Of a stretch of 55,030 bases of DNA, positions 1 through 55,030 are shown piece by piece. The notes beneath the pieces were generated by a model. That model saw only the letters and a program-made list of their open reading frames with translations, was not told the origin of the DNA and searched no databases. The stretch's first letter is position 1; each line of letters begins with the position of its first letter. This DNA is from an uncultured Clostridia bacterium. Lineage in GTDB: Bacteria; Bacillota; Clostridia; Oscillospirales; Ruminococcaceae. The position numbers and the translations under genes were made by a program. Location of the stretch: assembly GCA_947625615.1 (NCBI GenBank), contig CANQPB010000014.1, forward strand, positions 1-55,030, given 5' to 3'.

Positions 1-70
1 GCAATATTTAAAAATGTCGCCGCAGGCGACACCTTGAATTCTAACTTCTATATGTGGCCGCGGCCACATC
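1..70 (+). repeat. Modular hairpin-heptamer repeat, copy 1
   Basis: First of seven copies of a dispersed intergenic element. Hairpin A is TGTCGCC-gca-GGCGACA at 15-31. It is followed by CCTTGAA, about one and a half TCTAACT-like heptamers (40-51), and hairpin C, a perfect ATGTGGCCG/CGGCCACAT palindrome at 52-69. The AT-rich tail of the leader module is at 3-14. This is the copy with the fewest heptamers. It lies between the left edge of the window and the trpS promoter. Confidence 0.8.
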
Positions 71-84
71 TTCAGCCTTACGCC

Positions 85-113
85 TTGACATTCCGCCCGC
101 TTTGTGATAATAT
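85..113 (+). promoter_or_regulatory. Sigma-A promoter of trpS
   Basis: A perfect TTGACA -35 box at 85-90 and a TAATAT -10 box at 108-113 are separated by 17 bp. The leader to the ATG is only about 30 nt and holds AAGGAGG at 137-143. It is too short for a T-box riboswitch, so this trpS shows no sign of tRNA-Trp-sensing control. Confidence 0.7.
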
Positions 114-149
114 AACTAAGATTAAAATTCCGTTTTAAGGAGGATAATT

Positions 150-1157
150 ATGTCAGAAACAGAGAGAAAAAAAGTCATACTCAGCGGCATTCAGCCGACC
201 GGCGTCTTCACCCTCGGCAACTACGTCGGAGCGATTCGCAACTGGGGTGCCTTACAGGAAGAATTTGACTGCATATATTTCATAGCCGATCAGCACGCCA
301 TCACCGTTCGCAAGGATCCCGCTTCGTTCAGAAAGCAGACTATTGAGAGCTACGCCCTCACCCTTGCCTGCGGCATCGATCCCAAGCGCTCTATCGCGTT
401 CATACAGTCCCATAACCCCAACCACGCTCAGCTCAGCTGGGTTTTGGGCTGCGTCACCCAGTTCGGCGAGCTTTCCCGCATGACCCAGTTCAAGGACAAG
501 GCCGCGAAGCATGCCGACGACATCAACGCCGGGCTGTTCACCTATCCCGTCCTTATGGCCGCGGATATCCTCACCTATAATGCCGACGTCGTCCCGATTG
601 GCGACGACCAGCGCCAGCACTTAGAGCTTGCGCGCAACATCGCGGTCAGGTTCAATCAGCGCTACGGCGAGATGTTCACCGTCCCCGAGGGTTATTACCC
701 AAAGGTAGGCGCAAGGATAAAGTCGCTCCAGGAGCCGACAAAAAAGATGTCTAAGTCGGACGACAACCCCAACGCCACCGTCTTCATCTTAGACGACAAG
801 GACACTATAATGCGCAAATTCAAGCGCGCGGTGACCGACAGCGACACCGAGATCCGCTTTGCCGAGGGCAAGGACGGCATAAACAATCTTCTGACCATCT
901 ATTCCTGCGCGACCGGCAAGACCATCGCGGAGGCCGAGAAGGAGTTCGCGGGCAAGGGCTACGGCGATTTCAAGCTCGCCGTCGGCGAGGCCGTCGCCGA
1001 TTATTTAGAGCCCGTGAGAACCGAATACGCCCGCCTCATGGACGACAAGGCCTATCTCAAGGAATGCTGGACTGACGGCGCACAGCGCGCGTTCAGGCTT
1101 TCAAACAAGGTGCTCACCAAGGCTTACAGAAAGATCGGCTTTGTCGATTACAGATAA
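150..1157 (+). CDS. trpS: Tryptophanyl-tRNA synthetase
   Basis: Cytoplasmic class I aminoacyl-tRNA synthetase that charges tRNA-Trp with tryptophan using ATP. The 335 residues match the usual bacterial TrpRS length. The HIGH-type signature appears as PTGVFTLGNY (residues 16-25) and the KMSKS loop as KKMSKSDDN near residue 198, so both halves of the ATP site are intact. The ATG is preceded at good spacing by AAGGAGG and by a clear promoter at 85-113. A kinase remnant follows after 3 nt and an AraC gene after that, so they may be cotranscribed. Identification is secure. Confidence 0.98.
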   Translation: MSETERKKVILSGIQPTGVFTLGNYVGAIRNWGALQEEFDCIYFIADQHAITVRKDPASFRKQTIESYALTLACGIDPKRSIAFIQSHNPNHAQLSWVLGCVTQFGELSRMTQFKDKAAKHADDINAGLFTYPVLMAADILTYNADVVPIGDDQRQHLELARNIAVRFNQRYGEMFTVPEGYYPKVGARIKSLQEPTKKMSKSDDNPNATVFILDDKDTIMRKFKRAVTDSDTEIRFAEGKDGINNLLTIYSCATGKTIAEAEKEFAGKGYGDFKLAVGEAVADYLEPVRTEYARLMDDKAYLKECWTDGAQRAFRLSNKVLTKAYRKIGFVDYR

Positions 1158-1160
1158 TTT

Positions 1161-1382
1161 ATGAAGCTTTTGTTTCTGTTCGGCGACGCCGCCGTCGGAA
1201 AGATGACGGTCGGGCAGGAGCTCGCGAAAATCACCGATCTGCGGCTTTTAAACGTCGACAAAAATCACCGCTTTGTAAGCCTGCCCGGCGAGATCACATT
1301 TGAAAACTATATCAAAATCGATAACTCTGAGCTGCCTGCAAAGACGGTGGCGAAGATGATTAAAGAGCGCTTCAACCTGTGA
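1161..1382 (+). pseudogene. P-loop (shikimate-kinase-like) nucleotide kinase remnant, internally deleted
   Basis: A 73-residue ORF. The N-terminus has a Walker A motif (GDAAVGKMTVG, residues 8-18). After residue about 30 it jumps to what looks like the C-terminal end of the same family (NHRFVSLPGEITFENYIKID, then a final MIKERFNL). Intact AAA/shikimate-kinase-like relatives, as I recall them, run to about 170-180 residues, so roughly 100 central residues appear to be missing without loss of frame. No Shine-Dalgarno lies upstream: it starts 3 nt after the trpS stop. It is most likely a decaying gene. A genuine small protein is possible but would lack most of the kinase fold. Confidence 0.6.
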
Positions 1383-1385
1383 GTT

Positions 1386-2255
1386 ATGCAAAAGGATTTA
1401 TACCGCATCTATTTTCCGATAACCGCCACCCCCTTTGAGCGCTCGGCCTATTACGCCGAGCGTCAGCCCTGCGGCGCGCTCAAGCCGTATATACGCTGCT
1501 TTTGGGGAACGCCGGGGCGGGTGCTTTCCCGCGGGCACAGCGACGGAAACCACGGCGTAGTCATACCCGACACCTGCATGGATATTATCTTCGATTTCGA
1601 TTTCGAGAGTGGAAAGGTAACCGGCAGCTTTTGCGCGATTGACGAAAATTCCTATCCCACAGGCCCCAAAAAGAAGCCCTCCCTTTGCTCCACCTTTGCC
1701 GTGCGCTTTTATTCATGGAGCGCGGCTCTCTTTTCGGACGGCGATTTTACCGGCAGCAAAAACAGGGCTTTTGACCCCGACAGCTACTTTAACGGCATAA
1801 TGCGGGAATTGGGCCCAAGGCTGTTCGAGCTCGATTCTTTGGAAAAGCGGGCCGAGGCCGCGGAGGAGTATCTTTTAAAAAGGCTGAGCCTAAAGCGGTT
1901 CGACGTCAATCTGATGAACTCGGTCTATGACGCCGTAAGCTCAAATGGCAGAATGACGGTATGGCAGATATGCCGAAAAAACGTCCTCTCCGGGAAAAGG
2001 CTCGAGCGGCTCTTCGCCGAAAACATCGGGGTTTCCCCCAAGACGTTCATAACGCTTGTTCGCTACCAGCTCCTTTGGCAGGAGATCTGCTCGACCGGCA
2101 GGTTCAATGCGCTCGATCTCGCATATAAATACGGCTATTTCGACCAGCCGCATCTTCTGAACGATTTTAAAAGGCGCCACGGCATGACCCCGGCGCAGGC
2201 GATAAAATTTTCGCGCGGCGGATTTTTACAAGACAGCGTTTTGCAAAACGGGTAA
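1386..2255 (+). CDS. AraC family transcriptional regulator
   Basis: A 289-residue DNA-binding regulator. The C-terminal ~95 residues carry the double helix-turn-helix of AraC/XylS proteins. The first HTH lies around MTVWQICRKNVLSGKRLERL and the second around ALDLAYKYGYFDQPHLLNDF. They are followed by the family signature RRHGMTPAQAI. The N-terminal ~190 residues form a ligand-sensing domain of the kind found in small cupin-like AraC proteins; its ligand cannot be read from sequence. The start is 3 nt after the kinase remnant, and no strong ribosome site is visible, which suggests coupled translation or an alternative start. The target genes are unknown; the next gene (2311) is the nearest candidate. 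Confidence 0.88.
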   Translation: MQKDLYRIYFPITATPFERSAYYAERQPCGALKPYIRCFWGTPGRVLSRGHSDGNHGVVIPDTCMDIIFDFDFESGKVTGSFCAIDENSYPTGPKKKPSLCSTFAVRFYSWSAALFSDGDFTGSKNRAFDPDSYFNGIMRELGPRLFELDSLEKRAEAAEEYLLKRLSLKRFDVNLMNSVYDAVSSNGRMTVWQICRKNVLSGKRLERLFAENIGVSPKTFITLVRYQLLWQEICSTGRFNALDLAYKYGYFDQPHLLNDFKRRHGMTPAQAIKFSRGGFLQDSVLQNG

Positions 2256-2310
2256 AATTTAATCGGGAGGATATTTCTTCCCAAAATTTTACTTTAAAGG
2301 AGACTTTAAA

Positions 2311-3225
2311 ATGACCGTTTACGAAAAATCCCGCGCGTTCATCTACCGAAGCGCCCGCCCTGTCGACCTTGCCGTTTTCCGCCATGCCTTTGAAAACGCC
2401 CCCGCCGAGGATATCATCGCCGCGCTTGCGGCCTACCGGAATCCCGACGGCGGATTCGGCCACGGCTTAGAGGCCGACAACTTCAACCCGCTTTCCACAC
2501 CGATGGGCGTCTGGAAAGCCACGGAATATATCCGCGAAGCGGGCGGGCTCGATCCCTCCCACCCGATAATCAAAGGAATTTTGCATTACCTCGAAAGCGG
2601 CGACGGCTTTGACGCCGAGCGCAGCCAGTGGGCAAACGTCGTCCCCTCAAACAACGATGTACCCTGCGCGATCTGGTGGAAATGCCCCGAAGACGGCGGA
2701 GAATTCAAATACAACCCCACCGCCGCGCTCGCGGGGTTCATAGTCAGATACGCCGAAAAGGGGAGCGAGATTTACCGTAAAGGCGTTAGGCTTGTCACCG
2801 AGGCCGCCGAGTGGTATCTCCGCGAAGCCCCTATTGAGCAGCATATCGCCCGCTGTTTTATCACGATGTATGACGACTGCAAGGCGGCCGGCGTAATGCC
2901 CTTTGACGGCGACGCGCTCCTGAAAGCGCTTGATGAAGTCGTCGAAAAGTCTGTTTGCCGCGATCCTGCCCGCTGGTGGGAATATCTTCCCCGCCCGTCG
3001 GCGTTCATCAAATCCCGCCAAAGCAGGTTCTTCCGCGCCGATTTAGAGGATATCTGTCTCGCCGAATGCAGATTTATCCGGGACAACCAAAACCCCGACG
3101 GCTCATTCTACGTCCCTTGGACATGGTGCAACGACTATAACGAGTGGCACGTCGCCGAAAACTGGTGCAAGGCGATCATCGCCATAGACAATCTCAGATT
3201 TTTGCGGGAGTTTTCTCCCGAGTAA
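2311..3225 (+). CDS. Terpenoid-cyclase/prenyltransferase-fold protein of unknown function
   Basis: 304 residues with no signal peptide, so probably cytoplasmic. Two stretches resemble the QW-type motifs of the (alpha/alpha)6 toroid found in squalene cyclases and prenyltransferase beta subunits: YRNPDGGFGHGLEADN near residue 45, and NQNPDGSFYVPW plus a Trp-rich stretch near residues 265-290. I do not see the catalytic DxDD motif of squalene-hopene cyclases, so a terpene-cyclising role is not supported. The ATG follows AAAGGAG at good spacing. It sits 11 nt before a Nudix gene, which suggests cotranscription. The substrate is unknown. Confidence 0.7.
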   Translation: MTVYEKSRAFIYRSARPVDLAVFRHAFENAPAEDIIAALAAYRNPDGGFGHGLEADNFNPLSTPMGVWKATEYIREAGGLDPSHPIIKGILHYLESGDGFDAERSQWANVVPSNNDVPCAIWWKCPEDGGEFKYNPTAALAGFIVRYAEKGSEIYRKGVRLVTEAAEWYLREAPIEQHIARCFITMYDDCKAAGVMPFDGDALLKALDEVVEKSVCRDPARWWEYLPRPSAFIKSRQSRFFRADLEDICLAECRFIRDNQNPDGSFYVPWTWCNDYNEWHVAENWCKAIIAIDNLRFLREFSPE

Positions 3226-3235
3226 GGAGAAAAGC

Positions 3236-3796
3236 ATGACTGCGGGAATCCCGGCCGACATGCCGGAGCTTAACCTCGAATTTGAAGACGGCGAGTGGCC
3301 GTTTGAATATACGGATCACGACCGCCGTATCGCCCGGGCGATAGTTTTTGACAAAGAAGGCATGTTCTGGTTTGTCAGGGCGACGCGCGACGACGATTTC
3401 GGAAAAGCTACGCTTATTGAAACATCGGGAGGCGGCGTTGAAAACGGCGAAGACCCTGCCGCCGCCATAAAAAGAGAGCTCTCGGAGGAGCTCGGCGCGA
3501 ATGTAGAAATAATCTGCAAAATCGGTGTTGTCAGCGACTTCTACAATCTTATCCACCGGCACAACATAAACAATTATTTTCTTTGCCGCGCCGTATCCTT
3601 CGGCGATAGACATCTGACGCAGGACGAAATCGAGAGCTTTCATCTTTCGGCGCTGAGACTGAGCTACGACGACGCGGTGAGAGAATATGAGATCCGCTCC
3701 GAGACAAAATTGGGCAGGCTCATCGCCAAAAGAGAGCTGCCGGTTTTGCGCCGGGCAAAGGAGATCATCGATAAAATAAACGCCGCAAACCTTTAA
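3236..3796 (+). CDS. Nudix hydrolase
   Basis: A 186-residue pyrophosphohydrolase of nucleoside-diphosphate-linked compounds. The Nudix box is complete: GGVENGE, seven residues, then RELSEELGA (about residues 64-86). It supplies the glutamates that bind Mg2+. The N-terminal 40 residues have no motif I recognise. The ATG is preceded by AAGGAG 11 nt after the previous stop. The substrate cannot be predicted from the box alone. A tandem 11-nt duplication overlaps the stop codon. Confidence 0.9.
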   Translation: MTAGIPADMPELNLEFEDGEWPFEYTDHDRRIARAIVFDKEGMFWFVRATRDDDFGKATLIETSGGGVENGEDPAAAIKRELSEELGANVEIICKIGVVSDFYNLIHRHNINNYFLCRAVSFGDRHLTQDEIESFHLSALRLSYDDAVREYEIRSETKLGRLIAKRELPVLRRAKEIIDKINAANL

Positions 3797-3816
3797 AAAT
3801 GGTGTAAAAATGGTGT
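3795..3816 (+). repeat. Perfect tandem duplication of an 11-mer
   Basis: Two adjacent copies of AAAAATGGTGT occupy 3795-3805 and 3806-3816, beginning inside the TAA stop of the Nudix gene. This is a slipped-strand type duplication. Function unknown. Confidence 0.8.
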
Positions 3817-3871
3817 AAAACGAAATTTAAAAGTCTGCAAACCCGCAGTAATAAAGGAGATACGAAAAATT

Positions 3872-4963
3872 ATGAAATTAGGAATGGTCGGACTTCCGAA
3901 CGTCGGAAAGAGTACCCTTTTCAACGCGCTTACAAACGCCGGGGCGGAATCGGCAAACTATCCGTTCTGCACAATCGAGCCGAACGTGGGAATAGTTTCC
4001 GTGCCCGACGAGCGTCTCGACTGGCTCGCCGAGCTTTACGACACCCTGAGCTTCAAGCCAGCGACCCTTGAATTTGTCGACATCGCGGGGCTTGTAAAGG
4101 GCGCCTCGAAGGGGGAGGGCCTCGGCAACAAATTCCTCGCGAATATCCGCGAGTGCGACGCGATTATCCACGTTGTCCGCTGCTTTGAATCTGACGACAT
4201 AATTCACGTCGAGGGCTCGGTAGACCCCAAGCGCGACATCGAAACCATAGATTTGGAGCTGATATTTGCCGATCTTGAGGTTTTGGAGCGCCGGCTCGAC
4301 CGCGCCAAAAAGGCCCTTAAGGGCGACAAGAAGTATCAGTCCGACATCGACATGACCGAGGCGCTGATATCCCATCTGACCGACGGCAAGCCCGCGCGAT
4401 CATTCCCGTTTACCGAGGAGCAGGCGGAGATGATAAAATCAACGCCGCTTCTCTCGCAGAAGCCGGTCATCTACGCCGCCAACGTCTCGGAGGACGACTT
4501 TTCCGACATCGGTTCCTGCGGTCACTATAACACCGTCAGGGCTATCGCCGAAGCCGAGGGCTCGGTGGTGCTGCCCATCTGCGCGCAGATAGAGGCCGAG
4601 ATAAGCGAGCTCGACGACGCCGACAAGCAGATGTTCTTAGAGGAAATGGGGCTTAAGGTCTCCGGGCTCGGCAGGGTTATCAAAGAGGGCTATTCGCTTT
4701 TGGGGCTGATATCTTTTCTGACCGCCGGCCACGACGAATGCCGCGCCTGGACAATAAAGCGGGGGACAAAGGCTCCGCAGGCCGCCGGAAAGATTCACAC
4801 CGACTTTGAACGCGGGTTTATCCGCGCCGAGGTAGTTGCCTTTGACGACCTGAAGTCCTGCGGGACAATGAACGCCGCCAAGGAAAAGGGGCTTGTCCGC
4901 TCGGAGGGCAAGGACTACGTCGTGCAGGACGGCGACGTCATTCTGTTCAGGTTTAACGTATAA
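3872..4963 (+). CDS. ychF: Redox-regulated ATPase YchF (Obg-family)
   Basis: A 363-residue P-loop protein of the Obg/YchF family that binds ribosomes and prefers ATP over GTP. The G1 motif GLPNVGKST lies at residues 7-15, switch II is in [10 protein letters not shown], and the family's TGS domain forms the C-terminus, ending in [16 protein letters not shown]. The length matches bacterial YchF. AAAGGAG precedes the ATG at a suitable distance. It ends 84 nt from a convergent gene, with a bidirectional hairpin terminator between them. Confidence 0.97.
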
Positions 4964-4983
4964 TATTTATTTGTTTAAAAAGT

Positions 4984-5020
4984 TCTCCCCCGACAGATAA
5001 ACTGCCGGGGGAGAGCTTTT
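4984..5020. terminator. Bidirectional rho-independent terminator
   Basis: A perfect 9-bp stem, TCTCCCCCG/CGGGGGAGA at 4984-4992 and 5006-5014, is followed by GCTTTT on the + strand. It lies between the convergent ychF and the transglutaminase-dockerin gene and could serve both. Confidence 0.8.
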
Positions 5021-5046
5021 ATATTGAGCTGAAAGCGGGGTGCGTC

Positions 5047-8000
5047 TTATTCAAGACCCGAAAGGATCCTCTGCATGATAACGCCGTCTAAAACGTCAAT
5101 TTCGCCGGCGCTGTCAAGGTTCGCCCTGCCGATGAATACTCCGTCGGTCTCAAGCCTTGAAAGAATCCTCTGCATGATAACGCCGTCTATTACGTCGACG
5201 ATGCCGTCGCCGTTGAGATCTCCGCGCTTAACCTTTCTGTATCCGCACACCGTGCAGACCTCGCCGGTTTCCTCGTCGAAGACATGGGGCTCGCGAGCGG
5301 TTTCCACTGCGCAGGGCACGCCGTCGGCATAAACATGCGTGCAAACCTTATAGTGCTCGTTCTCGTTGTGGTGGTAAGCGTCGGTGTAAACGTGCTGGTG
5401 GGCGTCTATTACGTTTACGGTGATTGTGTTAGAGGGAGCGCTCTTTGCCATGGTGGCGCCGGCGGTGGCGGTCACAGTGACGTAATAGCTCTTCACGCCG
5501 GTCTCGGTGTAGTCAATTGTAATCAAGCTTCCGGTGCCGACAAGCCTGTCGGACGCTCCGAAGCCGTTTGCAGAAGTCTCATACCAGCTGTAGGTATAGG
5601 CGTCGTTCGGGAAATCAACGGTAAGCGTAAGCGGCCTGTGCACTTCGGTGGTGTATTCGGTGCTTGCAAATGTCACCGCTTCGGGAGCTATAACCTCGGG
5701 GATCACCGCGGTGCCCACCTCTTCGGCGGCAACCGTCTCGGTGACGAACTTCGCGTTTACAAGCGACATGTCGCCATCGATGTCGTCGTAGGAGATAGTG
5801 AACGTCAGTGCATTGACGTCCTTTCCAGCGACGAGGTTCGAACCCTCAACGCTGTCAAGAAGATACCCCGGATCGGTTATAACGGTTATATCGGCGGTCT
5901 CGTTGGGCAGGAGCGTGATGATTCCGTTATTGGCGGTTGCACACACTACCTTGCCGCCTATATCAGAGGTGAGAACGATATTCTTGCTGACGGGAACCGC
6001 GTCGGGCTTCTTTTCCACCGCGCAGATTGCGAACGGCGAGAAGCTTGAAACCTCTATAAGCAGGCCGTACTGGGTGATATAGCAGGGGATCTCCTGAATT
6101 TCAAGTATCTCCCCGGTGTCGGGATCCTTATTGAAGTGGTATGCCTTAAAGGTTACGCCCTCGTCCTCGGGGCCGAAGCCTTCGGGGAATCCGAGCTGAA
6201 TCCTCACCGACATGCCGTCCTTGAGGTTTTCCCACTGCAATTTGCAGAGCGTGAGGTTGATGTTATACGTCAGCGCGGAGAGAACGTCCTCGCCCGTTTC
6301 GCCGACCATATCCTCCATGTTGTTGGAATCCTTGGCGCTGCTGTCCTCAACAACGAGCATGAGCTTGTTCTTGTAGCTGTCGCCCCAGGGGGTGTCAGAC
6401 CAGTCGTTGCCGTCCTGATCCGTCCAGCCCTCAAGCGAGAGATCCTGATCGGCCACGAGCACCGGCTTCGCCATGGTGTTGTAGTCGAAGCCGCGGCTTC
6501 TGTAGGCGCATATCGCGCAGGGATATGCCGCAACCCAGCCGAAGCAGTCAGGCTTTTTGCCGCTGTAGGCGCCGACGAGCCCGTCGATGATGAACTCGTA
6601 CATAACGCTGTCGTCTATCCATTCGTTGTTGGCGGTGTAGTCGAGCTCGATAATGGTTTCGGTGTCGGTGAAGGATATCTGGACGTTCTTTATGGGCGAC
6701 TGATATTTTTCGCCCGTTCTGACGTCGTCAAGAAGCTTGTCGATTACCCTTACGCTCAAATCGAAGTCCTCGGTGGTGGCCGAGCGAATGGCGGCGTCGT
6801 ATTCGGGATCGTCGCCCAAGGCGAGAGGAGCGTTTATCTCCGGCTTATCCTCATATCTCGGCTTGCACCATTCTTCGTAGACCTCCGGGGTGACTAAAAT
6901 GTCGTTGTAGTAGGCCTTAAGGTGCTGCTCCTTGCCGATGTCGAGGCTGCCGCGGTTATAGGCGGGCTCGCCGTGAAGCGAAGCCGGCGCCGCGCGGAAT
7001 CCGCCGTATTCGTTGTGAAGCATTGAGGACTGATCCACCAAAAGCGAAACGTCGCCGTGGAACATAAGGTCGGGAAGCTTGTCGGGAATGATCTTCGGGT
7101 AGGGGATAGTCGTCACGCCGAACTGCACATATTCAATATGCGGAAGCGCGAACTTTGTCTCGCCGGTGGCGGTGTCGAACGCTCCCTGGTAGAGCTCGGG
7201 GGTGAAGTAATACCAGTCGGTATCCGTCCAGCCGTCGTTGACGTCGTAATACTTGTTTTTCATGATGAGATAGTAGCCTTTATCCATCATCGAGATGCAG
7301 TCCATGCCCATGAAGCTGACGTAATATGTGCCCGCCTCAAGGATCTCGGTGTCATAGGCTTCGGTGCTGTATCTCACCTTGAGAAGCCCGTTGCCCTCGA
7401 CAATAGTCGAGATCTCGGCCTCTATTGAGGGATAGCGGAATTCATATCCGCCGGGCGACATCGAGCCGTCGGGGGAGTGGTTCACGTCCATTACGTCGGG
7501 GCCGACAAGCAGATATTTCTGATTCTCAAAGCCGTCGTTGCCCTGGACGTCGAGGAATGCGGGAGGATTGGGGTTAATGGGGTCGTCCATCGTGACGTCC
7601 ACGCCGTACCACTTTCCGCCTATCTGAACCTCGTTCCAGATATGCGCCTCGGCTATCTTGTCGTCGTGTCTGTAAACGCCGCTGACCATAACGCAGGGGA
7701 TCCCGAGCGCGTCCATGGCCGCCTTGAAGGCGCGGGTATAAGATTCGCAGACGCCCTCGTGCTTCACGAGCGCGCCGTAGGCCGTGCGGATAAATCCGGC
7801 GTCCTGGGGTCTGCCCTTCCTGGCAATCTCAACCTCGTCGCGGTATGTCACCGAGTGGGTGAGATAGTCATGAACCGCGATAACCTGCTCGCGGGGGTCG
7901 GCATATTTGCTTCCCTCCGCGACAAGAAGATTCAGCGCGGCGTTATATCTTTCGATCTCGGCGTCTATCTGCTCCTCGGTATAGGCTTCCATGCCCTCGG

Positions 8001-8505
8001 TGCGGTAGGTGGGATATCTTCCCGCGCCGAGATAGAGGTGATAGAGCGCAGTGGTGCCGTCAGCATTTTTTTCCTCGGTGATTCTTAATGTAAGCGCGCT
8101 GAAATCTACATAGAACACTCCGGGGTAGTCGGCATAAAAGGCATCTCTGCCGGCTCCGTAGTCGGAAAGAAGATTCGCCCGGCCTATCATATGAGCGGCC
8201 ACAAGATCCTGAACCTGTTCAACAGGCGTGCCGTCGGCATTTACGGCGAGATCCAAAGCCTTCGTGCCCGACTTAAGAGTGCCGTCCGCATACATTTGTT
8301 CAAGTGCGTTATAGAAGATTTTTGCGTTGAGCGAAAGCTGGTTATAGAAGTATCCGGCTGCCGCGGCCTCAGCAAACGGGGCGGGAGCAGCCCATTGAAG
8401 GGGATCCGAAACAGGCCCGTAGTAAGGCAGCGCCGAAAGCTGTACCGGGGCAAGCGTCAGAACCATGGAAAGCGCGAGCAAAATACTTAAGATTTTTCTT
8501 GTCAC
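5047..8505 (-). CDS. Secreted transglutaminase-like protein with C-terminal dockerin
   Basis: 1152 residues. The N-terminus is a signal peptide (MTRKILSILLALSMVLTLAP...). A transglutaminase/protease-like core occupies about residues 205-305 with an intact Cys253 (EGVCESYTR), His288 (AHIWNEV), Asp303 (GVDVTMDD) triad. The long middle is probably beta-rich modules. It ends in an Ig-like stretch, a His/Cys-rich segment with a CTVCGY motif near residue 1090, and a two-repeat dockerin (GDLNGDGIVDVIDG and a second loop) in the last ~60 residues. Such cores cross-link or cleave proteins or peptides outside the cell. The dockerin implies docking to a cohesin scaffold, but no cohesin lies in this window. 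AGGAGG precedes the ATG, and the promoter is near-perfect. Confidence 0.85.
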   Translation of the reverse strand: MTRKILSILLALSMVLTLAPVQLSALPYYGPVSDPLQWAAPAPFAEAAAAGYFYNQLSLNAKIFYNALEQMYADGTLKSGTKALDLAVNADGTPVEQVQDLVAAHMIGRANLLSDYGAGRDAFYADYPGVFYVDFSALTLRITEEKNADGTTALYHLYLGAGRYPTYRTEGMEAYTEEQIDAEIERYNAALNLLVAEGSKYADPREQVIAVHDYLTHSVTYRDEVEIARKGRPQDAGFIRTAYGALVKHEGVCESYTRAFKAAMDALGIPCVMVSGVYRHDDKIAEAHIWNEVQIGGKWYGVDVTMDDPINPNPPAFLDVQGNDGFENQKYLLVGPDVMDVNHSPDGSMSPGGYEFRYPSIEAEISTIVEGNGLLKVRYSTEAYDTEILEAGTYYVSFMGMDCISMMDKGYYLIMKNKYYDVNDGWTDTDWYYFTPELYQGAFDTATGETKFALPHIEYVQFGVTTIPYPKIIPDKLPDLMFHGDVSLLVDQSSMLHNEYGGFRAAPASLHGEPAYNRGSLDIGKEQHLKAYYNDILVTPEVYEEWCKPRYEDKPEINAPLALGDDPEYDAAIRSATTEDFDLSVRVIDKLLDDVRTGEKYQSPIKNVQISFTDTETIIELDYTANNEWIDDSVMYEFIIDGLVGAYSGKKPDCFGWVAAYPCAICAYRSRGFDYNTMAKPVLVADQDLSLEGWTDQDGNDWSDTPWGDSYKNKLMLVVEDSSAKDSNNMEDMVGETGEDVLSALTYNINLTLCKLQWENLKDGMSVRIQLGFPEGFGPEDEGVTFKAYHFNKDPDTGEILEIQEIPCYITQYGLLIEVSSFSPFAICAVEKKPDAVPVSKNIVLTSDIGGKVVCATANNGIITLLPNETADITVITDPGYLLDSVEGSNLVAGKDVNALTFTISYDDIDGDMSLVNAKFVTETVAAEEVGTAVIPEVIAPEAVTFASTEYTTEVHRPLTLTVDFPNDAYTYSWYETSANGFGASDRLVGTGSLITIDYTETGVKSYYVTVTATAGATMAKSAPSNTITVNVIDAHQHVYTDAYHHNENEHYKVCTHVYADGVPCAVETAREPHVFDEETGEVCTVCGYRKVKRGDLNGDGIVDVIDGVIMQRILSRLETDGVFIGRANLDSAGEIDVLDGVIMQRILSGLE

Positions 8506-8544
8506 GTTAAATCCTCCTAAATTATGTAATTATATTGAAAGTCT

Positions 8545-8557
8545 GCTGTCAGACAGC
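8545..8557. promoter_or_regulatory. Possible operator palindrome at the transcription start
   Basis: The inverted repeat GCTGTC-a-GACAGC lies 3 bp downstream of the -10 box of the minus-strand promoter, about where transcription should begin. A repressor site is one reading; a short RNA hairpin in the leader is another. There is only one occurrence to judge from. Confidence 0.35.
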
Positions 8558-8560
8558 GTT

Positions 8561-8589
8561 ATTATAAACTAAATCCTGGGCGTTGTCAA
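8561..8589 (-). promoter_or_regulatory. Consensus sigma-A promoter of the transglutaminase-dockerin gene
   Basis: On the minus strand, TTGACA (8589-8584), a 17-bp spacer and TATAAT (8566-8561) make a perfect consensus promoter about 55 nt before the start codon. Between here and the divergent promoter at 8780 I see nothing else recognisable (8590-8779). Confidence 0.85.
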
Positions 8590-8779
8590 CTCATTCGGCC
8601 CAAAATATAGTATAAAATTTTAATTTTCCGGCTTTCGTTCTCCCACAAAAAACGATTGTGCGCCCGCCGCGGCAAGAGGGGATTCACGCCTTTTTACCTC
8701 CCTGAAAATGTACAAGTTGTTTACATTATTTACAAATTTTGCTCTCCGAAATTCCGCCTCGTTCTATTTACGGATATTG

Positions 8780-8808
8780 TTGACAAACCGCCGAAAATAA
8801 TATACAAT
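8780..8808 (+). promoter_or_regulatory. Sigma-A promoter of the GH39 gene
   Basis: TTGACA (8780-8785), a 17-bp spacer and TACAAT (8803-8808). A GGAGGTGA ribosome site follows at about 8825, before the ATG at 8840. Confidence 0.75.
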
Positions 8809-8839
8809 AGTAGCATCATTTACTTGGAGGTGACGCCTT

Positions 8840-10357
8840 ATGAAAATTTCAAAATCCTATTCAATTCTCCCCGGCGCTCATGTCGAATTCAACAACGCCG
8901 CCGATTACTGCGTCGGCACCGGAAGAATGGGTCTTGCCCTTCAGCGCGAATATTTCGAGCAGCTTAAGCTTGTTCAGAAATACATCGGCTTCGGGCATAT
9001 CCGCGGCCACGGCCTCTTCCACGACGACATGGCAATCTACCGCGAGAACCGCGAGCGCTTTTTCGATCCCGAGAGCCCCGTTCACCGCGAATACTGCTTT
9101 ACCTATCTCGATCTTGTCATGGACAGCTACCGCGAGGTCGGTTTAAAGCCGTTTTTGGAACTCGGATTCATGCCCAAGCAGCTTGCCCGCGGCGACAACC
9201 GCATCTTCGTCTGGCAGGGACACACCTCGCCGCCGAAGGATTATGAGCTCTGGAAAGACCTTGTAAAAGCCACGCTTCGGCATTTGATGGAGCGCTACGG
9301 CGCCGACGAGGCCGTTACATATCCCATTGAGGTGTGGAACGAGCCTAATCTTCCCGGCTTCTGGGAAAAGGCCGACATGCAGGAATATTTCAGGCTGTTT
9401 GACGAGACCTTTGCGGCCGTCAAGGAGGTCGACGAAAGATTCAAGGTCGGCGGGCCGGCGGTATGCGGAGGCTCCGACGAGCTGTGGATATCCTCGTTCA
9501 TGAACCACTGCGAGGAAAAGGGGATAATGCCCGACTTTGTCACCCGCCATCACTACACCACCGAGCAGCCCGACAGAAAGGGTCACTATGTCTATCAGGA
9601 GCTCATGGATCCCGAGGCGGGGTTTGCGAATCTCAAGACCACCCGCGACATCATCGACAGCCACCCGCAGTATAAGGGCCTGCCGATACACATCACCGAG
9701 TTCAACACCTCGTACAGCCCCGACAACCCCATTCACGACACCAACCAGAACGCCGCGTTCATCTGCCACCAGCTTTCAAGGCTGGGCGACGTGAACGAAA
9801 GCTATTCCTACTGGACGTTCGGCGACATCTTCGAGGAGGTCGGCGTGCCCTACGCGCCCTTCCACGGCGGCTTCGGGCTTGTCGCGAACGGCTGCATACC
9901 CAAGCCCACGTTCTGGAGCTTTGCGTTCTTTAAGGCAATCAAGGGCGGGGAGTGCGTCCATCGCTCCGACGAGGCAGTAATAGTCAAGTGCGGCGACACC
10001 TACAAGGGCGTCCTCTGGAACCACGGCAGAAAGCGCGAGGGCCGCGAGCTGAACCTTAGCTTCACCTTGCCGGTCAGCGGGGACTGCTGCCTTGTCACCA
10101 AGACCGTCGACGAGGAGGTCTGCAACCCGCTAAAGGTCTGGCACGATTTGGGCGAGCCTCGCAGCTTAAGCGCCGCTCAGAAGGAGCTTTTGCAGCAGTC
10201 GGCCTATCCTCAGGTGAAGACCGAGCGCCTTTCGGCCGACGGCAGCCTTGCCCTCGAATTCAACCTTTCGGAATTCGGAATCGAATATTTCGAGCTCACC
10301 CCCGCGCCGCTCACCCCCGATCGCGGCTACGACTACGACCGCGCCATAAGAAAATAG
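8840..10357 (+). CDS. Glycoside hydrolase family 39, probable beta-xylosidase
   Basis: 505 residues without a signal peptide, so intracellular. The fold is a (beta/alpha)8 barrel followed by a beta domain. The acid/base glutamate is E168 in VWNEPNL and the nucleophile is E287 in HITEFNTS. The spacing between these agrees with characterised GH39 xylosidases. GH39 enzymes of this type release xylose from short xylo-oligosaccharides taken into the cell. The secreted GH30-like protein at 37296 could supply such oligosaccharides. Its own promoter and strong ribosome site sit just upstream, divergent from the transglutaminase-dockerin gene. A stem-loop terminator follows. No transporter or sugar regulator is adjacent, apart from the downstream XRE gene. 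Confidence 0.9.
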   Translation: MKISKSYSILPGAHVEFNNAADYCVGTGRMGLALQREYFEQLKLVQKYIGFGHIRGHGLFHDDMAIYRENRERFFDPESPVHREYCFTYLDLVMDSYREVGLKPFLELGFMPKQLARGDNRIFVWQGHTSPPKDYELWKDLVKATLRHLMERYGADEAVTYPIEVWNEPNLPGFWEKADMQEYFRLFDETFAAVKEVDERFKVGGPAVCGGSDELWISSFMNHCEEKGIMPDFVTRHHYTTEQPDRKGHYVYQELMDPEAGFANLKTTRDIIDSHPQYKGLPIHITEFNTSYSPDNPIHDTNQNAAFICHQLSRLGDVNESYSYWTFGDIFEEVGVPYAPFHGGFGLVANGCIPKPTFWSFAFFKAIKGGECVHRSDEAVIVKCGDTYKGVLWNHGRKREGRELNLSFTLPVSGDCCLVTKTVDEEVCNPLKVWHDLGEPRSLSAAQKELLQQSAYPQVKTERLSADGSLALEFNLSEFGIEYFELTPAPLTPDRGYDYDRAIRK

Positions 10358-10363
10358 AGCGTT

Positions 10364-10403
10364 AAAATTCCGCCCTCTCCCGAACAGGAGGGGGCGAAAT
10401 TTT
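10364..10403 (+). terminator. Rho-independent terminator after GH39
   Basis: A long imperfect stem (AAAATTCCGCCCTCTCC paired with GGAGGGGGCGAAATTTT, one mismatch and one G-U) begins 6 nt after the GH39 stop. The AT pairs at its base supply the A-tract and T-tract. Confidence 0.75.
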
Positions 10404-10435
10404 AAAAGTTTTCGGTCAAGCCTTTTTCAAAAGGC
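10404..10435 (+). repeat. 32-nt dispersed repeat, copy 1
   Basis: Identical over 32 nt to the reverse complement of 39825-39856. The core is a GCCTTTT-tc-AAAAGGC hairpin preceded by AAAAGTTTTCGGTCAA. Both copies lie just downstream of a gene and in the same orientation as that gene (GH39 here, mfd there). Confidence 0.85.
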
Positions 10436-10439
10436 ATGC

Positions 10440-10600
10440 AGGGTCGAGGGGCGGCGCCCCTCGTCGCGCTCCGCAGAGCGCGAAACGCCACATACATCGT
10501 GCGCTCCGCAAGGGGTGAATTTAAAAAACAGTCCGGTGGACTGTTTTTTAAAGAGGTGGACGCTCCACGACTGTGCCCTGTAAGAGAGGGCGTCCCCTTC
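10440..10600 (+). repeat. Structured noncoding region with three strong hairpins
   Basis: In the 400-nt gap after GH39 there are three palindromes: a GAGGGGCGGCGCCCCTC stem near 10446, a GCGCTCCGCAGAGCGC stem near 10474, and a perfect 15-bp stem TTTAAAAAACAGTCC/GGACTGTTTTTTAAA with a 3-nt loop at 10520-10552. Short ORFs across it have no coding character. It looks like a dispersed repetitive element rather than a gene. Confidence 0.6.
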
Positions 10601-10692
10601 TGGAATAGTTTAAGAAAAGTACCTGTCATAGCATAGACAAAAGTGCTATTCAAATTCCCGTTCCCCGAGAATAATTCTCTCTCAGCGCGGTG

Positions 10693-10721
10693 TTTACAAT
10701 CTCCCGCGGGGCTGATATAAT
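10693..10721 (+). promoter_or_regulatory. Sigma-A promoter of the XRE regulator gene
   Basis: TTTACA (10693-10698), a 17-bp spacer and a consensus TATAAT (10716-10721). CAGGAGA precedes the ATG at 10760. Confidence 0.8.
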
Positions 10722-10759
10722 AAACTCATCGGCCGAAATAAATTTTCAGGAGAATTATT

Positions 10760-12211
10760 ATGAATCTAAACTTTGGAGCAAACCTAAAACGCCTCCGCCG
10801 CGAGCGGGACATGACCCAGGATCAGCTCGCCGAGGTGCTCGGCGTTTCCACCCAGGCCGTAAGCCGCTATGAGACCAACGCGGCTTACCCCGACATCGAG
10901 ATGCTGCCGGTGATCGCAGGCTATTTCGGAGTGAGCGTCGATTCGCTTTTGGGCGTGTCGGTAAGTGAAAGCAAAGCCCGCCGCAACGAATACTATTCGC
11001 GTTTCGTATTGGCGGACGGCGCGGAGGCTCGACTGGAAATATTAAACAAATGGCGCGCGGAATTTCCTGACGAGTGGCTTGCGGTTTATAACACAATGGT
11101 CGCGGTAGGCGAGCTTCCCAAGGAAAAGCGGGACATGAATATGCTGCGTCAAATCGCCAAAAACGCGCTCAAGCGCTGCACCAACCCCGCCTGGCACGAC
11201 AAACTGCTCTTCGGATATCTCGAGTCGGAGGACGACGAAAAGACCGCGCTCGACTTTATCCGTGAGTACGGCTCGGAGCAGGACGTCAGCAAGCTAAATC
11301 TTATGAGCGGCTATTATTGCGGTCGCGACGAAAGCAAGAGGCGCGCGCTTTATCAGTATCAGATGTTTGTTCAGACAGAAAATATCATGGATTTTCTGAC
11401 GACTTACCGAAACGTCGGCGATGTGCGGGAGGCGATCAACGGCTGCGAGATGTCGCTCGACATTCTCAAGAGGCTGTCTCGCAATGAAGACCTCACAAAG
11501 CCGGATATGTGGGTAAACACAAAGCTTCTGTCGCTTCTTCGCCTCTCGAACAACCATCTGTTCTTTGACGAGCGCGAAAAGGGCTTCGAGGCTCTTGATC
11601 AGGCGATAACGCTCATCGAAAACTTCATCAACCTTCCCGACGGGACGAAGATCACCTGCGGTACGTCGATCTTTTCCGCGCTCGACTGCGTGACCCGAAA
11701 GGGCGTGGTGTATTCCGGCGGCGCCGACTGTCTCAATTCATATAACAGGCTGGCGATATTCTTAAATTACGAAAACCTGCCGTTTGAGGGGAAATGCCCG
11801 CTCGGTGCGTGGAACTTCTACCCGTCGGACTATGTAAATATTATCACCGAAGCCAAAGGGCACAATTTCAAGAGATATAAGGACGACCCGGAGTATCAAA
11901 AGTATGTCGAACGGGTAAAGAAGGCTGCGGGCATCACCGAGCGCAAGAACGTCGAATATATTCTGACGCACGGGGTGGTGAAAGACCCGAACGGCGGCAG
12001 GCTATGCGCCATCAAAGCCGAAACCCGCGAGAACCGCGCGCTGCTCTTTATCCTCTTAGAGGAGCCGCAAAAGGGCTTTGAGAAAGCGATCTCGCAGTTT
12101 AAAGAGACCGCCGGTCTGAACGGCGTCTCCAAAGCGGAGCATGTCATGACGGTAAACGGCGACGGTGAGCCTATAGACCCGCCCCGCGAAATAGCGCCGC
12201 TGCTTAAATAA
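10760..12211 (+). CDS. XRE-family helix-turn-helix transcriptional regulator
   Basis: 483 residues. Residues 6-63 form a Cro/CI-type HTH (LKRLRRERDMTQDQLAEVLG, then VSTQAVSRYETNAAYPDI). The ~400-residue C-terminal part is mainly helical and resembles TPR-like sensor regions of large Gram-positive XRE regulators; I cannot assign a ligand or peptide partner. It has its own promoter and a convergent bidirectional terminator at its end, so it is a single-gene unit. Targets are unknown. Confidence 0.85.
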   Translation: MNLNFGANLKRLRRERDMTQDQLAEVLGVSTQAVSRYETNAAYPDIEMLPVIAGYFGVSVDSLLGVSVSESKARRNEYYSRFVLADGAEARLEILNKWRAEFPDEWLAVYNTMVAVGELPKEKRDMNMLRQIAKNALKRCTNPAWHDKLLFGYLESEDDEKTALDFIREYGSEQDVSKLNLMSGYYCGRDESKRRALYQYQMFVQTENIMDFLTTYRNVGDVREAINGCEMSLDILKRLSRNEDLTKPDMWVNTKLLSLLRLSNNHLFFDEREKGFEALDQAITLIENFINLPDGTKITCGTSIFSALDCVTRKGVVYSGGADCLNSYNRLAIFLNYENLPFEGKCPLGAWNFYPSDYVNIITEAKGHNFKRYKDDPEYQKYVERVKKAAGITERKNVEYILTHGVVKDPNGGRLCAIKAETRENRALLFILLEEPQKGFEKAISQFKETAGLNGVSKAEHVMTVNGDGEPIDPPREIAPLLK

Positions 12212-12216
12212 AAAAC

Positions 12217-12246
12217 CGCGCTCAGCTAAGCTGAGCGCGAAATTTT
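12217..12246. terminator. Bidirectional rho-independent terminator
   Basis: A perfect 11-bp stem, CGCGCTCAGCT/AGCTGAGCGCG, lies between the convergent XRE gene and the lipoprotein gene. A-rich sequence on the left and ATTTTT on the right allow termination in both directions. Confidence 0.85.
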
Positions 12247-12269
12247 TCGGATAATTCGGCTTACCCGTC

Positions 12270-12797
12270 TTATCCGTTTTGCGGGATCTCGTCCTTTTCG
12301 ATCAGGTCGAACGTCTTAAAGGTGACGGTCATCTCGCTGTCCGCAAATTCCGCCTTTTCGGGGACGTTCGTCTTTGAAAGGGTGAGCGTAAAGCTCTCCT
12401 CGGCGATGTTTCCCGCCGCCAGACATTGGTCTTCGCCGCTTAAGACTTCAACGGGGGAGGAGAACAGCCGGTCGAGCTTTGACAGCGTAGACTGCACCAC
12501 CGACCCCACCGGGAACCTTTCGGTGTCGAAGGTGAACCTCAGCCCCTCAAAGGCTATGTCCGTCTCCGCCCCGCTCACCGTAAAGATAAGCCCCTTTACA
12601 GCCGCCGGCTCGGTCATCTCAACCTGCCAGATGCCGTCGGCAAACCTCGTCATCATGGCGCCGTATTCGGTGTCGCCGACCGCGATTTCAACATCGCTGA
12701 TAAAGCTCTGCGGAAGCTCAACCGTCGACGTCGGCTTCGCCGTGCAGCCGGTCGCCAGAATCAGCAGCGCCGCCAGGATCATAACAATTCTTTTCAA
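12270..12797 (-). CDS. Small lipoprotein of unknown function
   Basis: 175 residues. A lipoprotein signal peptide ends in the lipobox LATGC (Cys18), so it should be anchored to the outer face of the membrane. The rest shows no family I recognise; alternating hydrophobic strands suggest a small beta fold. The start is TTG, with GAAAGG about 10 nt upstream and a stop codon immediately before in frame. Its first 80 nt overlap the end of nnrD in a different frame. It is the last gene of the fabG-acpS-nnrD run and ends at a strong terminator. Confidence 0.7.
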   Translation of the reverse strand: MKRIVMILAALLILATGCTAKPTSTVELPQSFISDVEIAVGDTEYGAMMTRFADGIWQVEMTEPAAVKGLIFTVSGAETDIAFEGLRFTFDTERFPVGSVVQSTLSKLDRLFSSPVEVLSGEDQCLAAGNIAEESFTLTLSKTNVPEKAEFADSEMTVTFKTFDLIEKDEIPQNG

Positions 12798-13791
12798 TCA
12801 AACCATGCCTTTCAATTTTTTGAAAGAGCAGCGGCAGAACCGAAATTATGTCACTCGGAAGCATTCCCCGTCGCAAAAGCCTTTCGGAGGCAAGCTCGCA
12901 GCCGAGCCCCTGAACGCTCACGCCTATGGCCGCGGCGATTTCGGGCGGATAGCCCTGCGCCGCGAACGAACCTATAAGCCCCGCCAAGAGATCTCCGCTG
13001 CCGCCACGGCTCAGGCCGTTGTTTCCGGCGACCGAAAGCTTCAAGCCCTTCGGCGTAGCGATAACCGTTCCCGCCGATTTTGCAACCGTCACGCAGCCGA
13101 GGCTTTCCGAGAGCTCCTTTGCGCAGCCCGCCCTGTCGGACATCACCTGCGAAAGCGTCACCTCTTTCAGCCTTGCAAGCTCGGCCGGGTGGGGAGTGAG
13201 AATAAGTCCTGCACTTGCTTTTCTGAGAAATTCTATGCGCCCCGAGACAAGATTTATTCCGTCTGCGTCAACTATTATCGGACAGTCCGCATATTTTATC
13301 GCAAGCTTCAGCGTTTCAAGACACCCGCGCCCCTTTCCGAGCCCCGGGCCTATAAGCAGCGCGTCCGCCGAAGCAACGGTTTCGGCTATATATTCCTTTT
13401 CCTCGGCGCTCGGCGACATAAACCCCGCGCCGTCGCAGGATATCTGCAAAAGGGTGGCTTCCTTTGCGTTTACGGCCAACGCCTGAGCCGGAGTGCGGGT
13501 GGTTATAACAGTGCATATCCCCACGCCGGAGCGCAGCGCCGCCAGCGCCGAAAGCTGAGGCGCCCCGGGATATCTCTCGCTTCCGCCGATAATAACAAGC
13601 CTGCCGAAGCTGCCCTTGTGGGAATTCTCCGGGCGCTTTCTGACAAGCTTTATAACTTCACAGGCGTCGAGAATTTCAATCTCCCCCGAATCCGAGGAGA
13701 GATCCAAAGCTGCCTGCGAAATGTGAATATCAAGTTTTTCTGCCGCTTTTTCGGCCAAAATCAGGTTTTCTCTTGAAATGAATCTGCTCAT
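12718..13791 (-). CDS. nnrD: ADP-dependent NAD(P)H-hydrate dehydratase (kinase-fold domain only)
   Basis: Repairs hydrated NADH or NADPH using ADP. The ribokinase-fold signatures are present: GSFGRLVIIGGSERYPGAP near the start, LTPHPAEL in the middle, and the NGLSRGGSGDLLAGLIG anion-hole segment near the end. The NnrE epimerase domain, often fused at the N-terminus, is absent. ATG at 13791 (MSRFISREN) is chosen over the upstream TTG because it fits the family and lies 5 nt past the acpS stop, which suggests coupled translation. The C-terminal ~25 residues run into the next gene's signal peptide region and look non-conserved. Confidence 0.88.
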   Translation of the reverse strand: MSRFISRENLILAEKAAEKLDIHISQAALDLSSDSGEIEILDACEVIKLVRKRPENSHKGSFGRLVIIGGSERYPGAPQLSALAALRSGVGICTVITTRTPAQALAVNAKEATLLQISCDGAGFMSPSAEEKEYIAETVASADALLIGPGLGKGRGCLETLKLAIKYADCPIIVDADGINLVSGRIEFLRKASAGLILTPHPAELARLKEVTLSQVMSDRAGCAKELSESLGCVTVAKSAGTVIATPKGLKLSVAGNNGLSRGGSGDLLAGLIGSFAAQGYPPEIAAAIGVSVQGLGCELASERLLRRGMLPSDIISVLPLLFQKIERHGLIEKNCYDPGGAADSGDRLHGEADVDG

Positions 13792-13795
13792 AAAT

Positions 13796-14134
13796 TCAAT
13801 ATGCAATTACAATTGCCGTCGCGATATCTTTGGTGTGTGTTATACTGACTGTAAAGCTTAAACCCTTTGCAGCTTCGAGGGCCTTGCCGTCAAGCTTAAG
13901 ATAGGGTGCACCGAGGCTGTCGCGAAGAACCGAGATCCCGTTCAGCGAAAATCCCCTTATCCCGGTGCCCAGCGCCTTGGAAAAAGCCTCCTTGGCGGCA
14001 AAATTCCCGGCGTAGGATTCCGCCCTCTTTAAAAATTCAAGCTCCTCGGGGGAGTATACCTTTTTTGCGAACCCCGGAATTTCGAGCGATTTTTTTATCC
14101 GCGATATCTCCACGGAATCTATCCCCACCCTCAT
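13796..14134 (-). CDS. acpS: Holo-[acyl-carrier-protein] synthase
   Basis: A 112-residue phosphopantetheinyl transferase that loads 4'-phosphopantetheine from CoA onto acyl carrier protein. The Mg-binding aspartate is in GIDSVEI (Asp5) and the second metal-binding glutamate in FAAKEAFSKALGTG (around residues 45-58). The length is typical. Its start overlaps the upstream DUF6106-like gene by 4 nt, and nnrD follows. The acpS-nnr pairing is common in Firmicutes. Confidence 0.96.
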   Translation of the reverse strand: MRVGIDSVEISRIKKSLEIPGFAKKVYSPEELEFLKRAESYAGNFAAKEAFSKALGTGIRGFSLNGISVLRDSLGAPYLKLDGKALEAAKGLSFTVSITHTKDIATAIVIAY

Positions 14135-14625
14135 ATCGCGCGGGGGAGGTAAGGCTTCATAGCCTCAAGGGTGCGCTCGTCGGGCGTGAAGACAAGCGAC
14201 GTTCTGCCGTAGGTGCCGTCGTCGTAAATCAGGGTATATCTGTCGCCCTCGCCGCAGGCCTCTATCACGGTCGAGCCGTCGGCCGGCTTTTCCGAGGCGT
14301 AAAAGGTCTCCACTCTTCTTAGATTTAAGGAGCAAAGCGGCTTTCTTGAGCGCTTGTTGAATATCTTGTCTATCGAAAGCTCCTGCCCGACGACGGTGTA
14401 TTCATATTCAAGGTTCATTCTCGTGCCGAGATACCAGCCGCCCCAAAGCATGGCTATGCTCGCGAGCACGCCGAGCTCTATAAGAAGGCTGTTCGGGTTT
14501 ACCGCGGAAATTATCCCGAGCAAAATCCCCGAGGCCGGAATCCCCGACAGCGTCAGAAGAATCTTTTTGACCCTGTCTTCGGGGGTGCGGGGCTTTATAA
14601 CAAGCTGTTCTCTAATTCCGTCCAT
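14131..14625 (-). CDS. DUF6106-like membrane protein
   Basis: 164 residues. Two hydrophobic stretches (around residues 22-42 and 50-67) are followed by a motif I associate with DUF6106 proteins of Clostridia: LEYEYTVVGQELSIDKIFNK, then a Lys/Arg-rich turn. The remainder is probably a small cytoplasmic PH-like beta domain, by analogy with membrane proteins of similar layout. Function is unknown. It overlaps acpS by 4 nt and lies 18 nt after fabG, so it is cotranscribed with lipid-related genes. Confidence 0.65.
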   Translation of the reverse strand: MDGIREQLVIKPRTPEDRVKKILLTLSGIPASGILLGIISAVNPNSLLIELGVLASIAMLWGGWYLGTRMNLEYEYTVVGQELSIDKIFNKRSRKPLCSLNLRRVETFYASEKPADGSTVIEACGEGDRYTLIYDDGTYGRTSLVFTPDERTLEAMKPYLPRAI

Positions 14626-14643
14626 AGTTCCGTTACCGTCCTT

Positions 14644-15375
14644 TCAAACAATAAAACCGCCGTTTACCGGCAGCACCTGCCCGGTGATGAAGGAAGCCTC
14701 CTCGCGGGTTAAAAACGCCGCGGCCTTTGCAACGTCCTCCGGCGCGCCGATTCTCAAAAGGGGAGTTTCCTCTTCAAGCTCCTTCAGCGTCTCGCTGTCA
14801 AGAGATTTATTCATGTCCGTTCTTATAAGCCCCGGCGAAACGCAGTTCACCCTTATCCCCGAGGGGCCGAGCTCCTTTGCGAGCGCCTTTGTAAAGCCTA
14901 TCACGCCGGCTTTGCAGGCGGAATACACCGCCTCGCAGGAGGCCCCCACCTCGCCCCACATGGAGGCTATATTTATTATCGAGCCTTTTTTTCGTGGGAT
15001 CATCGCCTTTACCGCCTCGCGTGAGCAGTAAACAGTCCCCGCGAGGTCGACCCCTATGAGCCGTGAAATCTCGCCGTCGGTCATGTCCTGCAACAGCCCG
15101 ATATGGCTTATCCCGGCGTTGTTTACCAAGACCTCGACAAAGCCGAGCCGCTCCGAGACATCGGAAAACAGCCTTTTTACGGCCTCGGGGTCTGAAACGT
15201 CCGCCTCAAAGGCCTCGGCGACGCCCTTTTCATCGGTTATTTTTTTCACGACCTCATCTGCGGCGTCGCGGCTGCTGCGGTAGTTTACTGCCACCGCCCA
15301 GCCCTCTTTGGCAAGCTCGAGGGCGATAGCCGCGCCTATCCCGCGGGAGGCGCCTGTCACCAAGGCTGTATGCAT
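14644..15375 (-). CDS. fabG: 3-oxoacyl-ACP reductase (short-chain dehydrogenase)
   Basis: A 243-residue SDR enzyme. TGASRGIG (residues 7-14) binds NADP(H), NNAGIS lies near residue 87, and the active site includes a Ser in NIASMWG and YSACKAG (Tyr/Lys near residues 150-154). The C-terminus ends GQVLPVNGGF, as in FabG. It probably reduces 3-oxoacyl-ACP in fatty acid elongation. With acpS downstream this fits, though SDR paralogues with other substrates cannot be excluded. The start is ATG with a weak ribosome site. Confidence 0.85.
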   Translation of the reverse strand: MHTALVTGASRGIGAAIALELAKEGWAVAVNYRSSRDAADEVVKKITDEKGVAEAFEADVSDPEAVKRLFSDVSERLGFVEVLVNNAGISHIGLLQDMTDGEISRLIGVDLAGTVYCSREAVKAMIPRKKGSIINIASMWGEVGASCEAVYSACKAGVIGFTKALAKELGPSGIRVNCVSPGLIRTDMNKSLDSETLKELEEETPLLRIGAPEDVAKAAAFLTREEASFITGQVLPVNGGFIV

Positions 15376-15390
15376 GTCATCACTCTTTCA

Positions 15391-15420
15391 AAAAAGCTTT
15401 TGCCCGCAAAAAATGCGGGC
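15391..15420 (-). terminator. Probable terminator after the transglutaminase lipoprotein gene
   Basis: On the minus strand, GCCCGC-attttttt-type loop-GCGGGC (15420-15402) is followed by AAAAGCTTTTTT. It lies between the surface-protein run and fabG. The T-run is interrupted, so termination may be partial. Confidence 0.5.
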
Positions 15421-15454
15421 GGAATTATTTTAAGGTTGTCTGCACAAAACGCCG

Positions 15455-16420
15455 TCAGACCGCGTCGCTCAGCCAGAATACCGCGACGTAATATTTTCCG
15501 AGATCGGTCGGCCAATAGGTGACGCCGGTGCCGTTGAAGACGAAGTTGTCCATCGTGTCCGACATCAGTTCTGCGTAGTCCTGACCCATATCTATCGCGG
15601 AATTAAGCGCGTAGATGCAGTCTGCCTGGGTTTGGGCATATTTTCCGTGCGTCTTTAAGAAGATCCTGTCCTCGGCGGTGGCGGCGGGGTAGTCCTCATG
15701 CTTCCAAATGTGCTGCATCTCCATCGCGCTGTCCGGGACGAGCACATAAAGGTGGAACGCCGGCCTGTTCGGGTCGTCGTCCGGCACGAAGTCGTCCCAG
15801 GTGCAGTCGACATGGTACCACTGCCCGTCAAGGTTCACAAGATTCCACGCGTGCTCCTCGTCGTACGCCTCTCCGCGCACTATCATCGATTCTATCCCGA
15901 GCATGTCCATAAAAAGCTGGAAGGTGGTCGTGTAGCCCATGCATATCCCCATTCCCTCGGTGAACACCCCGTAGGGGTTCTCCGAATCGGGGGTCTGATC
16001 CTTCAACAGCCCGAGCATGCCGGTGTCGTAGGTGCAGTGCGTTGTAAGCCAGTCGTGGGCGGCGATTACGAGGTTTTCCTCGCTCATGTCGGGGCGGGAA
16101 AATTCCTCTATCGCCTTTTTTGCCGCGTCAAGCACCGTTTTCTGCTTTTCGTCGAGCGCCGATTCGTCGCCGCTTCGGTAAGCCTCAAGCACCGCGCTGC
16201 TGTCGTAAATAGGGGTGAGACCGGCTTCCTTTGCGTCTTCGCCGTCTTTGGCAGGGGATTGCTCGTCCGTATTTTCGTCATCGGTTTCCCCCGGGATATT
16301 CTCGCCGTCTGTCCCGACGTTCTCGTCGCCGGTGAAGACGACCTCTTCGGGGGAATTATTTGCGCAGCCCGCAAGGGAAAGGATCATCGCCGCGCAAAGA
16401 ATAAATGAAAGAATTCTCAT
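15455..16420 (-). CDS. Lipoprotein with transglutaminase-like domain
   Basis: 321 residues. The signal peptide ends in a lipobox, LSLAGC. A Glu/Asp-rich linker to about residue 70 is followed by a transglutaminase-like core with an intact Cys160 (GMGICMGYTT), His190 (EEHAWNLV), Asp205 (YHVDCTWDD) triad. It should sit on the outer membrane face and act on peptides or proteins of the envelope as a cross-linker, peptidase or amidase; which one is unknown. It starts 7 nt after the SpoIID-domain gene and is the last gene of the run. Confidence 0.85.
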   Translation of the reverse strand: MRILSFILCAAMILSLAGCANNSPEEVVFTGDENVGTDGENIPGETDDENTDEQSPAKDGEDAKEAGLTPIYDSSAVLEAYRSGDESALDEKQKTVLDAAKKAIEEFSRPDMSEENLVIAAHDWLTTHCTYDTGMLGLLKDQTPDSENPYGVFTEGMGICMGYTTTFQLFMDMLGIESMIVRGEAYDEEHAWNLVNLDGQWYHVDCTWDDFVPDDDPNRPAFHLYVLVPDSAMEMQHIWKHEDYPAATAEDRIFLKTHGKYAQTQADCIYALNSAIDMGQDYAELMSDTMDNFVFNGTGVTYWPTDLGKYYVAVFWLSDAV

Positions 16421-16427
16421 ATAAAGG

Positions 16428-17990
16428 TCACTGAATGGTTATTCCCGTGAAGTAGTGGTGAAGTATCTGGTCAAATGTGTAATGTCCGTATTTCGCATAT
16501 AAATTTGCGCCCATCTGTGAAAGCCCAACGCCGTGGCCGTAGCCGTAGGTGGTTATGGTGAACACGCCGCTTGAATAGCTCACCGTGAAAGCGGTCGAGC
16601 GGATATTCAAAACGTATGTGCGGAAGATATGCCCGGTAATGGTTCTGGTTTTCCCGGCGATCTTTGCCTCGGTGTGTCCGTCTATGGAGAGCTGCCCGGC
16701 GTAGATGTTGTCGTTGATGCTCAGAATCCTTATCCATTCGCTGTAGTTGTCCGAGAGCCTTATATCCGTCTTCGATTCTATCTTCTCGCGCACCTCGTCT
16801 ACGGTATAGGTGGTCACCTTGCCGTAGTTTTTGGTGTCAAGGTCGTCGAAGTCGTTTTTCACCGACTGCAAGTAAGGCAGGTCTCCGCCCCAGACGTTTT
16901 TGCTCGCGGCGGAATATCCGCCCGTCGAGGCCGAGAACGGCGCCATAATGTACTTTCCGTCGTAGAACATCGCAAGCCCGTCTATCTCCTCAACGCATTC
17001 GCGGATAAAGTCTGAGGGGTTTGCCTTCGTCCCTATCTCGGCGTATTCGCCCTTTTGCTCGTAATATTTGATGTATGTGTAGATAGCAACCGCCTGGGCC
17101 TTTGTGGCCTCTTTTTCAAAGGTGTCGCCAATCTCGTAGTTCGTTATCTCGCAGACGAGATCGAACGCGTTTTCGGTGCGCATTCTCTTCTGCTTGGTGT
17201 CGTAAATGGTAACGGTCTGGTTTTTATAGCTCTGCGTGCTGTAAAGCACGTCGTTCGAAGACGTCCAGCCGCCGCCCGTTTCGCCGCCGGAGAAATTGCC
17301 GCCGCTAAGCCTGTTCAAAAGCTCGGCCAGCTGTTCCGGCGTCAGATCCTCAATGATAAGCCCGTCGTCGTTTTCCGGCTCCTCCAAAAATTCGGCCTGC
17401 TCGTCCTCGTTTTCGTCGACGTCTTCCGATTCGCCGTCCTCGCCGTCCTGCTCGTCAATTATCTGGCCGTCCTCCACCTCTTCCGATTCCTCTTTTGTCT
17501 CCTCGATCTCCTCCGATTCCGGCATCTGTTCCGTCGCCGGCTTCGGGGCCTCTGTCTCGGGAGCTTTGGTCTCGGTCTTCGGCTTTTCGGTAGTCTCGGG
17601 CACCTCGGTCACCGGCGGAGCGGTGGTCGCCTCGGTCTTTGCGGGGGTGGTCACCTCAATGTCGTCCGAAACGCTTGTGGCCGCCGCTTCGAGCATGGGG
17701 TATACCCCCGCGCGCGCCTTGTCCACAATATATTCCACGGGTATATATTCGTCTTCGTCTTCGCCCAGCGCGTTATTCTCGGATTCGCTTACGGCTTCGT
17801 TTTCGGCGCTGTCCTGCAAGGAGCTTTCAATATCCGCGGCAGTCGGGCGGTAAAGCTCGCCGTGCGCGGGGGAGGCCGCCGGCAGCATCGCTTTTTTGGC
17901 GTAGGTTCTGACAAACAAAAATGCGAACGCATAGATAAGTATCAGACTCATGACAAGAATCACGCGCTTAATTGTAAATATTTTTTTCAA
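16428..17990 (-). CDS. Membrane-anchored SpoIID/LytB-domain protein
   Basis: About 520 residues. One transmembrane helix at the N-terminus is followed by a long Glu/Thr/Pro-rich linker to about residue 235, then a SpoIID domain. That domain has the KEATKAQAVAIYTYIKYY segment with the likely catalytic Glu, SASTGGYSAASKNVWGG, and the terminal GYGHGVGLSQMGANLYAKYG. In sporulation SpoIID is a lytic transglycosylase acting on denuded glycan strands; here the sortase context suggests wall remodelling. AGGAAAGGA precedes a TTG at 17990, giving MKKIFTIKR. A longer TTG start at 18023 has no ribosome site. Confidence 0.85.
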   Translation of the reverse strand: MKKIFTIKRVILVMSLILIYAFAFLFVRTYAKKAMLPAASPAHGELYRPTAADIESSLQDSAENEAVSESENNALGEDEDEYIPVEYIVDKARAGVYPMLEAAATSVSDDIEVTTPAKTEATTAPPVTEVPETTEKPKTETKAPETEAPKPATEQMPESEEIEETKEESEEVEDGQIIDEQDGEDGESEDVDENEDEQAEFLEEPENDDGLIIEDLTPEQLAELLNRLSGGNFSGGETGGGWTSSNDVLYSTQSYKNQTVTIYDTKQKRMRTENAFDLVCEITNYEIGDTFEKEATKAQAVAIYTYIKYYEQKGEYAEIGTKANPSDFIRECVEEIDGLAMFYDGKYIMAPFSASTGGYSAASKNVWGGDLPYLQSVKNDFDDLDTKNYGKVTTYTVDEVREKIESKTDIRLSDNYSEWIRILSINDNIYAGQLSIDGHTEAKIAGKTRTITGHIFRTYVLNIRSTAFTVSYSSGVFTITTYGYGHGVGLSQMGANLYAKYGHYTFDQILHHYFTGITIQ

Positions 17991-18083
17991 TCGGTCACGT
18001 CCTTTCCTGAGAAGTCTTGCCAAAAAATCTACGGGTTAATCATCTTGATGTGTGTCCGTTTCGTACGCTTTATTCACAAATTT

Positions 18084-18130
18084 AAACTCTGACCTCTGTC
18101 TTCTTGATGCGGCCTTTAGCCGCATCTGTC
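18084..18130 (+). repeat. Modular hairpin-heptamer repeat, copy 7 (diverged, truncated)
   Basis: AAACTC, two heptamers (TCTGACC, TCTGTCT), TCTTGATG and a hairpin C variant, GATGCGGC-cttta-GCCGCATC (106-126 of this stretch, counting from 18000). Compared with other copies the stem has T to C on one arm and A to G on the other, so pairing is kept. The leader module and hairpin A are missing. It abuts the stop codon of the sortase gene on the opposite strand. Confidence 0.65.
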
Positions 18131-19034
18131 ACCTTGCCCTGATAGGCATATGCTTTTCGCGGTTTCTGCCGTATGTCCCCGCATACTGCGCGGGGTCTTC
18201 GCCCTCTCTGAGCTTTCTCGCCACCACGACGAATCTCGAATCGCTTATAGTGTAGGCGCAGGTGGAAAGCGAAAGGAACTGGTCGCCGTACTGGCAGTCG
18301 ACCTCGGTGGTGTAGTAGTTGCGCAGCATTATGTTGTCGTAGAAATAGTTGTACTCCTCCTCGGTGTCGAAATTGCGGCACTTGAAATATTCAAAGAGGG
18401 GAATGTCGTCCTGATCCTCGCGTATTCCCACAAGGAAGCAGGAGACGATAACATACTGCGCCTCCTCCCAGCGGGTGTCGAAGTTGATTATGTATGCCTC
18501 GTTTATAAGCGAGGTGTCGCTCGTCTGGTAGTCAAGAATATGCCTGAAGAAGGAGCCGTCCTTGTTGCTGTGGCCGTAAAGGGTCACGTTGTCGGCCATG
18601 TCGAGGCCGGTTATCGGAACCTTGTAATCGGCGTATATGGTTCCTTTGGCCGATTTTTTCTGCTCAAAGTTCTTGTCCAGGTAATAGCTGTTGTCGTCGG
18701 CCTGAACAACGGGGTAGTCTATCCACGGCTCGCCGTTTGAATGGGTTATCCCGTCAATTCTTATCCACCCCACGAAATCGTTGTTCTGCTCGTAATATTC
18801 CATATACTTTTCCAGAGGATCCGGCTCGACCGGCGGCGGTGGTTCGGTGACGGTGGTGGCCTCGGTGGTGGTTTCGGGCGGCAGAGTAACAATGCTCGGC
18901 TTCGTCTCGGCGGGCAGGGTCTCCTTAGGCGTCTCATCTATAGTCTTGCCGCAGCCCGCCATGCCGATCGCCATCGAGCCTATCAGCGCAAAGACCGTCG
19001 CCCTCTTTAAAAAGCTATTCCTGAGTGTGTCCAT
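18129..19034 (-). CDS. Class B sortase (lipoprotein-like)
   Basis: 301 residues. The N-terminal signal ends in a lipobox-like MAGC, so this sortase may be lipid-anchored instead of having the usual transmembrane helix. A Thr/Glu/Pro-rich linker is followed by the sortase domain with His155 (LYGHSNKDG), Cys259 (LSLSTCAYT) and Arg267 (SDSRFVVVARK). The insertion and spacing are of the class B type. It cleaves a C-terminal sorting motif and joins the protein to peptidoglycan; the motif it recognises is not known. Ribosome site GGAAAGGAT. It is the second of a tandem pair, 24 nt after the first. Confidence 0.9.
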   Translation of the reverse strand: MDTLRNSFLKRATVFALIGSMAIGMAGCGKTIDETPKETLPAETKPSIVTLPPETTTEATTVTEPPPPVEPDPLEKYMEYYEQNNDFVGWIRIDGITHSNGEPWIDYPVVQADDNSYYLDKNFEQKKSAKGTIYADYKVPITGLDMADNVTLYGHSNKDGSFFRHILDYQTSDTSLINEAYIINFDTRWEEAQYVIVSCFLVGIREDQDDIPLFEYFKCRNFDTEEEYNYFYDNIMLRNYYTTEVDCQYGDQFLSLSTCAYTISDSRFVVVARKLREGEDPAQYAGTYGRNREKHMPIRAR

Positions 19035-19058
19035 TTAGTACATCTATCCTTTCCGAAA

Positions 19059-20207
19059 TTATTCGGGCTTATATACCTCGTAATCGGGGCCGTCGTCCAC
19101 CGGCGCCTCGTTTCCGTAAGCCGTATAAAGCTTTGCCGGCTTATGCGCCCTCGGGTTCGAGCGGTATTCGTAAACGCTCGGATCTTCTCCCTCGCGCACC
19201 TTTCTTGCGACGATGACAAATCTCGAATCGTAAATTTCGTTAGAGCAGGTCGAAAGCGTCAGATACTCGTCGTCTATGTTGCAGTCGATGTCGGTTTTAT
19301 AATAATTCCGATACATCACGTTTTTGTACCAATAGTCGAATTCCGCATCGTTGTTGAATTCCACGCAGTTGTGATATCTGAATATCGGCTGGTTGTCGTC
19401 CTCCTCGTGAACGGAAACCAAAAACGCCGCGAAGATTACGTATTTTTCCCGCTCGTAAAGCGTGCTGAAATCGACTATCCTGTGCTCCGAGACAAACGAC
19501 GCGCCCTTCTTATAGGCGTCGAGGCTTCCGAAGTAATAGCCTGTCTTCATGTCGTGGCCGTAGATAGTCACGTTCGAGGAGCGGTTCTCGCCGGCCACGG
19601 TGGCGCGGTAGTCTATATAAAGCGCGCCGTAGTCCTTCTCCTGGCGGTATATGTCATGGGAAAGATAGTAGTCGTTGTCGTCGCTCTGAACCACGGCGTA
19701 GTTTATGGCAAGCTCCCGCTCGTCCTCCGGCTTCGAGTCGTCGATATAGATCCCGTCTATCGAGATATATCCCACAACGTCGGGGTTGATATCGTATATC
19801 GGCTGAAAATTCGCCATCATGCCTTCCGGGTATTTCGATTCCGTAACCGTCTGGGCCGGCACGTCCTGCGCTCCCGGGTTTTCGGGAGCAGCCGTTTCTC
19901 CGCTGTCCGGCGCGGGGGTATTTTCCTGCGGCTTGTCGGCGCTGTCGGTGTTCGCGGAATCCGGATTGTTGAACAGATTCGAGATATACTGCTGGTCGTT
20001 TATCATGTCCTTCGAGCCGAAATTATAGATATATGCGTCGTAGCCCGATTTTGCGAGAACGCATACCGCGACTATGAACACCGACTTGCGTATAAGCTCG
20101 CGCAGGTCGTCGCCCTTCCAGGGCACGATGTCCTTGAGGCGCCCCATAAAAGAGCGGTCTCGGCTGTTTGCCGCCGCCTCTCTGCGGGCCTCGTCAAGCA
20201 TAGACAT
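19059..20207 (-). CDS. Class B sortase (membrane-anchored)
   Basis: 382 residues. A short N-terminal cytoplasmic tail is followed by a transmembrane segment (SVFIVAVCVLAKSGYDAYIY), then a Pro/Glu/Ala-rich linker and a sortase domain with His218 (IYGHDMKTG), Cys321 (LTLSTCSNE) and Arg329 (YDSRFVIVARK). Its catalytic domain is clearly paralogous to the adjacent sortase but has a different membrane anchor. No protein in the window ends with an evident sorting signal, so its substrates lie elsewhere. It starts 13 nt after pncC and ends 24 nt before the second sortase. Confidence 0.92.
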   Translation of the reverse strand: MSMLDEARREAAANSRDRSFMGRLKDIVPWKGDDLRELIRKSVFIVAVCVLAKSGYDAYIYNFGSKDMINDQQYISNLFNNPDSANTDSADKPQENTPAPDSGETAAPENPGAQDVPAQTVTESKYPEGMMANFQPIYDINPDVVGYISIDGIYIDDSKPEDERELAINYAVVQSDDNDYYLSHDIYRQEKDYGALYIDYRATVAGENRSSNVTIYGHDMKTGYYFGSLDAYKKGASFVSEHRIVDFSTLYEREKYVIFAAFLVSVHEEDDNQPIFRYHNCVEFNNDAEFDYWYKNVMYRNYYKTDIDCNIDDEYLTLSTCSNEIYDSRFVIVARKVREGEDPSVYEYRSNPRAHKPAKLYTAYGNEAPVDDGPDYEVYKPE

Positions 20208-20220
20208 AAAATCAGTCCTT

Positions 20221-20775
20221 TCAAAAACCCTTCTTTAATCGCTCCATGACCTTTTCCAGCGCGAACGCCGCCGTCAGGAGCCTGTTTATATTTCTTTCAA
20301 AGCTTCCGAGTTCGTATAACTTTAAATTTTCGGCCTCTGTTCCGCCGCGGCAGGAGGTGGATACATACACCGTCCCCACCGGCGCGGGGTCGTCCGGCGA
20401 GGCAGGGCCGCACAGACCCGTCACCGCAACCGAAATGTCGCTTTCGGAAATTATCCTCGAGCGCTCCGACATCGCCCTTGCGGTCTCGGCGCTTACAACT
20501 CCGAAGCGGTCAATGATCTCCTTCGGCACCCCGAGCAGGCTTTCCTTTATATCGACGGAATAGGATACCACTCCGCAGCCGAACACCTTCGAAGCGCCCG
20601 GCACCGAAGTCACCGCCGAGGCGATAAGCCCGCCGGTGCAGCTTTCCGCCGCGGACAGCGTGAGGCGCTCACCAATCATATATTCTACCACATTTCGTGC
20701 TGTTTTGTCAATATATCCGCGGATATCCGGCTCGAAAAAAGCTATTTCACCGCTTCGCAGAAGACTGTTTTCCAA
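20221..20775 (-). CDS. pncC: Nicotinamide-nucleotide amidase (CinA C-terminal domain)
   Basis: A CinA-C domain protein that deamidates nicotinamide mononucleotide to nicotinate mononucleotide in NAD recycling. Signatures are LSAAESCTGGLIASAVTSVP (with the catalytic Ser), the VVSYSVDIKESLLGV segment, and VTGLCGPASPD (usually TGIAGP). The N-terminal CinA domain is absent, as in stand-alone PncC. I place the start at a TTG (20775) because AGGGTGG lies 6 nt upstream; a longer form from TTG 20793 is possible. It starts a few nt after the thiI stop. Confidence 0.85.
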   Translation of the reverse strand: MENSLLRSGEIAFFEPDIRGYIDKTARNVVEYMIGERLTLSAAESCTGGLIASAVTSVPGASKVFGCGVVSYSVDIKESLLGVPKEIIDRFGVVSAETARAMSERSRIISESDISVAVTGLCGPASPDDPAPVGTVYVSTSCRGGTEAENLKLYELGSFERNINRLLTAAFALEKVMERLKKGF

Positions 20776-20797
20776 AATAACCCACCCTGACAAAAAA

Positions 20798-21973
20798 TCA
20801 ATATGCCTTTACCGTTTTCACGCGGGTGTTCTGAACCGCTTCCTCTATCAGCGGCTCAAAGTCGAACATGGCCTGGGCTTTTTCGACGTCTTTAAGCGCC
20901 GGCCTCGTCTTCGGGTGCCTCGGCGTGAAGACGGTGCAGCAGTCCTCGTAGGGCTCTATCGAGATCTCGAACGTCCCGAGCTTATACGCCATATCAATTA
21001 TTTCCTTTTTATCCAGTCCTATACAGGGCCGGAACACGGGTATCCTGCAAACGGCGTCGGTGGTGACCATTGCGGTCATCGTCTGCGACGCCACCTGCCC
21101 GAGACTTTCGCCGGTGGCAAGCGCCATCATTCCGTCCCGCTCGGCTATGCGCTGGGCAATCTCCATCATCAGCCGCCTCATTATCAGGGTGAAGTAATCC
21201 TCGGGGCAGTTGTTTTTGATCTCCTCCTGAATTTTCGTGAAGGGCACAACGTAAAAGCCGATATGCCCGCAGTATTCCGCCATTTTTTTGGCGAGCCGCT
21301 CCACCTTCATCAGCGCCCGTTCAGATGTGTAGGGCGGCGCTTCAAAGTGTATAGCCGAAATTTCGGCGCCCCGCTTTGCCATCATGCAGCCCGCGACGGG
21401 GGAGTCTATGCCGCCCGAAAGCAGAAGCAGCGCCCTGCCCGAAGTCCCGACGGGGATACCCCCCGCGCCGTCGACGGCGATATCGTGGATAAACGCGCCC
21501 TCGTCTCTGATTTCGCAGACCACCGTGACCTCGGGCTCAAAGAGATCAACCTTAAGGTGGGGGAATCTTTCAAGAACCATTCCGCCAAGCTGCGCGGCGA
21601 GCTCGGGCGAGGTGAGATAAAAGCTCTTGTCCGAGCGTTTGACCTCTACCTTAAAGGTTTTTGCCGATCTAAGCGCACCGTCAAACCTTTCGCACACCAC
21701 CCCGAAGATGGCGTCGATGTTTTTCTCCACCCCCACTGAGCGGCAGAGCTTTGTTATCCCGTAGATCTTTTTGCAGCGCTCGAAAACCTCGTCCATGTCT
21801 ATGCCGTCTTCCAGCGGCTCGACATATAGGGTGGACTGCCCCGAGCGCAGACCTATTTTACCGAGCGGCTTAAGCCTGCGGCGGACGTTTCTTTGCAGGG
21901 CGGCCTCGAAGCTGCCCCTGTTAAGTCCCTTTAAGACTATTTCTCCGTATTTGCAGAGTATGATTTCTTTCAT
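20798..21973 (-). CDS. thiI: tRNA 4-thiouridine sulfurtransferase ThiI
   Basis: 391 residues: an N-terminal ferredoxin-like plus THUMP RNA-binding region (to about residue 165), then an adenylating PP-loop domain with LLLSGGIDSPVAG. It activates U8 of tRNA and inserts sulfur; in some bacteria it also helps make thiazole. The C-terminal rhodanese domain of the Escherichia coli type is absent, as in Bacillus, where a dedicated NifS-like desulfurase supplies sulfur. Here that gene is immediately upstream (11-nt gap), which supports the same arrangement. Confidence 0.96.
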   Translation of the reverse strand: MKEIILCKYGEIVLKGLNRGSFEAALQRNVRRRLKPLGKIGLRSGQSTLYVEPLEDGIDMDEVFERCKKIYGITKLCRSVGVEKNIDAIFGVVCERFDGALRSAKTFKVEVKRSDKSFYLTSPELAAQLGGMVLERFPHLKVDLFEPEVTVVCEIRDEGAFIHDIAVDGAGGIPVGTSGRALLLLSGGIDSPVAGCMMAKRGAEISAIHFEAPPYTSERALMKVERLAKKMAEYCGHIGFYVVPFTKIQEEIKNNCPEDYFTLIMRRLMMEIAQRIAERDGMMALATGESLGQVASQTMTAMVTTDAVCRIPVFRPCIGLDKKEIIDMAYKLGTFEISIEPYEDCCTVFTPRHPKTRPALKDVEKAQAMFDFEPLIEEAVQNTRVKTVKAY

Positions 21974-21984
21974 GTCTTTATTTC

Positions 21985-23118
21985 CTATCTTTTTATTTTT
22001 ACAAGAGTTTTAAGGGCGGAATCTATTCCCGAGGCGAGCGCGTCTATGTCCTCCCGGGTGGTGCTCACAGATGTGCTTATTCTTACCGTCGAATCGGATA
22101 CGGCGTCGGGCAGGCCGAAGGCCTTTAAAACGCCGCTCTTTTTCCCGCGGGAGCAGGCCGAGCCGCTCGAGACGTAGATTTCCTGCTGCTCAAGAAAATG
22201 CAGAAGCGTTTCGCTCTTGAGTCCCCCGACCGACGCGCTTATGATGTACGGGCTGCCCTCTTCGGGGGAATTTATCGCAGCGCCGATTTCCGAAAGCCTC
22301 TTGCGGCAGTATTCCGCGATGTCCTCGGCATGCGCAAGCCTTTCTGGCAGGGTCTTCGACATCGCCTCGACGGTTTTTCCGAACGAATAGATGAGGGGCA
22401 CGGCCTCGGTGCCGGAGCGCAGACCGTTCTGCTGGCCTCCGCCCAGAAGCTGCGGGGATATCCTCAGGCCGTTTTTCAGCCAGAGCGCTCCCACGCCCTT
22501 CGGCCCGTGAATTTTATGCGCGCTGAGAGATATGGCGTCGGCGCCCAGGCTTTTTGCCTTAAAGGGCAGCTTCATGAACGCCTGAACGCAGTCGGTGTGC
22601 AAAATACATTCTGGGTATAGCTTTTTGATCCTCGCAAAAGCCCCCTCTATCGGCAGAATATGCCCCGTCTCGTTGTTTACATACATCGCGCTGACAAGGC
22701 AGGTGTTTTCGTCCACCGCTCCGACGAGGTCGTCCTCGCCGATGTTTCCGTCCGCCCCCGGCGAAACGAACACAACCTCAAAGCCCTGTTCCCTGAGCTT
22801 TTTTGCCGGCTCCGCCACCGAGGGGTGCTCCACCGCGGTGGTGACTATTTTTCTGCGGCGTCTTCCGTAAACGCCGCTCAGCCCGAAGAGGGCGAGGTTG
22901 TTCGCCTCGGTTGCGCCGGAGGTGAAGATTATTTCCCGGGAAAGCCCGCCGAGCGCCGCCGCGATTTTCTCCTTTGAAAATTCAACAAGCTCCTCAGCCC
23001 TTATGCCGAGCTTGTGAAGGCTCGAGGGGTTTCCGAAAGCATGAGTCATCGCGTAGGCCGAGCCGGCTATCGCCTCGGCGCAGGGCTTAGTGGTGGCCGC
23101 GTTGTCAAGATAGATCAT
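21985..23118 (-). CDS. Cysteine desulfurase (NifS/IscS-like), sulfur donor for ThiI
   Basis: A PLP enzyme taking sulfur from cysteine. MIYLDNAATTKP marks the N-terminus. The PLP lysine is in SLSAHKIHGPKGVGALW, and the catalytic cysteine is in YVSSGSACSRGKKSGV. The ATG at 23118 is chosen because it begins the conserved MIYLDNAAT and has AGGAGA at good spacing; a longer reading to 23181 adds 21 unconserved residues. It is transcribed from a promoter at 23249-23221 and leads thiI, pncC and the surface genes. Confidence 0.94.
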   Translation of the reverse strand: MIYLDNAATTKPCAEAIAGSAYAMTHAFGNPSSLHKLGIRAEELVEFSKEKIAAALGGLSREIIFTSGATEANNLALFGLSGVYGRRRRKIVTTAVEHPSVAEPAKKLREQGFEVVFVSPGADGNIGEDDLVGAVDENTCLVSAMYVNNETGHILPIEGAFARIKKLYPECILHTDCVQAFMKLPFKAKSLGADAISLSAHKIHGPKGVGALWLKNGLRISPQLLGGGQQNGLRSGTEAVPLIYSFGKTVEAMSKTLPERLAHAEDIAEYCRKRLSEIGAAINSPEEGSPYIISASVGGLKSETLLHFLEQQEIYVSSGSACSRGKKSGVLKAFGLPDAVSDSTVRISTSVSTTREDIDALASGIDSALKTLVKIKR

Positions 23119-23220
23119 ACTTATCTCCTGATATAAATACTTTTTTACGGCGCGGGATATTGCACCCGAAAAGAATTTCACAATACCGACACATTTCCCG
23201 CCGCCCGAACATTCACAACA

Positions 23221-23249
23221 ATTATACTACTTTTTTCCCGAAAATGCAA
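23221..23249 (-). promoter_or_regulatory. Promoter of the desulfurase-thiI run
   Basis: On the minus strand, TTGCAT (23249-23244), a 17-bp spacer and TATAAT (23226-23221). The leader to the ATG at 23118 is about 95 nt, and I recognise no riboswitch in it. Confidence 0.7.
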
Positions 23250-23260
23250 TATGTATAAAA

Positions 23261-23371
23261 GGGGACATGCATTATCTTATGCTTAAAACCGTCGCCGGAA
23301 GGCGACACCTTGAAACTCTAACTTCTAATTTCTATCCTCTAATCTCTAAATGTGGCCGTCAGGCCACATCT
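23261..23371 (+). repeat. Modular hairpin-heptamer repeat, copy 2
   Basis: A diverged leader (GGGGACATGCATTATC...) precedes hairpin A, GTCGCC-ggaa-GGCGAC (23291-23306), then CCTTGAAAC, five TCTAACT-like heptamers, and hairpin C, ATGTGGCC-gtca-GGCCACAT (23350-23369). This is one of the copies with the longest heptamer array. It lies between cotH and the desulfurase gene, downstream of cotH. Confidence 0.85.
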
Positions 23372-23375
23372 AAAA

Positions 23376-23398
23376 GGGGGAACCCTCCGGCTCCCCCC
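23376..23398 (-). terminator. Probable terminator of the cotH-like gene
   Basis: On the minus strand a GGGGGA/TCCCCC stem-loop follows the CotH stop after a T-run and is itself followed by CTTTTAG. It sits directly beside hairpin C of repeat copy 2. Confidence 0.5.
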
Positions 23399-23408
23399 AA
23401 AAAAATCA

Positions 23409-25166
23409 TTATCCCCACAGCGTGTTGAGATACTCTATCCTGTCCCTCACCCAGTTTATCGTTGTCTTTGCGCCGCCCGAACGCCTCGTTCCGTCCTTGT
23501 TGAGCTCGTCGGAATAATTTATCACGGTGTTCTCAACGTCGTCGATCGCGGCGTTGATCTCGGGCAGGCGTTCACGCCATTTTTCCTTTACAAGCTCCTG
23601 GAACCAATCGGCCGAGTAGAAAAGAATCAGCCACGGGTTGGAGCGGTCGCCCCAGTATTCCACAAAATAGCTGTCCTTAAAGCGCGCCGCGTAAAGTCCG
23701 CCGTCGGCGTCGCTCGAATAGTCGTAATACGCCCAGTCGAAGTCCCAAGGAGCAACCATCGTCAGCCTATCGTATTTCGAATCCTGCCCGAAGTCCACCG
23801 CGAAGAAGAAGCTTCCTCCGCCGACGTCCTGGTCGTTCACAAGCTCGTAGGTGATGTACATGTCCACCACCGAATTTACGTCTATAACGCTGTTTACGCA
23901 GTCATAGGCCGTGGCGAATTCGTCCTGCGCCGGCATAAGGTCAAGATTGCTGTCGTATTTATAGAATTCTCCGTATTTTATCGCCCTCATGGGGATCTCC
24001 CACGCAACCTCGAAGTATCTTTCTATGAAGTCGAGCTGCTCGTCCGAGTAGAGATCGTTTTTCACCGAGTATGCGTATTTTCTCGGCACGCGCGAGGTGC
24101 CGTAGCAGTCGGTGATCTCCTCGCGGTTGTAATTCAGGTAGAAGTAGGGGTGATCGTCGCCGGTGGCGTAGTTGTCAAGCTCGACAAGATATCCTATGTC
24201 GGTGCCGGTGTAGCCGTCCTCGGCCTCGTTGATGTCCACACGGTTGGAATTCGCCTGCGTCTGCTCGCACAGCAGATACGGCCCTATATATTTTTCGTTG
24301 ATGTAAAGCTGCACGAAAGCCGAATCTGAGCAGAAATACTCCCCGCGGTTTTCGGCCCTCGCAATTTTGAAAGCAAGGTAGTTTTCCACAGCGGCCTCAT
24401 ACGACTTTAAAAGCACCCAGGAGCGGCACCTTGCGTAGTCGTTCAGCCCGAGCATCGACTGCTTTTCGTTGAACTTTATGCGGTAGGAGACCTGATTCTT
24501 TCTTATCCAGTCCACCTTGCCGTAATTGGCGCTGGCGTTTCCGCGCACGCGTATCCCGCCCGAGGCGGCCTCAAGCTTAAGGTCGTCTTTGCAGTTTAAG
24601 ATCTCGACAAAGCAGTTGACGTAGTTGTCGAGCGAGACTATCTCCGACTTGTTTTCGGTGGTGATGTGAACTATCGGCAGGGCGGTGTCGTCGCTTATCA
24701 TTCTGTAATATCCCTCGCGGGAATTTTTATCCACACCGAAGGCCGAGTAAAGCTCATCGGGGTTCTCGTTGCCCGTAAGCTCAAGCCCCGAGCGCCAGTC
24801 GTCGATGATCTCCCCTTCCGGAGATGTCTCGGCGGGCGTGGTTTCCGGCGCCTGCGTTGTTTCGGGCGGAGCTGTCGCCGTCGCCGCCGTTTCCGATTCC
24901 TGCGGCGTAACCTCCGGCGGGGCCTCGGTGTCGGGCGCGGGATCTGTTTCAAAGGCCGGGGCGGAGGTGAAAACGTCCTCCTTCGGCAGGGTGTTCATGG
25001 GGATATTGGGATCCTCCGTCGTGGTGACCGCGGCGGCCGTATCCGAGGTTGTCTGCGCCGAGCCGGGCACGTTTTCCGAGGGCACCGATGCGCATGCCGG
25101 CATCAGCGAGGAGGATATTATCAGCGAGGCTAAAAATGCCGGTTTGATGATTTTTGAGAAAAGCAT
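23409..25166 (-). CDS. CotH-kinase family lipoprotein
   Basis: 585 residues. The signal peptide ends in a lipobox-like LMPAC. A Thr/Pro/Glu-rich linker runs to about residue 130. The CotH domain then follows: VRGNASANYGKVDWIRKNQV, the KFNEKQSMLGL strand, a LLKSYEAA segment, FVQLYINEKYIGPYLLCEQ, and the WDFDWAYYD metal-site segment. CotH proteins are atypical protein kinases acting on secreted or spore-coat proteins. This copy is surface-anchored, which points to modification of envelope proteins. The ATG at 25166 has AAGGAGTG; a 19-residue longer reading has no support. Single-gene unit. Confidence 0.85.
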   Translation of the reverse strand: MLFSKIIKPAFLASLIISSSLMPACASVPSENVPGSAQTTSDTAAAVTTTEDPNIPMNTLPKEDVFTSAPAFETDPAPDTEAPPEVTPQESETAATATAPPETTQAPETTPAETSPEGEIIDDWRSGLELTGNENPDELYSAFGVDKNSREGYYRMISDDTALPIVHITTENKSEIVSLDNYVNCFVEILNCKDDLKLEAASGGIRVRGNASANYGKVDWIRKNQVSYRIKFNEKQSMLGLNDYARCRSWVLLKSYEAAVENYLAFKIARAENRGEYFCSDSAFVQLYINEKYIGPYLLCEQTQANSNRVDINEAEDGYTGTDIGYLVELDNYATGDDHPYFYLNYNREEITDCYGTSRVPRKYAYSVKNDLYSDEQLDFIERYFEVAWEIPMRAIKYGEFYKYDSNLDLMPAQDEFATAYDCVNSVIDVNSVVDMYITYELVNDQDVGGGSFFFAVDFGQDSKYDRLTMVAPWDFDWAYYDYSSDADGGLYAARFKDSYFVEYWGDRSNPWLILFYSADWFQELVKEKWRERLPEINAAIDDVENTVINYSDELNKDGTRRSGGAKTTINWVRDRIEYLNTLWG

Positions 25167-25222
25167 AGCGACACTCCTTGCAAAAAAGGTATGGGCGGGG
25201 CAGACCCCGCAGCTTAAAGTCA

Positions 25223-25250
25223 ATTATACCACCGCCGTCGAAAAATGCAA
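25223..25250 (-). promoter_or_regulatory. Promoter of the cotH-like gene
   Basis: On the minus strand, TTGCAT (25250-25245), a 16-bp spacer and TATAAT (25228-25223), followed by a small CGGGG/CCCCG hairpin in the leader. Confidence 0.65.
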
Positions 25251-25309
25251 TAACAAAGCGGTAACAATCTCGAAAATTTACGAAAAATTAAGATTTGCGA
25301 AGTTCGGTG

Positions 25310-25338
25310 TTGACAAAGTCCCGGCGGGGGACTATATT
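25310..25338 (+). promoter_or_regulatory. Promoter of the RluA-family gene
   Basis: TTGACA (25310-25315), a 17-bp spacer and TATATT (25333-25338). CGGAGG precedes the GTG start at 25368. It is divergent from the cotH promoter. Confidence 0.75.
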
Positions 25339-25367
25339 TATATCAGTATTTTTGTCGGAGGCAAGCG

Positions 25368-26318
25368 GTGAAGGAATTTTTGATTCAGAAAAACGACGCC
25401 GGGCAGCGCGCGGACAGGTTTATCCAGAAAGCGGTTCCGCTTTTGCCGCCCGGAAAGATGTATAAATTCATCAGGGAGAAGAAGATAAAGCTTAACGGCA
25501 GGCGCTGTGAGATATCCGCCCGCCTCGCCGAGGGCGACGTCTTAAGAATGTATATCCCCGACGAATTCTTTGAAAGCGCCCCGAAGGCGCCGCAGGAATC
25601 CTCCGCCGGGGAGATAGACGTAGTCTACGAGGACGAAAATATCCTGCTTATAAACAAGCCCTCCGGCCTTGTGGTTCACGAAGACGACGGCCCCGAGACC
25701 GACACCCTTATAGCCCGGGCGACGGCGTATCTTATCAAAAAAGGGGAGTATCTTCCCGAAAACGAGCAGAGCTTTGCGCCGGCGCTCTGCAACCGCCTCG
25801 ACCGCAACACCGAGGGGATAGTAGTCTGCGCAAAGAACGCCGAAAGCCTGAGGATCCTCAACGCCGCGATAAAAAACCGCGAGCTTAAAAAGACGTATCT
25901 TTGCGTAACCGTCGGCGCCCCGCGCGATCGGGAGGGCATTATAAAAACCTACCTTGAAAAGGTCGAGCGGGAAAACACGGTATATGTCCGAAAGGAGAAG
26001 ACGCCCGGCGCAAAGACCGCGATAACAAAGTACAGAGTGCTGAAAACAAAGGGCGAGCTTTCGCTTGTAGAGATAGAGCTCGTCACCGGCAGAACCCACC
26101 AGATAAGAGTGCATATGGCTTATATCGGCTGCCCGATACTCGGCGACGGCAAATACGGCCGAAACGCCGCGAACAGGAAATATCACCGCAAAACTCAGGC
26201 CCTTTGCGCCTACAAGCTCGGCTTCTCAATGACCGACGGCGGCATACTTGAATATATAAACGGCCGCAGCTTCACCGTCGGCGAGCCGGGGTTTGTGGCC
26301 GAGCTCTTTTCGGAGTAG
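25368..26318 (+). CDS. RluA-family 23S rRNA/tRNA pseudouridine synthase
   Basis: 316 residues. An N-terminal S4-like RNA-binding segment (FIREKKIKLNGRRCEIS) is followed by the catalytic domain with VVYEDENILLINKPSGLVVH, the active-site Asp in NRLDRNTEGIVV, and RTHQIRVHMAYIGCPILGDGKYG near the C-terminus. It isomerises uridine to pseudouridine in structured RNA; the exact position modified cannot be read from sequence. It starts with GTG, supported by the ribosome site. It resembles the RluC/RluD branch. Confidence 0.92.
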   Translation: MKEFLIQKNDAGQRADRFIQKAVPLLPPGKMYKFIREKKIKLNGRRCEISARLAEGDVLRMYIPDEFFESAPKAPQESSAGEIDVVYEDENILLINKPSGLVVHEDDGPETDTLIARATAYLIKKGEYLPENEQSFAPALCNRLDRNTEGIVVCAKNAESLRILNAAIKNRELKKTYLCVTVGAPRDREGIIKTYLEKVERENTVYVRKEKTPGAKTAITKYRVLKTKGELSLVEIELVTGRTHQIRVHMAYIGCPILGDGKYGRNAANRKYHRKTQALCAYKLGFSMTDGGILEYINGRSFTVGEPGFVAELFSE

Positions 26319-26406
26319 GCGGCAGGCTTTCGGGGCGGCGCGGCGCTCCCTTTGCGCTTGCGGAACCCTTCTGCGCCCCACCCTCCCTCCCCACCCGCGC
26401 CGCGCT

Positions 26407-26510
26407 TCAAGAAGATAGGGATTAGATATTAGATATTAGAATTTCAAGGTGCCGCATGCGGCGGCGCATTTAAATAATTCTGATAATGTGCGCAACGGAC
26501 GCTCCCCTCA
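26407..26510 (-). repeat. Modular hairpin-heptamer repeat, copy 3 (minus strand)
   Basis: Read on the minus strand: the leader (GGGGAGCGTCCGTTGCGCAC...), a variant hairpin A built on GCCGCATGCGGC, CCTTGAAAT, four heptamers (TCTAATA, TCTAATA, TCTAATC, CCTATCT) and TCTTG. Hairpin C is missing, so it is truncated at that end. It lies downstream of the RluA-family gene. A further GC-rich, non-coding stretch (26319-26406) separates the two. Confidence 0.75.
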
Positions 26511-26518
26511 ATTAACTC

Positions 26519-26547
26519 TTGACTAACCCGCGCAAAAGCGGTATACT
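26519..26547 (+). promoter_or_regulatory. Promoter of the TSCPD gene
   Basis: TTGACT (26519-26524), a 17-bp spacer and TATACT (26542-26547). AGGAGG lies 10 nt before the ATG at 26576. Confidence 0.8.
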
Positions 26548-26575
26548 ATATAAAAAATTTTCAGGAGGTTTCAAC

Positions 26576-26818
26576 ATGGAAATAAACTACAAAACTCAGG
26601 GCACCTGCTCGCGCCAGATCAACATTAAGGTTGAAAACGGCATAGTCGAAAACGTCGAGTTTGTCGGCGGCTGCAACGGCAACACCAAGGGCATCTCCGC
26701 CCTTGTAAAGGGAATGAAGGTAGAGGACGTCATCGCCCGCCTTGAAAATACCAAGTGCGGCTTCAAGGATACGTCCTGCCCCGACCAGCTTGCAAAGGCT
26801 CTTAAGCAGGCTCTTTGA
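26576..26818 (+). CDS. TIGR03905-type TSCPD domain protein
   Basis: 80 residues. The fold is that of the TSCPD domain, named for the conserved motif, seen here as DTSCPDQLAKAL at the end. It also holds three other cysteines (Cys11 in QGTCSRQ, FVGGCNGN, NTKCGF). The family is common in Clostridia as a stand-alone small protein; related domains occur at the end of some ribonucleotide reductases. Its function is unknown, though the cysteines could bind metal or undergo redox changes. The ATG is fixed by AGGAGG and the promoter. Repeat copy 4 begins at its stop codon. Confidence 0.88.
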   Translation: MEINYKTQGTCSRQINIKVENGIVENVEFVGGCNGNTKGISALVKGMKVEDVIARLENTKCGFKDTSCPDQLAKALKQAL

Positions 26819-26898
26819 GGCGACGCCTTGAAATTCCGGTATCTGACTTCTAACATCTGCTTTCTTGATGTGGCCGTATAGGCCACATCTTGGTCAAT
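26819..26898 (+). repeat. Modular hairpin-heptamer repeat, copy 4
   Basis: Starts directly at the TGA of the TSCPD gene with the right arm of hairpin A (GGCGACGCCTTGAAAT; the left arm is missing). Three diverged heptamers follow (TCTGACT, TCTAACA, TCTGCTT), then TCTTGATG and hairpin C, GATGTGGCC-gtata-GGCCACATC, and GGTCAAT. It is followed without a gap by copy 5. Confidence 0.8.
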
Positions 26899-27030
26899 GG
26901 GGAGTGTCCATTCCGCACGCATTATTAAAAAAATTTAAATATGTCGCCGCAGGCGACACCTTGAAACTCTAACTTCTAATTTCTAACTTCTATCTTCTTG
27001 ATGTGGCCTTTTAGGCCACATCTGGTCAAT
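26899..27030 (+). repeat. Modular hairpin-heptamer repeat, copy 5 (most complete)
   Basis: Reference copy. Leader GGGGAGTGTCCATTCCGCAC plus an AT-rich tail (26899-26940); hairpin A TGTCGCC-gca-GGCGACA (26942-26958); CCTTGAAAC; four heptamers TCTAACT, TCTAATT, TCTAACT, TCTATCT; hairpin C, a 9-bp GATGTGGCC/GGCCACATC stem with a TTTTA loop (27000-27022); then TGGTCAAT. Copies 4 and 5 are in direct tandem between the TSCPD gene and the uvrB promoter. Confidence 0.88.
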
Positions 27031-27038
27031 GAGGGCTA

Positions 27039-27067
27039 TTGACTTTTTGTTTTCGCTGTGGTAGAAT
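27039..27067 (+). promoter_or_regulatory. Promoter of uvrB
   Basis: TTGACT (27039-27044), a 17-bp spacer and TAGAAT (27062-27067), 9 nt after the end of repeat copy 5. I see no LexA-type box in the leader. Confidence 0.75.
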
Positions 27068-27106
27068 ATTCTGAACGTATGTTCGGCACTGCTTTGGGGA
27101 GTTTAT

Positions 27107-29071
27107 ATGGATAAATTTGTCTTAAAAAGTGAATTCAAGCCCACCGGCGACCAGCCGCAGGCGATAGACGCTCTTGTCAAAGGAATCCTTGAGGGAAAGA
27201 AGAATCAGACCCTCATGGGTGTCACCGGCTCGGGCAAGACATTCACCATGGCGAACGTGATCGCCCGGGTCAACCGGCCGACCCTTATTTTAGAGCCGAA
27301 CAAGACCCTTGCCGCGCAGATATGCTCGGAATTCCGGGAATTTTTCCCCGACAGCGCGGTCGAGTTTTTTGTTTCTTATTACGATTACTACCAGCCCGAG
27401 GCGTATATCCCCTCGACCGACGTATACATCGAAAAGGATTCCGACGTGAACGACGAGATCGACCGCCTCCGGCATTCGGCGACTGCCGCCCTTTCCGAGC
27501 GGCGGGACGTTGTCATAGTGGCGTCGGTCTCCTGCATTTACTCCATAGGCGACCCGGAGGAATATAAGGATCAGATAGTTTCGCTGCGGCGGGGAATGAC
27601 CAAATCCCGCGAGCAGCTCCTGTCCGAGCTTGTCTCCATTCAGTACGAGCGCAACGACATCGATTTTCAGCGCAACCGCTTCAGGGTGAGGGGAGACGTC
27701 GTGGAGATCTTTCCCTCCGGCTCGAACGACACCGCCGTAAGGGTGGAGTTTTTCGGCGACGAGATCGACCGCATCAACGAAATAAACGTCGTCACCGGCG
27801 AGGTGATAAGCTCGCTTGCCCATGTTCCGATTTTCCCGGCCTCTCACTATATCACCTCAAAGGAAAAGCTTCACGACGCGATAGAGGACATCGAGGCGGA
27901 GATGCGCGAGAGGGTGGAATTCTTTAAATCGCAGGACAAGCTTATCGAGGCGCAGAGGATAGAGCAGCGGGTAAAATACGACATGGAGATGCTCGAAGAG
28001 GTGGGCTTTTGCAGCGGCATCGAGAACTATTCAAGGGTGCTTGCTCGGCGTGAGCCGGGCGCGGTGCCCTATACGCTTTTAGACTTTTTACCGAAGGACT
28101 TTTTGCTGATAGTCGACGAATCGCACGTTGCGCTGCCTCAGGTTAGGGGAATGTTTGCGGGGGACAGAGCGAGGAAAAATATTCTTGTCGACTACGGCTT
28201 TAGGCTTCCCTCTGCGCTCGACAACCGCCCGCTCACGTTCGACGAATTCTACGCCCACATAAATCAGGCGGTGTTCGTTTCGGCGACGCCGGGGCCTTTT
28301 GAAAAGGAGCATTCCGAGGCGACGGTCGAGCAGATCATAAGGCCGACCGGGCTTTTGGATCCCGTCATAGAGGTTCGCCCTACGCAGGGGCAGATAGACG
28401 ATCTTATTCTTGAGATAAACCAGCGCGCCGAAAAGGGCGAAAGGGTGCTTGTCACCACGCTTACCGTTAAAATGGCGGAGGATCTCACGCAGTACCTGCA
28501 AAATGCGGGCATAAGGGTGAGATATATGCACCACTCGATCGACACGATAGAGAGAATGGAGATAATAAGAGATTTAAGGCTCGGCGAGTTTGACGTTTTG
28601 GTGGGCATAAATCTTCTGAGAGAGGGGCTCGATCTGCCGGAGGTCTCCCTTGTGGCCATTCTTGACGCCGACAAGGAGGGCTTTTTGCGGTCGGAGAGCT
28701 CGCTTATACAGACCGTCGGCCGCGCTGCAAGAAACGCCGGCGGCAAGGTGATAATGTACGCCGACAGCGTAACCGGCTCTATGGAAAGGGCCATCACCGA
28801 GACGGAGCGCCGGCGTGAGATACAGGAAAATTACAACCGCGAGCACGGAATCACCCCGAAGACGATAATCAAGGGCATCCGCGACGTCATAGAGATAACC
28901 ACCAAGGAGAACGTCAACAAGGAGCTCAAAAAGTACACCAAAAAAGAGCGCATGGACATGATCGAGAAGATGACGAAGCTAATGAAGGAAGCCGCAAAGC
29001 AGCTCAATTTCGAGCAGGCGGCATATTACCGCGACAAAATAGCGGAGCTTCGCAAGCTCGACCGAAAGTAA
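27107..29071 (+). CDS. uvrB: Excinuclease ABC subunit B
   Basis: 654-residue DNA helicase-like subunit of nucleotide excision repair. It takes damaged DNA from UvrA and recruits UvrC for incision. Walker A is [12 protein letters not shown] (residues 39-50), the damage-probing beta-hairpin follows [12 protein letters not shown], and DEAD-like helicase motifs include [13 protein letters not shown]. The C-terminal UVR domain that contacts UvrC is present ([16 protein letters not shown]). Length is typical. It has its own promoter, and uvrA follows 179 nt downstream after a GC-rich hairpin region. Confidence 0.98.
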
Positions 29072-29079
29072 GCGAAAAA

Positions 29080-29182
29080 TCCCGGCCCGGGGCGCCGCCC
29101 CGTTTCAGCGGCCCCCTGCGGGGGGCTGCCCGCGCCTGCGGCGCGGGCGCGGGCGGCGCCGCAAGCCCCCCAACCCCTCCGA
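29080..29182 (+). repeat. Very GC-rich hairpin cluster between uvrB and uvrA
   Basis: Contains three adjacent palindromes: CGGGGCGCCGCCCCG, GCGGCCCCCTGCGGGGGGC and CCCGCGCCTGCGGCGCGGG. No coding signal is seen. Composition is far richer in GC than the flanking genes. It could be a dispersed element or a transcription modulator; a weak -10 (TATAAT at 29218-29223) follows it. Confidence 0.6.
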
Positions 29183-29250
29183 ATCCGAAAAATCACGGCA
29201 TTTTCGGCCGCAAACGATATAATCCACAACTCAAAAGGAAGAGATAATTT

Positions 29251-32115
29251 ATGGCATCAAACGAGATCGTAATAAAGGGCGCGCGCGAGCACAATCTCAA
29301 GAACGTAGATCTCAGGCTCCCGCGCGACAAGCTCATCGTCTTTACGGGGCTGTCCGGCTCGGGCAAATCGAGCCTTGCTTTCGATACGATTTTTGCCGAC
29401 GGCCAGCGCCGCTACATCGAAAGTCTTTCAAGCTACGCGAGAATGTTTTTGGGCCAGATGGACAAGCCGGACGTCGATTCTATAGACGGCCTCTCCCCGG
29501 CGATATCGATAGACCAGAAGACCACCTCGAACAATCCGCGCTCCACCGTCGGCACAGTCACCGAGATATACGACTACCTCCGCCTGCTTTACGCAAGAAT
29601 AGGAATCCCTCACTGTCCGGTCTGCGGCAGGGAGATAAAGCGCCAGTCGGTCGACCAGATAGTCGATCAGATACTCGCGCTTCCCGAGGGCACGAGGATC
29701 CAGCTTTTGGCGCCTATTGTCCGCGGCCGCAAGGGCGAATATCAGAAAGAGCTTGAAAACGCGAGAAAGTCGGGCTACGTCCGCGTCCGAGTCGACGGCG
29801 TAACATACGATCTCTCCGAAAAGATAACCATGGAGAAAAACAAAAAGCACAATATAGAAATCATCGTCGACCGCCTTGTCATAAAGCCGGATATCCGCTC
29901 GCGCCTTTCCGACAGCGTCGAAACGGTCACCGGGCTTTCGGGCGGGCTTGTCGGCGTCGACGTCATAGGCGGCGAGGAGCTTTTGTTCAGCCAGAATTAC
30001 GCCTGCCCCGACCACGGAGTTTCGGTTGAGGAGCTCGCGCCGAGAATGTTCTCCTTCAACAATCCCTTCGGCGCCTGCCCCGACTGCACCGGCCTCGGCG
30101 TATTCCGCAAAGTCGACGAGCGCCTTGTTATACCTAACGACGACCTCACGATCCGCGAGGGTGCAATCCGCGCCGACGGCTGGAACACCGTCGAGGACGG
30201 CTCCATGACCATGATGTACTATAACGCGATAGCGGAGGAATTCGGCATCTCCCTCGACACCCCGGTAAAGGATTTAGACCGCGACGCTTTGGATATCTTT
30301 CTTTACGGCACCGGCACGAGAAAGCTTAAATTCAAGCGGCCCGAGGAATGGGGCGGCGGCTACTGGATCACCCCGTTCGAGGGGGTAATTAACAATCTCG
30401 AGCGGCGCTACAAATCCTCCGAAAGCGACGTCACCAAGGCTAAGATCGAGGAATACATGTCCGACGTCAAGTGCCACACCTGCCACGGCGACCGCCTTAA
30501 AAAGGAAAGCCTCGCCGTCACCGTCGGCGGCCTCAACATCGCCGAGTTCACGAAGATGTCCGTCTCCGACGCCCTCGAATTCGTCGAAAAGCTCGAGCTT
30601 TCCGAGCGCGAAAAGCTCATCGGCGCGCAGATCTTAAAGGAGATTCGCTCCCGCCTCAGCTTTTTAAAGAACGTCGGCCTCGATTACTTAACCCTTTCCC
30701 GCTCGTCGTCCACCCTTTCGGGCGGCGAAAGCCAGCGTATCCGCCTCGCCACACAGATAGGCTCCATGCTGATGGGCGTTTTATATATCCTCGATGAGCC
30801 CTCGATAGGGCTTCACCAGCGCGATAACTCAAAGCTCATCGAGGCCCTAAAGCGTCTCAGAGACCTCGGAAACACCCTCATAGTCGTCGAGCACGACGAG
30901 GAAACCATGCTCTCCGCGGATTACATCGTCGACGTCGGCCCCGGCGCCGGCATTCACGGCGGAGAGATAGTCTGCGCCGGCACACCCGAGGAGATAATGG
31001 CCTGCGAAAAATCCATAACCGGGCAGTATCTCTCCGGCAAGCGCTCTATACCCGTGCCGAAAAATCGCCGAAAGGGCAACGGCGAGTTTTTAAAGGTCAT
31101 AGGCGCCAAGGAAAACAACCTTCGTGGGATAAACGTGTCGATTCCCCTCGGAACGTTCACCTGCGTCACCGGCGTTTCTGGCAGCGGAAAGTCTTCTTTG
31201 GTGAATCACATCATTTATAAGGAGCTCGCCAACAAGCTAAACCGCGCCCACACCGTTTCGGGCGAGTTCAAAAAAATCGAGGGGCTTGAACATCTTGACA
31301 AGATAATCAACATCGACCAGTCGCCTATAGGCCGCACGCCCCGCTCGAATCCCGCGACATATACCGGCGTCTTCGACGATATAAGAAACCTCTTTGCCAT
31401 GACGCAGGAATCGAAGATGCGCGGCTACACCGCCGGAAGATTCAGCTTCAACACCCGCGGCGGCCGCTGCGAGGCCTGCACCGGCGACGGCATTTTAAAG
31501 ATAGAGATGCATTTTCTCCCCGACGTCTACGTCCCCTGCGAGGTCTGCAAGGGAAAGCGTTATAACCGCGAGACCCTCGAGGTGCGCTACAAGGGCAAGA
31601 ACATCGCCGAAGTCCTCGACATGACCGTCGAGGAGGCCTGCAAGTTCTTCGAGAACATGCCGAAGATCTACCGCAAGATAAAAACCATGCGCGACGTCGG
31701 CCTCGGCTATATAAAACTCGGCCAGCCCTCGACCACCCTTTCGGGCGGCGAGGCCCAGCGCGTCAAGCTTGCCACCGAGCTTTCCCGCCGCGCCACCGGC
31801 CGCACGATATACGTCTTAGACGAGCCGACCACCGGCCTTCACGCCGACGACGTCTCAAAGCTCATAGACATGCTCCAGCAGCTTGCCGACGCCGGCAACA
31901 CCGTACTTGTCATAGAGCACAACTTAGATGTGATAAAATCCGCCGACTACATCATAGACCTCGGCCCCGAAGGGGGAGTTCGCGGCGGACTCGTCGTCGC
32001 CACCGGCACCCCCGAGGAGGTCGCCAAAAACGAAAGCTCCTATACCGGGCAGTACCTTAAATTCGCGCTCAGCGGCTATAAAAAACCGGCGGCCGAAACG
32101 CCGTCCGAAAAATAA
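29251..32115 (+). CDS. uvrA: Excinuclease ABC subunit A
   Basis: 954-residue damage-recognition ATPase of nucleotide excision repair. Two ABC ATPase modules: the first has Walker [13 protein letters not shown] and the [12 protein letters not shown] signature, the second [10 protein letters not shown] and [12 protein letters not shown]. Zinc-binding CxxC pairs are visible at CPVCGRE, CPDCTG, CHTCHG, CEACTG and CEVCKG. Length is normal. AAAAGGAAG lies before the ATG. A phosphatase gene follows after 22 nt. Confidence 0.98.
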
Positions 32116-32137
32116 ATTTTTATCGGAGGACAATTTT

Positions 32138-32866
32138 ATGCGACTTTTGATAATCCGCCACGGCGACCCCGACTACTCGATAGACAGCCTCACCGAAAAG
32201 GGCTGGCGCGAGGCCGAGCTTTTATCCGAGAGGATCTCAAAGCTCGACGTAAAAGCGTTTTACTGCTCGCCTTTGGGCAGAGCGAAGGACACCGCCAAGG
32301 CCACCCTTGAAAAAATGGGCCGCGAGGCCGAGATCTGCGACTGGCTGCGGGAATTCTACTACTGCCAGGTAAAGGTTCCGGGCAGCGAGCAGTCCCAGAT
32401 ATGCTGGGACTTCATGCCCTCCTTTTACACCAAGGAGGACTGGCTTTACGATCCCGAAAAATTCAAGGAGCTCGATTTCATGCGCGAGGGCAATTACCCC
32501 GAGCTTTTCCGCATAGTCGCCGAGGGCATCGACGGCGTTCTTGAGCGCCACGGATACCGCCGCAACGGCAGATACTACGACGCCGTCAGCCCCAACCGCG
32601 ACACCGTGGTTCTGTTTTGCCACTTCGGCATAGAATGCCAGCTTTTGGGTCACATTTTGGGCCTCAGCCCCGTTATTTTAGCGCAGAATTTCTGCGCCGC
32701 GCCCACCTCCGTCACTACCCTCATCACCGAGGAGCGCGAGCAGGGGATAGCGGTATTCCGCTGCCAGAGCTTCGGCGACATCTCCCATCTTTACGCCGCC
32801 GGCGAGGAGCCCGCGTTTTCGGCCCGCTTCTGCGAAAGATTCATCGACGAAGACGAAAGACACTAA
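32138..32866 (+). CDS. Histidine phosphatase family protein
   Basis: 242 residues. The N-terminal catalytic motif is LIIRHGDPDYS (phospho-accepting His in RHG), and the second histidine is in LFCHFGIECQL near residue 168. These are the hallmarks of the phosphoglycerate mutase/acid phosphatase superfamily. The substrate is unknown; the domain between the motifs is longer than in simple GpmB proteins. It is probably cotranscribed with uvrA (22-nt gap, ATCGGAGGAC ribosome site). Confidence 0.88.
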   Translation: MRLLIIRHGDPDYSIDSLTEKGWREAELLSERISKLDVKAFYCSPLGRAKDTAKATLEKMGREAEICDWLREFYYCQVKVPGSEQSQICWDFMPSFYTKEDWLYDPEKFKELDFMREGNYPELFRIVAEGIDGVLERHGYRRNGRYYDAVSPNRDTVVLFCHFGIECQLLGHILGLSPVILAQNFCAAPTSVTTLITEEREQGIAVFRCQSFGDISHLYAAGEEPAFSARFCERFIDEDERH

Positions 32867-32870
32867 AAAA

Positions 32871-32904
32871 ATATCCCGGCTCCCATAGGAACCGGGATAT
32901 TTTA
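32871..32904. terminator. Bidirectional rho-independent terminator
   Basis: ATATCCCGG (32871-32879) pairs with CCGGGATAT (32892-32900), flanked by A-runs on the left and TTTT on the right. It lies between the convergent phosphatase and acidic protein genes. Confidence 0.85.
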
Positions 32905-32915
32905 TGCGTAAATAA

Positions 32916-33518
32916 TTATTCTTCGGTGTTGCCGTTTTCCTTGTCGGTAAGATCCTCCACGGCGTCGGCAATGTCCTCGGCGACGTCTTCAACCGCCTCC
33001 TCGGCGGCTTCCGCTATGTCCTCGGCGGCCTCCTCGGCTTCCTCAACATAGTCCGCTGCGTCCTCGATGTCGAGATCAAGATCGGCGTCGTCAAAATCTG
33101 CGGTGTCGGCGTTTCTCTCGGCGAGTTTATCCGCCATGAAATCGGCAAATCTGCCCGCAAGCTCGGATATTTTGTCTGAGGCGACGACCACGCCGCCCAT
33201 CACCCCGTTGATGATGTTCTCGACAGAATCCTTAAGGTCGATCTTCCCGGTATGGACGTCCTCGGCCTCTCCGCCGAAAATGTCCTCGTCGTCTTCGTTT
33301 TCTTCTTCATCGGCCTCGGCTTCGCTTTCGGCGGCCTCGGCAATATCGCCGGAATCTTCAACTTCGTCTCCGAAGGTGTCGACGGGCTCGTCGTCGCAGC
33401 CGCATTCGTCACAGCTGCACTCGTCCTCTTCGCTGCTTCTTTTTGCAAGCGAAATTGCCAGAGCCGCCGCGGCAGCGGCAGCGCCTACTCCGAAAACCAG
33501 TTTAAGAATGTTTCCCAT
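32916..33518 (-). CDS. Extremely acidic membrane-anchored protein of unknown function
   Basis: 200 residues. The N-terminal MGNILKLVFGVGAAAAAAAL is a short membrane segment and there is no lipobox. A cysteine cluster follows (CSCDECGCDD, residues 34-43), a possible metal site. The rest is dominated by Glu, Asp and Ala. It has a central more hydrophobic stretch (VENIINGVMGGVVVASDKI) and a C-terminal set of EEAAEDIAEA-type helical repeats, consistent with an amphipathic or coiled helix. I recognise no family. It has its own promoter and the ribosome site AAAGGAC. The codon pattern is normal for the neighbourhood, which supports a real gene. Confidence 0.8.
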   Translation of the reverse strand: MGNILKLVFGVGAAAAAAALAISLAKRSSEEDECSCDECGCDDEPVDTFGDEVEDSGDIAEAAESEAEADEEENEDDEDIFGGEAEDVHTGKIDLKDSVENIINGVMGGVVVASDKISELAGRFADFMADKLAERNADTADFDDADLDLDIEDAADYVEEAEEAAEDIAEAAEEAVEDVAEDIADAVEDLTDKENGNTEE

Positions 33519-33549
33519 AATGTCAAGTCCTTTCGCTTAGATTTAGCTT

Positions 33550-33578
33550 ATTATAACACATTGTTTTAAAATATGCAA
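33550..33578 (-). promoter_or_regulatory. Promoter of the acidic protein gene
   Basis: On the minus strand, TTGCAT (33578-33573), a 17-bp spacer and TATAAT (33555-33550), immediately after the rsmE stop. Confidence 0.75.
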
Positions 33579-33586
33579 GACTTTTG

Positions 33587-34306
33587 TTAAATATTATCTG
33601 TTAAATTCATGATAACGGATATCGCCGCCACAGGCGCGGTCTCGCACCGAAGTATCCTGTCGCCCAGCCAGATTGGCTTAATTCCGCGGTTTACCGCGCT
33701 TTTAGCCTCCTCGGGATCGAATCCGCCCTCCGAGCCGATTATCAGCCCGATTTTTCCGCCCTCGGGGAATTTCTGCTCCTTAAGCCTTTCGCCGCCCTTT
33801 TCATAGCAGATAAGCCCGAGATCGAGCGCCGATACCTCGTCGAGGCATTTTTCAAAGCTTATTATCCCCGAAACCTCGGGTATAATTCCGCGGCCCGATT
33901 GTTTCGCCGCCTCAAGCGCGATTTTTCTCAGGCGCTCAAGCTTGCGGGAAAATTTTTCGCCGTCGGGGCGGGAAACGCATCTTCGTGTCATCACCGGCAC
34001 GATTTTAACGGCGCCCAGCTCCACCGCCTTCTGAATGATGAATTCAAGCTTGTCGGCTTTGGGGAGCGCCTGATAGAGCGTGAGGCAAATACTCGGCTCG
34101 CAGGATTTTTCCGAGGAAATAACCCGCGCCGAAACCTCGGCGTCGGAAATTTTTTCAAGCGCGCAGCGATAGTCCGTCCCTCCGTGGCAGACGGTTATCT
34201 TTTCGCCGACAGCCATTCTCAGGCTTCGGCCTATATGGCGGGCGTCCTCGCCGGCGATCGTTATATATCCGCTCTCGGGCGGAAGGTCGCTGAAAAATCT
34301 CGGCAT
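33587..34306 (-). CDS. rsmE: 16S rRNA (uracil1498-N3)-methyltransferase
   Basis: A SPOUT-class methyltransferase of 239 residues that methylates U1498 of 16S rRNA with S-adenosylmethionine. An N-terminal PUA-like domain (MPRFFSD...DARHIGRSLRM) is followed by the trefoil-knot domain with KADKLEFIIQKAVELG, IGLIIGSEGGFDPEEA and LGDRILRCETA. The ATG at 34306 begins the conserved MPRFF and has CGGAGGA upstream; the longer reading to 34372 is unsupported. Confidence 0.95.
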   Translation of the reverse strand: MPRFFSDLPPESGYITIAGEDARHIGRSLRMAVGEKITVCHGGTDYRCALEKISDAEVSARVISSEKSCEPSICLTLYQALPKADKLEFIIQKAVELGAVKIVPVMTRRCVSRPDGEKFSRKLERLRKIALEAAKQSGRGIIPEVSGIISFEKCLDEVSALDLGLICYEKGGERLKEQKFPEGGKIGLIIGSEGGFDPEEAKSAVNRGIKPIWLGDRILRCETAPVAAISVIMNLTDNI

Positions 34307-34404
34307 AAAATCCTCCGTAAAAAATTTTGAATCCTCAATATTCAACTTACCACATTTTAAGGATAATTTCAAGAGTTTTTTGCGTTCAAATGGCGGTGTT
34401 CCTA

Positions 34405-34433
34405 TTGCAAAGCTTAAAAAAATGTGATATCAT
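34405..34433 (+). promoter_or_regulatory. Promoter of the dCMP deaminase-tsaE-tsaB operon
   Basis: TTGCAA (34405-34410), a 17-bp spacer and TATCAT (34428-34433). AGGAGGA precedes the ATG at 34469. Confidence 0.7.
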
Positions 34434-34468
34434 ATAGTAAAATTCCGGCTTCATAGGAGGACATTAAA

Positions 34469-34957
34469 ATGGACAGACGCGACAAGATAAACTACTATCT
34501 CGACATTGCCGACACGGTTGCGGCGCGCTCAACCTGCCTAAGGCGCAGATACGGCGCGGTCATCGTAAATCACGATCAGATAATCTCGACCGGATATGTC
34601 GGCGCGCCGCGCGGGCGCCAGAATTGCTGCGATATAGGCACCTGCGTCCGTGAGGATCTCAAGATCCCGCGGGGCGAGCGCTACGAGCTCTGCCGCTCGG
34701 TTCATGCCGAGATGAACGCCGTCATAAGCGCCTCCCGCGAGGAGATGATAGGCGCGACGATGTATCTTGTCGGCCGCGAGGTGTCTACGGGAGAATATAT
34801 CAAAAATTCCGTCTGCTGCTCGCTATGCAAAAGAGTAGTTATCAACAGCGGCATCGAGAGGGTCATTATCCGAGACACCGATGAGGACTACCGCGTCATC
34901 GAGGTCATGGAATGGATAATGAATGACGAATCGGTCACCGGCGAGAGAGGATACTGA
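34469..34957 (+). CDS. dCMP deaminase family protein (ComEB-like)
   Basis: 162 residues. Zinc-dependent deaminase: the HAE motif (SVHAEMNAVI, residues ~75-84) supplies the zinc ligand and proton shuttle, and the CSLCKR segment near residue 117 supplies the two cysteines. It converts dCMP to dUMP for thymidylate synthesis; related ComEB proteins sit in competence loci. It is the first gene of a five-gene operon, and its stop overlaps the tsaE start (TGATG). Confidence 0.92.
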   Translation: MDRRDKINYYLDIADTVAARSTCLRRRYGAVIVNHDQIISTGYVGAPRGRQNCCDIGTCVREDLKIPRGERYELCRSVHAEMNAVISASREEMIGATMYLVGREVSTGEYIKNSVCCSLCKRVVINSGIERVIIRDTDEDYRVIEVMEWIMNDESVTGERGY

Positions 34958-35394
34958 TGCCGAAATATTCATTCACCACCCGCTCACCAGATGAGACCGT
35001 CGAGCTCGGCAAAAAGATAGGCGGGCGGCTTCGCGGCGGAGACGTAATTGCGTTTCGGGGCGGCCTCGGCGCCGGAAAGACCACGATGACCCGCGGAATT
35101 GCCGTCGGAATGGGTCTTAAGGACAACGTCAGCTCGCCGACCTTCGCGCTTGTCAACGAATATCCCGGCCCCGTTTCGCTCATACATTTCGACATGTTCC
35201 GCATAAGCGGCGCTTTGGATCTCGAATCCACCGGTTTTTTCGACTACCTTTCCGACGACGCCGTCATAGCGGTGGAGTGGAGCGAAAACATCGCAAGGGA
35301 GCTGCCCGAGGGGTGCATAGTCATTGAAATTTCCCCCGCCGAGGGTGACGCCCGCGAAATAACGGTTATCGGAGATGATAGATTTGACCTTTGA
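34957..35394 (+). CDS. tsaE: tRNA t6A biosynthesis ATPase TsaE
   Basis: 145 residues. ATPase required for making N6-threonylcarbamoyladenosine (t6A) at position 37 of ANN-decoding tRNAs, working with TsaB and TsaD. Walker A is GGLGAGKTTMTRG (residues ~35-47). SPTFALVNEY and LIHFDMFR follow, and the WSENI motif lies near residue 108. It overlaps dCMP deaminase by 1 nt and tsaB by 20 nt. TsaD is not in this window. Confidence 0.96.
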   Translation: MPKYSFTTRSPDETVELGKKIGGRLRGGDVIAFRGGLGAGKTTMTRGIAVGMGLKDNVSSPTFALVNEYPGPVSLIHFDMFRISGALDLESTGFFDYLSDDAVIAVEWSENIARELPEGCIVIEISPAEGDAREITVIGDDRFDL

Positions 35395-36091
35395 ATCCCC
35401 CTGCCTTCTCGGCATAGACACTTCCGGCAAAATAGCCTCCTGCGCTATAATGCGGGGCGGCGTTCTGCTCGGCGAGTGCACATTTCTCACCCGCCTCACC
35501 CATTCCCAGATAATTCTGCCCACCGTCAGGCGCACCCTTGCCGACTGCTCGCTCACGCTTTCGGATATCGATCTGTTTGCGGTCGCAGCTGGCCCGGGGA
35601 GCTACACCGGCCTGCGTATAGGCATAGCCGCGGTAAAGGGGCTTTGCGCCCTCGGAAAGCCCTGCGTCGGCGTTTCAACCCTCGAGGCGCTCGCCTATAA
35701 CGTCTGCGCTGCCAAGGGGCTGATAATCCCTCTGATGTCGGCGCGGCAGGGCGTGGCCTATTTCGGAGGATATTTAAGCGACGGCGGCTCGCTTGAAAGC
35801 TTTTTTGCCGACAGGGTAGGCGAGGAGAGCGAAATCCCCGCACTCGTCTCCGGCTTTGACGGCGACGTTATTTTGACCGGCGACTGCGCCCAAAGGCTTA
35901 AATCCGAGCTTTTTGCGAACGATCAGCGCGTGCGCCCAGCCCCGGAGAACCAAAGAATGCAGAGCGCGGCGGGCGTATGCATGGCGGCGCTTTCGCATCT
36001 TGACGAAGCCGCGGGCGGCGAAGCCCTCGGCGCGAGATATTTGCAGGACACCATGGCCGAAAAGCTCCGGGACAGGGAGGCGCGCCGATGA
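35375..36091 (+). CDS. tsaB: tRNA t6A biosynthesis protein TsaB
   Basis: 238-residue ASKHA-fold partner of TsaD. LLGIDTSGKIASCA at the start and AAGPGSYTGLRIGIAAVKGL near residue 70 are family signatures. The start is ATG at 35375, inside the end of tsaE, so translation is probably coupled. The next gene starts in the ATGA overlap. Confidence 0.95.
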   Translation: MIDLTFESPCLLGIDTSGKIASCAIMRGGVLLGECTFLTRLTHSQIILPTVRRTLADCSLTLSDIDLFAVAAGPGSYTGLRIGIAAVKGLCALGKPCVGVSTLEALAYNVCAAKGLIIPLMSARQGVAYFGGYLSDGGSLESFFADRVGEESEIPALVSGFDGDVILTGDCAQRLKSELFANDQRVRPAPENQRMQSAAGVCMAALSHLDEAAGGEALGARYLQDTMAEKLRDREARR

Positions 36092-36687
36092 AAAGAAAGC
36101 GCCTCGACAGGGATCTCGGCTGGGGCTTTCAGGGATTTCCCTACTACCAGTTTCGGCTCGAACTCCCCGAATTTTGCGGCCTTGCCGGCCTGATAGACAT
36201 TATCTCCGGCGAGCCGCAGTACTGGCACACCGAAAGGGCGGGCAATGTAATGACCGCCGGCGCGGGAATGAAATGGCTCCAGCTCGTCCCCGAGGGAAAG
36301 AGCCGCATGCTCACCGCCATGTTTTTGCCGGACGGCCGCCTGTCGGTCTGCTATATCGACATAATCGAGCGTCTCGAATACGATCCCGACGGCGTCGCCG
36401 CATATGTTGACAAATATTTGGACGTCGTCTTCACCCCGCAGGGAGATCTCGGCGTGTTCGACCGCGACGAGCTCGATGCGGCGCTCGAATCGCGTGACAT
36501 CACAAGGCCGCAGTACGATTCTGCGCTCAAAGAGTGCGAGCTTATTTTAAGCGAGCTTTGCCGCGATATCCCGAAGACGTCGCGTATGCTTTGTAAAATC
36601 CTGAAAACCGCACTTGAAAGGATAGAATCCGGCGAAAAGCCGCTTTATACAAAATATCAGAAAGAAATTACCGAAAGGGGAAATTAA
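36088..36687 (+). CDS. DUF402 domain protein
   Basis: 199 residues. The C-terminal half has the DUF402 pattern: CYIDIIERLEYDP, then KYLDVVFTPQGDLGVFDRDE and a following ITRPQYDSAL helix. Some DUF402 proteins are metal-dependent nucleoside or nucleotide phosphatases (the FomD and Ntdp relatives); the acidic residues needed for metal binding seem to be present. The N-terminal Trp/Tyr/Phe-rich segment is of unknown role. It overlaps tsaB by 4 nt and is followed by rpiB after 1 nt. Confidence 0.75.
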   Translation: MKRKRLDRDLGWGFQGFPYYQFRLELPEFCGLAGLIDIISGEPQYWHTERAGNVMTAGAGMKWLQLVPEGKSRMLTAMFLPDGRLSVCYIDIIERLEYDPDGVAAYVDKYLDVVFTPQGDLGVFDRDELDAALESRDITRPQYDSALKECELILSELCRDIPKTSRMLCKILKTALERIESGEKPLYTKYQKEITERGN

Positions 36688-36688
36688 A

Positions 36689-37129
36689 ATGATAGGAATA
36701 GGAAACGACCACGCCGCTATCGAGCTTAAGCATGCGATCTGCGAGCATCTTACCGAAAGGGGAATCGAGTTTACCGACTACGGCATCGAGCACGGCGAAA
36801 AGATAGACTACCCCGACATGGCCGAAAGGGTCTGCCGCGACGTCGTCTCGGGAAAGCTTGAAAAGGCGATACTTCTCTGCGGCACCGGCGTGGGGATATC
36901 GATTTCCGCGAACAAGATAAAGGGGATAAGGGCCTGCTGCTGCTCCGATACGTTTTCGGCGAAGTACACCCGCCTTCACAACGACGCCAACGTCATTTGC
37001 ATGGGCGGGCGGGTCGTCGGCCCAGGCCTCGCCTGCGAAATAGTCGATCTGTTTTTGGATACCGGCTTTGAGGGCGGAAGGCATCAGCGCCGCGTCGACA
37101 AGATAACCGCGCTCGAGCAAAAAGGGTAA
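36689..37129 (+). CDS. rpiB: Ribose 5-phosphate isomerase B
   Basis: 146 residues. Interconverts ribose 5-phosphate and ribulose 5-phosphate in the pentose phosphate pathway. MIGIGNDHAAIELK binds substrate, the catalytic cysteine is in ILLCGTGVGISI, and RACCCSDTFSAKYTRLHNDANV is the expected helix region. It is the last gene of the operon; a good terminator follows. RpiB relatives acting on allose phosphate are hard to exclude. Confidence 0.93.
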   Translation: MIGIGNDHAAIELKHAICEHLTERGIEFTDYGIEHGEKIDYPDMAERVCRDVVSGKLEKAILLCGTGVGISISANKIKGIRACCCSDTFSAKYTRLHNDANVICMGGRVVGPGLACEIVDLFLDTGFEGGRHQRRVDKITALEQKG

Positions 37130-37162
37130 AGGCGCTCCCCGGAAAATGAATGACAATATATC

Positions 37163-37194
37163 AGCCCCTCTTAAAAAGGGGCTTTTATATTTTA
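37163..37194 (+). terminator. Rho-independent terminator after rpiB
   Basis: AGCCCCT (37163-37169) pairs with AGGGGCT (37177-37183), followed by TTTATATTTTAT. Confidence 0.8.
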
Positions 37195-37236
37195 TGCGTT
37201 ACAAAAGAGTCCCGTGTTTTTTGTGAAATATCCCAC

Positions 37237-37265
37237 TTGCGTTTTGCTCAATAAGCATGTATAAT
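37237..37265 (+). promoter_or_regulatory. Promoter of the GH30-dockerin gene
   Basis: TTGCGT (37237-37242), a 17-bp spacer and a consensus TATAAT (37260-37265). GGAAAGGA lies before the ATG at 37296. I see no clear catabolite-repression (cre) palindrome. Confidence 0.7.
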
Positions 37266-37295
37266 AGATTTTAATCCCACGGAAAGGAACATTAT

Positions 37296-39353
37296 ATGAA
37301 ACACTCTCATCTACTAAGAAAAATTGCGGCGGTTGCCGTCGCCGCAGTTATCGCGCTGACGGGCTTAAGCTTCTCCGCATTTGCGGACACCCCCGCAAGC
37401 TACGTAGTCTTCTCGGGCTCAAAGGTTCTTGAAGGCTGGTTCCCCTCGTTCATCACCCAATATCTTGCCCCCGACGCCATGTCGGAATTTATCAGCGGGA
37501 TCCGGAACGACGGCGCCGTCATCGAGATCGAATACACCGGCAGCGCCGAGATACGTATTCTTTTGCAGAGCTATCCCGTTCTGAACGGCTCGGATTCTTA
37601 TCCCCATGCCAATATAGGCGGCGGGGTAGTCACCCAGGTGGGCGACCACAAGCTCGTCACCTTTAAGGCGGCGGATCTCATCAACGCCTACACCTCGACG
37701 AAACACCCCGACGACGGCTCCTTCCTCCGCCTTGACAAGGTGCTCAATTTCGGCATCGACGGCGCGGGAAACACCGTTTATTCGGTAGTCGTCAGATGGG
37801 TATATCCCGGCGATCCCGCGATAAACATCAATCTCAACGAGGAATACCAGACTATAGCCGGCTGGGGCGCCTCCTATACATGGTACGGCGACTGGATCCA
37901 GAACAACGTCCACCGCGAGGAGGTCTTCGACTGGATATTCAAAGACTGCCGCTTCAACATCTTAAGATTCCGCGATCTGCAGATGGTTCGCGCCTACGGC
38001 GGATCTTGGGAGGACACAAACTACGCAAACCGCGCCTATAAGCTCTACTACGACGCGGCGATCAAGAGGGGAATCAACCCCACCGTAGTAGTCACAAGCT
38101 GGGGCGAATACAGAGAAGCCGATTTTGTCGAATTCTCTCAGGACAACATGGGCAACAAGTTCTACACCCTCAAAAAGGACGCAAACGGAAACTACCGCTA
38201 TGACGATCTCGCTCAGTTCTACGTCACCTCCGTCCGCCAGTTCAAAGATGCCGGAATACCCATCGACTACTTCAGCATCTCCAACGAGGTCGAGCTGCAG
38301 CAGTTCCGCAAGGACGAGCAGGGAAACGACAGGGATCAGTCGGGCTTCTTCCTCGGCACCACCGAAACGCCGTATTACTGCTCCTACGCAAAGGCCTACA
38401 TAGCCACCTATAAGGCTTTTAAGGAGGCCTTCGGCGCCGAAGCCCCCAAGCTTCTTGCCGCCGAAACCATGGCCGCCAATCCTCAGCTCCTTAAAAGTTA
38501 TATCGACCCGATAATCGCCGAGTGCCCCGAAAGCGTTACCGATGTCGCGCATCACCTCTACGGAAGCACTCTCACCCCCGAAAACTTTGCGGAGATCTCA
38601 AACCAGTACTACGGAAAATACGGCCTCTGGCAGACCGAGTGGTATAACAACGATTTCTTCGGCCATGCGGCGGTAATGATAAACGAGCTTGTCAACGAAA
38701 ACCTCAACGCCTACCTTTACTGGGACGGCCTCTGGATTCCGGACGACGCCAACTGCCTCATTGAAATTGCCGACTGGGGCCCGCAGTCGCAGGTAAAGCG
38801 CCGCGGCAACCACTACATAATGATGCACTTCTCAAGGTTCATCGAACCAGGCTATATCCGCGTGGGCTCGTCCACCCAGTATACGAGGACTAAGACTGCG
38901 GCGTTCAAGTCGCCCGACGGCAGCAAGCTCGTGGTAGTCGCCCTCAACGACAGCGATAAAGACGACGTAATCGGCCTCAACATCGGCGCGGAGATCATCG
39001 GCCGGGAGATCTACAGAACTACCCGCCACACGACGGATAATTCCAAGGAAGAGGCTCTCAACGAATACATGAAAGAGGTTGAGGAGAATCTTTACGACGG
39101 CGCGAATATCACAATTCCGGCGAATACCTTAACCACCTACGTTCTCGACATTCAGGAGGCCGATCCCGTTTACGGCCAGCCGGGAGACCTCAACGAAGAC
39201 GGCTATGTCAATGTCCGCGACGGCGTAGTCATGCAGCGTGTTCTCTCGGGAATCGTCGCCGGCCAGCTTTCGCTCGCCGACCTCAACGCCGACGGCGAAA
39301 TCGACGTCCGCGACGGCGTAAAAATGCAGAGAATCCTCTCGCGCCTCGAATAA
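37296..39353 (+). CDS. Secreted GH30-like xylanase with C-terminal dockerin
   Basis: 685 residues: a signal peptide (to about residue 30), a beta module of roughly 150 residues, then a (beta/alpha)8 catalytic domain beginning YQTIAGWGASYTWYGDW. Acid/base E331 lies in SISNEVELQ and nucleophile E448 in GLWQTEWYN, as in GH30 enzymes, with a following beta domain. A two-repeat dockerin (GDLNEDGYVNVRDG and DLNADGEIDVRDG) forms the last ~58 residues. GH30 enzymes of related subfamilies cut glucuronoxylan, which would feed the cytoplasmic GH39 enzyme. The dockerin implies binding to a cohesin, not seen here. Own promoter and terminator. Confidence 0.85.
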   Translation: MKHSHLLRKIAAVAVAAVIALTGLSFSAFADTPASYVVFSGSKVLEGWFPSFITQYLAPDAMSEFISGIRNDGAVIEIEYTGSAEIRILLQSYPVLNGSDSYPHANIGGGVVTQVGDHKLVTFKAADLINAYTSTKHPDDGSFLRLDKVLNFGIDGAGNTVYSVVVRWVYPGDPAININLNEEYQTIAGWGASYTWYGDWIQNNVHREEVFDWIFKDCRFNILRFRDLQMVRAYGGSWEDTNYANRAYKLYYDAAIKRGINPTVVVTSWGEYREADFVEFSQDNMGNKFYTLKKDANGNYRYDDLAQFYVTSVRQFKDAGIPIDYFSISNEVELQQFRKDEQGNDRDQSGFFLGTTETPYYCSYAKAYIATYKAFKEAFGAEAPKLLAAETMAANPQLLKSYIDPIIAECPESVTDVAHHLYGSTLTPENFAEISNQYYGKYGLWQTEWYNNDFFGHAAVMINELVNENLNAYLYWDGLWIPDDANCLIEIADWGPQSQVKRRGNHYIMMHFSRFIEPGYIRVGSSTQYTRTKTAAFKSPDGSKLVVVALNDSDKDDVIGLNIGAEIIGREIYRTTRHTTDNSKEEALNEYMKEVEENLYDGANITIPANTLTTYVLDIQEADPVYGQPGDLNEDGYVNVRDGVVMQRVLSGIVAGQLSLADLNADGEIDVRDGVKMQRILSRLE

Positions 39354-39359
39354 AAATTT

Positions 39360-39386
39360 ATCCCCCTGCCAAGCAGGGGGATTTTT
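39360..39386 (+). terminator. Rho-independent terminator after GH30
   Basis: CCCCCTGC (39362-39369), loop CAA, GCAGGGGG (39373-39380), followed by ATTTTTGT. Confidence 0.9.
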
Positions 39387-39482
39387 GTATGGGTAAGCAA
39401 CTCCGTTTTATGTTATCGATATACCGCCGCACCGAAAGTGCCGCGTTGAGCGACGATATAGCAGCACGCCTTTGGGAACACA

Positions 39483-39590
39483 CCCCTCCCCTTGAGGGGA
39501 GGGGTCGCGCCGTTCGCCGTAAGGTGAACGGCCGGGTGACGGGGTGGAGACCCCCACGCTTCGCGAGGGAGAGGGGGCAGGGGGTGAGGC
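39483..39590 (+). repeat. Structured G-rich intergenic element
   Basis: A 527-nt gap (39354-39880) lies between the convergent GH30 and mfd genes. It holds a perfect 10-bp stem, CCCCTCCCCT/AGGGGAGGGG (39483-39504), a GCCGTTCGCC/GGTGAACGGC stem (39509-39532), and then a strand rich in G runs (GGGGTGG, GAGGGAGAGGGGGCAGGGGG). Short ORFs here lack coding character. 39600-39820 shows no recognisable gene. Confidence 0.6.
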
Positions 39591-39824
39591 AGATACGCAA
39601 CGCGAAAGAATTCTGCAAAATCGCACTTTAGTTTTGCGTTGCGCTGCAAAGCCGCTTCGGCAACTCGCGAAGCGTTAAAACTTTCTTTTCGCACTTCGCA
39701 GTCAAAAACGACAGACTGCTCGTGCTCAAAGAGTTTTAATCGCGTCGCCTGCCTCGGGTTTGCTAACGCAAACACCGGCTTTGCCGGACTTTTCCTATAA
39801 ACTGTTTTACCCAGCCCTGAGCAA

Positions 39825-39856
39825 GCCTTTTGAAAAAGGCTTGACCGAAAACTTTT
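39825..39856 (-). repeat. 32-nt dispersed repeat, copy 2
   Basis: Identical, on the minus strand, to 10404-10435. Here the hairpin extends to AAGCCTTTT/AAAAGGCTT (39823-39842). It lies just downstream of mfd, oriented with that gene, as copy 1 lies downstream of GH39. Confidence 0.85.
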
Positions 39857-39880
39857 TTCATTTGTGCGGTTTGGGCTTGC

Positions 39881-42800
39881 TTACCCCGCCGCGCTTTTAT
39901 TTCTGTGCCCGTCCATCTCGTTCAGCACGTCGCGCATAAGCCTCACCGGCGTTTCCCCGCTTAAAAGCTTCACGGCGACAAAGCCGTTGTCGGTGCCGTT
40001 CACCTGAACGCGCCCCTTGAATTTTTGCGCCACCGACATTATCGCCGGTACGTTCGCCTCGCGGATATAAAAGAATATCTGGTTTCCCTTTTGCGATATC
40101 TCCTTTACCCCGTTGTTCGAGGCCATATTTCTAAGCAGCGCCACGTTTATAAGCCCCGTCACCGATTCCGGCGGCTCGCCGAAGCGGTCGATAAGCTCGT
40201 CGATGACGTCCTCCGAATCCTCTACCGAAACTATCTGCGCGATTCTTCTGTACGCCTCAATCCTCAGCGGCAGATCCTCAATATAATCCTCCGGGATAAA
40301 CGCGTTTATCGAGATGTCAACAAGGCAGTCTTCGGGAGCCTTCGGCGGCGTCTCTCCCTTTTGCTCGGCAATAGCCTCGGTGAGAAGCCGCAGATACATG
40401 TCATATCCCACTGCCTCCATATGTCCGTGCTGTTTTGCCGAGAGTATAGACCCCACGCCGCGGATTTCAAGGTCGCGCATGGCGATCTTGAAGCCTGAGC
40501 CGAACTGCGTCAGCTCGCGTATGGCCTCCAGCCTTTTTGCGGCCACCTCGGTGAGCACCCTGCCCCTGCGGAACGTAAAGTAAGCGTACGCCCTCCTGTT
40601 CGATCTTCCCACTCTTCCCCGAAGCTGATACAGCTGCGAGAGCCCGAAGCGGTCGGAATCCTCAATGATGAGCGTGTTCACGTTCGGAACGTCCACGCCG
40701 GTCTCGATGATAGTCGTGCAGACCAATATGTCGATTTCGTTTTCAAGAAGCTGCCGCCAGATGTCCGAAAGCTTTTCCTCCTCCATCTGCCCGTGGGCGA
40801 TCCCTATCCTTGCGTCGGGCAGCTGCTGCGAAAGCCTGTAGGCGCACATTTCAAGCGTCTCTATCCTGTTGTGGATATAATAGACCTGCCCGCCCCGCCT
40901 GAGCTCCTTTTGTATAGCCTGAATGATGATTCCCTGCTGATGCTCCAAAACATAGGTCTGAACGGGATACCTGTCCTGCGGCGGCTCCTCGATTACCGAC
41001 ATATCCCTTATCCCCGACATCGCCATATTGAGCGTGCGGGGGATAGGCGTCGCCGAAAGCGTCAGAATATCCACCGAGGGGTACTGCTCCTTAAGCTTTT
41101 CTTTATGAGCCACGCCGAAGCGCTGCTCCTCGTCTATGATAAGCAGCCCGAGATCCTTGAATTTTATGTCGTTCTGCACCAGCCTGTGCGTGCCTATGAC
41201 GAGATCCACCTCGCCGGTCTTAAGCTTTCTGACTATCTCCTTTTGCTGCTTTGCCGTCCTGAATCTTGACAGCAGCTCAATGTTTACGGGAAAATGCGCA
41301 AACCGCCTCACTGCGGTCTGATAGTGCTGCCACGCCAAAACCGTCGTCGGCACCATTATCGCGCACTGCTTCGAATCGAGAACGCATTTCATCGCTGCCC
41401 GAAGCGCCACTTCGGTCTTGCCGAAGCCCACGTCTCCGCAGAGAAGTCTGTCCATCGGAACGGGCTTCATCATGTCCGCCTTTATTTCGTCCGCCGAGCG
41501 GAGCTGATCCGCGGTCTCCTCATATTCGAACCGCTCCTCAAATTCCGCCTGCCAGTCGTTGTCGGGCGAGAACTGATATCCCTTCGCCACCTGTCTTTTT
41601 GCGTAAAGAGCTATAAGCTCGTCGGCCATGTCCTTGCAGGCCTTTTTTATCCTCGTGCGGGTGCGCACCCATTCCTGGGTGCCGAGGCGGTTGAGCTTCA
41701 CTGCCTCCTCGTCGCCGGGGGCGATATATTTCGATATGACGTCAAGCTGCGTCACCGGCACATACAAAACGTCGGAGCCCGCGTATTTAACGGTGATGTA
41801 GTCCTTTATCACGCCGTTTGTCTCTATGCTTGATATCCCGGTGAACCGGCCTATTCCGTACAGCGTGTGAACCACAAGGTCTCCCGGCGCTATATCGGTT
41901 ATCGAGCTTATTTTCTTTGAATCTTTAGGCTTTTGGCGCGAGCGCTTTTTCGAGGCCGATACCCTCATTCTCGTTATCACGGCAAATTTCGCCGCGGGAT
42001 ATTCAAATCCCCCCGAAAGCGTCCCGGTGCCGACGTAAATCATTCCCTCGGAAAATTCCGAGCTTTCCGAAAGGTTTTGGCAGGAAAAGCCTTCCGCCCG
42101 AATGTCCTCTCTCAAGATGTCCCTGGCTTTTTCGCTTCCCGCAAGAACGACGGTGCAGCAGCCCCTTGCGGTTAAAGACCTGAGCTCCTCGTACAAAAGC
42201 GAGCTCTCCCCGCCCCAGCCCGAGGACTGAAACGCCTCCGCCGCAATCAGCTTTTTGAGCCTAACCTCAGATCCTCGCAGGAACATGTCGGTATAGACGA
42301 GCTTAAGCTTTGAAAGCCTTTGCATAAGCTCGGAAAACTCCGAATAAAAGCCGTTTGTTTCCTTATACAGAATGCCGTCCTCGTATAAAAGCTTTATGTC
42401 CTCCTGAAGCTGCCCTGAATACCCCTTTGCGCGCTCAGCGCAGGCCGCGTATTCCGAAATCAGGCATACCCCTCCGGCAAAATAGTCTGCAACCGAGACC
42501 CTTTCGCCGCATATCTGCATGTAATATTTGTCATAGCTCGCAAGCCCGGTGCCGCTTTTTAAGGCGTCAAGGTCGGCATGAAGATTTTTTCTTATGAGAT
42601 CCCCGTGCCGGCCGCTCACGCCGTCTATCATTTCGGAGATCTTCTTTTCAAGCTCTTCTTTGGGGATAAAAAGCTCCCTCGCCGGGGTGACGGATATCCC
42701 TCTCACGGTGTCCAGCCTTCTTTGCGATTCCACGTCGAAGATTGAAATCGTGTCTATCTCGTCTCCCCACAGCTCTATTCTGTATGGCAGCTCGGCGCTG

Positions 42801-43351
42801 ACGGGATAGATGTCTATAATTGAGCCGCGGATAGAGAACTGCCCCCGTCCCTCGGTCTGCGCCGCGCGGGAATACCCCATTTCGGTGAGCAGCCCCGCAA
42901 GCTCCTGCGTGTCGATTAACTCGCCCGGCTTGAAGTCAAGAGTAAAGTCGATAAGCTTGTCAGGCGGCATTGCCGACTGCATCGCCGCCTCGACGGAGCA
43001 TACCAAAACCCGCGTTTTATCGCATAAAACGCGGTATAGCGCGGATATCCTGCGGTGCTCGTAATCCGGCGATGCCGTCTCTATATTTGCAAAGGAAAAG
43101 TCCTTTACAGGGTATAGCGAGGCAATTTCGCCGCACGCCATTTCGTTAATGTCGGAAGCCGCCTTTGCGGCCGAGGCCTCGTCGGGGCAGATAAACAGCA
43201 CCCGGTTGATTTCCGAAAGGCAGCAGGCCAGATGCGCCTTATGCACGGCCGAAAGCCCCGTCACCGATGCCGGGACTTCCCCCTTTGCGAGGGTGGCGTT
43301 AAGCTCGTTTACAAAGCCGAGCCGCGCGGCGGCTTTCGTGAAAATGTTCAT
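39881..43351 (-). CDS. mfd: Transcription-repair coupling factor Mfd
   Basis: 1156 residues. ATP-driven translocase that removes RNA polymerase stalled at DNA damage and recruits UvrA. In order: a UvrB-like N-terminal module, an RNA polymerase-interacting domain starting near ITDIAPGDLVVHTLYGIGRF, a RecG-like helicase with Walker A GDVGFGKTEVALRAA and the DEEQRFG box, and the C-terminal TRCF domain. Full length for the family. It starts 9 nt after pth with the ribosome site GAGGTGA. With uvrB and uvrA in this window, most of the excision repair system is represented; uvrC is absent. Confidence 0.98.
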   Translation of the reverse strand: MNIFTKAAARLGFVNELNATLAKGEVPASVTGLSAVHKAHLACCLSEINRVLFICPDEASAAKAASDINEMACGEIASLYPVKDFSFANIETASPDYEHRRISALYRVLCDKTRVLVCSVEAAMQSAMPPDKLIDFTLDFKPGELIDTQELAGLLTEMGYSRAAQTEGRGQFSIRGSIIDIYPVSAELPYRIELWGDEIDTISIFDVESQRRLDTVRGISVTPARELFIPKEELEKKISEMIDGVSGRHGDLIRKNLHADLDALKSGTGLASYDKYYMQICGERVSVADYFAGGVCLISEYAACAERAKGYSGQLQEDIKLLYEDGILYKETNGFYSEFSELMQRLSKLKLVYTDMFLRGSEVRLKKLIAAEAFQSSGWGGESSLLYEELRSLTARGCCTVVLAGSEKARDILREDIRAEGFSCQNLSESSEFSEGMIYVGTGTLSGGFEYPAAKFAVITRMRVSASKKRSRQKPKDSKKISSITDIAPGDLVVHTLYGIGRFTGISSIETNGVIKDYITVKYAGSDVLYVPVTQLDVISKYIAPGDEEAVKLNRLGTQEWVRTRTRIKKACKDMADELIALYAKRQVAKGYQFSPDNDWQAEFEERFEYEETADQLRSADEIKADMMKPVPMDRLLCGDVGFGKTEVALRAAMKCVLDSKQCAIMVPTTVLAWQHYQTAVRRFAHFPVNIELLSRFRTAKQQKEIVRKLKTGEVDLVIGTHRLVQNDIKFKDLGLLIIDEEQRFGVAHKEKLKEQYPSVDILTLSATPIPRTLNMAMSGIRDMSVIEEPPQDRYPVQTYVLEHQQGIIIQAIQKELRRGGQVYYIHNRIETLEMCAYRLSQQLPDARIGIAHGQMEEEKLSDIWRQLLENEIDILVCTTIIETGVDVPNVNTLIIEDSDRFGLSQLYQLRGRVGRSNRRAYAYFTFRRGRVLTEVAAKRLEAIRELTQFGSGFKIAMRDLEIRGVGSILSAKQHGHMEAVGYDMYLRLLTEAIAEQKGETPPKAPEDCLVDISINAFIPEDYIEDLPLRIEAYRRIAQIVSVEDSEDVIDELIDRFGEPPESVTGLINVALLRNMASNNGVKEISQKGNQIFFYIREANVPAIMSVAQKFKGRVQVNGTDNGFVAVKLLSGETPVRLMRDVLNEMDGHRNKSAAG

Positions 43352-43360
43352 TATTTCACC

Positions 43361-43969
43361 TCAGTTGAATCTGTTCATGGCCTCGTCGGTCTTTCCGCCG
43401 ACGATAAGCTCCACGGCCTCCGCCGCCCTGCCGAACGCCTCAAAGACTACCGGCTGCTCCTTCTGCGAAAACTCAGAGAGCACCCACGCGGCCATGTCGT
43501 AGTCGGGGTGGGGCTTTGCTCCAATGCCTATCTTGACCCGGGGAAAATCCTCCGAGCCGGTGAGGGTGATTATCGAGCGCAGGCCCTTCTGCCCGCCGTC
43601 CGAGCCCTTTCTTTTTATGCGGATTTTCCCGACGTCCAGGCTCACGTCGTCCGATATCACCACGACCCTCTCAATCGGTATCTTGTAAAAGTTCATCGCC
43701 TCTACCACCGCCTCGCCCGAGGCGTTCATCATGGTGGTAGGCTTCATCAAAAGGCATTTGTGCCCCGCTATTTCCGCCGTCCCGGTCATCGATTTGAATT
43801 TTGCCCGCGTCACCGTCGTTCCCAGCTTTGCGGCGAGGTTGTCAACAGTCAGCCAGCCGCAGTTGTGGCGGGTTCTGAGATATTTCATTCCCGGGTTTCC
43901 CAGCCCGACTATCAGCCACTCGACCGCGCCGGCGGGTTCTTTGTCTCTGAATTTGGAAAACAGTCCCAT
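43361..43969 (-). CDS. pth: Peptidyl-tRNA hydrolase
   Basis: 202 residues. Releases tRNA from prematurely dropped peptidyl-tRNA. VGLGNPGMKYLRTRHNCGW supplies the conserved Asn and catalytic His near residue 40, followed by KPTTMMNASGEAV and DDVSLDVGKIRIKRKGSDGGQKGLRS. AAAGGAG lies before the ATG. It stands between a Nudix gene and mfd; pth-mfd adjacency is conserved in Firmicutes. Confidence 0.97.
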   Translation of the reverse strand: MGLFSKFRDKEPAGAVEWLIVGLGNPGMKYLRTRHNCGWLTVDNLAAKLGTTVTRAKFKSMTGTAEIAGHKCLLMKPTTMMNASGEAVVEAMNFYKIPIERVVVISDDVSLDVGKIRIKRKGSDGGQKGLRSIITLTGSEDFPRVKIGIGAKPHPDYDMAAWVLSEFSQKEQPVVFEAFGRAAEAVELIVGGKTDEAMNRFN

Positions 43970-44039
43970 AATTTACTCCTTTATACGCATGCGCTTTTGC
44001 CCCCGTGCCGCAGGGCAGGGGGGTGATAAGCTATCGGTT

Positions 44040-44471
44040 TCAAACAATTTTTCTGCGGCAGATCTCCGCAATAAGGCGCGGCTGGATCAGCGGATAGGTC
44101 AGATTTTCGGGCAGCGCGTCGGCAAGTATGATTTTTTCGATCTCGCTGTTGATCACCCCGAACGAGAGAATATCCGCGGCGCATAATAGCCCGAAGGATT
44201 CGCCGCCGCTTTCATTGACGCGTGTCTTCCCCGTCACCGAGTAGACGCAGACGGATCTTATTGCGAAGCTGAGAGCGCCCGTCTCCTCGCGAAGCTCGCG
44301 CGCCGCCGCCTCCTCGGCCGTCTCGCCGGGTTCCACATGCCCGCCGGGAAGTTCAAGGGTGTCCCGTTCGCGGTGCTTGCAGAAGACCCACTTGCCGCAG
44401 TATCTTGCGGCGATGACGGCAAACCTTAAAAGCTTTCCGTCGGCGCTCGGGCAAAATTTAACCTCAATCAT
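44040..44471 (-). CDS. Nudix hydrolase
   Basis: 143 residues from ATG 44471, which overlaps the glmU stop (ATGATTGA); a longer reading to 44561 adds 30 residues inside glmU and is unlikely. The Nudix box is complete: GGHVEPGETAEEAAARELRE followed by ETGA. The small size and position resemble MutT-type house-cleaning enzymes, but the substrate is unknown. Translationally coupled to glmU. Confidence 0.88.
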   Translation of the reverse strand: MIEVKFCPSADGKLLRFAVIAARYCGKWVFCKHRERDTLELPGGHVEPGETAEEAAARELREETGALSFAIRSVCVYSVTGKTRVNESGGESFGLLCAADILSFGVINSEIEKIILADALPENLTYPLIQPRLIAEICRRKIV

Positions 44472-45867
44472 TTTGCTCTCTGAATTTTTTGCCCTTTTCA
44501 AGGTGTCTCGAAAGCTTCTTCTCGGCAAAACCGTCCTTGTTTTCCTGGCGGTTTCTCGCAATTCCGAGGGCGCCGTCCGGGACTTCCTTTGTTATCGTCG
44601 AGCCCGCGGCGGTATATGCCGCGCGGCCCACCTTCACCGGCGCGACGAGGTTTGTGTTGCAGCCGATGAATGCGTCGTCGCCTATTTCGCAGCGCGATTT
44701 CGTGCTGCCGTCGTAGTTTGCGGTCAGCGAGCCGCAGCCAAAGTTTACGTTTCTGCCGACGTCGGAATCGCCGACATAGTTGAAGTGCGACACCGATGTC
44801 CCCTCGCCGATGACGGAATTCTTGATCTCAACGAAGTCGCCGACATGCGCGAAGTCCTTTATCACCGCGTCGGGTCTCAGCTGCACAAACGGCCCGATGT
44901 TGCAGTCGGAGCCCACCTTTGCCCTGTTTGCAACGACCGCGTTAAGGGTCGAGCGCTCGCCGACCTCGGTGTCCCTGAGCTGCGAGTTCGGCCCGATCAC
45001 CGAGCCTGCGCCTATTTTGCAGCGGCCCCAGATCTGCGTGCAGGGGAGTATCTTTGCCTCGGGGGCAATTTCCGCGTCGGGCGATATGATTATTCCGTCG
45101 GTGCAGATCATCTCCACCCCGTTTTCAAGATGCTTTTGCAGCACCCTTTTGCGAGCGGTCTCGTTCAGGGCGAGCATTCCGGCGCGGTCGTTTGCCGAAA
45201 GCACTATGTCCTGATTCGGCGCGGCGTATGCCCCGGCGCGCTTTCCCTCCGAAAGAAGGATCTCAATGGCGTCGGTGATGTAATATTCCCCCTGCGCGTT
45301 GTTTCGGCTCAGCTTGGGGAGGGTTTCCAAAAGCGCTTTTGTGTCGAACCAGAAGCAGCCGGAATTTATCTCCCGTATAGCGGCCTCCTCGGGGGTGCAG
45401 TCCTTCTGCTCCCGTATGCCCCTGATGCCGTCTTCGCCGCGAAGTATCCTTCCGTAACCCTGCGGGTCGTCCACCTCGGCGGTGATGACGGTGACCGCGT
45501 TTTTTGCGCTCCTGTGATATTCAAGAGACGCTTTAAGCGTGCCGCTGTCTATAAAAGGCGCGTCGCCGTTGAAGATTATCGTCTCGCCCTCCGGCGACTG
45601 CGAAAGAAACTCCGCCGCCGTCATAACGGCGTGGCCGGTGCCGAGGCGCTCGCTCTGAAACACGGTTTTATACCTGTTCGCAAGGTGCTCGTCGAGATAT
45701 TCGTGCGCAAATCCTGTCACCACGCATATGTTCGATATCCCGGCCTCATCAAAGGCCGAGAGTATCCAGTCGATGATCGGCTTTCCGAGCACCTCCGTCA
45801 GCGTCTTCGGCTTTTTAGATCTCATTCGCTTTCCCTGTCCTCCGGCAAGGATAACGGCGTTTGTCAT
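44464..45867 (-). CDS. glmU: Bifunctional UDP-GlcNAc pyrophosphorylase/GlcN-1-P acetyltransferase
   Basis: 467 residues. The N-terminal half transfers UMP to GlcNAc-1-P (LAGGQGKRMRSKKPK at residues 8-22, then NGDAPFID). The C-terminal half is a left-handed beta-helix acetyltransferase with hexapeptide repeats and FVEIKNSVIGEGTSVSHFNY. It makes UDP-GlcNAc for peptidoglycan. AAAGGAG precedes the ATG, and its own promoter lies about 100 nt upstream. First gene of the glmU-Nudix-pth-mfd run. Confidence 0.98.
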   Translation of the reverse strand: MTNAVILAGGQGKRMRSKKPKTLTEVLGKPIIDWILSAFDEAGISNICVVTGFAHEYLDEHLANRYKTVFQSERLGTGHAVMTAAEFLSQSPEGETIIFNGDAPFIDSGTLKASLEYHRSAKNAVTVITAEVDDPQGYGRILRGEDGIRGIREQKDCTPEEAAIREINSGCFWFDTKALLETLPKLSRNNAQGEYYITDAIEILLSEGKRAGAYAAPNQDIVLSANDRAGMLALNETARKRVLQKHLENGVEMICTDGIIISPDAEIAPEAKILPCTQIWGRCKIGAGSVIGPNSQLRDTEVGERSTLNAVVANRAKVGSDCNIGPFVQLRPDAVIKDFAHVGDFVEIKNSVIGEGTSVSHFNYVGDSDVGRNVNFGCGSLTANYDGSTKSRCEIGDDAFIGCNTNLVAPVKVGRAAYTAAGSTITKEVPDGALGIARNRQENKDGFAEKKLSRHLEKGKKFREQND

Positions 45868-45968
45868 TTCAATGCAGCTCCTTTATATATTGTAGATAAA
45901 CCGCGGAATCCGCGGCGGAAATCCGGGCAGGGGAGCGCCCCGCGCGGCGCCGTAACATAATCTTAAAT

Positions 45969-45997
45969 ATTATACACCAATCACGCAAGTCTTTCAA
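45969..45997 (-). promoter_or_regulatory. Promoter of the glmU operon
   Basis: On the minus strand, TTGAAA (45997-45992), a 17-bp spacer and TATAAT (45974-45969). The leader contains a CCGCGG-aat-CCGCGG palindrome (45901-45915). The remainder of the 45868-46172 gap shows nothing further except the ppdK promoter. Confidence 0.75.
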
Positions 45998-46077
45998 GCA
46001 TATAGGCAAAAGATAATTTGAATAAAATTGCACAAAATATTGCCTGAGAATTTGTAATATTTTTTCCTTAAATTATA

Positions 46078-46106
46078 TGGAAAAGATTTCGGATTTCTGC
46101 TATAAT
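46078..46106 (+). promoter_or_regulatory. Probable promoter of ppdK
   Basis: A consensus TATAAT at 46101-46106 with a weak -35 (TGGAAA at 46078-46083) at 17 bp. The leader is about 80 nt. Confidence 0.5.
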
Positions 46107-46190
46107 GCTAATAAGTCCGTTTGCGCCCGTAAATATGTTTGCTCTTTCGGGGTGCTCACGGGTAATTAGAACATGGAGGTAAAAAAATCA

Positions 46191-48824
<2,634 letters not shown>

Positions 48825-48835
48825 TTTTTCGACCG

Positions 48836-48870
48836 AATCGGGCGGGGCGCTTTGCTCCGCCTGATTTTTT
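48836..48870 (+). terminator. Rho-independent terminator after ppdK
   Basis: AATCGGGCGGGGC pairs with GCTCCGCCTGATT (two G-U pairs), followed by TTTTTATT. Confidence 0.85.
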
Positions 48871-48988
48871 ATTATCTGAAATTGATAAAAAATCAGCAAC
48901 ATATATAATCAAGCAGGCAAATTACACAATACAGACGGGAGCAAATGGTAAAAACTCGCTGAAATTTTGTAAGATATCACAAAATTAC

Positions 48989-49017
48989 TTGACGGTTTAG
49001 TACAAAAGTGGTATATT
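48989..49017 (+). promoter_or_regulatory. Promoter of the giant Cys-rich protein gene
   Basis: TTGACG (48989-48994), a 17-bp spacer and TATATT (49012-49017). AGGAGG at 49047-49052 and AAAGGA at 49053-49058 precede TTG 49059 and ATG 49068, which are in the same frame. A working promoter and ribosome site argue that the frameshifted gene downstream is not simply dead. Confidence 0.75.
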
Positions 49018-49067
49018 ATCCTTATAATATTATGCGGTAAAACCGCAGGAGGAAAGGATTGAAAGAT

Positions 49068-52000
49068 ATGGTTAAGCGGATAATGTCGGTCATGCTGACA
49101 TTGGTTTTGCTTCTCTCAAATGCAACCGGGGGGGGTTAACCACCCATATTCACGCGGTAGACGGCCATCTGTGGTCTGACCTTCCGGCCGCCCCCACAGC
49201 CCCCGTCGTAAGCGCGGACGAATCCCTGCCCGCCGCCCCCGAACCCGCCTGGCAAGCCTTGCCGGCGCCGGACGTACTGGAGCTGCCTTTAGCAGGTGCT
49301 GACGTTCCATTAACGTTCACGTTCGACTTTGGCCGTTGGGCAGCTGGAGAAGTACAGTTTTATGAAAACGAGAACGGCGTTGCAAGGTACAGCACAAAAA
49401 TCAGTGAGATTTTGGCACGTTACAATAAGGCCGAAATTACTTTCACTATTAAAGATGCGATTGCTGACGATACTCCTATAGATGTGTCTAAAATGGGTGC
49501 AGAGGCTGTATCATCTACTGGTGCCGGGTCTTCAGGAAACAAAGGACATGGGTATGATAATACGCTTAATGGTACGCCTAAGGTTATCGTAAAGAATGAT
49601 AACGGCAACATTACGATGACCTGGGATCTTGAGGCGATTTATGATTTTGAGGCTGCTGAGAATCCTTATTTACCCGAAGAAGTTTTCAATGAGCTGAAAG
49701 TATTCCCCACTATACCCGGAAATGTTCTTGCCGGAGATGCGGCGACAAAAGTAACTGCCACTCTCACTAACCCGGTATTGACATTTGTTTCAAAACCCGC
49801 CGAACCCGAGCCCGAGGGTGTTTTGCTTACACTTGTAAAAGACAGCACAAGCTTGGACGGCGTAGATTTCTCCGGCCCGGCAATAGCATATGGCTCAAGG
49901 GTTATATCTAACACCAATGCTCGCTGGGACGACTATATAAATGCTGTCAAAACTCCTGATGCAAAGTTTATTCTGAAATATACCATTGCCGGCGAACCTA
50001 CCGTAAAAGGTGACGGCAGTACTGATTCAGGTTGGATGAATTTCTTCCAGTCGTCCTATGATGTTGGCGGAATTGGTCATGTGAGCATTGCAAATTATGA
50101 TGGTAGTAATGGCCCATATCTTCACGACAATTATAATGGGGCAGATATGCCTAATCAGTGGTCTCTCTTAAATGTAGGTGAGCATATCGTTACGTTAAGT
50201 TGTGCTGACTATCTTAGCGTTATTGCAAACCATAAATGTAATGATCATCACCCTGACGGCGGACTGGCGATCGACGATTCGACAGCCCTTGTTTTCCAGT
50301 CCGGCCTTGTTGACACCTTGCAGATAAACGTCACTGATTTGTACATAGCGGGTGCTTCAACTACCCCCGACGACCCCACCACCACCTGCCCCAACGAGGC
50401 AGAGCACATCGCCAACGGCTGGACAAAGGTTGATCTAACTAAAATCGAATATAGCGATGATGACGCCTGGTGCATTCCCCTTGCCAGCGGAGACTTAGTC
50501 TACCCCAATGATACGTTTGACTATTGCTTCATTGCCACCGGCGGAACCGCGACCAACATTCGCTTCTATCTTAACAGCGGTAAAGGAAACAGTAGTGAAA
50601 ATCTAAGTCAGAGTTATACTAATACTGTCGACAAGACCGGCGATGTATTCAGCAAGACCGGAACAATTACCGACACTGATAATCCCGGCGTAAATTGTAA
50701 ATCCGCCGATACTGTCAAGTTTAAGGTCAACGGCGAAGGAAGCATTGAAGAACTTAAATTCACACATTTCTACTATAAGATCAATTGCATGTCGCACGAT
50801 TTCCAGACCGTTTACGACGGCAAGAACCATTGGAAGGCCTGCACAAAGTGCGGCGAAATCGAAGGCGACAAAACCGTTCACGACTTCTCCGGCTATTCGC
50901 TCAAGTGCTCCGTCTGCGGTTACACCCACCTTGCAAACGAGGTTGAAATTAACCTCAAGGATACTGTATCTCTAAATAAGGACGCCGTTAAGTTTGACAG
51001 CGACGGCAACGCCACAGTTGAAAACGGCGCCACAGATCAGATATCCTTTGCTTTTGACAGAAATCTTGAAATCGGCGAAGAGGTAACCGTTCATGTGCTT
51101 GCCTCCGCCCCCAGCGAGGTCAGATTCTGGCTTATGCAGGGCACTTCTGCAACGAGGATTTCCGATATAGGCGTTTTAACAGACCAAAAACATACCGGCA
51201 ATTTGTATGATTTCACTGCTACCATAACCGTTGCAGATGCTGAAAACAAAGGCGCCACCACCGCGGGAAGCATAGCCTTTAAGGGCCCTGCGGGCGGCGT
51301 ACTGCCGGCGTTCACGGTTTACCACATAGGTGTTGTTTACCCCGGCTGCAATCACCCCGCCGACAAGCAGGTTTATCAATTCGACCTGAATCAGCATTGG
51401 AAACTTTGCACAGTTTGCAATACCGTAATCAGTGAAAAGACCGCCCACACCATGCAGGGCCTTAAGTGCACCGGCTGTGATTTCGAGCATTACAATGGTG
51501 AAGTAGAAATTGAACTCACCAAGGATATAATAAAATCCGACAATCTTGACGCAATCACAGTTGAAAACGGCGTTGTCAAGGTCAAGCCGGATTCTGTAGG
51601 GTGGCTCAGCTTCGACTTCGGCAGAACGGTTATGAACGGCGAAAAGGTGAGCGTTCACCTTATAGGCGAGATAGTCGGCGGCGCCGCAAATGATAACGGT
51701 TATCTCAGAGCATGGCTCGGTGATACTACAAATAAGTCCGAGGGCTCAGAATGTGCTGATATCAACAAGACCTCCGACGGAATCTTCTATAACGGATACT
51801 TCCAGATGAGGCATGAATTCACTCATAAATATGATTATGATGCCGCCCATTCCTTTGCTCTTAAGGCAAATTCATATGATACAAAGCTTCCTGAGCTTAA
51901 TATTGAGCATCTCGCGGTCGTATTGTCCATCTGCCCGCATAATGTGGATTCCGAAAATCACGAGGCATGGCTTGAGGGCAACTACGTCAAGTATGTTTCC

Positions 52001-54733
52001 AAGGGAGCAACGCAGCACGACGAAGTCTGCACGCTCTGCGGTGAAACAATCGTCACCGAAGAACACGCCAAGAGCGAAGTCACAAGCAAAAACGATAAGG
52101 AACACGGCTGGAGCTGCACCAAGTGCGATTACACTGCAACCGAAGCCCACTCCTTCGAATACGAATATGTAGACGCCTCCACCCACACCGTCACCTGCAC
52201 GGGCTGCGACTACAAAAAGACCGCCGCCCACACTCCCGGCGACGAATGGGTCGAGGACGACGAGGGCAGATACCACCTCTGTGCCGACTGCAATGGCAAG
52301 TGCGACGTCACCGCGCACGACTACGTCTGCGTGCCCGACGAAGACGGCAGCGGCCACCACATGGAATGCAAGACCTGCCACCATGTAAAGGCCGGCAGCT
52401 CAGAAAATCACGCCTATGAGGACGGCAAATGCACCGAGTGCGGATATGTTCACCCCGAGGACGCTCACGAGTGGAGCGGCTGGACTGCCGACAAGGGCGC
52501 CGATACCCACAGCCGCGAGTGCACGGTCTGCCATAAGACCGAGACCTCGGCCCACACTTTCGGCACCGAGATCAAGGACGGCGGCGACTACCACTATACC
52601 GAATGCACCGTCTGCAAGGAGCAGAAGACCGAGGAGCACACCTACGGCGACTGGATCTATGTCGACGGCGAGACGCATAAGCACGTCTGCAAGTGCGGCC
52701 ATGAGGAGAGCAAGCCTCATACGCTTTCCAAGGAGTACGCAAGCGACTCCATAAACCACTGGCACGAATGCACCGAGTGCAAGGACGAAACCGGCAAGGC
52801 CGGCACCTCCGCCAAGGAGAATCACGTTTATCCCGAGGGCGAGGATCACTGCTCGGTCTGCAACTACTGGAACCACCAGCACAGCTATGTCTGGGAGCAT
52901 GACGACACCCAGCACTGGCAGAGATGCACCGCCGAGGACTGCGGCCACACCACCGCCAAGGAAGACCACCGCTTCGGCGACTACAAATACGATGCCAAGA
53001 CTCACGAAAAGGTCTGCGAGGTCTGCGCGGCAAGAGTAAGCGAGGAGCATACCTTCCCCGAAAAGGACGGCAAGCCCGTTTACGAGCACGACAAGGGCAC
53101 TCACTGGCAGGTCTGCGAGGTCTGCGGATACGAGACCCACGCACAGGCCCACGAAGTTGAGGTCATAAAGGGCAAACCCGCCACCTGCGTCGACGACGGC
53201 ATCACCGACGGCGAATTCTGCACCGTCTGCGGATATGTCATCAAGGAGCAGGAGACCATAAAGGCCACCGGCGTGCACACCTATGCCGAGGGCAAATATG
53301 AGAAGGACGCCGAGGAGCATTGGCAGATCTGCGAGGTCTGCAAGCAGGAGTCCGAGCATGTCGCCCACGATTACGAAGATGGCGTCTGCACCGCCTGCGA
53401 ATACGAGCACACCGGCCACGCTCCCGCCGCCGGAGCCAAGTACACTCCCACCCAGGAGGGACACACCTACCTCTGCGAGGTTTGCCACAAGGTAGTCTTT
53501 GAAGACCACACCGTCGGCAAGGAATACAAGACCAACGACAAGTCTCACTGGCATGAGTGCGAGAAGTGCTTCGCCCACATCGGCGAGGCCGAGCACACTC
53601 TCAAGTGCGTAAGCGACGGCGAGGTAACTCACCACAGCGAATGCGGCGTCTGCGGATACAAGTCCGCCGCCGAAAACCACAACTGGGACGACGGCAAGAT
53701 CACCGTCGAGCCGACATACACCAAGGAGGGCGTAAAGACCTTCACCTGCAAAGACTGCGGAGCCGAAAAGACAGAAACCGTTTCGAAAGTTCCTCACGAG
53801 CATGAATACGTCATGCGCAGCGACGCTTCCGGCCACTGGAACGAATGCACCGTATGCGGAGAGAAGAAGGACGCCGAGGCGCACACTCCCTCCGAATGGA
53901 TAATCGACAGCGAAGCTACACACGAAACCGCCGGCAAGCGCCATAAAGAATGCGCCGTCTGCGGATACGTCACCGACGAGGTTGAGATGCCCGCCATCGG
54001 CGACATCGACGTCGAGATTCCCACCGAGGGCGACGTTCCCAAGGTTCAGATCCCCGCCGATATGCAGGAGCAGCTCAAGCAGTCTCTCATCACCGAGGAG
54101 GACGCCAAGGAGATCGAAAACGGCTCTTTGATAGACATCGAAATGACCGTTGAAAACGCCGAAAGCAGCGTCGATTCCGTTACCAAGCAGAAGGCCGACA
54201 GCAAGACCTCCGAGATAGGCTACAGCCACGGCTGCTACTTCGAGATCAGCCTTGAAAAGGTCACCACCACCGCAAGCGGCAGCACCACCTCGGTCGGGAT
54301 AACCGAGCTCGCCAAGCCCATCAGGATCGTAATGGATATTCCCGCAAGCCTCAGAGGCTTCAACAGAACATTCGCGGTGATCCGCGTACACGGCGACAGC
54401 GTCGACGTCCTCAATGATCTCGACAGCGACCCGAACACGATCACCTTTGAAACCGACCGCTTCTCGAGCTACACTCTCGTTTACAAGAATCCTGCCATCT
54501 GGGTTCCCGCCGGAAGCAGTCACACCCACATCATCGGCCCATGGTTCAACGACAACCTCTGCCACTGGAGACAGTGCGTCACCTGCACCATGCGGATTGA
54601 CTATGCCGAGCACAGCTTCGTCGACGGCGTCTGCACCGTCTGCGGATACGCCGACCCGCTCTACACTCCCGGTGAGGTCATAGATGTCGACGCGCCCACC
54701 GCCCCGACAATCCACCGCACCGACGCCCACTGA
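49068..54733 (+). CDS. Giant secreted Cys-rich repeat protein, frameshifted at a poly-G tract
   Basis: ATG 49068 encodes a signal peptide (MVKRIMSVMLTLVLLLSNAT) and then meets an 8-G run and TAA (49137). The -1 frame is open from the G run to 54733 without a stop. A 9-G (or 6-G) tract, or -1 slippage, would give one ORF (about 1888 residues for 9 Gs). The product has about four ~130-residue beta-sandwich-like modules to roughly residue 960 and then some 27 CxxC motifs in alternating HWxxCxxCG and GxCxxCGY units (52000-54000). Next comes a domain with IRIVMDIPASLRGFNRTFAV and a final CxxC pair. No LPXTG-type signal or dockerin is seen. Function is unknown; a zinc-binding or disulfide-stabilised stalk is plausible. 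Confidence 0.8.
49128..49135 (+). repeat. Poly-G tract (8 G) at the end of the signal peptide region
   Basis: Eight consecutive Gs after AATGCAACC. In the present length the ATG 49068 frame ends at TAA 49137-49139; shifting by -1 enters the long ORF. Such tracts are typical slipped-strand phase-variation sites, and also typical sequencing-error sites. Confidence 0.9.
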
Positions 54734-54758
54734 AACGGCTGACAAAAAATAATATCCC

Positions 54759-54794
54759 GCCCCTTCCCGCCAACCCGGGGAGGGGCATTTTTTT
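54759..54794 (+). terminator. Rho-independent terminator after the giant gene
   Basis: GCCCCTTCCC pairs with GGGGAGGGGC, followed by ATTTTTTTAT. Confidence 0.85.
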
Positions 54795-54824
54795 ATGAAA
54801 ATTGCCGCCTCACATATCCGTAAT

Positions 54825-54946
54825 GATGTGGCCATCAGGCCACATCAAGAAGATAGAAGTTAGAAATTAGAAGATAGAATTTCAAGGTGTCGCCTGTGGC
54901 GACGCATCTAAATATTTCTGCTAATGCGTGCGGAATGGACACTCCC
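54825..54946 (-). repeat. Modular hairpin-heptamer repeat, copy 6 (minus strand, complete)
   Basis: Read on the minus strand: leader GGGAGTGTCCATTCCGCACG with an AT-rich tail, hairpin A (CGTCGCC-aca-GGCGACA), CCTTGAAAT, four heptamers (TCTATCT, TCTAATT, TCTAACT, TCTATCT), TCTT, and hairpin C, GATGTGGCC-tgat-GGCCACATC (54846-54825). It is the closest relative of copy 5. It lies downstream of the giant gene and just upstream of a new gene start. Confidence 0.85.
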
Positions 54947-55007
54947 TATCCGTAAGGGTGTGTACAAACCACCCACAATATGATATAATATGATTGAGGT
55001 GATAAAA

Positions 55008-55030
55008 ATGTCGAGAATAGCAAAAATTGA
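55008..55030 (+). CDS. 5' end of an unidentified gene cut by the window edge
   Basis: ATG at 55008 encodes MSRIAKI and continues past the window. GAGGTGAT lies at ribosome-site distance and a TATAAT box occurs at 54984-54989 with a poor -35. Seven codons are too few to identify it. The basic start is seen in some recombinases and transposases, which is only a guess. Confidence 0.35.

Follow-up and report, generated by a model that had tools for sequence, protein, structure and literature searches.

A poly-G tract within signal-peptide codons is a probable phase-variation locus in a Clostridia genus with many such tracts

A run of eight G lies among the signal-peptide codons of a gene in an uncultured Clostridia bacterium, parting the signal peptide from a giant open frame. 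We are confident, short of certainty, that this is a slipped-strand translational contingency (phase-variation) locus, found in the OFF state in all three genomes in which we have seen it. Slippage during replication would alter the number of G within the signal-peptide codons. With a number that is not a multiple of three, translation would end shortly past the tract without yielding a secreted protein; with a multiple of three, the signal peptide would come into frame with a giant repeat-rich surface protein. The support from our analysis consists of the tract, the split frame, a promoter and start, a layout common to three species at three tract lengths, constraint at the level of the protein, and an abundance of such tracts in the genome and the genus. 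We infer that tract length changes within a population fast enough for a switch, that the ON state occurs and that the protein has a surface role. Points against this reading include that all three genomes are OFF, that the copy studied here has no anchor, and that three of the 31 genus genomes have no run of eight G.

The window, by which we mean the whole 55,030-nucleotide stretch of DNA analysed, is the entire contig C14 of its genome (G000; 2.17 Mb, 58 contigs, 99.24% complete). Two other species of the genus, G029 and G026, carry the same locus and are compared with it below.

48989-48994 and 49012-49017, plus strand: promoter boxes TTGACG and TATATT with a 17-nt spacer, read from the sequence; boxes and spacing also in G029 and G026.
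49033-49047, plus strand: 5' leader hairpin TGCGGT-AAA-ACCGCA, abutting the ribosome site; picked out by eye, with no folding program run.
49047-49052, plus strand: ribosome binding site AGGAGG, read from the sequence; AAAGGA instead in G029 and G026.
49068-49127, plus strand: ATG and signal-peptide codons, 60 nt up to the tract; the same distance in G029 and G026.
49128-49135, plus strand: tract of eight G, read from the sequence; at the same place in G029:C33 (7 G) and G026:C20 (10 G).
49137-49139, plus strand: TAA closing the signal-peptide frame, one base past the tract.
49136-54733, plus strand: downstream frame of 1,865 codons, opening with TTA at 49136 and closing with a stop at 54731-54733; read from the sequence.
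49136-49165, plus strand: first downstream codons, LTTHIHAVDG, which by eye match LIEHVHVEAA of both G029 and G026.
49796-50332, plus strand: shared domain, 49% identical in proteins of G029:C6 and G026:C10 and 35% in one of G011:C5.

The preliminary description had an eight-G tract splitting a signal peptide from a long frame, and that is what is there. The frame from ATG 49068 reads MVKRIMSVMLTLVLLLSNATGGG, in which we call the signal peptide by eye, and it yields a 23-residue product, ending just past the G run as that account had it. The promoter and ribosome site are in place, and the frame that follows is open for the 5.6 kb claimed for it, its earliest listed start codon being TTG 49259, 41 codons past the tract. 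One detail has to be revised. The start had been placed at TTG 49059, for which the leaders of G029 and G026 offer no equivalent; the start common to the three species is ATG 49068. At this locus, then, tract length separates a short peptide from a long open frame. The leader hairpin has 6 bp; its counterpart in G029, TGCGGC-AAA-GCCGCA, shows one paired change, and four pairs are kept in G026 (all by eye).

The relatives came from a DNA search of 31 genus genomes, own genome included, with window positions 47800-49250 as query. The neighbouring ppdK gene was matched in 29 of the 31 (again counting our own), and matches to the leader only, stopping at the tract, turned up in two of the 30 other genomes, at G029:C33 and G026:C20 and with 74% identity. 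Both share the window's layout down to the promoter boxes, the 17-nt spacing, the start codon 60 nt before the tract and the arrangement CC-G(n)-TTAA, and both have signal peptides by eye, MRKKVMSVLLALVLIISNFTGG and MKKRIVSALLALVLILSNFTGGG, respectively. Comparing the three species, we find the layout and the flanks conserved and the tract length not: eight G in the window, seven in G029 and ten in G026, in a comparison between species with one genome for each. The whole signal-peptide frames come to 29 residues in G029 and 25 in G026, and the ORFs downstream, out of frame with them, to at least 2,602 codons (up to the contig end) and 1,793 codons. Among 395 genomes of the family, a sample with seven genus members that include neither G026 nor G029, the leader was matched besides in its own genome only by five genomes over 26-39 nt, which we take as chance. 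All three copies found are out of frame, three genomes being weak evidence about a missing ON copy; joined frames occur only in other tract genes of the genus.

Judged by the relatives, tracts of 7 and 10 G against 8, each followed by a homologous open frame, support the phase-variation reading that had been put forward. Two patterns had been named as speaking against it, a fixed in-frame tract in relatives and many stops downstream in relatives. We found neither: the tracts are those just given, and there are no stops in the G029 and G026 stretches examined.

Two look-alikes had also been named. The first is programmed slippage on the tract, considered here as recoding in which the ribosome or RNA polymerase slips to make some full-length protein. 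Seven to ten G make a slippery tract, and it is odd, if ON cells are common, that all three genomes are out of frame. But lengths of 8, 7 and 10 G leave remainders modulo three of 2, 1 and 1, so there is no constant offset of the kind that programmed -1 frameshifting has, and a single shift cannot serve tracts that differ in this way. Recoding also says little about the tracts that lie between -35 and -10 boxes in the same genome, which are not expected to be translated; slippage at the level of DNA explains more. We consider it highly unlikely that recoding accounts for the locus, although transcript slippage may be a low-level addition. The second is a homopolymer error in the consensus, the gene being simply intact. 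Homopolymers are error-prone under some sequencing methods, but here three separate assemblies would need differing errors at one site, one of them in only seven G, and a longer tract of 9 G in the same genome sits in an intact acyltransferase-like frame (G000:C11). We give this explanation next to no weight. The lengths of 7, 8 and 10 G speak both against a single fixed shift of the ribosome and against simple error in assembly.

What follows the tract has been kept as a protein. The three downstream proteins are homologous, at 42% over 1,053 columns for the window and G026, 34% over 1,374 for the window and G029, and 50% over 1,367 for G026 and G029. Mismatch rates at codon positions 1, 2 and 3, taken from the single best blastp alignment of each pair (which may pair non-corresponding repeats), are 0.34, 0.32 and 0.48 for the window against G026 (873 codons), 0.40, 0.37 and 0.56 for the window against G029 (1,074 codons), and 0.29, 0.28 and 0.47 for G026 against G029 (1,162 codons). 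The third position is the most divergent in all three pairs, which indicates that the downstream frame is maintained for its protein.

That protein has the look of a large surface protein. In Gram-positive bacteria, sortase-anchored repeat proteins combine a signal peptide, long repeats and a sorting signal, and the G026 copy is alike in having a signal peptide, repeats and, at its C terminus (ENPKTGVVFTGIGAVMAAIAALIAKRK), NPKTG followed by a hydrophobic stretch and KRK. By eye, we would call this end a putative sortase-type anchor. The G029 protein has reached NPKTGVIFTGI where its contig ends. The window copy differs: at 54650-54733, the place matching the G026 anchor, there is no C-terminal anchor. 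CxxC-rich repeats fill its second half (by eye). The proteins of G029:C6 and G026:C10 that bear the shared domain are secreted and intact, with their signal peptides unsplit, and the intact frame of the G029:C6 gene contains 7 G in a row. Neither the window's downstream frame, searched against Pfam and NCBIfam, nor that of G026, searched against NCBIfam, gave a family above cut-off. A search of named genomes with the 399 residues past the tract found no close relatives. Structure prediction for the 181-residue domain from three sequences gave no usable model (mean pLDDT 33), and a PDB sequence search with the three-sequence domain alignment gave one match at E = 0.46, taken as chance.

A gene that is mostly dead and slowly drifting, acquiring rare indels between species while on its way to being lost, is another way to see the locus. 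Its being OFF in three of three genomes fits, as does the window copy's lack of an anchor, and there is a precedent in Propionibacterium acnes: across 90 genomes, 54 variable tracts, nearly all of G/C, follow the clades, and the authors read them as slow accumulation, not active modification (PMC4746626). The P. acnes tracts resemble ours in having a Gram-positive host, in being almost only G/C, and in being both intergenic and in-frame, adhesin genes included (PMC4746626). They differ in that one species was studied there and clade-wise drift found, while here we have a comparison between species and a flanking signature common to the tracts. By analogy, slow accumulation of that type could operate here too. 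Yet gene decay is difficult to reconcile with frames that run without a stop for 1,865 codons in the window, 1,793 in G026 and at least 2,602 in G029, and with divergence biased to the third codon position. Drift toward loss seems to us highly unlikely, and slow drift without true switching, in the manner of P. acnes, remains the best rival to the contingency reading.

The contingency reading also gains from the company the tract keeps. The own genome has 45 overlapping matches to eight-G runs, which resolve into 20 tracts of 8-11 G. Runs of exactly 7 G number 18, followed by three of 8 G, ten of 9 G, six of 10 G and one of 11 G, so that 9 G is the mode beyond 7 and the window's length of 8 is the rarest but one among tract lengths. 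Its eight G, 60 nt after the start, form a 5' coding homopolymer longer than genome composition predicts. Because the run lengths of the own genome lack a steady fall-off, and because the tract has been kept in place in two other species, we regard it as more than chance. Seven genomes had all their listed tracts fetched (G000, G018, G019, G020, G023, G024 and G025; 90 tracts in all), and their totals were 18, 51, 17 and 4 runs of 8, 9, 10 and 11 G against 116 of exactly 7 G. A run of at least eight G is present in 28 of the 31 genus genomes and absent from three. G006, G010 and G017 have many tracts, in G-rich clusters; G017 has 50 runs of at least 8 G, some more than 20 G long and often within G-rich stretches, an excess that may be an oddity of assembly or composition.

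By a fixed rule, the 90 tracts fell into 19 between -35 and -10 boxes, 9 that join frames, 9 that split frames, 6 near an ORF 3' end and 47 elsewhere, the nine split cases being an upper bound under a loose rule and doubtful for G000:C10, G000:C17, G024:C14 and G025:C3:38592. For 31 of the 47 elsewhere, an ORF of at least 80 residues begins within 250 nt on one strand. The pattern of a ribosome site, a start and G8 is not enriched in the genus, with 61 overlapping matches against 120 for the reversed control, or 28 against 41 when the G-rich G017 is left out. The case for coding tracts therefore rests on individual loci and on the statistics of run length and promoters.

Eight of the own genome's 20 tracts lie between TTGACA and a -10 box. 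Tested at one threshold, 25 of 115 fetched tracts (loci from ten genus genomes, own included; 8 of 20 in the own genome) had this position, against 33 of 5,118 runs of 4-7 G from the same loci. The promoter-type pattern with at least seven G occurs at 31 places in 16 of the 31 genus genomes, and its reversed form at none. With at least eight G it was found in 13 of the 395 family genomes, four of them in the genus; three of the others correspond exactly to named records, namely Candidatus Avimicrobium faecavium, Hydrogenoanaerobacterium saccharovorans An564 and an uncultured Clostridia MAG. Named genomes gave at least 117 stretches, from many MAGs of Clostridia and Bacilli and also from Streptobacillus, Helicobacter, Streptococcus and others; with matches across so many named genomes, the promoter type is widespread. 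Seven of the eight promoter tracts in the own genome have, within 160 nt downstream, an ORF of 417-1,295 residues, six with a signal peptide by eye; at the other, C1:54813, no ORF longer than 37 residues begins within 250 nt. At one locus of this genome (L046, G000:C21:34691-34728), 8 G in the promoter spacer are followed by 9 G starting 21 nt after and then by one ORF of 1,295 residues, which has a signal peptide by eye.

Other orthologous tracts also change in length and frame. One promoter, 93% identical between G026 and G029, carries 9 G in the former and 7 G in the latter, and further orthologous comparisons, likewise with conserved flanks, gave 10 against 9 G (G027:C37 and G022:C44), 9 against 10 G (G025 and either G019 or G024) and 8 against 9 G. 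A MurT-like gene has 9, 8, 6 and 9 G in G026:C9, G020:C18, G024:C12 and G029:C45, its frame being joined at 8 G (G020) and split at 9 G (G026); a tract in a MurT-like gene (lipid II isoglutaminyl synthase) is odd for a cell-wall enzyme. In a secreted Peptidase_C39_2 protein, a signal-peptide tract of 9 G splits the frame in G022 and one of 10 G joins it in G027. At G022:C2 the signal-peptide frame is split, and a longer open frame lacking a signal peptide runs through. For a lipoprotein with 9 G throughout (SBP_bac_8 in G025), two species, G025 and G023, have the frame joined, and G022 has it split. G026:C4 mirrors the design of the window locus: its signal peptide is followed by 10 G and a stop straight after them, and 1,332 codons with a subtilase domain come next in another frame. 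Among 18 stretches following coding tracts, 13 had a Pfam family at E up to 0.001 (L289 lying below the Pfam cut-off) and five lacked one, as did two proteins downstream of promoter tracts. Domains in further tract genes include acyltransferase, glycosyltransferase, short-chain dehydrogenase and hexapeptide-transferase.

Tracts of at least 9 G have a flank in common, shared by promoter, ORF and intergenic tracts alike. It consists of an A-rich tetramer within -11 to -4, a C at position -1 and TA following the tract, and it accompanies 30 of 70 non-promoter tracts of at least 9 G against 18 of 5,142 runs of 4-6 G, when tracts with identical last ten upstream bases are collapsed and controls are drawn from the same loci. 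The complete signature is present in 10 of 18 promoter tracts, and a looser form in 16 of 28 tracts listed as coding (our own list, some of whose entries are 3'-end cases), compared with 2-4% among runs of 4-6 G. The A-rich tetramers concentrate 4-7 nt before the tract. C precedes 91% of the tracts here and, among the matches listed, 72 of 107 promoter tracts of named genomes. At the window tract the A-run and the C are present, with TT following in place of TA. These numbers describe the signature and do not test it, since it was first noticed in these very tracts and then counted. Exact matching against viral contigs found one form of the signature 3 times and one scrambled form not at all, numbers too small to be of use. 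It may be that a dedicated process, acting alike in promoters, coding and intergenic DNA, puts or maintains the genus's G tracts at a site specified by sequence (A-rich tetramer ending 4-7 nt before, C directly before, TA directly after), and that they do not each stem from selection alone; we hold this unlikely.

A -35-like box within 25 nt downstream, with a -10 box behind it, accompanies 9 of 93 non-promoter tracts against 41 of 5,156 control runs. Just one of the nine, G026:C8:11879, is on the coding list, and we take the nine to mean that some tracts lie in the upstream part of a promoter. We also considered pairing of the G tract with a C-rich upstream arm as a general mechanism and dropped it: 9 of the 70 non-promoter tracts have such an arm, as do 432 of the 5,142 control runs. 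One tract of 9 or 10 G with a C-rich arm upstream is common to five species (G000:C10:64988, G019:C5:5858, G023:C16:39362, G024:C8:53000 and G025:C22:36589); the opposite strand of G000, G019 and G024 has, 44-85 nt from the tract, an ORF whose start is lipoprotein-like or signal-like.

The general picture for a locus of this kind comes from the poly-G/C translational contingency loci of Neisseria, Campylobacter and Helicobacter, described in part in PMC2791445 and PMC11868660. Ours is like them in its 5' coding G tract, a reading frame set by tract length and a surface protein as product. It differs in its Clostridia host, in a protein without a family match and in being known from a comparison between species. 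In meningococcal porA, fetA and opc, homopolymers lie between -10 and -35 (PMC2791445), as do eight other tracts of the own genome; the window tract differs in being coding, and its own 17-nt promoter spacer holds no G tract. The usual clients of contingency loci are surface proteins and surface-modifying enzymes, according to a review (PMC11868660), whose references include a poly-C case in group A Streptococcus, so that Gram-positive cases are known.

The type of locus in the window is therefore already known; what is unexpected is a many-locus poly-G set in this Clostridia genus, together with the signature flanking its tracts. In the open-licence literature, which gives weak evidence of absence, the matches listed for repeat-based phase variation in Clostridia or gut Firmicutes included no account of such a set, and as far as we searched many-locus poly-G variation has not been described in this host group. 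The same review raises as a major question why many-locus phase-variable genomes are apparently restricted to pathogens, and allows that database bias may be the cause (PMC11868660). Our genus belongs to the family that also holds Candidatus Avimicrobium faecavium. We know of no sign that it is pathogenic. With a product that resembles a large surface protein, the switch may play a part in escape from phage or antibody, or in adhesion. Should switching within populations prove real, the question of restriction to pathogens could be asked of a lineage not among the usual germs, and metagenome reads would allow the switches to be followed in hosts.
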